This document shows, in pieces, positions 1 to 30,831 of a stretch of DNA of 30,831 bases. The stretch is taken from IMG/VR virus record IMGVR_UViG_3300009551_000097, positions 1 to 30,831 of that record; one strand, written 5' to 3'. Every line of letters begins with the position of its first letter. Position 1 is the first letter of the stretch. The translations under genes were made by a program, and so were the position numbers. The notes under the pieces are model-generated. The model was not told the origin of the DNA and did not search any database. It worked only from the letters and a program-made list of their open reading frames with translations. Source of the stretch: a virus.

Positions 1-1
1 A

Positions 2-157
2 GCACAAGCTGAAATCGTAGCACACAGCCTTGATGCCGCATCTAAACTTGCATCGATTGAACATGAAAGACGCATGAATGAACATGATTCTATTAGAAAA
101 TCTGTTGAGTTACATCACAAGATAAAGAGTGATCATGAAAAGAATGAAATCACTTAA
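2..157 (+). CDS. C-terminal end of probable portal protein (partial)
   Basis: The frame is open from the window edge and ends at TAA 155-157, giving about 51 residues. The visible piece is charged and helical (contains SIEHERRMNEHDS and KIKSDHEK), as in the C-terminal helices of podovirus portal proteins. The portal assignment rests mainly on position: in P22-like gene order the portal lies just before scaffold and coat. The body of the protein is outside the window, so this stays tentative. Confidence 0.4.
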   Translation, partial: AQAEIVAHSLDAASKLASIEHERRMNEHDSIRKSVELHHKIKSDHEKNEIT

Positions 158-266
158 GGTTTTTATTTTTATTCTACTGATAGTTGATATTTACATCATT
201 ATTGATTGTAGCGCACATAGTAAATTTATTACTCATGATACTGAGTATCTTTATGATGATTGTTAA
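135..266 (+). CDS. Small single-span membrane protein
   Basis: This 43-residue frame starts at ATG 135 inside the end of the preceding gene. It begins with a short basic stretch (MKRMKSLK), followed by a hydrophobic segment at about residues 9-24 (VFIFILLIVDIYIII), then Cys25 and a polar tail. The arrangement looks like a signal anchor. IIDC is a poor match to a lipobox, so a lipoprotein is unlikely. There is no clear Shine-Dalgarno site, and expression may depend on the upstream gene. Function unknown. Confidence 0.4.
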   Translation: MKRMKSLKVFIFILLIVDIYIIIDCSAHSKFITHDTEYLYDDC

Positions 267-278
267 AGGGAGTTAGCA

Positions 279-491
279 ATGACTAGTAAGTATAAAATAA
301 CAGCAAATGACTTAGACCAAAAAGGTGGCGTTGAGCGCTTGGAATCTATGGGCCATGATAGAACATCAATCCATGATGCTATGTTTAAAATAACAGATGG
401 GATTAGCAACAAGGATAGAACAGAGCTTATGACAAAATTTTATAAGCGTAATCTAGAGACACGTTACGGGAAGCCTACACGATGGATATAA
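279..491 (+). CDS. Hypothetical small phage protein
   Basis: This is a 70-residue protein preceded by a good ribosome site (AAAGGGAG). It is polar and basic, with no membrane segment and no recognised domain. It contains LESMGHD near residue 21. A similar SMG-plus-charged motif occurs in the proteins at 1088 and 1550, which may mean the small proteins of this cluster are distantly related. Its stop overlaps the start of the next gene by 10 bases. Confidence 0.6.
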   Translation: MTSKYKITANDLDQKGGVERLESMGHDRTSIHDAMFKITDGISNKDRTELMTKFYKRNLETRYGKPTRWI

Positions 492-694
492 GAAAAGAAA
501 TAATGGCAACTTACCTAGGTACTCTTAGAGCTATTTTAGAACTGATAGATTCTATGTCTAATCCTAGTATTAAGAAGCTTAGAAAGCTAATTGATTTAGA
601 AATTAAGGGATTTAAAGAGCCAAGGAGAAGCAAAAATGGCAGAGAAAAAGAAGTGGATACAAAAGATGCACATGAAAAAGGGTGCCCTGCATGA
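482..694 (+). CDS. Hypothetical small protein overlapping its neighbour
   Basis: This 70-residue frame starts at ATG 482 with GGGAAG upstream. The first 45 residues look like a helical protein (LGTLRAILELIDSM). The last 20 run through the beginning of the next gene in another frame and are of low complexity. The 59-base overlap is unusually long, so the C-terminal end may be incidental. No function can be assigned. Confidence 0.45.
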   Translation: MDIRKEIMATYLGTLRAILELIDSMSNPSIKKLRKLIDLEIKGFKEPRRSKNGREKEVDTKDAHEKGCPA

Positions 695-824
695 AGAGCT
701 TGGGGTTCCAGAAGGTAAAAAAATCCCTGCTAAAAAGCTAAAGAAAGCCGAGCACAGCACTAACCCAACGCTTAGAAAACGTGCGGTTTTAGCTGAAACA
801 CTAGGTAAACTACGAGGAAAGTAA
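636..824 (+). CDS. Small Lys-rich conserved phage protein
   Basis: This is a 62-residue, strongly basic protein that starts WIQKMHMKKGALHEELG and continues with GVPEGKKIPAKKL. This pattern is familiar from many podovirus and siphovirus genomes as a tiny conserved protein near the head genes. An AAGGAG site lies at good spacing before ATG 636. The role is unknown. The basic character and late position suggest a nucleic-acid-associated or virion protein, which is an inference. Confidence 0.75.
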   Translation: MAEKKKWIQKMHMKKGALHEELGVPEGKKIPAKKLKKAEHSTNPTLRKRAVLAETLGKLRGK

Positions 825-825
825 A

Positions 826-945
826 ATGCGTGATAAACCAAAATCAGGTATGAAGAAAAAGCAAAACAAGAAGCACATGGATGTTCAAGAGGATAAAAAA
901 CTCGTGAAGGACATGGTTAAAGGGAAATGTCTTAAGGGGAAATAA
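826..945 (+). CDS. Very small Lys-rich protein
   Basis: This 39-residue frame begins two bases after the previous stop and ends where the next gene begins (TAA then ATG). About 40 percent of its residues are Lys or Arg. The head-to-tail packing with two recognisable small genes supports it as real, although it has no recognised domain. Confidence 0.55.
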   Translation: MRDKPKSGMKKKQNKKHMDVQEDKKLVKDMVKGKCLKGK

Positions 946-1077
946 ATGCCTTTCAAATCCAAAGCCCAGGCGAGATATCTTTTCGCTAAAGAGCCAGAGG
1001 TAGCCAAAGAGTTTTCATCAAAAACCAAAAGCATTAAGAAGCTACCAGAACATGTGAAGCCTAAAAAAAAGAAATAA
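946..1077 (+). CDS. Small conserved basic phage protein (MPFKSKAQ family)
   Basis: This is a 43-residue protein beginning MPFKSKAQARYLFAKEP and ending in a Lys run. The N-terminal MPFKSKAQxRYLFAK motif recurs in small phage proteins of unknown function, similar to the DUF3008 style. It starts immediately after the previous stop. The role is unknown; the high positive charge and location between portal and scaffold fit a small DNA- or capsid-associated protein. Confidence 0.65.
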   Translation: MPFKSKAQARYLFAKEPEVAKEFSSKTKSIKKLPEHVKPKKKK

Positions 1078-1087
1078 GGAGATTACA

Positions 1088-1300
1088 GTGTCATACCAAA
1101 GCATGGGCGATAAAAAGCACAAAATAGTAGACAAAGAGCGCGTATCAGGTGGCAAGAATATGAAGCGTAAGGATATGCCTATCGTTGACCCACTCACTGC
1201 CGGTAAGCGTGAAGCAGTTCATGAGCGCACACGCACAAAGACACCTCAGACAGAGGACAAAGCATATAAAGTTAAGATGCGAAAGGATAGAAATCAGTGA
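1088..1300 (+). CDS. Hypothetical small basic protein, GTG start
   Basis: This is a 70-residue frame starting at GTG 1088 with a strong AAGGAG site seven bases upstream. It is rich in Lys and Arg and contains YQSMGDKKHK near its start, which resembles LESMGHD at 279 and MESMGKKD at 1550. No domain is recognised. Its TGA overlaps the next start (GTGA). Confidence 0.6.
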   Translation: MSYQSMGDKKHKIVDKERVSGGKNMKRKDMPIVDPLTAGKREAVHERTRTKTPQTEDKAYKVKMRKDRNQ

Positions 1301-1650
1301 TTGTATGGATTAAATACATTGCCGCTAAAACATTTAAGTTTCTATTCACCGATATTAACTCCAAGATTGAATCGCTATGCGATCTCTATAAAGATTTGCA
1401 GCAAGATTATTTTAGTTTTAGATTAAGAGAAGCAGAAAATAGAGAAATTATTGGAAAGATTAAAATTCTTGAAGAACAACAAGAAATAATGCACAATTTC
1501 CTCGTTGAAATCAACAAGTACCTTTCACAAAAATCTCAGGGAGAGAGTCATGGCAATGGAGTCAATGGGCAAGAAGGACGCTCACAAGAAAATGCATCAT
1601 CATCACAAAGAGATGCACAAACATCACATGAAAGAAATGAAGCACCATGA
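1297..1650 (+). CDS. Hypothetical protein with coiled-coil segment and hydrophilic tail
   Basis: This is a 117-residue frame starting at GTG 1297, overlapping the previous stop as GTGA, which suggests translational coupling. Residues 1-80 look helical, with a heptad-like stretch (LREAENREIIGKIKILEEQ). The final 35 residues are Ser-, Gln- and Asn-rich and overlap in frame-shifted fashion with the His-rich gene at 1550. That tail may be shaped by the overlap. Function unknown. Confidence 0.5.
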   Translation: MIVWIKYIAAKTFKFLFTDINSKIESLCDLYKDLQQDYFSFRLREAENREIIGKIKILEEQQEIMHNFLVEINKYLSQKSQGESHGNGVNGQEGRSQENASSSQRDAQTSHERNEAP

Positions 1651-1717
1651 GAAAGAAATGGAGCGACATGAATCCCGCAGCAAAAAAGAACACTCCAAAA
1701 AAGAAAAATGTATGTAA
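1550..1717 (+). CDS. His/Lys/Met-rich small protein
   Basis: This is a 55-residue protein from ATG 1550, chosen because GGGAGAGAG lies just upstream. The start is MAMESMGKKDAHKKMHHHHK, and the centre alternates His, Met, Glu and Lys. Such composition can bind transition metals, but no fold or family is evident. It overlaps the last 101 bases of the previous gene in a different frame. A virion or metal-binding role is speculation. Confidence 0.5.
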   Translation: MAMESMGKKDAHKKMHHHHKEMHKHHMKEMKHHEKEMERHESRSKKEHSKKEKCM

Positions 1718-1720
1718 TTT

Positions 1721-1753
1721 ATTAATTAAGGACAATTATTGTCATTAATTAAT
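1721..1753. repeat. 33-base near-perfect inverted repeat between cluster and scaffold
   Basis: The arms ATTAATTAAGGACAAT and ATTGTCATTAATTAAT flank a single T, with 15 of 16 pairs matched. It lies in the 153-base gap before the scaffold gene. It has no T-run, so it is not a standard terminator. It could be a protein-binding site or an mRNA hairpin or processing site. Confidence 0.6.
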
Positions 1754-1870
1754 TTATGAATTATGATAAAACCATATATTACGTTGCCACACGCTAAAAT
1801 GGCCGATTCTTTACACGTAAAGTAATGCTTGCATACGGTGACACCGCCAATCAGTCAATAAAGAGGATTT

Positions 1871-2626
1871 ATGACAGAAGAAATTGAAGCAGTTGAGCAG
1901 GATTTAGAGCCTGTTGTTGATGCTGAAGCTAAAGCGGAAGAGCCTAAGAAGACATTTACAAGTGATGTCGTAAAGAAGGTTGTTGAACGCGAAAAGGCTA
2001 AAGCATTTGAACGAGGAAAGAGAGAGGCGCTAATGGAATTGCAGCAACAAGAAAACGCTCCTGCTGAGACTATGCAGAATCAAGTCCAACAACAACAGCA
2101 GCAATCTGTTGGAATGGGTGGAATGAAGCAGATGTCACAGGCTGATATTGAGCGAATGATTTCAGAGCGCGCGCCGATGGCTTTACAAAAACACGTTCAA
2201 GAATTACAGCAACAACAGATGGTTAATACCTTTGTTGCTAAGATGCAACAAGCAGAACAACAATATCCTGGTCTTGAAGAAGAGCTTAATAACCTTAATT
2301 ACAATGACCCAAGAATGACTTCATTTATCTCTATGGCTAATCAGCTAGAAAATACAGGGGATATTATGAAGGAAGTGCTAGACAATCCGACAAAGATGGA
2401 AAGTCTATTGAATATGTCGTACAACCAGCCATATCAAGCACAAAAGGCATTGAAAAGTTTAAGTGATTCAATAAGAACAAATCAAACTGCAAAAAGCGAG
2501 GAAGCGCAAGCACGCGATCCTCTGTCACAAATTAAATCCTCGACTACATCTGGCAATGCAGAGAAGAGTCAGCATGATATGTCTAGCGAGGAATTAAGAC
2601 GACTACTCGTTAAGAAATTTAAATAA
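1871..2626 (+). CDS. Scaffolding protein
   Basis: This 251-residue acidic, Gln-rich, helical protein sits directly before the coat gene. It has an acidic N-terminal third, a Gln-rich run near residues 70-78, Met/Gly-rich residues 79-90, another Gln run near 112, and a short basic C-terminal helix (EELRRLLVKKFK). Tailed-phage scaffolds commonly end with a basic coat-binding helix, as P22 gp8 does. It would guide procapsid assembly and leave before packaging. The start follows AAAGAGG. The assignment rests on composition and synteny rather than a conserved motif. Confidence 0.75.
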   Translation: MTEEIEAVEQDLEPVVDAEAKAEEPKKTFTSDVVKKVVEREKAKAFERGKREALMELQQQENAPAETMQNQVQQQQQQSVGMGGMKQMSQADIERMISERAPMALQKHVQELQQQQMVNTFVAKMQQAEQQYPGLEEELNNLNYNDPRMTSFISMANQLENTGDIMKEVLDNPTKMESLLNMSYNQPYQAQKALKSLSDSIRTNQTAKSEEAQARDPLSQIKSSTTSGNAEKSQHDMSSEELRRLLVKKFK

Positions 2627-2681
2627 AATATCATAGCTGATTCTCTCTAGTTTTTTTAATTCACACGGAGAGGAATTAGTT

Positions 2682-4016
2682 ATGTCTACAACACCAGTCA
2701 ATATTTTACAAAATGTGCAGCTCTATATTAAAAGTGAGCTTGCATGGCTTGATAACGAGTATTGGGGTATATCAAACTCCAATAAGTCGTTGGAAGAATT
2801 TAACGACCGCCCAGGTAACCTAGGTGACGTTATCACATTCGACGCAACCCCTCGTTACATCTCTTACGATGGTCTTGTAATTACCGAGCAACCTTCAGTT
2901 CAGCGTCTACAATCTTTGATTTGTTCACAAGCAAAGAACGTATCAGCAGCTTACACTGATGAGCAGTTCATCTTCAATGTTGAACAATATATGGATAGAT
3001 TTGGTATTGCAGCAGCCAAAGAAATTGGAGCTGGTGTAGAAACCGATATCCTGAAGAATATTGTTTCAGGCGTAGTAGGTAACAACCCCAATAGCCCTGA
3101 ATTCGGACAAGCACAAATCAATTCCGGTCCTTTCAGATTCTTCGGAGATGGAATAAATCCGATCAATTCGTATCAACAATTAGCACAAGCTTGGGCAAAT
3201 TTTACGGCGTTTGGCGCATCTACGCACATGAAGCGTGGTGTTATACCAGTTGACTTAGTTCCTGCAATTGTTGGCACTGGTTTAAACCAATTTGCACCAA
3301 CTCGAAACGATGATATTGCTAAGGCTTGGGAATTAGGCTCATACGCAGGTCTTGACGTGAAATGGGGTGTATCTAACTTACTACCAATTCATGTTGCGGG
3401 CTTTGTGGGTAATGCGGCAGCTCCTAATAACATTTTAACTGTGGTATCCACAAACGACCCTACAGGGCAAAATGTTACTCAAATCACTTTCACTGAACCT
3501 ACTGGCTCTACCGCTGCCAACGCTATTTTGGCTGGAGATTTATTGCAGTTCAATGATGGAGTGCCCGGAAAACCAAATATGAGATTCCTTACTTTTATTG
3601 GTCATAATCCTACCAGATTGCCTGTTCAATTTAGAGCAATTGCTAATGCAAACTCTGTTGCAGGTACTGTGGTTGTTAATGTTCAGACCATTAATAACAG
3701 CATCGGTCTTGTATGGGCGCAGAACCAGAACCAGAACTTAAACAATGTGATTCAAGCTGGCATGACTTGTACTGTTCTGCCTACTCACCAAGCGGGTTGG
3801 ATGGATGCAGGTAATAGCTTCTACTTAGCTATGCCACGCTTACCTAATCAATCTCCTTTCGAGACTGTGTACTTTAAGGATAAGGAATCAGGGGCTGCTC
3901 TTCGTCACTACTGGGGTGTTCAATTTGGTAAGGACAACAGGTCTTATGTTCGTGACTGCGTTTGGGGTTCCACATTGATTTCAGAAGATTCAATGCGCCT
4001 AATTTTCCCTGTGTAA
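2682..4016 (+). CDS. Major capsid (coat) protein, P22 gp5-like
   Basis: This 444-residue protein follows the scaffold at 55 bases with a GGAGAGG ribosome site. Length and layout fit the P22-like coat group (HK97 fold with an inserted domain). The N-terminal part mentions DVITFDATPRY and a central helix with AAAKEIGAGVETDILKNI. A middle segment (about residues 285-345, AGDLLQFNDGVPGKPNMRF) resembles the P22 inserted-domain region, where RGDKISF occurs. Codon use looks more careful and C-rich than in neighbours, as is usual for a highly expressed coat gene. The family is inferred from pattern and synteny. Confidence 0.8.
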   Translation: MSTTPVNILQNVQLYIKSELAWLDNEYWGISNSNKSLEEFNDRPGNLGDVITFDATPRYISYDGLVITEQPSVQRLQSLICSQAKNVSAAYTDEQFIFNVEQYMDRFGIAAAKEIGAGVETDILKNIVSGVVGNNPNSPEFGQAQINSGPFRFFGDGINPINSYQQLAQAWANFTAFGASTHMKRGVIPVDLVPAIVGTGLNQFAPTRNDDIAKAWELGSYAGLDVKWGVSNLLPIHVAGFVGNAAAPNNILTVVSTNDPTGQNVTQITFTEPTGSTAANAILAGDLLQFNDGVPGKPNMRFLTFIGHNPTRLPVQFRAIANANSVAGTVVVNVQTINNSIGLVWAQNQNQNLNNVIQAGMTCTVLPTHQAGWMDAGNSFYLAMPRLPNQSPFETVYFKDKESGAALRHYWGVQFGKDNRSYVRDCVWGSTLISEDSMRLIFPV

Positions 4017-4043
4017 TAAGACAATTTTTATAAGGAAATAAAC

Positions 4044-4814
4044 ATGTCAGAAACATTTGATACACAAAATTACATCCAATACGGACAATATCAGCCTTAC
4101 TATATTAATGGGTTTGGGATTAGCAATGATGCAACTACTCCTAACACATTATTGAATATTGCTGCTGGTAGCTGTTTGGATTCTACGGGTAGCTTTCAGT
4201 TATCTTCCAATGTGTCGATTCAGATTAATTCGGCCATTAATGGATTGAATGGTTTGGATACGGGAACTGTAGCTGCTAGTACTGTTTATGCGGTGTATTT
4301 GGTTTGGGATCCTGTAACACTCCAACCCACAGGCGCTATGATATCAACATCTCTAGTAACCCCATTAATGCCATTTAGCTATAGTGCATTCTTGCTAATA
4401 GGATATGCGGTTACAGATTCTAGTGCGCACTTCCTAAAGGGTTACTGGTCAGCAGGTAATACATCTCTTAGAACCTTTACTTTCGATGCGCCTATCCAAT
4501 GCCTTAATGCTGGTACCCAGACAAGCTACACAGGCGTTGATTTAAGTGCATTTGTGCCAGCCGTAAACAACACCCCTGTAGTCCTATTCTCTAACTTCAC
4601 TGCAAATGCAGCAGCCGATATTGAGAATATACAAGGCTATAACTCAACAGGAGATGCAGTAACTATCATCGCCCCTGTTGCTGGTGCTACTGCTCATACA
4701 ACATCTCAAAATACTGTATTAGCGCAATTGCACACAGGTGCGCCTTCAATCAAGTACAAAGTATCCGCAGGTAGCTTAGTACTCGATGTTTGTGGGTATA
4801 CCTGGTACGTATAA
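4044..4814 (+). CDS. Putative virion structural protein
   Basis: This is a 256-residue protein with AAGGAAATAAAC before ATG 4044. It is rich in Ser, Thr, Ala and beta-branched residues, with almost no Lys or Arg, a typical composition for beta-rich head decoration or fibre proteins. It lies between coat and gp4-like genes. No domain is recognised, and a decoration or head-fibre role is an inference. Confidence 0.6.
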   Translation: MSETFDTQNYIQYGQYQPYYINGFGISNDATTPNTLLNIAAGSCLDSTGSFQLSSNVSIQINSAINGLNGLDTGTVAASTVYAVYLVWDPVTLQPTGAMISTSLVTPLMPFSYSAFLLIGYAVTDSSAHFLKGYWSAGNTSLRTFTFDAPIQCLNAGTQTSYTGVDLSAFVPAVNNTPVVLFSNFTANAAADIENIQGYNSTGDAVTIIAPVAGATAHTTSQNTVLAQLHTGAPSIKYKVSAGSLVLDVCGYTWYV

Positions 4815-4832
4815 ACTCTAGGGAGAGAGAAT

Positions 4833-5543
4833 ATGGCTACACCTTATTTAGCTAGTCAATTGATAGAAAGAGCGTATTTTCTCTCCCAGGTTTTAGCTAG
4901 AGATTTGCAAACAATTTCAGGCTCACAACAAGATGATGGGCTTTATTTACTAAATGCACTTCTAGATATCAAATTTTCAGATTTGCAATTAATTCCTTAT
5001 TACAAAAACTACCAACTCACTACCGTTCAAGGACAAGAAGAATACTTTATTCCTAATCTTGCAGAGGCTGACACTACTACATTCAATATCGGCGATGTTA
5101 GATTCTCTATGAATCCGCTGACAAGAAAAGAGTATTTCGGTACACCGCGAGTTGATAACCTTCAAGCACTTCCTTTTAGTTACCGATATGAGCGCACCTT
5201 AGGTGGTGCAAATCTATTCTTATATTTTGTTCCCAATCAAAATTATCTTGTAAATATATGGGGTAAATTCGCGCTTTCTGATGTGACCCTAGACCAAGAT
5301 ATATCACTGACATACGACCTATTCTATATAGAGTATTTACGATTTGCTCTCGCACAATACATATGCTGTGAATATGGGCAGACGTTTCCTGATGAATGTG
5401 AGAAAAAGCTTAAAGAGATTGTTAAAAAGCTTAAATCTGTGAGTCCTAAGGATATGTCGATTAGCAAGAGATCATTCTTTACTACAAACACAACCTTTGA
5501 TTGGCAGTTTGTAAATTTATCTACTGGATATTGGCCATTCTAG
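4833..5543 (+). CDS. Head completion / tail accessory protein, P22 gp4-like
   Basis: This is a 236-residue protein. The N-terminal LIERAYFLSQVLARDLQ and LLNALLDIKFSDLQLIPYY pattern, followed by a beta-rich middle and a helical C-terminal part (YLRFALAQYICCEYG), is that of the gp4-like packaged-DNA stabilisation proteins of environmental podoviruses. It would extend the portal and help to seal the filled head. AGGGAGAGA precedes the start. The gene ends in STGYWPF just before the inserted HNH gene, where an 11-base sequence is duplicated. Confidence 0.65.
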   Translation: MATPYLASQLIERAYFLSQVLARDLQTISGSQQDDGLYLLNALLDIKFSDLQLIPYYKNYQLTTVQGQEEYFIPNLAEADTTTFNIGDVRFSMNPLTRKEYFGTPRVDNLQALPFSYRYERTLGGANLFLYFVPNQNYLVNIWGKFALSDVTLDQDISLTYDLFYIEYLRFALAQYICCEYGQTFPDECEKKLKEIVKKLKSVSPKDMSISKRSFFTTNTTFDWQFVNLSTGYWPF

Positions 5544-5559
5544 TTGGCTATTGGCCATT
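5529..5559. repeat. Short direct repeat at HNH gene junction
   Basis: TATTGGCCATT occurs at 5529-5539 and again at 5549-5559, spanning the stop of the gp4-like gene and the beginning of the inserted segment. No third copy is seen at the downstream border near 6183-6205. Confidence 0.6.
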
Positions 5560-5600
5560 TTTACATTATAATCCCTTTATTTTTAAATTATGGGGATGGA

Positions 5601-6182
5601 ATGATAATAGTGACCAAATGCAGAAAACACGGACATTTAACCGAAGAGCAATGTTATTACTCGGAATCAAAAAATTTAGAAAATGGTTTTAGATATAGAT
5701 GTAAAGAGTGTTATCAAAGTTATAACTTAAAACAAAGCTTAGAAACTAAACAAAAAAAATTAGAAAGAATAGCGAACTGGAAAAAAGAAAATAGAGATCG
5801 AATTAATAATAGAACTAGATTAGATAGACAAAATAATCCAGAAAAATATAAAAAATGGGAAGATAATTACAAGCAAAAAAATAGAGAGATATTGAGTTTA
5901 AAAAAATCATTATCAGAAAGGAAAATGAACATAGATGATTATCATGAAATGTTGTCTCAACAAGAAAGTAAATGCGCCATATGTAAACAACCAGAAACTA
6001 GAATGGCGCGAGATGGAAAAACGATAACGAGATTATGCATAGACCACGATCATGATACAAATGAGGTTCGTGCCTTACTTTGTCATGACTGCAATACAAT
6101 GCTTGGAAAAGCTAAAGATTGCCCTGAATTATTAATTGAAGCTGCTCATTACTTAGTAGACTTCAAAGGATGGACAGAATAA
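5601..6182 (+). CDS. HNH endonuclease, endonuclease VII-like
   Basis: This is a 193-residue protein. ATG 5601 is chosen over an upstream TTG because GGGGATGGA precedes it. The N-terminal part carries a Cys/His zinc-ribbon-like pattern (CRKHG, then YRCKEC). A long Lys/Glu/Asn-rich linker follows. The C-terminal part holds the recombination endonuclease VII pattern: KCAICK, then LCIDHDHDT, then VRALLCHDCNTMLG. The paired Cys motifs bind structural zinc and the His/Asp cluster is catalytic in this family. It sits between two tail-assembly genes and has a more A-rich composition than either, as expected for a free-standing homing-type insertion. Confidence 0.9.
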   Translation: MIIVTKCRKHGHLTEEQCYYSESKNLENGFRYRCKECYQSYNLKQSLETKQKKLERIANWKKENRDRINNRTRLDRQNNPEKYKKWEDNYKQKNREILSLKKSLSERKMNIDDYHEMLSQQESKCAICKQPETRMARDGKTITRLCIDHDHDTNEVRALLCHDCNTMLGKAKDCPELLIEAAHYLVDFKGWTE

Positions 6183-6205
6183 AACCCTTATAACCAAGGA
6201 CGGCT

Positions 6206-7789
6206 ATGCCCTTAGAATCTACACAATCACCGCCATATGCACCACAAGCTCAACAAGGCGTATTTGAAATACCCGTTGATATTGTTGGGAGCAATACGTA
6301 TGGGCGTTATCCAAAGATAAATCAATCACAAACCTATAACATGATGATTAGCGATGGGTTCTTGGTGGATTACGCAGGCTTTAAATTCATATCCCAAATA
6401 ACAAATAATCCAATAGCAAATGGTCGTGGGGCGCATGTAAGCACTGTATTTAATCGCATGTACGTAGTCGCCGGAAACAATGTTGTTAGTTATGATCAAA
6501 ATTTAGTACCAACACTTGTTGGAATTCTTTCTACTACAAGTGGTGAAGTTTATTTATCTGAAAATAATGCAGGCCAAATAGCATTATCAGATGGTGTAAA
6601 TATTTATATTTGGGATCAAAACGCACTTACATTCACAATACCTACTATTGATTTTACCCCTGGGTTTCTTGCTTTTCAAAATACCTATTTTCAATGTGAA
6701 GCAGTAGGCACAGCGAGATGGAGACTATCTGCTCCAAATGATGGCACCTCATGGCCTAATGATTCAGCGCACGTAGGACAATTACAGACAAAGCCAGATA
6801 CCGTACAAGCTGTAGTTCCCATGCCAGGTCGTGGAAATATGACTTTTGTATTTGGAAATACCGTCGGTGAGCAATGGACGTTTACAGGACAAGCTTTATT
6901 CCCATGGTCGCGAAATAACTCAATCAGTATAGACTATGGATGTATTAATCCTAGCTCTATAGCTTATCAGGGAAACTATATAATCTGGGTAGGAATAAGT
7001 GAGGAAGCAGGGCCTGTAATTATGTACACCACAGGCGCTGATATTAAAGAGGTGTCCACTGACGGGATAGACTATCTTTTCTCTACTCTTAAATCTCCAG
7101 AGGATTGTTCTGGGTTTTTAGTTAAGATTGACGGTCATCTTTTCTACCAGGTTACTTTTAAGACAGATAATATAACGCTTGCTCTTGATTTAAATAATAA
7201 TAAATTCTTTACGATTACGGATGAGAACATGAACTATCATCCGGCACGCAAAATCGTGTATTTCAACAATACCTATTATTTCGTTAGTTTTAATGACCCA
7301 AACCTTTATGCATTTGGTACACAATTTACGACATATGCTTATCAAGATAAGTTCTTTGGGATTCCGAGAGTACGCATTTGCTCCCCAATTCGACTTGCAA
7401 GTCAAAGATCACTCATATACAAAAGTCTTGGATTTACTATTGAGCAAGGACAGCCAAACTTCATTAATGAAGAAGAATCAGAATTTATGATAACTGAAGA
7501 TACTGAAGATCTTATGATAACAGAAGATGGAAAATTCATGATAACGGAAGGTTCTCCGCCTGATATTATACTAGATAGCCGCAATATGACCGTATTTCTA
7601 TCTGTTTCAAGAGATGGAGGAGAATCTTATGGTAATGCAGTTCCCATGGCTATGAATCTAACTGGACAACGAAAATCAAGATTTATATTCCAAAGATTAG
7701 GTCGCGCTAATGATTTTACGCCACGATTACAGTTTGCAGGCTATTCAAGATATGTTGTTGGTGATGGAGTCGTGGAGGCGTATTTATGA
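6206..7789 (+). CDS. Tail accessory factor, P22 gp10-like
   Basis: This is a 527-residue beta-rich protein with a CCAAGGACGG site before ATG 6206. The sequence pattern (an early QSQTYNMMISDGFLVDYAGF, then SAPNDGTSWPNDSAHVGQ and FVFGNTVGEQWTFTG) is typical of the gp10 family, which forms a propeller-like plug or hub below the portal ring. Residues 428-449 carry three MITE repeats (MITEDTEDL, MITEDGKF, MITEG) inserted in the C-terminal region. The small protein at 14635 has a similar repeat. The assignment rests on sequence pattern and on position after the gp4-like gene. Confidence 0.75.
   Translation: MPLESTQSPPYAPQAQQGVFEIPVDIVGSNTYGRYPKINQSQTYNMMISDGFLVDYAGFKFISQITNNPIANGRGAHVSTVFNRMYVVAGNNVVSYDQNLVPTLVGILSTTSGEVYLSENNAGQIALSDGVNIYIWDQNALTFTIPTIDFTPGFLAFQNTYFQCEAVGTARWRLSAPNDGTSWPNDSAHVGQLQTKPDTVQAVVPMPGRGNMTFVFGNTVGEQWTFTGQALFPWSRNNSISIDYGCINPSSIAYQGNYIIWVGISEEAGPVIMYTTGADIKEVSTDGIDYLFSTLKSPEDCSGFLVKIDGHLFYQVTFKTDNITLALDLNNNKFFTITDENMNYHPARKIVYFNNTYYFVSFNDPNLYAFGTQFTTYAYQDKFFGIPRVRICSPIRLASQRSLIYKSLGFTIEQGQPNFINEEESEFMITEDTEDLMITEDGKFMITEGSPPDIILDSRNMTVFLSVSRDGGESYGNAVPMAMNLTGQRKSRFIFQRLGRANDFTPRLQFAGYSRYVVGDGVVEAYL
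7487..7552 (+). repeat. Coding MITE(D) repeats in gp10-like gene
   Basis: Three in-frame copies of MITE occur here, two of them extended to MITED, separated by TEDL and GKF. The underlying codons vary, so the repeat is conserved at protein level more than at DNA level. A sister repeat lies at 14755-14817. Confidence 0.8.
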
Positions 7790-8091
7790 CACAGAACATT
7801 CCTGATTTACCAGTGAGTCCCTTAGTTGAGCAAGATGGATTTGCAACAGCTCCTGAGTATCAGTTTAGACAAAATCTTATACAAGCATTACAATCAGTTA
7901 CTAGTAATGAGGGTTTAGTCCCGCCCACTCAGACGACAGCAAACATAGCAAAAATTGCCGCAGGTAGGGATACAGAGGGTAATTTTTCATGTCAAAGAGG
8001 GACTTTAATTTATAACTCGGACACAGATGAACTAATGGCGTGTTACTACGTGGCTGGTGTTCCGACATTTAAGAATTTATTGCACGCATAG
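7786..8091 (+). CDS. Small tail-associated or structural protein
   Basis: This is a 101-residue protein whose ATG overlaps the previous stop (ATGA), with GGAGG just upstream. The C-terminal pattern GTLIYNSDTDELMACYY resembles a short beta-rich module seen in phage fibre-associated proteins. Tight coupling to the gp10-like gene suggests a tail or head-tail role. No family is recognised with certainty. Confidence 0.6.
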   Translation: MTQNIPDLPVSPLVEQDGFATAPEYQFRQNLIQALQSVTSNEGLVPPTQTTANIAKIAAGRDTEGNFSCQRGTLIYNSDTDELMACYYVAGVPTFKNLLHA

Positions 8092-8102
8092 GGAGATGAG
8101 CA

Positions 8103-8726
8103 ATGGGGTTTTTCGATATATTTACTGGAAAGAATCCAGCAAATAAAGCAATGTCTTATTTAAATCAAATTCCAGGTGCCACACAGCCTTATTACCAGCC
8201 TTTCATTAATTCAGGTAAAGATGCTCTTGAGACACTTACAGGACAATATGGTAATTTAATTAACGACCCTAATGCACTTTACAATAAATTCAGTGAAGGC
8301 TATACGGCATCCCCTGGTTACCAAACAAGGCTTAAAGAGGCGCTGCAAGGAATTACTAATGCGGAAGCGGCGGGCGGTATGGCAGGAAGTCCAGAGCATC
8401 AACAATATGCAGCACAAAAAGCTGTAGATTTGTCAGGAAAGGATTTTGAGGATTATTTAAACCATATCCTTGGGCTTTATGGCGCAGGACTTTCGGGTGA
8501 GCAGGGTCTTGAGACACAGGGTTATGGCGCATCTACAGGATACGGGGACATCTTAGGTTCTAATCTTGCCCAAGAAGGTGGATTAGCTTATCAGGGGCAG
8601 GCCGCACAAAATGCTAACAGGTCACAATTAATCGGTAATGCTATGAAGTTGGCAGCATCTTTTGCGCCAGGTGGTAGCGCTGTAATGGCTGGCTTAAATT
8701 TATTACCCAACAGAAGTTATGGTTAA
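8103..8726 (+). CDS. Putative DNA ejection (internal virion) protein, small
   Basis: This is a 207-residue protein, first of three in the position held by P22 ejection proteins gp7, gp20 and gp16. It begins MGFFDIFTGKNPANKAMSYL, is Gly/Ala/Gln-rich and has a mildly hydrophobic C-terminal part (GNAMKLAASFAPGGSAVMAGL). This profile is common for small ejection proteins. AGGGAGATGAGC precedes the start. The function is assigned by order and composition. Confidence 0.6.
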   Translation: MGFFDIFTGKNPANKAMSYLNQIPGATQPYYQPFINSGKDALETLTGQYGNLINDPNALYNKFSEGYTASPGYQTRLKEALQGITNAEAAGGMAGSPEHQQYAAQKAVDLSGKDFEDYLNHILGLYGAGLSGEQGLETQGYGASTGYGDILGSNLAQEGGLAYQGQAAQNANRSQLIGNAMKLAASFAPGGSAVMAGLNLLPNRSYG

Positions 8727-8735
8727 GGATGAATC

Positions 8736-9950
8736 ATGGCAATTAATTATCCTAATTTTCCCAAGCTCAATGCCTCTGACGTAGGTGGTTTTGGTGGATT
8801 TGATTTAGGCGCTGCTATCAAATCAGGTCTTGAGAATTATAAGTCTTTCCAGGAAAACAAGGCACTTCCTGAACAACTAAAGAGAAAGGCCTACGCTGAA
8901 AATCTAGCCAATAAGATTAACGATGTAAATTATCAATATTTGCCTAGAAATTTAGAAAATAAAGCTATTGCATCTGAACTCTCTAATGCTATCAAAAAGC
9001 CCTATGCAGAAAATGCATCAAGAGCCTTTGAAGCTGATATGGGAAATCAGGAATCAACGGCTAATTTAAGTAGAGAAAATGCATATAAACAGAAAATATT
9101 AAATGAATTTTTAAGAGAAAGAGAGCCAGCAGAAATAAACGAAGTAAATGCGCGTGCCAATTATTATAAATCTGGTGGTTCTGGTGGGAGTACTGGAAGT
9201 AAGGACTACCTAAACTATGCAAATGGCGTGGCAACTGATAACCCTAATTTAAATCCACAGCAACTGCAAGAGGCTATAGATGTTATTTCCAAGGGTGGCA
9301 CTACGCTTCAGGATGGAACACAATTAAATCCTATGTCTATTGGAACGAGGTTGGCATTTGATAGGGCAGTTAAATCCACAACCACTGCAAATCAAATAAA
9401 TTCAGCAAATTCCGCAAATCAAGCGGAGGCTGAATTAGATGTTCTTAATGATTACGCTAATAAATGGATAAAGCCTTATGGAACAACTTATTTTGGAAAA
9501 TCTCCTCAACAAATATTTGATACGTTTAAAAATGATAATAAGTCTCAGGAAAAACTAGGTAAGTTAATAGCTGCAAATACCCTGCAATATGAAATAGCTC
9601 AAATTAGAAATAGAGTTGCGGCCGGACAACCTGGTATTACTGCTACGCATGAGATAATGCGAGAAGCACAACAATATATAAATTCCTCTTGGCCTAGGCT
9701 TACAGAAAAGGCACGAAACGTTGCTTCTGACAGTATTAATAAAGCTATCAAAGAAGGTTTGGCTGCAAGAAATCGCCAGGGAGTTGGGGCTGGAAATACG
9801 TTTACTCGTCAGTTTAATCCCGCGCCCTCTGCATCCCCTACAGTATCTGCGCCTGAAGGATCTATTGGGTTATATAAAAATGGCCAGCTATATTACATCC
9901 CGCCAAATAAGGTTGATGAGGCATTAAGCGAGGGATTCACCTATGAATGA
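8736..9950 (+). CDS. Putative DNA ejection protein, middle
   Basis: This is a 404-residue Asn/Gln/Ala-rich helical protein with AAGGATGAATC before ATG 8736. Residues about 145-155 contain a Gly/Ser linker (SGGSGGSTGSKDY) separating two helical halves. It has no membrane segment. Position second in the three-gene ejection block makes it the counterpart of P22 gp20 by synteny; sequence alone does not prove this. Its end overlaps the next start by 8 bases. Confidence 0.55.
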   Translation: MAINYPNFPKLNASDVGGFGGFDLGAAIKSGLENYKSFQENKALPEQLKRKAYAENLANKINDVNYQYLPRNLENKAIASELSNAIKKPYAENASRAFEADMGNQESTANLSRENAYKQKILNEFLREREPAEINEVNARANYYKSGGSGGSTGSKDYLNYANGVATDNPNLNPQQLQEAIDVISKGGTTLQDGTQLNPMSIGTRLAFDRAVKSTTTANQINSANSANQAEAELDVLNDYANKWIKPYGTTYFGKSPQQIFDTFKNDNKSQEKLGKLIAANTLQYEIAQIRNRVAAGQPGITATHEIMREAQQYINSSWPRLTEKARNVASDSINKAIKEGLAARNRQGVGAGNTFTRQFNPAPSASPTVSAPEGSIGLYKNGQLYYIPPNKVDEALSEGFTYE

Positions 9951-11967
9951 TAAGTGGGAGCAGTATAAAGCGGACAAATGGGATCAATATCACCATTCTA
10001 ACTTTAATAAAAGCCCTCAAGATTCTAATGCTTCCATTAATAGTAAGGATGTCGGTCGTTCATTAAATGATATGTTTGGTGGCTATGAATCTGGCGCTGA
10101 ACGCTTAGGCAAAAATATTGCTGTTGGTCTTACTGAAGCTGGAAGAAATTTGGCTGACCTTCCTTTTAAAGTAGGAAGAAAGTTTGGCATAACAGATTTT
10201 GAAGCACCAAAAGTAGATTATCAGGAAGGGTACGGTATAGGTGAGCCTACATCAATGTCTGATGAGCTTGTTAGATCTTTAGCTCAATATGCACCCGCTA
10301 TATTGATTCCTGGAATGGCTTTAGGTAAAGCGGGAGAAGCTATCTCAGTAATTCCTAAAGTTGGAAGTTTTTTAAGTGAAGCTGCATCGCAGGCTATTCC
10401 ACAAGCACTCTATGGGGCAACCCAGAACGAAAGCGCAACAAAAGGCGCTATAGAAGGTGGATTAGGCAGCCTTGCAGGCTCTGCTATTGGCAAAGGGGTA
10501 AGCGGCATTGTCAATTCTTTAAGACCATCACAAGTCTTTAAGACACCTTTGACGAACAAAGAACTGGCTAAATCTTTTAGACAAGCTGAAGGCACAAATA
10601 CAGACCTGGGGAATGTTATTCAAAACCCAAAACTTCAGCGTCTCTATGAAAACAAATTACCTAAAATCACTGGTGAAGCATCTCTTATGATGCAAAAAAC
10701 TGGAAAGCAAATAGTCGACAAAGGCGAGGCGCTACTTAAGAAAATGCTCGGGGATAATCCAAGTGAGAATGTAGCCGCTCAATTAACAAAAAAACTAAAA
10801 GATTCTTTTGAAAAACATCAAAGTTTCAAAAATAATATTTATAACGCAGTGGATGATTTGGCTTCCAAAGAAAACCTTAATCTCAATTTGTCATCCTTTG
10901 CGAATGAAGCTAAAAAGTACATGAGCGCTATTGAAGATACAAATATTCTAAAGCATGAGCCTGATGCGAAAGCTATACTAAATAAGATAACAAATTATAC
11001 AAATCCAGTTAAAGAAGAAACTACCAAAGGTTTATTAGTAGATAAGTTTGGAAAGCCTTTATTAGAAGAAACCAAAACTACTTACCCCACTTTAAAAGAA
11101 GCAAATATATTAAAGGGTAAGTTATACCGATATTCTAAAAACTATGCTCAGTCTTCAGATCCTGGCCAACGTAATATGGCCTCAGTATTTAAAGTTCTAT
11201 ATAGAAAACTTAAAAATGATATAAACTCCTCAATAGATAAATATGGAAGTGATACTCTAAAAGAAGGGTATAAAGTAGCCGAGGAAAACTATGCTAAAAA
11301 CTTTTCGCCATTTTTAGATAAGGATATTTATAAGTTCATAGCTGGAAATGCAGACCCAGAAACTATTATTTCAAAGTTCATTACTAATTCCAAAACATCA
11401 GACTTAGGTGCTAAACTTTCAAAACTCGCAGAAAAATTATCCAAACCATCAACAATTCCAGGTTCTGAACAGTCAAATTTGCTAGCATATGGGTACCTCG
11501 CAAGGGCGTTAGATAATGAAGGTAATTTTAATCCGTCAAAATTCGCAACATTAATTAAGAACTTAGGTTCAAATCAATTAAAAGCTTTATTTCCAGACAA
11601 AGCGCTCAGAAAAGAAGTATTAAATTATAAGTCACTTGTAAATAAAAATACAAGATCACTGAACACTATGTTTAATCCTTTAACGGGTCAAGTTAATACT
11701 GACATAGCACCAAACGCACTTGCAAATATTGTGGGAGGTCTTTCTGGATTACTTACAGGGGGCGCTCCTGGAGCAATAATTGGTACAGTTGCGGGGCCAG
11801 TAGTTACTAAAAAAATAGCAGACTTTGCTACTAAGAAACTTACAGATCCTGTCTACAGAAGAAAATTTATAAATTCCTTAATAGCTAACAAAAAAGCTGA
11901 ATTACCTAATCTCTCTAAAACCGGCGCGGTAGCATCAGAAGTTTATAACAAAGTAAACGGGAAATAA
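9943..11967 (+). CDS. Putative DNA ejection protein, large
   Basis: This is a 674-residue protein, with GAGGGATTCACCT before ATG 9943. Hydrophobic segments lie near residues 105-130 (LAQYAPAILIPGMALGKAG), near 165-190 (a Gly/Ala-rich glycine zipper) and near 590-620 (VGGLSGLLTGGAPGAIIGTVAG). The rest is Lys-rich helix. Potential membrane-inserting glycine-rich segments are expected of the large protein that helps carry DNA across the cell envelope, the gp16 position in P22. No lytic transglycosylase motif is seen. Confidence 0.6.
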   Translation: MNDKWEQYKADKWDQYHHSNFNKSPQDSNASINSKDVGRSLNDMFGGYESGAERLGKNIAVGLTEAGRNLADLPFKVGRKFGITDFEAPKVDYQEGYGIGEPTSMSDELVRSLAQYAPAILIPGMALGKAGEAISVIPKVGSFLSEAASQAIPQALYGATQNESATKGAIEGGLGSLAGSAIGKGVSGIVNSLRPSQVFKTPLTNKELAKSFRQAEGTNTDLGNVIQNPKLQRLYENKLPKITGEASLMMQKTGKQIVDKGEALLKKMLGDNPSENVAAQLTKKLKDSFEKHQSFKNNIYNAVDDLASKENLNLNLSSFANEAKKYMSAIEDTNILKHEPDAKAILNKITNYTNPVKEETTKGLLVDKFGKPLLEETKTTYPTLKEANILKGKLYRYSKNYAQSSDPGQRNMASVFKVLYRKLKNDINSSIDKYGSDTLKEGYKVAEENYAKNFSPFLDKDIYKFIAGNADPETIISKFITNSKTSDLGAKLSKLAEKLSKPSTIPGSEQSNLLAYGYLARALDNEGNFNPSKFATLIKNLGSNQLKALFPDKALRKEVLNYKSLVNKNTRSLNTMFNPLTGQVNTDIAPNALANIVGGLSGLLTGGAPGAIIGTVAGPVVTKKIADFATKKLTDPVYRRKFINSLIANKKAELPNLSKTGAVASEVYNKVNGK

Positions 11968-11998
11968 TTTTATAAATAAGGGATGACAGCGAATTATA

Positions 11999-12026
11999 TT
12001 GCCATATTCCTGATAACACGTAAAAT
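11999..12026 (+). promoter_or_regulatory. Candidate sigma70 promoter before tail fibre gene
   Basis: TTGCCA at 11999-12004 and TAAAAT at 12021-12026 each match the consensus in five of six positions, with a 16-base spacer. They lie in the 90-base gap before the fibre gene. The gap also has ACAGCG near 11986 that could pair with CGCTGT next to the ribosome site. Confidence 0.4.
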
Positions 12027-12057
12027 ATATACATTCAAACAGTAAGGACGCTGTTGC

Positions 12058-14244
12058 ATGACATTTAATAACAACGCCATCATAATGCCCCCATTGCAAC
12101 AGCAATTATGGGATAAGACACTGAATGTCCCATTGTCTGGCGGTTTTGTTCAATTCTTTAGAGATTCACAAAGAACTACACCCAAAGATGTATACCAACT
12201 TACAGGAACCGGGCCTGGTTCTTATACATACACTAATCTTGGTTCAGTATTAACGCTTTCTGGAATCGGCACGTACGTTGACGCAAATGGCGGAAATATT
12301 GCTATCTATTTGTGGCCATTTACAGGAAGTCCCAATGACGATCCTCCTTCTCAAATAGCTGATAATTACTATATAGAGGTTTACAGTTCTACAAATGTTT
12401 TTCAATTTGATATACCAAATTGGCCTGGAGTAGGCGGTGGTAGTAGTTCTTCGGATACAGCTGATACTACTGATAACGTACTTTCTAATGCGCAATTTGT
12501 AGAGATTAATTTCCCTTCTGATGCAACGCGATCATCTCCGTGGATGTTAAGTCTAACTGGAACTCAGACGGCAACAGAAATAGCACCTGATTGGTCGTTA
12601 GTTACTACTGGGAATGGCACCGTAAGTTTATATAGAGAACAAATATCAGATAATCAAGCGCCTGGGAATCCTGCATATGCTTTAGGGATTAATACCACTG
12701 GATTTACACAACCTATTATTTTAAGGCAACGGATTTTTTCACCAAGATTATTTGTTGGTCAATTTGTGTCGGCGACGTTTATTGTTGAATCATTAACAGG
12801 TGGTGCATTTGCAGTAACCATGAATTACACGCCATCTTTGACTGGTATGATTCAACAACTGTGTACTGGAGCCACGATTGCATCTGGATTTACACGTATA
12901 TTTAATGATCCTGCGATATTGATTTCAGACCCAGGAAGTGGCACAGGTTATGTTGATATAACGCTTGTGTTTCCCCAAGGTCAAGAGTTTCAATTTTCAT
13001 GTGTTCAGCTTTGTGGAGTTGCATCAGAGACAGAGATTGAAGCATATTTAGAGCAAACTCCGGCAAGAATTGAAGATCAACTCTTTCACTATTGGAATCC
13101 GTATTTACAGTTTAAGCCTATACCAAGCTTATTAGTTGGTTGGGATTTCGTAGTGAATCCTGTACAGTTTACTAGTGCTACTATTACGACTACTCCTGGT
13201 TACATATGTGATCAAACTATTGCAGCCACAAGCAGTGGCACTGTAAATTTTGGGATAGATGGAACAACAAGTAATGCGGTTTTTAATACCACAGCAAATA
13301 ATCAAGCTTGGTATATATTGCAATATTTAAGTGGTGATACGGCATTTGAAATTGTTAGTGAAGTCGTTAGCTCTCTAGTTACTGTATATTCTCCTGGAAA
13401 TCCTGGATGTTTAGCCAATGTTTATATGTTTTATTCAAATGGTGGCGGCACAATACCTACACTACCAACTACAATTGGTACTGTTAATAGCTCAGGTGTA
13501 TTTACCTTAACAGCAGCTAATTGGGCTGAGATAACACAGTTTACACCTACAGGCGCATTTGAAATAACAGCAGCAAGTGGCGATGAAGTTGACATGAGGT
13601 TTTTTGGGTTTAACGCAAAGCAGTACTATGGTAGCTCAAGTACGGCAAATTTTGCTATTGTTGTAACATTTATGGCACCCACATTAAATACTGATATCGA
13701 TCTTCTTTCAGTATCTTTAAATAAAGGCTATATCGCCACACGGCCTGCTCCACAGACTCCGGATGAAGTATTAAGAGAGTGTCAGTATTATTATGAGAAG
13801 AGTTATGATGTTGGGACTGTAGTTGGTACAGCTACAAGTATTGGCCAAAAGTATGCATATAATGGTGTTATTGTTGTAGATCCCACTGGCATGACCCCAT
13901 CTGACATACTTTGTTTAAATTCATTCCAGCTTGAGTATAAAACTGTTAAAAGAGTTGCTCCTAATGTGGTTTTTTATGCACCTGATGGAACATCTGCGGC
14001 TATGGGAGGCTCTATAAATATAGGTATTTATAGAAATGGATCTGCAATTGTTGCAGATGCTGCAAACCCACAAAATATATCAGTGTCAACAGATTATATT
14101 ACAACGAATAATTCAACGAATAGATTATTGATGAATTGCAAAGCAACTACTCCCGCTGCATTAACAGCAACAGCAGGGCTTGCTGGAGATGAAGGAAAAA
14201 TTCTTTATCATTATGTTGCAGATGCAAGACTAGGAATAGTTTAA
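12058..14244 (+). CDS. Tail fibre protein
   Basis: This is a 728-residue beta-rich protein with AAGGACGCTGTTGC before ATG 12058. The first 140 residues form a likely attachment module (PPLQQQLWDKTLNVPLSGGFVQFF... is the opening) ending in a Ser/Gly linker (GGGSSSSDTADTTDN). The long middle has fibre-like low charge. The C-terminal part contains ECQYYYEKSYDVGT near residue 580. A YYEKSYD pattern recurs at the ends of many phage fibre proteins. It would bind the host surface. No tailspike hydrolase motif is seen. Confidence 0.7.
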   Translation: MTFNNNAIIMPPLQQQLWDKTLNVPLSGGFVQFFRDSQRTTPKDVYQLTGTGPGSYTYTNLGSVLTLSGIGTYVDANGGNIAIYLWPFTGSPNDDPPSQIADNYYIEVYSSTNVFQFDIPNWPGVGGGSSSSDTADTTDNVLSNAQFVEINFPSDATRSSPWMLSLTGTQTATEIAPDWSLVTTGNGTVSLYREQISDNQAPGNPAYALGINTTGFTQPIILRQRIFSPRLFVGQFVSATFIVESLTGGAFAVTMNYTPSLTGMIQQLCTGATIASGFTRIFNDPAILISDPGSGTGYVDITLVFPQGQEFQFSCVQLCGVASETEIEAYLEQTPARIEDQLFHYWNPYLQFKPIPSLLVGWDFVVNPVQFTSATITTTPGYICDQTIAATSSGTVNFGIDGTTSNAVFNTTANNQAWYILQYLSGDTAFEIVSEVVSSLVTVYSPGNPGCLANVYMFYSNGGGTIPTLPTTIGTVNSSGVFTLTAANWAEITQFTPTGAFEITAASGDEVDMRFFGFNAKQYYGSSSTANFAIVVTFMAPTLNTDIDLLSVSLNKGYIATRPAPQTPDEVLRECQYYYEKSYDVGTVVGTATSIGQKYAYNGVIVVDPTGMTPSDILCLNSFQLEYKTVKRVAPNVVFYAPDGTSAAMGGSINIGIYRNGSAIVADAANPQNISVSTDYITTNNSTNRLLMNCKATTPAALTATAGLAGDEGKILYHYVADARLGIV

Positions 14245-14272
14245 AAATTATACATTAAGTTAAGGATAACTT

Positions 14273-14635
14273 ATGTCAACAAAATTATGCATGACACGTG
14301 ATATCAACGGTTACAACGCTTTTGGTATTACCCCCACATACGATATCTACGCGGGTGCTTTGGCTGCAAATACTGAACAGCACTTCACAGTACCATCTAA
14401 TAATGAATACTGGCTTGCCATATTTACCTTTTCACCTGGCGCTAATGTTTGGGTTGATTTCGCAACAACAGCAACAGTTCCTTCAAGTACAGTAGGATTG
14501 GTAAGTACTGTTTTAAATCCAGCGGGTCGTCAAGTAAAGGCAGGAACCGTAATAAGTCTTATCACAGCGGATGGGACAAATCCATGGTTTTGTGTGGAAT
14601 TACAAGCTGTCAATAATTATGCAGGAATATTCTAA
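14273..14635 (+). CDS. Small putative appendage or structural protein
   Basis: This is a 120-residue protein with AAGGATAACTT before ATG 14273. The composition is beta-rich and low in charge (FTVPSNNEYWLAIFTFSPG). Its last base is the first base of the next start (TAATG). It is probably a virion protein by context; no family is recognised. Confidence 0.6.
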   Translation: MSTKLCMTRDINGYNAFGITPTYDIYAGALAANTEQHFTVPSNNEYWLAIFTFSPGANVWVDFATTATVPSSTVGLVSTVLNPAGRQVKAGTVISLITADGTNPWFCVELQAVNNYAGIF

Positions 14636-14820
14636 TGGGCGTGCTCAATCAAGCGTTGGGCATGAATTTAACTGTTGATGATCCAATAATAGATAGCCCA
14701 TTTAGTGAAAGTGCATCAATAGGATATATAGTCCCTCCTCCTGGGAGTGAATACATGATTACCGAGGATGGTAAATTCATGCAGACGGAGACAGGATTCA
14801 ATTTAATGATCACGGAGTGA
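14635..14820 (+). CDS. Small protein ending in MITED repeats
   Basis: This is a 61-residue protein coupled to the previous gene by TAATG, with AGGAATATTCTA upstream. The C-terminal half reads EYMITEDGKFMQTET and ends in LMITE. The MITEDGKFM core is identical to the insert in the gp10-like protein at 7487-7552, 7 kb away. The shared repeat may be an assembly or docking tag between virion proteins, which is an inference. No other domain is visible. Confidence 0.65.
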   Translation: MGVLNQALGMNLTVDDPIIDSPFSESASIGYIVPPPGSEYMITEDGKFMQTETGFNLMITE

Positions 14821-14824
14821 TTAC

Positions 14825-15274
14825 ATGGCAGATATAAAATGGAGTGCATTCACAAGTGTTGGTGCACTACAAGCGAGTGACCAATTAGTAGGATTAAGAG
14901 CAGGCGTAAACGTACGCTTTACTGCTCCAATATTCGGCTCACAAATAGTAGTTGTTACAAGTGCATCACAGGCAATGACTACTAATACTATTTATCTTGC
15001 CAACGCTCCTGCAAGTCTTGTGACTTTTACGCTTCCAACCACTTCAGCAGTTGGCGATAGAATTTCTGTGCAGGGTGTAAGTTCCAATGGGTGGACTATA
15101 CATCAAGCTTCTGGTCAGCAAATTTTCGTAGCACCTACGAATACAACGTTGGGCGCTGGTGGTTCATTAAGTTCAACCAGTCAGTATGATTCAATAAATT
15201 TAATCTGCACTGTAGCTAATACAATGTGGGCAAGTTTTGGTGGTGGTCAAACAACAGGATTCACCATAGTTTAG
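14825..15274 (+). CDS. Putative fibre or appendage protein
   Basis: This is a 149-residue protein, four bases after the previous stop, with CGGAG upstream. It begins MADIKWSAFTSVGALQASDQ and contains LVGLRAGVNVRF, an N-terminal pattern seen in fibre-module proteins of environmental podoviruses. The remainder is beta-rich (TFTLPTTSAVGDRISVQG), like a small capping domain. Probable virion surface protein. Confidence 0.6.
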   Translation: MADIKWSAFTSVGALQASDQLVGLRAGVNVRFTAPIFGSQIVVVTSASQAMTTNTIYLANAPASLVTFTLPTTSAVGDRISVQGVSSNGWTIHQASGQQIFVAPTNTTLGAGGSLSSTSQYDSINLICTVANTMWASFGGGQTTGFTIV

Positions 15275-15285
15275 GGAGAAACTAC

Positions 15286-15837
15286 ATGACAACTGTTAAT
15301 GCGGTCGGAGTATCGCTTTCCGGTCAAACCGGAACGGGCAGTTTTGCTGGAAGCACATCACCATCTTTTACAACGCCAACTTTAGGGGTTTCCACAGCAA
15401 CTAGTATTAATTTTGGAGGAAGTGCGCTAAGTAATTACATTACGACTACTAGCTGGCCTCCAGTATTTACATTTAGCACCCCAGGGGATTTAAGTGTTGT
15501 ATATACAACGCAGACTGGACGTTATGCGCGCATAGGTAATATTGTGATCGCTACATTTAACTTAACTTTCACACCAACTTATACGACGGCATCGAGCACA
15601 GCTCTAATCACAGGATTAACTCTAGCGCCTGCGATCTCCACGGTGGGATATTGCTACACATCTGCTCCATCATATCCCGCTGGCACTACATCGCCTTTGA
15701 TATTGATTGCAGGCGGCGCAACCAATATACAAATAGCAGCAAGTGGATCAGGCGCAACTGCTGCAAATCTCACGGTAGCGAATATTACAAGCGGGGCAGC
15801 TTGTACTATTTTCGGCTCAATAATGTACGCGATTTAA
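15286..15837 (+). CDS. Putative fibre or receptor-binding protein
   Basis: This is a 183-residue protein. ATG 15286 is chosen because AGGGAGAAACTAC lies directly upstream. It begins VNAVGVSLSGQTGTGSFAG and contains FSTPGDLSVVYTTQTGRYAR, a combination typical of short phage fibre proteins with a beta-sandwich C-terminal domain. It follows another fibre-like gene and precedes the endolysin. The receptor role is inferred. Confidence 0.6.
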   Translation: MTTVNAVGVSLSGQTGTGSFAGSTSPSFTTPTLGVSTATSINFGGSALSNYITTTSWPPVFTFSTPGDLSVVYTTQTGRYARIGNIVIATFNLTFTPTYTTASSTALITGLTLAPAISTVGYCYTSAPSYPAGTTSPLILIAGGATNIQIAASGSGATAANLTVANITSGAACTIFGSIMYAI

Positions 15838-15849
15838 TGGATTTAATTC

Positions 15850-16392
15850 ATGAAATTTTTGTCAAATGACGAGCGCTTCCATTATGCCTTAGATTATCTT
15901 TTGCAGGATGAGGGTGGTTATACTAATGAATTGGATGATAGAGGTGGAGAGACTAAGTTTGGTATTACACAATCTGAATTAAACAAATATCATTCAAAGT
16001 TGGGTTTGCCTGCAAAAGTAATAGATTTGACGCGTGAAAATGCTGCTACCTATTATAAAAAGATTTGGTGGGATCGCTATAACTACAATCTTATAAATGA
16101 CATTAAGGTTGCAACTAAGATATTTGATTTAGCGGTAAATATTGGAGCTACTGAGGCTCATAAGATCACACAAGAAGCATTGAGTTACAACGGATATTCT
16201 ATCATTTTAATCGATGGAATATTAGGCAATAAAACTATTGCTTGTATCAATGAGGTTTGCAGACATGGACGTGATGTAGATTTATTAAATGATATCAGAG
16301 AGGATGCACGTCTTTACTATGAGCATTTAATAGAAATAAATCCGAGATTAAAAAAGTTTGAGAATGGGTGGTTAGTACGCGCTATGCGTTAA
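15850..16392 (+). CDS. Endolysin, GH108 N-acetylmuramidase
   Basis: This is a 180-residue protein. Residues 8-45 carry the GH108 signature: a helix ending in DEGGY (Glu21 is the expected catalytic acid), then DRGGETKFGIT. The second half (ATKIFDLAVNIGATEAH, then DGILGNKTIACIN) matches the peptidoglycan-binding region usually joined to GH108. It would cleave the glycan strands of peptidoglycan at the end of infection. There is no signal peptide, so export should need a holin, yet none adjoins it. The Shine-Dalgarno site is weak (only TGGA upstream). Confidence 0.92.
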   Translation: MKFLSNDERFHYALDYLLQDEGGYTNELDDRGGETKFGITQSELNKYHSKLGLPAKVIDLTRENAATYYKKIWWDRYNYNLINDIKVATKIFDLAVNIGATEAHKITQEALSYNGYSIILIDGILGNKTIACINEVCRHGRDVDLLNDIREDARLYYEHLIEINPRLKKFENGWLVRAMR

Positions 16393-16423
16393 ATGGAATT
16401 TTTAATTTAAGAAGGATCTTAAA

Positions 16424-17710
16424 ATGGCTATTATAAGTGCAATAACAAGTCAATCAGGATTGGTTGGCGTATTACCAAGTCTTGCATATATCCAAACTAC
16501 AGACTCTGTGGCTACAGTTACAGCAACAGGTTATTTGAATAAAATAGTAGCTGAGGGAACACAGTTCTCTTTACCTTGTCTTGCGATAGTTTCTACAAAA
16601 GAATCCCCATCAGCGCAAGCAATTGCGGCTCCTTATCAGGTTATGCACTCAGGATCTGATTGGTCTTTAGTAGATGAAGCCGGTGGTGGAATAATTTTAC
16701 CAACTACAGCAGGAACTGTACCATTCTTCACAAACACTACTGGAACCCTTCAATCCTCTAATATTCATGCAACATCATCCGGTGGTGTATCGTTTGGCGC
16801 ATCAGGAAGTGGTAGTTCGTTGACTATATACCCGTCAACAGCCTCTAGAGGAACCCTAAGCTTAAATCCTGCCAATAATGTCGGCGACTTCTTCGTGCGA
16901 ATTAGTAATGCGAGTTTCGGTCAATCTAGCATTATGACTATCCCAGACCCAGGTAATGTGCTGGGTAACTTCCTAGTCGAAGACGGCTCAGCGCCAATTG
17001 CCGCGGGCAATATACCTGTTGCATCTGGCACAACTGGTTTAATGGCTGATTCTGGCAAGTCATTCGCTACAGTACCCACATTTACCTCTCCTACTATAGT
17101 GGGAAGGATCGCAACATGGACGACAACTTCGGGTAACTTAGGCGAGAATGCTGCAACTGCTATCAACGGTGGTAACATTCAAGCTGGTCTATCAGGAACA
17201 GCGGGATCATTAGCTTCATATCCAGCAGCGCCAGCTACAGGTAATATACTTATATTTGCAACAGCTAACGCGGGGAATTTCCCAGTACAGATTACAAATG
17301 CTTCGTACGGACAAGGTACTCAGTTAGTACTTCCAGACCCTGGCGTAGGGCTTGCAAATTTCGTACTCGACCAAGGCACCACAACTATGGATGCTACTAG
17401 TCAGATAATCCTTGGTAAAGCCGATGGAGCAGAAGCTGCCAATGCTGTTACAGCTAGTGGTAATGCTGGTGTGATCACTACCTCAGCGTTGACTACTGCT
17501 GGTGGTGCAAGTTATGCGATTACTTGGACGAACACAATGATATCTTCGACTAGCTCTATCCAATTGACGCTTATGGGTGGCACCAATACCGTTAAAAATA
17601 TAACTATAGAGGCAACTGCTGGTAGTGGTACAAGCACTTTGACCATCTACAACAATACAGCAGCAACAGCATTAAATGGCGATATCATAATCGGATATGC
17701 TGTTCTCTAA
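16424..17710 (+). CDS. Fibre-like structural protein with two internal repeats
   Basis: This is a 428-residue protein with GAAGGATCTTAAA before ATG 16424. It is rich in Ser, Thr, Gly and Ala with little charge. Two roughly 55-residue units can be aligned: the first from about residue 133 with RISNASFGQ and MTIPDPGNVLGNF, the second from about residue 262 with QITNASYGQ and LVLPDPGVGLANF. This is typical of repeat-built virion fibres. It is the last gene of the rightward late unit. Confidence 0.7.
   Translation: MAIISAITSQSGLVGVLPSLAYIQTTDSVATVTATGYLNKIVAEGTQFSLPCLAIVSTKESPSAQAIAAPYQVMHSGSDWSLVDEAGGGIILPTTAGTVPFFTNTTGTLQSSNIHATSSGGVSFGASGSGSSLTIYPSTASRGTLSLNPANNVGDFFVRISNASFGQSSIMTIPDPGNVLGNFLVEDGSAPIAAGNIPVASGTTGLMADSGKSFATVPTFTSPTIVGRIATWTTTSGNLGENAATAINGGNIQAGLSGTAGSLASYPAAPATGNILIFATANAGNFPVQITNASYGQGTQLVLPDPGVGLANFVLDQGTTTMDATSQIILGKADGAEAANAVTASGNAGVITTSALTTAGGASYAITWTNTMISSTSSIQLTLMGGTNTVKNITIEATAGSGTSTLTIYNNTAATALNGDIIIGYAVL
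16820..17390 (+). repeat. Two diverged coding repeats in fibre-like gene
   Basis: Unit one (about 16820-17000) and unit two (about 17208-17390) share the protein pattern [RQ]I[ST]NAS[FY]GQ followed by PDPG and NF. DNA identity has mostly decayed, which points to an old duplication or selection on the fold. Confidence 0.7.
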
Positions 17711-17744
17711 TATGTAGCGCGCTTGTCTCCACTCGCTAGCTACT

Positions 17745-17771
17745 AAGGGAGGGCTAACTTCCCCCTCCCTT
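17745..17771. terminator. Hairpin between convergent transcription units
   Basis: AAGGGAGGG (17745-17753) and CCCTCCCTT (17763-17771) form a perfect nine-base stem with a nine-base loop. It lies just after the last rightward late gene and just before the end of the leftward unit, so it may stop both. T-runs on either side are weak. Confidence 0.6.
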
Positions 17772-17773
17772 CT

Positions 17774-18004
17774 TCAATACTCTTCATTAATAGCAATAAT
17801 TCTTTCAAGTCTTAATAATTGTCTTTCCATTTGATCTATTGTAGATCTTGATTGCTTAATCAATGTCTTCATAAGTATTAAAGTTCCGCCGTCTATCGAA
17901 TCTTTATAATTAATAGTACGAACTAATGTCCTCAAGGAGCCCGCAAGCAACCCAATCTGTGACGCCAACAATTCTTTTAGCCCATGACTTTCATTTTTGT
18001 TCAT
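17774..18004 (-). CDS. Hypothetical helical protein
   Basis: This is a 76-residue protein, the last gene of the leftward direction. It looks fully helical with heptad-like spacing (LKELLASQIGLLAGSLRTL, then IDQMERQLLRLERII), so it is a possible coiled coil. AAGGAAG lies upstream of ATG 18004. It is separated from the next leftward gene by about 200 bases that hold a palindrome and a hairpin, so it may have its own promoter. Confidence 0.6.
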   Translation of the reverse strand: MNKNESHGLKELLASQIGLLAGSLRTLVRTINYKDSIDGGTLILMKTLIKQSRSTIDQMERQLLRLERIIAINEEY

Positions 18005-18029
18005 AATTTAACAGCTTCCTTACTATTAT

Positions 18030-18043
18030 ACTATAAGTATAGT
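18030..18043. promoter_or_regulatory. Palindrome upstream of leftward gene 17774-18004
   Basis: ACTATA and TATAGT flank AG, giving a perfect 14-base dyad 26 bases before the start codon. On the minus strand a TATAAT-like box lies beside it. No good -35 box is seen. It is a possible operator. Confidence 0.35.
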
Positions 18044-18187
18044 TAATGTGTTTTTGGATTAAAAAATATATCAAATTTCAGTATAATTTTTACCCGATCT
18101 GTTGTGCTAATTTTTTGCAGTAATTAATAGATACAAAACTTCAAGTTTATATACATTTTGGTGTCCAATATATACAAAAAACGTCTT

Positions 18188-18215
18188 AAGTCTGATTATT
18201 TTTATTATCAGACTT
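18188..18215 (-). terminator. Hairpin terminator for leftward gene
   Basis: AAGTCTGAT (18188-18196) and ATCAGACTT (18207-18215) form a perfect nine-base stem. On the minus strand it overlaps the stop codon of the gene at 18208 and is followed a few bases later by a T-run. Confidence 0.6.
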
Positions 18216-18462
18216 TTAGTACTAATTTAAAAAATAATCCCAATAAAAAAGCTAAACCACATACTTGCAGCGATACGCCAATTGCCAAAAAAACTGCCCA
18301 CAGGATTTCCATTGTTACTTCCTTGCATTTATAAAGAAATATTTCTCTTTTTTCTGTTTTTGTTAAAGGAGTCCATTCTATCGTCCTATGTATTTCTGGG
18401 GTCGCGACTGTTCCAAATATTGCGTTACGTACATCCGAATCATAATAATTCTTCATATTCAT
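18208..18462 (-). CDS. Small membrane protein with possible internal start
   Basis: This is an 84-residue frame. Residues 1-50 are polar (contains TPLTKTEKREIFLYKCKE) and residues 51-84 form one long hydrophobic segment (MEILWAVFLAIGVSLQVCG, then LAFLLGLFFKL). Met51 at 18312 has a strong AAGGAAGTAAC site just upstream, better than that of the first ATG, so a 34-residue membrane peptide may be made separately or instead. Its size and single hydrophobic helix would fit a small holin-like protein or a superinfection factor, but nothing proves this. Confidence 0.5.
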   Translation of the reverse strand: MNMKNYYDSDVRNAIFGTVATPEIHRTIEWTPLTKTEKREIFLYKCKEVTMEILWAVFLAIGVSLQVCGLAFLLGLFFKLVLKV

Positions 18463-18477
18463 TAGTTGTTGTCCTTA

Positions 18478-18520
18478 AAAATCTTATCGACATGTTACAA
18501 AAACATGTCGATAAGATTTT
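18478..18520. repeat. Perfect 19-base inverted repeat
   Basis: The arms at 18478-18496 and 18502-18520 are perfectly complementary (outer AAAATCTTATCG, inner GACATGTT) around ACAAA. TTATCGACAT, part of the arm, appears a third time at 18524-18533. On the minus strand it follows the stop of 18538-18744 and runs into TTTTT, so it can act as a terminator. The extra copy also allows a repressor-site reading. Confidence 0.7.
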
Positions 18521-18537
18521 GTTTTATCGACATATTT

Positions 18538-18744
18538 TCATGATGTTAAATCTTCACATATTTTCTCAAAATCATTACATGCTAGTTCTTTTAGTTTCCC
18601 CCAGAATTCAGGGCTTGAAAATTCATGAGTAAAAACACTATGGCCAAATTTTTCTTCTACATATTCGTGAAAACTATGATTTCCATTTTTTCCAAAGGAT
18701 ATTTTTGTTATTGCTGTGATTATCGCTGCTTCGCGCTTATTCAT
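18538..18744 (-). CDS. Small conserved phage protein (KREAAIITA family)
   Basis: This is a 68-residue protein beginning MNKREAAIITAITKISFGK and containing VFTHEF in the middle. Small phage proteins with an opening KxEAAIITAxT and a central FTHE recur widely (I believe as DUF7736), with no known role. AGGAATATAAAAA precedes the start. A strong hairpin lies just after its stop. Confidence 0.65.
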   Translation of the reverse strand: MNKREAAIITAITKISFGKNGNHSFHEYVEEKFGHSVFTHEFSSPEFWGKLKELACNDFEKICEDLTS

Positions 18745-18747
18745 TTT

Positions 18748-19014
18748 TTATATTCCTAACAGCTCAGCATCCAAAAATAATTCTGGATGCTCCTTGGCAT
18801 ACTCCGTAATACAATCATAGCATTTGAGGACTATATCCGTGTTAGAAACTACACAAGATATCAATAGCCCTTTCTTTTTTTCTGATAACCACATCTTTTT
18901 TTTACAATCAGGGCAATCAACGAGCTGACTTTCAGATTGGTCTTTGGGCGCTTCTTTGAATAGCGATAGGGGGGGACATGGAAATATCACGAGATCATTC
19001 TGTTTTCTTTTCAT
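18748..19014 (-). CDS. Small zinc-ribbon protein
   Basis: This is an 88-residue protein from ATG 19014. A longer frame to 19068 exists but would lie deep inside the upstream gene. DCPDCKKKMWLSEKKKG and, about 35 residues later, CYDC form a four-cysteine zinc ribbon. The opening VIFPCPPLSLFKEAP pattern is shared with small phage proteins. Likely an accessory early protein; function unknown. Confidence 0.55.
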   Translation of the reverse strand: MKRKQNDLVIFPCPPLSLFKEAPKDQSESQLVDCPDCKKKMWLSEKKKGLLISCVVSNTDIVLKCYDCITEYAKEHPELFLDAELLGI

Positions 19015-19174
19015 CTTCTTCACCGCAAAAATACCCCCAAGAAACAAGAATGGTAGGTTTAAATCCATAAAAAGCTAGTTCTTTAAGGCTTTCTTTTTCT
19101 GATTGAGTCATTTGTCGTCCGCACTCATTACGGCAATTAGTTGATGCACAAAATGTTTTGTCTAGAAATGTCAT
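18995..19174 (-). CDS. Small Cys-rich conserved phage protein
   Basis: This is a 59-residue protein. ATG 19174 is preferred over a TTG six codons upstream because AAAGAGATAACC precedes it. It contains TFCASTNCRNECGRQMT (Cys pattern C-x4-C-x3-C) and ends with VSWGYFCGEE. This Cys cluster with a closing WGYFC is a recurrent small phage protein family and probably binds metal. It overlaps the next gene by 20 bases. Confidence 0.65.
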   Translation of the reverse strand: MTFLDKTFCASTNCRNECGRQMTQSEKESLKELAFYGFKPTILVSWGYFCGEEDEKKTE

Positions 19175-19184
19175 GGTTATCTCT

Positions 19185-19469
19185 TTAAACAATAAGGCCT
19201 ACACAAGTTCCAAGGAGCAGTGATTCCCAGAGGGAGTAATTTATATTTAGTTTATGTGAAAACATGAGAAGCACGGTAACGATTGCAGCAGATCTAAATG
19301 CTGCCTTACATGGCAAATCTAATAAATAATCTAAAAATATACTTGCCCTACTTCTAGATATTATCGCGTGAAGGTTTCCATTAAGGCTCATTTGATATAC
19401 TTCGAGGTGCTTAATGGCCTCTTCTCTTCTCTTGAATGTCTGCCCGCATAAGCAAAAGTGGTTATGCAC
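19185..19469 (-). CDS. Zinc-finger-like N-terminus joined to a membrane segment
   Basis: This is a 94-residue frame starting at GTG 19469. The opening FCLCGQTFKRREEAIKHLE looks like half of a C2H2 finger, though the second His is missing. Residues about 60-94 are hydrophobic, with AAIVTVLLMFSH and LLLGTCVGLIV, and could form one or two membrane spans. It overlaps the upstream gene by 8 bases. Function unknown. Confidence 0.5.
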   Translation of the reverse strand: MHNHFCLCGQTFKRREEAIKHLEVYQMSLNGNLHAIISRSRASIFLDYLLDLPCKAAFRSAAIVTVLLMFSHKLNINYSLWESLLLGTCVGLIV

Positions 19470-19749
19470 TTTCTTTTTTATCCTCTTTGAGTTTTTCCCA
19501 AGCTTCTAAATGTACAGGCAATGACCCGCGCACATTCTTTAAAAAAAGGTCTGTATAATGCAATGATTTAGGAAGGTCTTCACCCATAAAAGCAATGGCT
19601 CTCCCCGCGCAATTAGCCAAAGCATTCAATATACAATTGACCTTATCTTCTGGGCTAACATCAGATTGTTCGTTAAAATTTGCAATAGCAGTTAAAATAG
19701 AATTAGCTAAATTCTTGCTTTCTTCTAGTAATTCTTCATCATTATTCAT
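19462..19749 (-). CDS. Small helical protein, paralogue of 24473-24745
   Basis: This is a 95-residue acidic helical protein with AAAGGAAATAA before ATG 19749. The middle reads SPEDKVNCILNALANCAG, which aligns with TEEDKLNCMLTGIENFLG in the gene at 24473, and both end in a Lys/Glu helix. No domain is known. The two belong to a set of similar-sized helical early proteins in this unit. Confidence 0.55.
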   Translation of the reverse strand: MNNDEELLEESKNLANSILTAIANFNEQSDVSPEDKVNCILNALANCAGRAIAFMGEDLPKSLHYTDLFLKNVRGSLPVHLEAWEKLKEDKKESA

Positions 19750-19761
19750 TTATTTCCTTTT

Positions 19762-19989
19762 TTACATATTTTGGTAAACAATAGACATCTCCATTTCTCT
19801 CAGCGTCTTTAAAATTGATTGGGCAGTTGCTTTAGATAGATGATCGTTATTCATTCTTACCCAGCAACTAGCATTTAATGATTTAGAAATAGCTCCCAAC
19901 AGCAAGCAATCCTCATTTTTGTAATCTTCTTTAATTACGTACTCAATATCAATGATGCCTGTATAATTTTTATCATTATGTGCACTCAT
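19762..19989 (-). CDS. Hypothetical early protein
   Basis: This is a 75-residue protein whose ATG lies in the end of the upstream gene, a 14-base overlap that suggests coupling. It contains GIIDIEYVIKEDYKNED and LLLGAISKSLNAS. No family is recognised. Confidence 0.5.
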   Translation of the reverse strand: MSAHNDKNYTGIIDIEYVIKEDYKNEDCLLLGAISKSLNASCWVRMNNDHLSKATAQSILKTLREMEMSIVYQNM

Positions 19990-20176
19990 TGACTTCCTTT
20001 AGTTCTTCGGATTGCTGGTTGGCAATATCTGAAAGCAATTTAGCCACAAAATCTTTATTGTGGAGTCCGCACCGTGATAATAATTTTTTGTCGAACTGAT
20101 AAAGTGTATCCAAAGCCATTACATACGTTTGCGAAAACTGAATCAATTGCATAATCTGCTTTTCACTGATTTTCAT
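19976..20176 (-). CDS. Small helical protein of the QIMQL/QQS-ELKE type
   Basis: This is a 66-residue protein with AGGTATTAAATA before ATG 20176. It begins MKISEKQIMQLIQF and ends DIANQQSEELKEVNE. The gene at 23357 has the same opening (ISDSQIMQLM) and the same QQSKELKEIN, so the two are paralogues. Similar short proteins are common in environmental phages, with no known role. Confidence 0.6.
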   Translation of the reverse strand: MKISEKQIMQLIQFSQTYVMALDTLYQFDKKLLSRCGLHNKDFVAKLLSDIANQQSEELKEVNECT

Positions 20177-20179
20177 TAT

Positions 20180-20413
20180 TTAATACCTATTTAATTGTAT
20201 TTTTTTACATTTAACACATACATCTAAATCAGCATCAATCTTAGAATCTTGCCAGTCATGCTCGCAATAGTTATCGATCATATCTTGAATTTTATTCATC
20301 AATTCTTTTCTTCGCTCGCTATTACTTTTTCCAAATTTAGGCTCAAGGCATTCCAAGTAATATTCAAAATGCCAATAAATGTCGGAAAGCTCTTCTTTTG
20401 TAAAATCATTCAT
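20180..20413 (-). CDS. Zinc-ribbon array member 6
   Basis: This is a 77-residue protein, the last (downstream) of six tandem paralogues. It begins MNDFTKEELSDIYWHFEYY, followed by KIQDMIDNYCEHDW and VCVKCKK. The NYCEH Cys and His with the final C-x2-C form a plausible zinc site. It overlaps the previous member by ATGA. It shares 26 identical bases with the 20696 member over the NYCEH codons (20256-20281 against 20757-20782). Function unknown. Confidence 0.7.
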   Translation of the reverse strand: MNDFTKEELSDIYWHFEYYLECLEPKFGKSNSERRKELMNKIQDMIDNYCEHDWQDSKIDADLDVCVKCKKIQLNRY

Positions 20414-20691
20414 GAATCAATTTTACCAATCAACTGTTTCAAAAAATCAGCTTGAAATACTCTGTCTTCCCCATTGTGACGAATAACTATATCAATATAG
20501 TTGCAATCGTTAAGAATGGATTTAATTATATTAATTGTGTTTAACTGCAACTCATTCCATTCGTGCGCGCAATAGTTATCTATCAATTTATGAAGCTTTA
20601 ACCATAGCAAAGCTTGTTTAGTTTCTAGGGCTTCTTTTTCGCTTAATAAAGCTAGCAACGTTTCTAAATCTTCTTTCGTGAAATCATTCAT
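20410..20691 (-). CDS. Zinc-ribbon array member 5, C-terminus diverged
   Basis: This is a 93-residue protein. ATG 20691 is chosen because the family opening MNDFTKEDLETLLALL starts there. It keeps LIDNYCAHEWNEL but has lost the final C-x2-C. The C-terminal part is instead IVIRHNGEDRVFQADFLKQ, unlike any other member. It is either a changed or a degenerate paralogue. Confidence 0.65.
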   Translation of the reverse strand: MNDFTKEDLETLLALLSEKEALETKQALLWLKLHKLIDNYCAHEWNELQLNTINIIKSILNDCNYIDIVIRHNGEDRVFQADFLKQLIGKIDS

Positions 20692-20695
20692 ATAA

Positions 20696-20890
20696 TTAAC
20701 CATCATTTTTACCGCATTTATTACAATGACCTTGATCGTGTTGATTGTAAATCCATTCATGCTCGCAATAGTTATCGATCATGGATTCTATTTTTTCTGG
20801 CAACGCTGTTACCGCATTTAGAAATTGTCCTTCGTAATCTTTTACTAGCTGTTTTAGGTACTCTAGTTCTTCTTTCTTGAAGTCATTCAT
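20696..20890 (-). CDS. Zinc-ribbon array member 4
   Basis: This is a 64-residue protein from ATG 20890, opening MNDFKKEELEYLKQL, then SMIDNYCEHEW and CNKCGK at the end. The Cys/His set is complete. It overlaps the preceding member by the eight bases ATGAATGA, an arrangement kept at most junctions of the array. Confidence 0.7.
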   Translation of the reverse strand: MNDFKKEELEYLKQLVKDYEGQFLNAVTALPEKIESMIDNYCEHEWIYNQHDQGHCNKCGKNDG

Positions 20891-21128
20891 AATATTCACC
20901 ACACTTATCACACACCGAGAAGAAAGCATATATTCCCTGATTAATATCGCGCAGCGTAAGTGAATTTGGGTTGGATGTCAGGTGGTCGCAATATATCTCG
21001 ATCATGGATTGGATTTTATTTAATAAAGGCTCCTGAAGCTTCGTTACCCAAGATTGACCAAATTCGGTATACGCTTCACCCCAAGATAAAATATCTTTTA
21101 GCTCTTCTTTGGTGAAACCATTAATCAT
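20883..21128 (-). CDS. Zinc-ribbon array member 3
   Basis: This is an 81-residue protein from ATG 21128, opening MINGFTKEELKDILSWGEA, with KIQSMIEIYCDHLTS and a final CDKCGEYYE. The spacer between the Cys pairs is longer than in its sisters. It overlaps the preceding member by ATGATTAA. Confidence 0.7.
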   Translation of the reverse strand: MINGFTKEELKDILSWGEAYTEFGQSWVTKLQEPLLNKIQSMIEIYCDHLTSNPNSLTLRDINQGIYAFFSVCDKCGEYYE

Positions 21129-21321
21129 GATGATCCCCACATGTTGGACAGGGATTAATGGAATTAATATCCCTAGCTTGTTGGCCATCTGAATAACTAT
21201 CGATCATAGATTGGATTTTTTCTCGCAACGCAATATATCTCGGATAATCACATTGTGGATGGCACCATTGCTCTAAAGCATATAATGTATCGGCTAGCTC
21301 TTCTTTGGTGAAATCAATCAT
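21121..21321 (-). CDS. Zinc-ribbon array member 2
   Basis: This is a 66-residue protein from ATG 21321, opening MIDFTKEELADTLYALEQW, with KIQSMIDSYSDGQQ and a final CPTCGDHHD. The first Cys of NYCEH has become Ser, while CxxC and two more Cys near residue 18 (CHPQC) remain, so metal binding may be rearranged. It overlaps the preceding member by ATGATTGA. Confidence 0.7.
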   Translation of the reverse strand: MIDFTKEELADTLYALEQWCHPQCDYPRYIALREKIQSMIDSYSDGQQARDINSINPCPTCGDHHD

Positions 21322-21460
21322 TATTAAGACTCTTTTCACATTTAGAACAATAAATACTATCCATAGCGCATCCACAGCAACCATTTTCCCATTTGTGATC
21401 GCAATAGCTCTGGCTCATGGATATGATTTTATCTATTTGTTCTTTTGTTAAGTCAGTCAT
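21314..21460 (-). CDS. Zinc-ribbon array member 1 (short)
   Basis: This is a 48-residue protein, short but clearly of the family: MTDLTKEQIDKIISMSQSY, then CDHKWENGCCGCAMDS and YCSKCEK. It has the complete Cys/His set plus an extra CCGC. It lacks the spacer helix of its sisters. It overlaps the preceding gene by ATGACTGA. Confidence 0.7.
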   Translation of the reverse strand: MTDLTKEQIDKIISMSQSYCDHKWENGCCGCAMDSIYCSKCEKSLNND

Positions 21461-21671
21461 TATTTTTCATCCAACCACTTTCTAATAGTGCGCAGTTTTT
21501 GCATATCGCAATAGCAGCATTACCATCTTTCAACCTGAAAATCACTTCCCAATCATGTTTTTCCAGACATTTAGCATGACAATAGTCAGGATTTCTTTCA
21601 ACAAAAGATGGCGGTAAAATCTCTTTCCAGCGCCAGCTACAACCTAAAAACTTAATTACATTATTATTCAT
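21453..21671 (-). CDS. Small Cys-rich protein upstream of the array
   Basis: This is a 72-residue protein with TTAGGTTTATAAC before ATG 21671. It contains DYCHAKCLEKHDWE and AICKNCALLESGW, so two Cys pairs form a likely zinc ribbon. It lacks the FTKEEL opening and is not counted in the array, but DYCH...HDW recalls the NYCEHEW segment. It may be a distant relative. Confidence 0.6.
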   Translation of the reverse strand: MNNNVIKFLGCSWRWKEILPPSFVERNPDYCHAKCLEKHDWEVIFRLKDGNAAIAICKNCALLESGWMKNND

Positions 21672-21709
21672 GTTATAAACCTAAAATAAGAAGACAATTT
21701 CTTGTGGAG

Positions 21710-21919
21710 TCAGTCATTTTCTAAGCTCTCATGCTCACATTCTTTATTAAGCCACTTAATAAGCTCTTTAACTCCATAATCAGGTATTTTCACACCAGGC
21801 AACGGCATTGTTTCTTTGGCCTGCTCATAACCCAACATATATAAACATCCGCACTCTTTATGAAAATAAAAAATTCTTGCATTTTGATTAAGTAATGGTA
21901 CTTCCATAGATAAAAACAT
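21710..21919 (-). CDS. Hypothetical small protein
   Basis: This is a 69-residue protein with AAAGAGAGATTGAAAT before ATG 21919. It contains FHKECGCLYMLGYEQA and ends in KECEHESLEND. The Cys and His residues could hold metal but do not form a known motif. Its start lies just after the stop of the membrane peptide at 21923. Confidence 0.55.
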   Translation of the reverse strand: MFLSMEVPLLNQNARIFYFHKECGCLYMLGYEQAKETMPLPGVKIPDYGVKELIKWLNKECEHESLEND

Positions 21920-21922
21920 ATT

Positions 21923-22036
21923 TCAATCTCTCTTTTTGTCATTCACGACGCGGCTAATCATATATCCCAGGATAAACCCTCCGCCGATATAACATAGAGC
22001 TGAGGCAATTTGACATAAAATGTAGTAATTGTTCAT
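21923..22036 (-). CDS. 37-residue membrane peptide
   Basis: This short frame starts at ATG 22036 and shares its first base with the previous stop (TAATG). It reads as one hydrophobic helix with glycines (ASALCYIGGGFILGYMIS) and a basic tail. The tight coupling on both sides supports expression. A membrane role is likely; the function is unknown. Confidence 0.6.
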   Translation of the reverse strand: MNNYYILCQIASALCYIGGGFILGYMISRVVNDKKRD

Positions 22037-22365
22037 TACTTATCCCTAAATCTCACTGGTTCACTATCTGGATACATTGAATACCACTCTTCATCACTAA
22101 TCTCTACCGGCACCCCATTGCGCATCACAAAAATACCGCTGCCGCAGGATTCTTCATCCAGATTTATATTGAAAAACCAATTTTGTATGGATTCCATCCA
22201 GTCTGCACGACAGCGCTTACACACTCTAAGCGTGTAAAGCCTTCCTTGTTCCACGCTTTCTTCATGTTTGAAAGGTATTTTTAGCTCGTCCATCTCATAG
22301 AAGCAGGCCATAGCTAGGGTTCGTCTGTCTTCATCTATTTCGTGGCATCTTTGACATGCTTCCAT
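22036..22365 (-). CDS. Small zinc-binding conserved phage protein
   Basis: This is a 109-residue protein with GAGGACTAACA before ATG 22365. It contains CQRCHEIDEDRRTLAMACFY, then LYTLRVCKRCRADWM. The two CxxC pairs suggest one zinc site. The combination of MACFYEMDEL and VCKRCRADWM recurs in podovirus early regions. Function unknown. Confidence 0.7.
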   Translation of the reverse strand: MEACQRCHEIDEDRRTLAMACFYEMDELKIPFKHEESVEQGRLYTLRVCKRCRADWMESIQNWFFNINLDEESCGSGIFVMRNGVPVEISDEEWYSMYPDSEPVRFRDK

Positions 22366-22367
22366 TG

Positions 22368-22556
22368 TTAGTCCTCTTTACTATTATCACTTTTACTTAC
22401 ATTAAACTCATGCCTTCTTCCCCAGGCCTCTTGCTCATTTTTTGTAAGATAAATACCCAGCGTGCTGTTGAAAGTATTGGCTACTTGTGGCCTACAACAA
22501 TAGGGGGTATACGGTGAGTTCACGCGCTCGCATCGAGGGCATATCCATGGGTTCAT
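22368..22556 (-). CDS. Small zinc-ribbon protein
   Basis: This is a 62-residue protein beginning MNPWICPRCERVNSPYTPYC, a common phage zinc-ribbon opening (WxCPxCxxVN). The Shine-Dalgarno site is poor. It lies 2 bases before the start of the next gene, so coupling may compensate. Function unknown. Confidence 0.65.
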   Translation of the reverse strand: MNPWICPRCERVNSPYTPYCCRPQVANTFNSTLGIYLTKNEQEAWGRRHEFNVSKSDNSKED

Positions 22557-22601
22557 TACAATATTTAAGTGTATTGCAAATTAACAATACATAGTCATCA
22601 G

Positions 22602-22934
22602 TCATTGGTTGTGCTCTTTACAACCATTTTTCACCCATTCTATTGCATCTTTATGCATCTGAACCGCTCCATTCCATGTTGAACATCTTGTTTGATAGCC
22701 ATCACAATTATCATCTTCAGAATTAAAAACCATCGTTTCAAATAGCATGGGGTTAGATGTAAATCCGTAGCCATGGTCAATACCTAGAAAAACAGTTGAT
22801 ATTCGAGAGCCATTAATTTCATCCTCGGCTACGCGTCTTCTTTTATTACCTTCTGCGGTTTCGTATAAATCCTCCCAGTCTGATAATTTACACGGCACGG
22901 GATTGTTGTTTTCATCGAGATTGTAATACATCAT
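22602..22934 (-). CDS. Conserved small phage protein (DHGYGF type)
   Basis: This is a 110-residue protein. ATG 22934 is chosen because GAGGATTAAG stands directly before it. It contains ISTVFLGIDHGYGF, LLFETMVF-like LFETMVFNSED, and YQTRCSTWNGAVQMHKDAI. This order (a TVFLGxDH segment, an LFETMVF segment and an STW segment) is a well-spread phage protein of unknown function. Confidence 0.75.
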   Translation of the reverse strand: MMYYNLDENNNPVPCKLSDWEDLYETAEGNKRRRVAEDEINGSRISTVFLGIDHGYGFTSNPMLFETMVFNSEDDNCDGYQTRCSTWNGAVQMHKDAIEWVKNGCKEHNQ

Positions 22935-22946
22935 CTTAATCCTCAA

Positions 22947-23154
22947 CCTATAGTTTTAAAGCGAAAGCAGGAATGAATTGCACATTCTATATGGTGCTCG
23001 TATCGTTCGAGAGCGCTTGTGGGCACCGACCGGCTCACCCATCACCTTATCTAAAAGGCCAACTTATGTCGTTTGGGGATACACGCTTCACTGTCAGCGT
23101 CGCTGCTTTCATAAAAAGTGACAGCCTGTAGGATTTCCACCTACTGCTTTACCG
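22947..23154 (-). other. Gap with higher GC and inverted repeats
   Basis: This stretch between two leftward genes is richer in G and C than its surroundings. It holds GGTGC/GCACC (22993-22997, 23023-23027), an inner CTCG/CGAG, and GTAGG/CCTAC (23128-23144). Only tiny frames of 21-30 codons are present, such as one ending SCFRFKTIG just before the ribosome site of 22934. No standard tRNA can be folded. It may contain a structured RNA. Confidence 0.4.
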
Positions 23155-23182
23155 CTAACCCTCCGTATTTCTACGTTGCCAC
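23118..23182 (-). ncRNA. Candidate small structured RNA domain
   Basis: Read on the minus strand, GUGGCA and UGUCAC close an outer stem with one wobble. Inside are CGUA-GAAA-UACG (23164-23175), a GNRA-type tetraloop, and GUAGG-UGGAAAU-CCUAC (23128-23144). A T-run follows the outer stem. The wobble pairs only on the minus strand, which is the direction of transcription. No known class is matched. Confidence 0.3.
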
Positions 23183-23295
23183 CCAGCTCTAGGGTCGAAC
23201 CTTATCCTCTCGGCCTTTTCAAGGAGTAAATATATGTCACAAAGACCATATAGGCTGTCATAATTGGTGCCCATCCATCCCAACACACAAAACAT
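23155..23295 (-). CDS. Possible 46-residue protein
   Basis: This short frame from ATG 23295 contains GTNYDSLYGLCDIYLLLEKA and IRFDPRAGWQRRN. The pattern of an aromatic opening, NYDSxYGL and EKAxxIR resembles compact phage proteins. There is no Shine-Dalgarno site and it overlaps the structured stretch. A second reading frame here also stays open for 40 codons without a good start. It is either a weak gene or a remnant. Confidence 0.3.
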   Translation of the reverse strand: MFCVLGWMGTNYDSLYGLCDIYLLLEKAERIRFDPRAGWQRRNTEG

Positions 23296-23356
23296 TCTTG
23301 ATAACTAGCAATTAAAAATTGGCCTTGTGGTTAGGATTTTTGGGCATGAACTCTTG

Positions 23357-23701
23357 TTATTTCATCTTTTCTCTTAAATATTCAAGCATGTAATCTAATC
23401 CACGCATAAGACCTTGAGCAGCTCCACGACTAAATTCTGTGGATTCTTCAAGGCTATCAATAAACATTTCTATAGACCTGGATTTATTTTCATGTATGTG
23501 ATCATATATTTCTTCTAATAATTCATTATTTGTCATATTTATCTCTTTCAATTCTTTTGATTGCTGAGAAAGAATCTTATTATAAAGATTTATCCTGTCG
23601 CCGTAACACATGCCAAACATGCCTTCTATCTCTATTTTACCCCTGATGCTGTCATACAGTACGGTCATTAATTGCATTATTTGTGAATCACTTATTATCA
23701 T
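23357..23701 (-). CDS. Helical protein, extended paralogue of 19976-20176
   Basis: This is a 114-residue protein with AAAGGGGTGTA before ATG 23701. Residues 1-55 match the 66-residue protein at 19976 (ISDSQIMQLM, LSQQSKELKEIN). Residues 56-114 form an added helical half (LLEEIYDHIHENKSRS, GLMRGLDYMLEYL). Its start overlaps the upstream gene by 14 bases, as does the gene next to the shorter paralogue. It could be a fusion of two neighbouring small genes. Confidence 0.6.
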   Translation of the reverse strand: MIISDSQIMQLMTVLYDSIRGKIEIEGMFGMCYGDRINLYNKILSQQSKELKEINMTNNELLEEIYDHIHENKSRSIEMFIDSLEESTEFSRGAAQGLMRGLDYMLEYLREKMK

Positions 23702-23936
23702 TACACCCCTTTATCAATCTATAATCTGATGTCAAAGCCATGCTTATCAAATCTATGATATCTTTTTTAATAACGGATGGATCGCCCACAATTCTTAGTT
23801 GACTAAGTGCCTTTATAAGACTAAAAACAATAGAGTCTATCTCCAATTTAATTGATGAAAAACTCTCATTATAAGTATCAACAAGCATAGAAACTGCTAA
23901 CTGTCTTAGTTTTATGATTTCTTCATCTGTTGTCAT
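23688..23936 (-). CDS. Hypothetical helical protein
   Basis: This is an 82-residue protein, all helical in appearance (contains EEIIKLRQLAVSMLVDTY). ATG 23936 overlaps the previous stop as ATGA and GGAG lies eight bases upstream. It belongs to the block of co-translated helical proteins 23357-25053. Function unknown. Confidence 0.55.
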   Translation of the reverse strand: MTTDEEIIKLRQLAVSMLVDTYNESFSSIKLEIDSIVFSLIKALSQLRIVGDPSVIKKDIIDLISMALTSDYRLIKGCNDNK

Positions 23937-24163
23937 TCCTCTATCTCCTGGAACACTCTAGCTATTTCTAAATCAAGAGCTATGTTGTTGGGCGTAAGGC
24001 AGCCATCATCCATCAACCGCACGAGATGCACCAAAAACATATAGGCGCGCTGTATAGCCTCAGGATTCCTCGATTTAACGCTTTTCTCCATGCTTTCTAG
24101 GAACCTATTCACGTTCTTGATTTCTCTTAGAACCCCTAAACGCATCCGTGCCAGGTCTTTCAT
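23933..24163 (-). CDS. Hypothetical small helical protein
   Basis: This is a 76-residue protein coupled to the previous gene by TAATG and to the next by ATGA. It contains LGVLREIKNVNRFLESMEKS and YMFLVHLVRLMDDG. No domain is recognised. Confidence 0.55.
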   Translation of the reverse strand: MKDLARMRLGVLREIKNVNRFLESMEKSVKSRNPEAIQRAYMFLVHLVRLMDDGCLTPNNIALDLEIARVFQEIEE

Positions 24164-24489
24164 TAGTGTGGTTTTTGTCCTTTAGATTCTATTAATTTTG
24201 TATGTATTTCTTTACCTATACAATTTAGATAGGTCTGGATAAATTTTTCGATGTAATCTTCGTCTAAAGATAAGCATATGCGTGTAATGATCTCTCTGTT
24301 GAACATAATCATTACTGACAGTATTAAATCCGTCATCGCTTGTGAGCCTTCTTCTCCCAAGAAAAGATGCTCTTTATTTTTTAGTGGGGCAGAAAATGCA
24401 TCAAATAGACTATTCAAAATCACATTTTTTAATTCTTTCTGTTCTGTGTTGAGGAATCCTCCTCTTTGCACTTCAATGGTTGCAGACAT
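24163..24489 (-). CDS. Hypothetical helical protein
   Basis: This is a 108-residue protein from ATG 24489 (an earlier ATG at 24513 is possible). It begins MSATIEVQRGGFLNTEQKEL and has a long helix with LILSVMIMFNREIITRICL. Codon spacing and overlap (17 bases with the previous gene) fit the block. No family is recognised. Confidence 0.5.
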   Translation of the reverse strand: MSATIEVQRGGFLNTEQKELKNVILNSLFDAFSAPLKNKEHLFLGEEGSQAMTDLILSVMIMFNREIITRICLSLDEDYIEKFIQTYLNCIGKEIHTKLIESKGQKPH

Positions 24490-24745
24490 AAGTATCTTCT
24501 TTTGTTTTTTCATAGAACTTCATAGCGCTATGCATAGTATGAACAAAGGTATTTACAATATCCATTCTGCTGTTTTCATCGCAGTCTAATGATACAAAAA
24601 ACCATCCTAAAAAGTTTTCAATTCCGGTTAACATGCAATTAAGCTTATCTTCTTCTGTAAAATCAGTATTATTTAAGTTTCTAACCTCAAATTTAAGTCT
24701 CTCAAATATAGATACCGCAGCCATCTTGTTTTTTTCATTCCACAT
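24473..24745 (-). CDS. Small helical protein, paralogue of 19462-19749
   Basis: This is a 90-residue protein from ATG 24745; a TTG at 24778, overlapping the previous stop, is an alternative start. The middle TEEDKLNCMLTGIENFLG matches SPEDKVNCILNALANCAG of the gene at 19462. Both then have a helix with a Lys/Glu-rich end. No domain is known. Confidence 0.5.
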   Translation of the reverse strand: MWNEKNKMAAVSIFERLKFEVRNLNNTDFTEEDKLNCMLTGIENFLGWFFVSLDCDENSRMDIVNTFVHTMHSAMKFYEKTKEDTYVCNH

Positions 24746-24774
24746 CGTTCTTTCTAACCCTTTATATTGTTCTA

Positions 24775-25053
24775 TCAAATAGTGTCATTTTTTATTATAT
24801 GACCCAAAAAAACTCTTTCAGACCATACCTGTATTACTTTTTGAACATTCTTAAATATTTTATCGTCTTTTTTTGTACCATCAGGTAATAAATTTGCAAG
24901 AACCCACCCTTGCAGATTTCCAAGGATAAATCCCGCCATCTCTAAATCTTGTTGAGAATTTGAGTCTATATTATTTATACCCTTAAATACCTCGCACAAA
25001 TGAATATAGATTTTATGCGCCTCTCTCGTTTGATCTTCACTTAATTTCTTCAA
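24775..25053 (-). CDS. Hypothetical helical protein, TTG start
   Basis: This is a 92-residue frame starting at TTG 25053 with AAGGGG six bases upstream; no early ATG is available. It contains EDQTREAHKIYIHLCEVFK and AGFILGNLQGWVLANLLP. The size and GFILGNLQGW segment loosely resemble ENFLGWFF in the next gene, so it may belong to the same family. Confidence 0.5.
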   Translation of the reverse strand: MKKLSEDQTREAHKIYIHLCEVFKGINNIDSNSQQDLEMAGFILGNLQGWVLANLLPDGTKKDDKIFKNVQKVIQVWSERVFLGHIIKNDTI

Positions 25054-25063
25054 TTTAAACCCC

Positions 25064-25219
25064 TTAATTACAATGTGTTTTATAATTCATGCATCTTTTA
25101 CAAAACACCATGTCATATGCTCCATGGTGTTCTTCCTTCTCTATACGTTTTTCATATTCTTCCCAGTCATAATCATGGCCAATGAAAAAACACTTTAAAA
25201 TATTCCACAAATAAGTCAT
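25064..25219 (-). CDS. Small Cys/His-rich protein
   Basis: This is a 51-residue protein with a strong AAGGAGAATAGAAA before ATG 25219. It begins with a hydrophobic MTYLWNILKCFFIGHDYDWE and ends MVFCKRCMNYKTHCN. CKRC with nearby His and Cys residues is a likely zinc knuckle. A nine-base inverted repeat (AACACCATG/CATGGTGTT, 25104-25131) lies within the coding region. Confidence 0.6.
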   Translation of the reverse strand: MTYLWNILKCFFIGHDYDWEEYEKRIEKEEHHGAYDMVFCKRCMNYKTHCN

Positions 25220-25231
25220 TTTCTATTCTCC

Positions 25232-25504
25232 TTAACTACAATTTGGCAATCTAGGCCTTTTGACAATTACGGGAATCACCTTTTGTGGAATAGCGCTTGT
25301 ATTGATAAGCACTGTACAAAATGCCGTAAGTTCTTCAATTGTCGATTGTATTTCTTTTTGCTCTTCTTTTTCCATCATTATTTTTGGTGGTAATTTATCC
25401 CATTTGCTTCCATTTTTTACATAACCAGGGAGGGAGTCTTTGTAAATAGCTCCCAACCGGTTTACTTCATCGTATATATGTCTCCATTGCTTTATAAATT
25501 CCAT
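25232..25504 (-). CDS. Hypothetical early protein downstream of SSB-like gene
   Basis: This is a 90-residue protein from ATG 25504, where AAGGATGGGT is well spaced; an ATG two codons earlier lies too close to it. It contains FIKQWRHIYDEVNRLGAIYK and ends in KRPRLPNCS. It lies in the recombination block behind the Sak4 and SSB-like genes. Function unknown. Confidence 0.6.
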   Translation of the reverse strand: MEFIKQWRHIYDEVNRLGAIYKDSLPGYVKNGSKWDKLPPKIMMEKEEQKEIQSTIEELTAFCTVLINTSAIPQKVIPVIVKRPRLPNCS

Positions 25505-25525
25505 ACCCATCCTTGGTTGACAAAA

Positions 25526-25960
25526 TTAAAACGGAACATCCTCATCAGCTACATTATCTGATAAATTCGCATTTCCTACGTTTTTTACATAATCCTTAAC
25601 AGAGTTCTGGCTTGGATACCTGCCGCCATTTGGGCTTTCCTTTCCTTCTTTAATGACAAGTTCTAAAGACCCGCTTTTATTAATACAGTCTTCAGCTGAC
25701 AATTCACCGCGGTCATACTTCATCATAAGACCCAAATTTGAACAAAAGTGTCTTAACTTGTATGCCATGGCCTCAAGAAGATAATCAAACATGGAATGCG
25801 TAGACCCATCCTTCCCCCAAATAGTCAATGTAAGTTTTATCATATCATTGCCGCTTTTTGACTTTTCATTAGTGGCATTAGTTACCAAAAATGGATATAT
25901 CCCTGGCTCTAGTAAACTAATAGCCTCTAGCTCTTCTTCTGACTTTGGCGTAAATCTCAT
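25526..25960 (-). CDS. Single-strand DNA-binding-like protein (DUF669 type)
   Basis: This is a 144-residue protein. The layout LEPGIYPFLVTNATNEKSKS, then NDMIKLTLTIWGKDG, resembles an OB-like beta-barrel start of the DUF669 family of phage SSB-like proteins. The acidic end DEDVPF recalls the DDDIPF tip through which bacterial SSB recruits partners. The start overlaps the stop of the Sak4-like gene (ATGA), so the two are co-translated. It would coat single-stranded DNA for the recombinase. Confidence 0.75.
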   Translation of the reverse strand: MRFTPKSEEELEAISLLEPGIYPFLVTNATNEKSKSGNDMIKLTLTIWGKDGSTHSMFDYLLEAMAYKLRHFCSNLGLMMKYDRGELSAEDCINKSGSLELVIKEGKESPNGGRYPSQNSVKDYVKNVGNANLSDNVADEDVPF

Positions 25961-26808
25961 GCTGCCTCTCCTTGTATTTTTGATTTAAGAAATTCTATGC
26001 ATTTTTGTATAGCGTCTTTGGGCATTTCCTCCCAACGCTCTGATGAAGATTTATCTAGCCACTTCCTGTATGTTTCTTCTGGAATCTTAAGTAACTCAAT
26101 GAGTCTTACAATCTCTTTTGCGTCTGAATCAGTGGCTAACTCTTGGGCAATAGCATCCCTTTCTAGTACTTTACGGCCGTACTTTTCTGCTATTTCATTG
26201 TAAGAAAATGTAAACTGATCTCCATCGGGTATAGTTTCTATCCTAGACTTTTTAACAACACCCACCCTCGTAGACCCTCTTTTTTGAATTTCAAATACGA
26301 GATCGAACAAGTAATCTAGTTTTTTATAGCAGTCAAATGTTTGACCAAGAACTGCTAAATTCTGCCCGTATTCGTTTTTGGAATGGGAGGTAATTATAAC
26401 GTTCATATCTAGTCTGAAAAGAAGATTGAGCAACTGCTTCATGCGTCTATTAGCCTCTCCATAGTGACGACCAAATTCTGTGCCAACCTTGCGCTCTGCC
26501 TTCTCAAGCAAGTCATTATAAAGAAGTGTTAGTGAATCTATTACGAGAGTTTTGTATTCATGCTGTGTCGTTAAAAGCTCTCTCACTTCGTTTACCATTT
26601 CGTCAAAATCCACGGTCATAAGAACCGCTCCTCCGACTTTTTCTATCTCACGCACATACTGAGTTTTATTAGTAGAACCTTCTGTGTCGATGATATAGGG
26701 CTTAGGAAATTGTATAGCTGCCATCGTTTTACCGACACCAGCATTACCATAAAATAATGCCTTGAGCCGTGATTCGATCATTGCTGGTTTTTTTGCTTTT
26801 AACGCCAT
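25957..26808 (-). CDS. Sak4-like single-strand annealing recombinase (AAA ATPase)
   Basis: This is a 283-residue RecA-core ATPase. Walker A is GNAGVGKT at residues 21-28, Walker B is TLVIDS at 87-92, and a sensor-like NVIITSHSK follows at 136-144. This is the AAA_24 / phage nucleotide-binding family to which Sak4 belongs. Sak4 proteins anneal single strands with help from a partner SSB, and here an SSB-like gene follows with a 4-base overlap. GAGAGG precedes ATG 26808. An unusual leader region stands upstream (26850-26967). Confidence 0.85.
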   Translation of the reverse strand: MALKAKKPAMIESRLKALFYGNAGVGKTMAAIQFPKPYIIDTEGSTNKTQYVREIEKVGGAVLMTVDFDEMVNEVRELLTTQHEYKTLVIDSLTLLYNDLLEKAERKVGTEFGRHYGEANRRMKQLLNLLFRLDMNVIITSHSKNEYGQNLAVLGQTFDCYKKLDYLFDLVFEIQKRGSTRVGVVKKSRIETIPDGDQFTFSYNEIAEKYGRKVLERDAIAQELATDSDAKEIVRLIELLKIPEETYRKWLDKSSSERWEEMPKDAIQKCIEFLKSKIQGEAA

Positions 26809-26849
26809 TTCAAATACCTCTCGTTTTAGTTATGCCCACTTAAGAGCTT

Positions 26850-26898
26850 AGATAGTCTCCCTATGCACCCTGACTCAAGATGCATAAGGCGACTATCT
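26850..26898 (-). promoter_or_regulatory. Two-step hairpin in leader of Sak4 gene
   Basis: Outer arms AGATAGTC (26850-26857) and GACTATCT (26891-26898) and inner arms TATGCA (26862-26867) and TGCATA (26881-26886) are all perfect. On the minus strand the stop codon of the 24-codon peptide lies in the first outer arm. The hairpin ends about 40 bases before the Sak4 start. A role in attenuation or translation control is possible. Confidence 0.5.
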
Positions 26899-26967
26899 TT
26901 TAAGTAGCCACAAGAAACGCTTTTTCTTAAATGTTATTCTATCTACTGCAGTTACAAAATCCTTCAT
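26893..26967 (-). CDS. 24-residue basic peptide, possible leader
   Basis: This short frame (MKDFVTAVDRITFKKKRFLW, then LLKR) has one of the best ribosome sites in the window, AAGGAGAAAGAC before ATG 26967. It is strongly basic at its end. Its TAG stop lies within the hairpin in front of the Sak4 gene. It could be a genuine micro-protein or a leader peptide that senses translation. Confidence 0.5.
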   Translation of the reverse strand: MKDFVTAVDRITFKKKRFLWLLKR

Positions 26968-26977
26968 GTCTTTCTCC

Positions 26978-27169
26978 TTAAAGTTGTGCTTCATTGGTTT
27001 TTTCAAGCAAGTCCATTAATGCGTCTTTTCTAGAAACTCCTTCCCCGATAGGATCGTACGTTGAATAATTACCCCAAAACGCAAGCCAGGGCTTTTCGTC
27101 TGAACATAAAAAGTCCAGACGAAAACAAAGGATTTCTTTTTCATTGAATTTGTAGGTTGAGATATTCAT
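26978..27169 (-). CDS. Hypothetical early protein
   Basis: This is a 63-residue protein. ATG 27169 is preferred over a TTG five codons earlier. It contains EILCFRLDFLCSDEKPWLAF, then DPIGEGVSRKDALMDLLEK. The last part (an xGxGxSRxDALxDLLE pattern) is frequent at the end of small phage early proteins. It overlaps the upstream gene by 4 bases (ATGA-like). Confidence 0.6.
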   Translation of the reverse strand: MNISTYKFNEKEILCFRLDFLCSDEKPWLAFWGNYSTYDPIGEGVSRKDALMDLLEKTNEAQL

Positions 27170-27687
27170 GCGAATTTCCCCCAATAGACATCTCCGTGCT
27201 CTTGGTCTATGTGAGAGTGATAACCATTGGCTTCATTGATATTGCGTAGATACGTGTCACAAGCATCGTCAATAATGGCCTGCAATGTTTCTTCGTAGTA
27301 TTTGATAATGTTGTTGCGGGTAACTTCTGCAAATTTTTCGATTGATTCTTGTGACTTATCTTTTAGCATAGACATAAGAGCGCATGTATATTCATTGTCT
27401 ATAGACAAATCGTCACCGTATACACACTCGGATAAGTCGCGGTCTGATGCGTCTATGTACAGTCGTGCTAACTCGTTTTTATCATCATCTGATAATGAGT
27501 CGAATGAAAGGTAGTATTGATCACATGATAAACGTGCGTTAGTCGCAACCAATTCTTCTGCGAAATTTGATAATCTTTTCTCTTTTGACATCACCAATCC
27601 TTTGGTAAAGTGCACACCCAAATTCCATGGGTCGTTATCAATGTCTTGATTTTTAATAATAGCGTGCGATACACTTCTCTCGTGCAT
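27166..27687 (-). CDS. First gene of the leftward unit, unknown function
   Basis: This is a 173-residue acidic protein with AGGAGACTATT before ATG 27687. It contains FAEELVATNARLSCDQYYLS, DKNELARLYIDASDRDLSE and a C-terminal YHSHIDQEHGDVYWGKFA. Being first behind the consensus promoter, it should be made early and strongly. No family is recognised. The acidic surface could fit a DNA mimic or host-directed protein, which is speculation. Confidence 0.65.
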   Translation of the reverse strand: MHERSVSHAIIKNQDIDNDPWNLGVHFTKGLVMSKEKRLSNFAEELVATNARLSCDQYYLSFDSLSDDDKNELARLYIDASDRDLSECVYGDDLSIDNEYTCALMSMLKDKSQESIEKFAEVTRNNIIKYYEETLQAIIDDACDTYLRNINEANGYHSHIDQEHGDVYWGKFA

Positions 27688-27719
27688 AATAGTCTCCTAA
27701 AGGTTTTTATGTTCGGTGG

Positions 27720-27741
27720 GTTAAGAGTGACAGCCCTTAAC
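27720..27741. repeat. Inverted repeat in leftward 5' leader
   Basis: GTTAAG (27720-27725) and CTTAAC (27736-27741) flank a ten-base loop, between the leftward promoter and the first gene. It can form a small hairpin in the transcript or serve as a protein site. Confidence 0.35.
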
Positions 27742-27751
27742 TCACATATAA

Positions 27752-27771
27752 ATGCTATTATACTGTAGCAT
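27752..27771. promoter_or_regulatory. Candidate operator at leftward promoter
   Basis: ATGCTA (27752-27757) and TAGCAT (27766-27771) surround the -10 region. The half ATGCTATTATA differs at one base from ATGCTATTGTA at 27975-27985 on the far side of the Arc-like gene, so one repressor may bind both. Confidence 0.45.
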
Positions 27772-27784
27772 CACTCATTGTCAA
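27757..27784 (-). promoter_or_regulatory. Consensus sigma70 leftward promoter
   Basis: On the minus strand TTGACA (27779-27784 reversed) and TATAAT (27757-27762 reversed) are both perfect, with a 16-base spacer. It starts inside the 3' end of the Arc-like gene and drives the leftward early unit. An inverted repeat ATGCTA/TAGCAT (27752-27771) overlaps the -10 box. Confidence 0.8.
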
Positions 27785-27940
27785 CTTTCTTTCTAACTTT
27801 TTTTTGTATTTCTCCACACACATCACAATAATTTCATTCATAGATATTTGTTGTCTAGCGGAAGTATCCTTAAGAAACAACCAGTCATCGAATGGTATTC
27901 TCACATTGAAAGCTTTGTAGTCTTTTATATCTTTCTTCAT
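27758..27940 (-). CDS. Arc-like ribbon-helix-helix regulator
   Basis: This is a 60-residue protein with AAAGGATAATAAA before ATG 27940. It has the Arc layout: a short beta strand (AFNVRIP, residues 10-16) that would enter the major groove as a dimer, then two helices (DDWLFLKDTSARQ and MNEIIVMCVEKYKKK). P22 Arc has FNLRWP and SVNSEIYQRVMESFKK at the same places. It lies at the fork between leftward and rightward units and probably represses early promoters, including the one embedded in its own 3' end. Confidence 0.8.
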   Translation of the reverse strand: MKKDIKDYKAFNVRIPFDDWLFLKDTSARQQISMNEIIVMCVEKYKKKLERKLTMSDATV

Positions 27941-27966
27941 TTTATTATCCTTTTATAAGCACATTT

Positions 27967-27986
27967 ATACAATGATGCTATTGTAT
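27967..27986. promoter_or_regulatory. Candidate operator upstream of Arc-like gene
   Basis: ATACAAT (27967-27973) and ATTGTAT (27980-27986) flank GATGCT, a dyad with seven-base arms 26 bases before the Arc-like start. It includes ATGCTATTGTA, nearly the same as the half-site at the leftward promoter. It is placed for autoregulation. Confidence 0.45.
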
Positions 27987-28253
27987 TTATAAAATGAGAG
28001 CTTGTCACGTAGTTTTTTAGAATTATTTGAATATTTTTTGGGAGATCACTTGATAATAGGATAAGCAAAGAGATATATTAAGCGCATCTGGGGTTGCTCT
28101 CCCCCAGTGCTAGTTGATTTTTATGCTAGATTTTTAGAATTGGTTATCAGTTGATAATCTAAAGAGATGTGAGGCATCCGTGCCACACTGAACTTTTCAT
28201 TTGATATTGATGTTTGATCTCTACCTACCAAGTGTCTTCAAACTATACCAAAT
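27987..28253. other. Intergenic control region
   Basis: This AT-rich gap has no gene. It holds a GCA-T-CTGGGG/CCCCAG-TGC hairpin (28084-28110), a TTATCA-GT-TGATAA palindrome (28144-28157), and two TTGATAAT copies (28050-28057 and 28151-28158) within CAnTTGATAAT. A rightward promoter should be here, but no sequence clearly matches the consensus. Confidence 0.5.
28084..28110. terminator. GC-rich hairpin in control region
   Basis: CTGGGG (28088-28093) and CCCCAG (28102-28107) pair perfectly, and GCA/TGC extend the stem past a single bulged T. It stands out in an AT-rich stretch. A T-rich run appears some bases downstream on the plus strand, so it may be a terminator or an origin-region structure. 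Confidence 0.4.
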
Positions 28254-28292
28254 TGCACACAATAACGGTTCTGTAAAAAAACATTGTGTGCA
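28254..28292. promoter_or_regulatory. Ten-base inverted repeat before initiator gene
   Basis: TGCACACAAT (28254-28263) and ATTGTGTGCA (28283-28292) are perfect complements with a 19-base spacer, ending 32 bases before the start codon of the O-like gene. It is placed to act as an operator or an mRNA hairpin. Confidence 0.5.
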
Positions 28293-28324
28293 GACATTCA
28301 CATTACAACGGGGAAATTATATCC

Positions 28325-29188
28325 ATGTCGCACACTAATGACAACACTATTAACTCAAATCCTTCAAAAAAATCTCAAGACAGTAACGAATCATTCCACA
28401 TTAAACGAGTACGCCCTCGTTACATAACCATCAACGAAGATATCTTTCATGCTCTCTCTGGGGATGCCTTAAAAATATACATGGCTTTACGTTATGAAGC
28501 TGACTACAGCAAAGACTGTTCGACTGTCGAAAAGAACATTCAGTTCCTTTGCAATACGGGTAAAGTAACCCGTACGAGCTGTTTTGAATCTTTGAACGAG
28601 TTAGAAAAAAATGGACTCTTAATTCGAAGGGCACAACCGGGGAGACAATCGTTATACCTGATTGCTACTGACTTAAACTACTTTAATAAAAAAGAAAACA
28701 TACCCGTCCAGGATACGGACGGGTCATTTGACCCGTCCGAGATACGGACTACACCCGTCCGAGATACGGATACCATAACCAGTAATCTTTCCAATAATAA
28801 AAACTATACACACACACAGAGGTCGGTTGAGCAGAATTTGTACAGCGAGGTTGAACAGCAAAGAAAGGCGATGTTTTTCAGAGAGGAATGTCTTAATAGC
28901 GAGAAGTGTAAAACCCTCTATGAGAAGTTGCCCGAGGATGTTAGGCGAGACAAAACTTTTGAGGACATATATCTTGAGTGTTTGTCTCACTATGCGACAT
29001 TGCGAGATCCGTTGCTTGTAAGTCCTCAGCGCCTAATGTCATGGATTAAACGTGATATTAATTATTCTAAGAAGGAAGCTATCCAAAAGACTAAAGTCTA
29101 TAAGAAGCCTATGACCGGTACTGACAAGTTCAATGAAATGATTAGAAAAGAACAAAAGAAATACGGGGTGACTTATGATCACGTATGA
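28325..29188 (+). CDS. Replication initiator, lambda O-like
   Basis: This is a 287-residue protein. ATG 28325 is chosen over a GTG at 28286 that lies within an inverted repeat; GGGGAA stands upstream. Residues about 30-120 look like a winged-helix domain (RYITINEDIFHALSGDALKI, then GKVTRTSCFESLNELEKNGL). A hydrophilic linker at about 126-155 is encoded by iterons. The C-terminal half is helical and basic. Lambda O has the same plan: N-terminal DNA binding, iterons in the gene and a C-terminal part that meets P. It overlaps the P-like gene by 14 bases. Confidence 0.75.
   Translation: MSHTNDNTINSNPSKKSQDSNESFHIKRVRPRYITINEDIFHALSGDALKIYMALRYEADYSKDCSTVEKNIQFLCNTGKVTRTSCFESLNELEKNGLLIRRAQPGRQSLYLIATDLNYFNKKENIPVQDTDGSFDPSEIRTTPVRDTDTITSNLSNNKNYTHTQRSVEQNLYSEVEQQRKAMFFREECLNSEKCKTLYEKLPEDVRRDKTFEDIYLECLSHYATLRDPLLVSPQRLMSWIKRDINYSKKEAIQKTKVYKKPMTGTDKFNEMIRKEQKKYGVTYDHV
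28555..28574. repeat. Iteron-like inverted repeat upstream of origin
   Basis: TACGGGT (28555-28561) and ACCCGTA (28568-28574) flank AAAGTA. Both ATACGG and ACCCGT, the two halves of the iterons at 28702-28770, are present here, so this may be an outlying initiator site. Confidence 0.5.
28702..28770. repeat. Replication origin iterons inside initiator gene
   Basis: Three 18-base copies, ACCCGTCC-[AG][GA]-GATACGGA pattern, begin at 28702, 28731 and 28753. Copies two and three are identical and copy one differs at two bases. Copy one can pair ACCCGTCC with GGACGGGT, and a perfect dyad GGACGGGTCA/TGACCCGTCC (28717-28738) joins copies one and two. In-gene iterons in an O-like gene are the layout of the lambda origin. 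Confidence 0.8.
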
Positions 29189-30071
29189 GCCAACCGTAAC
29201 TTACATAAATCAATTTGTAGACAGGGAATTTGTTACCAAGATGTTTACTAAGTTTTCCATCAAATACGGAAAGCTATGGACTAATCGCATGGGTGACGAT
29301 CCTGACTGGGAAGCATGCCTCGACGACTGGACTGAAGAGTTAAGTAAATTCACGATAGCGGAAGCCACACAGGCTAGGGAAAAGTGTTATCTCATTTACA
29401 AAGAGTTCCCGCCAACGCAATTGCAGTTTATAGATCTCTGTCGCAAAGCCTCAGGAATCCCAGATGAGGACGATGTCATACGCATGATGGTTTCTCGTGA
29501 CTTCTCACATCCGATTGTGAAAATGGTTTATGACAGGATCGGAAGCTGGACACTCAAGAACGGCAGACACGAAGAAATAAAAACCAAGACCCGTGAGCAT
29601 TACCCATTCTGTGTCGTAGAGTTTGAAGAAAACCCGCATTCCCACTGGAAACGCTTGCAAGAATACAAAGACGAGAAGCTGAAAGAACTACCTCCGCCAG
29701 ACAAAAACCCAACGAAAGGCGAGAGTAAAGCATTCCGTGATTGCATGAACGAATGCCAGAGAATCTTACAAGGCAAGAAGATAGTAAACGAAGGAAAGAC
29801 TTATCGACAGTTCGATGAAGCCCAGATAACACCGACACACAGAGATTTTGATCCTGAGGTTTACGAGGAGTTCCGCAAATATCTCATTTCAGTACCTGAA
29901 ACTGAGACTATGATCTTACCTCCGCAGTACTCATACCGCAGAATGAAGTTTTTAGCTATGGAGGATCAACGTAGATTTAATAACAACCCTAACCCACAGG
30001 GTCAAAGTAACTCTCAAAATAGAGGCACTAGAGAGCCTTTTAAGGTATATAAAAATTATACAGGTGATTGA
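29175..30071 (+). CDS. Helicase loader, lambda P-like
   Basis: This is a 298-residue protein that overlaps the initiator gene by 14 bases. The N-terminal FVTKMFTKFSIKYGKLWTNR, then LDDWTEELSKF, and PPTQLQFIDLCR match the pattern of P-like replication proteins (a helix with W, then PPxxxxFxxLCR). Such proteins bring the host DnaB helicase to the origin. The last 60 residues are Asn/Gln-rich and disordered. The gene order of initiator then loader supports the call. Confidence 0.75.
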   Translation: MITYEPTVTYINQFVDREFVTKMFTKFSIKYGKLWTNRMGDDPDWEACLDDWTEELSKFTIAEATQAREKCYLIYKEFPPTQLQFIDLCRKASGIPDEDDVIRMMVSRDFSHPIVKMVYDRIGSWTLKNGRHEEIKTKTREHYPFCVVEFEENPHSHWKRLQEYKDEKLKELPPPDKNPTKGESKAFRDCMNECQRILQGKKIVNEGKTYRQFDEAQITPTHRDFDPEVYEEFRKYLISVPETETMILPPQYSYRRMKFLAMEDQRRFNNNPNPQGQSNSQNRGTREPFKVYKNYTGD

Positions 30072-30073
30072 GC

Positions 30074-30304
30074 ATGGACAAAGCGCTATGGATAGCACGC
30101 AAGAACTACCTGTGCACACTTATCAAGAAAGTTTCAGACTCTCACGGCGGCGACGATATCGAATTCTTGAGGGAGCATTGCCGAGAAGTTATCGCCAACT
30201 ATCCGGACGACACCATCGAACAAGCGATTGCATGCTACGAGAGCATTGGCATCGTCAAACCCTTTGTGGCTCCGCCCGAGAGTGTGGAACCCAAAAAAGT
30301 TTGA
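30074..30304 (+). CDS. Hypothetical early protein after P-like gene
   Basis: This is a 76-residue protein from ATG 30074, with AGGTGATTGAGC upstream. It contains MDKALWIARKNYLCTLIKKV and DDTIEQAIACYESIGI. It begins 2 bases after the loader gene and is likely co-transcribed. No family is recognised. Confidence 0.6.
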   Translation: MDKALWIARKNYLCTLIKKVSDSHGGDDIEFLREHCREVIANYPDDTIEQAIACYESIGIVKPFVAPPESVEPKKV

Positions 30305-30340
30305 TGCTAACATCCTGAAAAACAACAAAGGGACTAACGC

Positions 30341-30514
30341 ATGAAATATAGCTACGACAACGAAAGAGAAGAGATACTACTCAACAGAGACGAGCTTTGC
30401 TCAGTGATAAGAGCGAACCTATCTGAGTACCACAACCAGCCGGTTACACCGGATTTAATAGCGGCGGTTGCGCGGCAACTATCGGAAGACATAGAAAAGA
30501 TGGTGAACGCATAG
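30341..30514 (+). CDS. 57-residue hypothetical protein
   Basis: This short frame has a good AAGGGACTAACGC before ATG 30341. It contains EILLNRDELCSVIRANLSEY and IAAVARQLSEDIEKM, a helical and acidic composition. The last gene of the rightward replication group. Function unknown. Confidence 0.55.
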   Translation: MKYSYDNEREEILLNRDELCSVIRANLSEYHNQPVTPDLIAAVARQLSEDIEKMVNA

Positions 30515-30639
30515 GGGTAGAAGGCGGTTTTTAGGATGTTTTGGGTGGGGTTGCGACTTTCAGAGTACTTTGGGATGGGTTAACGGTTGAATGGTCTTAA
30601 AATGGCTGTTCCTCGTCCTTGAGATCAAAAGTTATACAC

Positions 30640-30825
30640 CTAATCGTTATCTGGGAAATCTCTGCCCCTTTTTTTAAGTCTTTCGTATTCACCTGTATGA
30701 AGTTCGTACAATAATTTTATTCTTTCTTTTGCTTCATCGATCGTTTTGTGACCTTCTCCTGAGATTATTAATGCTGGGCTTGCGAATAAATCGTATGGAT
30801 GCATTGTCCAGTATAATCCATTCAT
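30640..30825 (-). CDS. Hypothetical protein facing the replication group
   Basis: This is a 61-residue frame with ATG 30825 close to the window edge, so its ribosome site and possibly a longer N-terminus are not visible. It contains HKTIDEAKERIKLLYELHTG, a helical segment after an aromatic opening (MNGLYWTMHPYDLF). It runs against the rightward genes, which end 126 bases away. Confidence 0.5.
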   Translation of the reverse strand: MNGLYWTMHPYDLFASPALIISGEGHKTIDEAKERIKLLYELHTGEYERLKKRGRDFPDND

Positions 30826-30831
30826 TTTTAG

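Follow-up and report, generated by a model that had tools for sequence, protein, structure and literature searches.

Independently assorting protein halves between conserved DNA joints in an array of small phage genes

Six neighbouring genes of a phage encode small related proteins whose two variable halves, V1 and V2, assort almost independently between phages. Each gene is laid out as a start block, A (MNDFTKEEL), followed by V1, a central block, B (KIQSMIDNYCEH), and V2, which ends in CxxC. It is highly probable that recombination at these two short intragenic joints reassorts the protein halves of this small-gene array, although the events themselves are read from the comparison of sequences and not directly seen. 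The genes lie in a 30.8-kb IMG/VR virus record, which is called here the window, and relatives are encoded in more than 100 IMG/VR stretches.

The array, its products and its relatives

The six leftward genes (- strand, 20180-21460) form an array of relatives, as the original prediction had stated, and all of them share the FTKEEL start and the KIQSMIDNYCEH core, the final CxxC being present in 5 of 6. When g6 was used as the sole query, the five other window genes were retrieved with E values of 1.3e-7 to 2.5e-4, so that the homology within the array goes beyond chance; a single family profile recovers all six. The four 8-nt overlaps described at or within the array are present at g0/g1 (ATGACTGA), g1/g2 (ATGATTGA), g2/g3 (ATGATTAA) and g3/g4 (ATGAATGA), while g4 and g5 are separated by 4 nt and g5 and g6 overlap by 4 nt. 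The 8-nt overlap is typical of the family: in 80 pairs of adjacent family genes it occurs 29 times, and a 4-nt overlap 34 times (63/80 together). Upstream of the array, g0 (21453-21671, -) has a KCLEKHDW..CKNC end and could be very remotely related to the family; it goes undetected by the family profile.

A full two-module member is represented by g6 (20180-20413, -; 77 aa), whose V1 and V2 are matched in L095 and L104, respectively. Its block A, the 27-nt start joint, occupies 20387-20413 (-), with equivalents on the same strand at 21434-21460, 21295-21321, 21099-21128 (one extra codon), 20864-20890 and 20665-20691. Its block B, of about 39 nt (KIQDMIDNYCEHD), lies at 20255-20293 (-) and has equivalents in g1 to g5. 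The departures from this plan that had been noticed in three members were all recovered. In g1 (21314-21460, -; 48 aa) the spacer, i.e. V1, is missing and block A runs straight into block B. The block-B Cys and His are lost in g2 (21121-21321, -; 66 aa), which carries a LEQWxHPxCDY V1 and a DINSINxC..C..HH V2. In g5 (20410-20691, -; 93 aa), blocks A and B are followed by a non-zinc tail which lacks CxxC and differs from those of the other members; judged by its 46% identity (E 9e-11) to the C-terminal region of a distinct gene in another phage (an L074 ORF), this tail is acquired from elsewhere. Finally, g4 (20696-20890, -; 64 aa) has its V2 in common with L094, and its V1 is without significant match.

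An AlphaFold2 model of g6 (mean pLDDT 87.6) comprises two helices (residues 6-22 and 29-47) followed by a small beta region (54-74); most of the helical region belongs to V1, and V2 forms the zinc-knuckle-like end. C-x-H and CxxC are conserved in the family, and zinc binding is predicted from this pattern. Short strands of a putative zinc ribbon or knuckle appear in the model; no fold match was obtained in Pfam or the PDB, Foldseek returning no PDB structure below E 1 and Pfam no family above cut-off for the array proteins. PHROG searches gave weak matches alone, all of unknown function, and no characterised PHROG. Among the cultured phages of INPHARED, g6 was unmatched and a hand-written family consensus reached a best E of 2; for the head-closure and Sak4 proteins of the window, the closest relatives among cultured phages are no more than about 21-33% identical.

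The merged set of relatives contains 197 distinct members (19,306 pairs), mostly from uncultivated phages. The number of copies per genome, a count suggested with the original prediction, proved variable, from 1 to 7 per record in 44 whole records of 30-41 kb. Relatives of the major head protein of the window were found in 24 of these 44 records, three of these relatives being 90% identical to it and the others 22-76%; the family therefore spans several phage lineages. In a sample fetched with the Sak4 gene, 20 of 81 loci carried members (1 to 6 copies), a lower bound since many of these loci are short. The relatives L086, L087 and L088 come from contigs placed in MAGs of Planctomycetota, Desulfosporosinus and Bacteroidetes; given these conflicting taxa, they are probably mis-binned phage contigs.

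Other small genes of the same phages have related features. A second family of the same design (24 distinct sequences) combines a conserved MxISEKQIMQLI start, a variable middle and a conserved QQSEELKEI end, and occurs in the window at 19976-20176 and 23357-23701 (both -); L066 consists of an array-family front fused to the end of this second family. By eye, a small membrane protein encoded at 18208-18462 (-) resembles proteins of L061 (4753) and L106 (10279), and these relatives start with block A and not with their own N-terminus. Two further ORFs of the window, at 19462-19749 and 24473-24778 (-), resemble by eye distant paralogues with an EDKxNCxL motif. A mobile C-terminal tail, CxHESDG..CxKCGEFYR, ends otherwise unrelated proteins (L053 5216-5542, L055 1541-1825, L043 3875-4417 and L126). 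Array-family fronts were also seen by eye on unrelated ends in L024 (5001-5384), L067 (5229-5564), L125 (around 7160), L268 and L328, one of these ends being like a tail-collar segment and one DUF551-like.

Independence of V1 and V2

In the merged set, V1 is shared in 104 pairs, V2 in 268 and both in 3, where 1.44 pairs would be expected if the halves were independent (P = 0.18 for at least 3). A set of 178 members gave the same picture (V1 shared in 88 pairs, V2 in 203, both in 2), its 178 genes representing 177 distinct V1-V2 combinations. As a control, other homologous small ORFs from the same loci were split at corresponding places. Their left halves were alike in 2369 pairs, their right halves in 2089 and both in 1128, so that both halves went together about half of the time. 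The difference in linkage between family and control, compared conditional on the left half being alike, has a Fisher p of 6e-24, which is indicative only: similarity over the whole protein had served to choose the control pairs beforehand, and these pairs depend on one another.

The module matches extend over 20-40 residues with 60-90% identity in one half, while similarity in the other half is random. The V1 type of g3 (20883-21128, -; 81 aa), NWGExYTEFGxSW, is found in eight genes, in each with a different V2 module. Conversely, the ENxCCxC..IYCxKC type of V2, which the V2 of g1 resembles by eye, is paired with seven different V1 modules in seven genes of other phages. In a sample not chosen by family, L190 combines by eye a V1 of the L197 type with a V2 of the L061 type. 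The L053 and L055 members have V1 and the first part of V2 in common and diverge after the second 'CEH' motif. Between neighbouring genes, V2 of one gene and V1 of the following one were shared in 25 and 8 cases, with 1 case of both, counts that are small.

Blocks A and B as conserved DNA joints

Conservation of the two blocks is evident at the DNA as well as the protein level, and each block is also found joined to unrelated bodies or tails. Identity in the blocks is about 0.8 (A) and 0.7 to 0.77 (B) whether or not the modules are shared, values which are raised because peptides from both blocks were used in part to sample the family. In pairs with a module in common, V1 and V2 are, unlike the blocks, close to saturation at synonymous sites. 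The codons preferred at block positions oppose background usage (TCC 0.74 vs 0.11, AAC 0.77 vs 0.21, ATC 0.55 vs 0.13, ACG 0.58 vs 0.15) and vary between positions for the same residue: an Asn of block A is encoded by AAT at 0.97, the opposite codon to that used for Asn elsewhere in the blocks. This conservation points to continuing homogenisation or to selection on the DNA, with contributions from shared ancestry and sampling bias.

Block A DNA starts 209 distinct genes, of which 27 have no detected block B. Several of these block-A-only bodies have relatives with other starts, as seen for L141 and an L160 ORF (77% identity), and for 16 V2 tails a match exists among ORFs that do not belong to the family. 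Searches with DNA patterns revealed more fusions: 84 stretches for block A, and 17 for block B, the latter all read in frame in family genes. The sequence ATGANTGA starts 80% of family genes, vs 5% of other homologous small genes from the same loci. Of its three reading frames, one contains a start codon and the remaining two contain stops; therefore most cassettes landing beside block A would be cleanly ended and restarted. The conserved Met-Asn-Asp accounts for part of this stop-start property, and the preference at codon 2 for the frame-3 stop is weak (z 2.4) and suggestive. Conservation begins at the ATG, the upstream bases being only weakly biased, and the 13-bp upstream repeat of the mycobacteriophage start-associated sequences (SAS) was not found. 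An inverted repeat in block B (CAATCcatGATTG) was considered and dropped, as it had no compensating changes.

Origin of the array and its likely significance

The members of the array are not recent duplicates of each other. Among 149 same-locus pairs, V1 is shared in 0 and V2 in 2, against 104 and 266 between-locus pairs, and membership of one locus does not make two copies more similar than copies from different phages. For each of the five parsed genes of the window, every best module match sits in another phage, with strong scores for V1 of g3 (103), g2 (79) and g6 (53); the best matches for V1 of g4 and for both modules of g5 are below the significance line. The two modules of g2 match two different phages, V1 reaching its score of 79 with L108 and V2 scoring 59 with L131, and the best scores inside the window are 18 and 35. 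The original reading of the array is supported for true paralogy, variable copy number and diversity that has not decayed, but not for repeated tandem expansion with later divergence. Duplication in tandem inside the genome, with subsequent divergence under selection for diversity, would account for paralogues that lie side by side, keep their ends and vary in copy number, and it may yet apply to a small number of copies, for instance the two L056 genes with a common V2. As the source of the array it is very unlikely in view of the module sharing just described, of block identity that is equal within and between loci, and of module dN/dS values of 0.1-0.3, not above 1. Local gene conversion was likewise dropped, the blocks being equally alike within and between loci.

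The modules are old and under purifying selection. Pooled dN/dS was 0.16 for V1 and 0.10 for V2, rough estimates given a pooled pS near 0.7, and rose to 0.32 and 0.17 in less diverged pairs. Internal stops were found in 2 of about 120 family matches; truncated copies exist and are a minority. Roughly estimated as they are, these ratios speak against neutral decay, in line with what had been expected of the array, and also against diversification by point mutation. Fast point mutation would be needed if the proteins were hypervariable surfaces on a fixed scaffold, the module matches being convergence or residual homology. Structural anchors with variable loops are common in small proteins and the model is plausible as a single domain, but divergence of the gene as a whole would wear down the two halves in step, as it does in the control genes, and not leave 60-90% identity in one half beside a random other half; we regard this explanation as extremely improbable. 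That the combinations are metagenome assembly chimeras formed at the repeated blocks is scarcely credible: all data are metagenome contigs and the blocks are short repeats, but the exact shared runs are typically 9-19 nt and assembly k-mers are usually longer. Moreover, the shared modules are diverged to near synonymous saturation and recur across unrelated samples, in intact reading frames. Finally, the blocks could be kept as regulatory or translational elements, with shuffling incidental. Block A indeed stands at the gene start and precedes unrelated genes, and the SAS of cluster K phages (PMC3203893) offers a precedent. However, block A lies within the coding sequence and encodes a conserved peptide, block B is mid-gene, and the modules that flank B assort independently, so that this is a rather unlikely account.

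Recombination at the two joints, the reading that we prefer, would operate as follows. The proteins of the family would be small phage products, probably made early, and interchangeable halves would be put together to form their genes. V1 and V2 would be swapped when phages or prophages recombine, homologously or homeologously, at the blocks of about 27 and 39 nt. The phage encodes a Sak4-like single-strand annealing protein (25957-26808, -; phrog_124, E 6e-29), a candidate recombinase, beside a single-strand DNA binding protein (25526-25960, -; phrog_378, E 5e-9). This pair would probably assist recombination at the blocks, the case for Sak4 coming from its presence in the window and in the Sak4-anchored loci. 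In lambda, the minimal homology for Red or RecA is about 30 bp, and Red recombination is efficient at 22% divergence (PMC2327257). With 27 and about 39 nt and 18-30% divergence, the blocks are at the edge of this published range. Exact runs shared by random copies have a median of 9 nt (95th percentile 18-19), below the approximately 30 bp usually needed, which counts against recombination at the joints. Exchange between modules may be slow, because module-sharing pairs are mostly old and near synonymous saturation; for the same reason, breakpoints are not placeable to the base.

Lambdoid mosaicism usually exchanges whole genes or blocks of genes. As in that system, short and partly diverged homologies flank the swapped segments, and phage annealing proteins of the Red/Rad52-like kind tolerate divergence (PMC2327257, PMC3945230). 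The array family likewise has swapped segments flanked by short conserved sequence, and a Sak4-like annealing protein is found in the window and in Sak4-anchored loci that carry the family. It differs from lambdoid mosaicism in that the joint is mid-gene, in proteins of about 70 residues, with independent halves and tandem copies. The SAS of cluster K mycobacteriophages stands before unrelated gene families and has a proposed role in translation initiation (PMC3203893). Like block A, it is a DNA repeat at the starts of many small unrelated genes, but it consists of 13 bp upstream of the start codon, whereas block A is a translated sequence that opens with the start codon and is accompanied by a second block in mid-gene. 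Domain-level mosaicism within phage proteins has been surveyed (PMC10684548); receptor-binding proteins, endolysins and replication proteins are highlighted there, whereas the present proteins are small and have fixed joints. The polymorphic toxins (PMC3482391) resemble the family in recombining variable C-terminal modules onto a conserved front; in the array family the front half varies too, and no toxin or delivery family was detected. A diversity-generating retroelement does not fit: no reverse transcriptase was found among the PHROG matches of the 20 larger ORFs scanned, and the variation of the array is module swapping.

The products are tentatively regarded, from sequence features, as putative host-directed binders, for instance inhibitors or proteins of counter-defence or host takeover. 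Host-directed inhibitors would fit because of the variable copy number, the location among many small genes beside replication functions and the combinatorial surfaces; no known anti-defence or metabolic family was matched in Pfam or PHROG. It is possible, if doubtful, that phages keep A and B as selected joints, so that the array would be a dedicated combinatorial generator in which small host-targeting modules are continually recombined, much as in cassette-based variation, and block A would double as a portable stop/start junction.

Tiny phage genes are numerous, obscure in function and fast-changing, and here a mechanism for such turnover is readable from the sequence, as a pattern of fixed joints and free halves with near-complete independence in proteins of about 70 residues. 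This makes it testable whether phages select DNA joints that promote the shuffling of host-interaction proteins. In addition, the V1 x V2 combinations constitute a large natural library for screening against defence systems.
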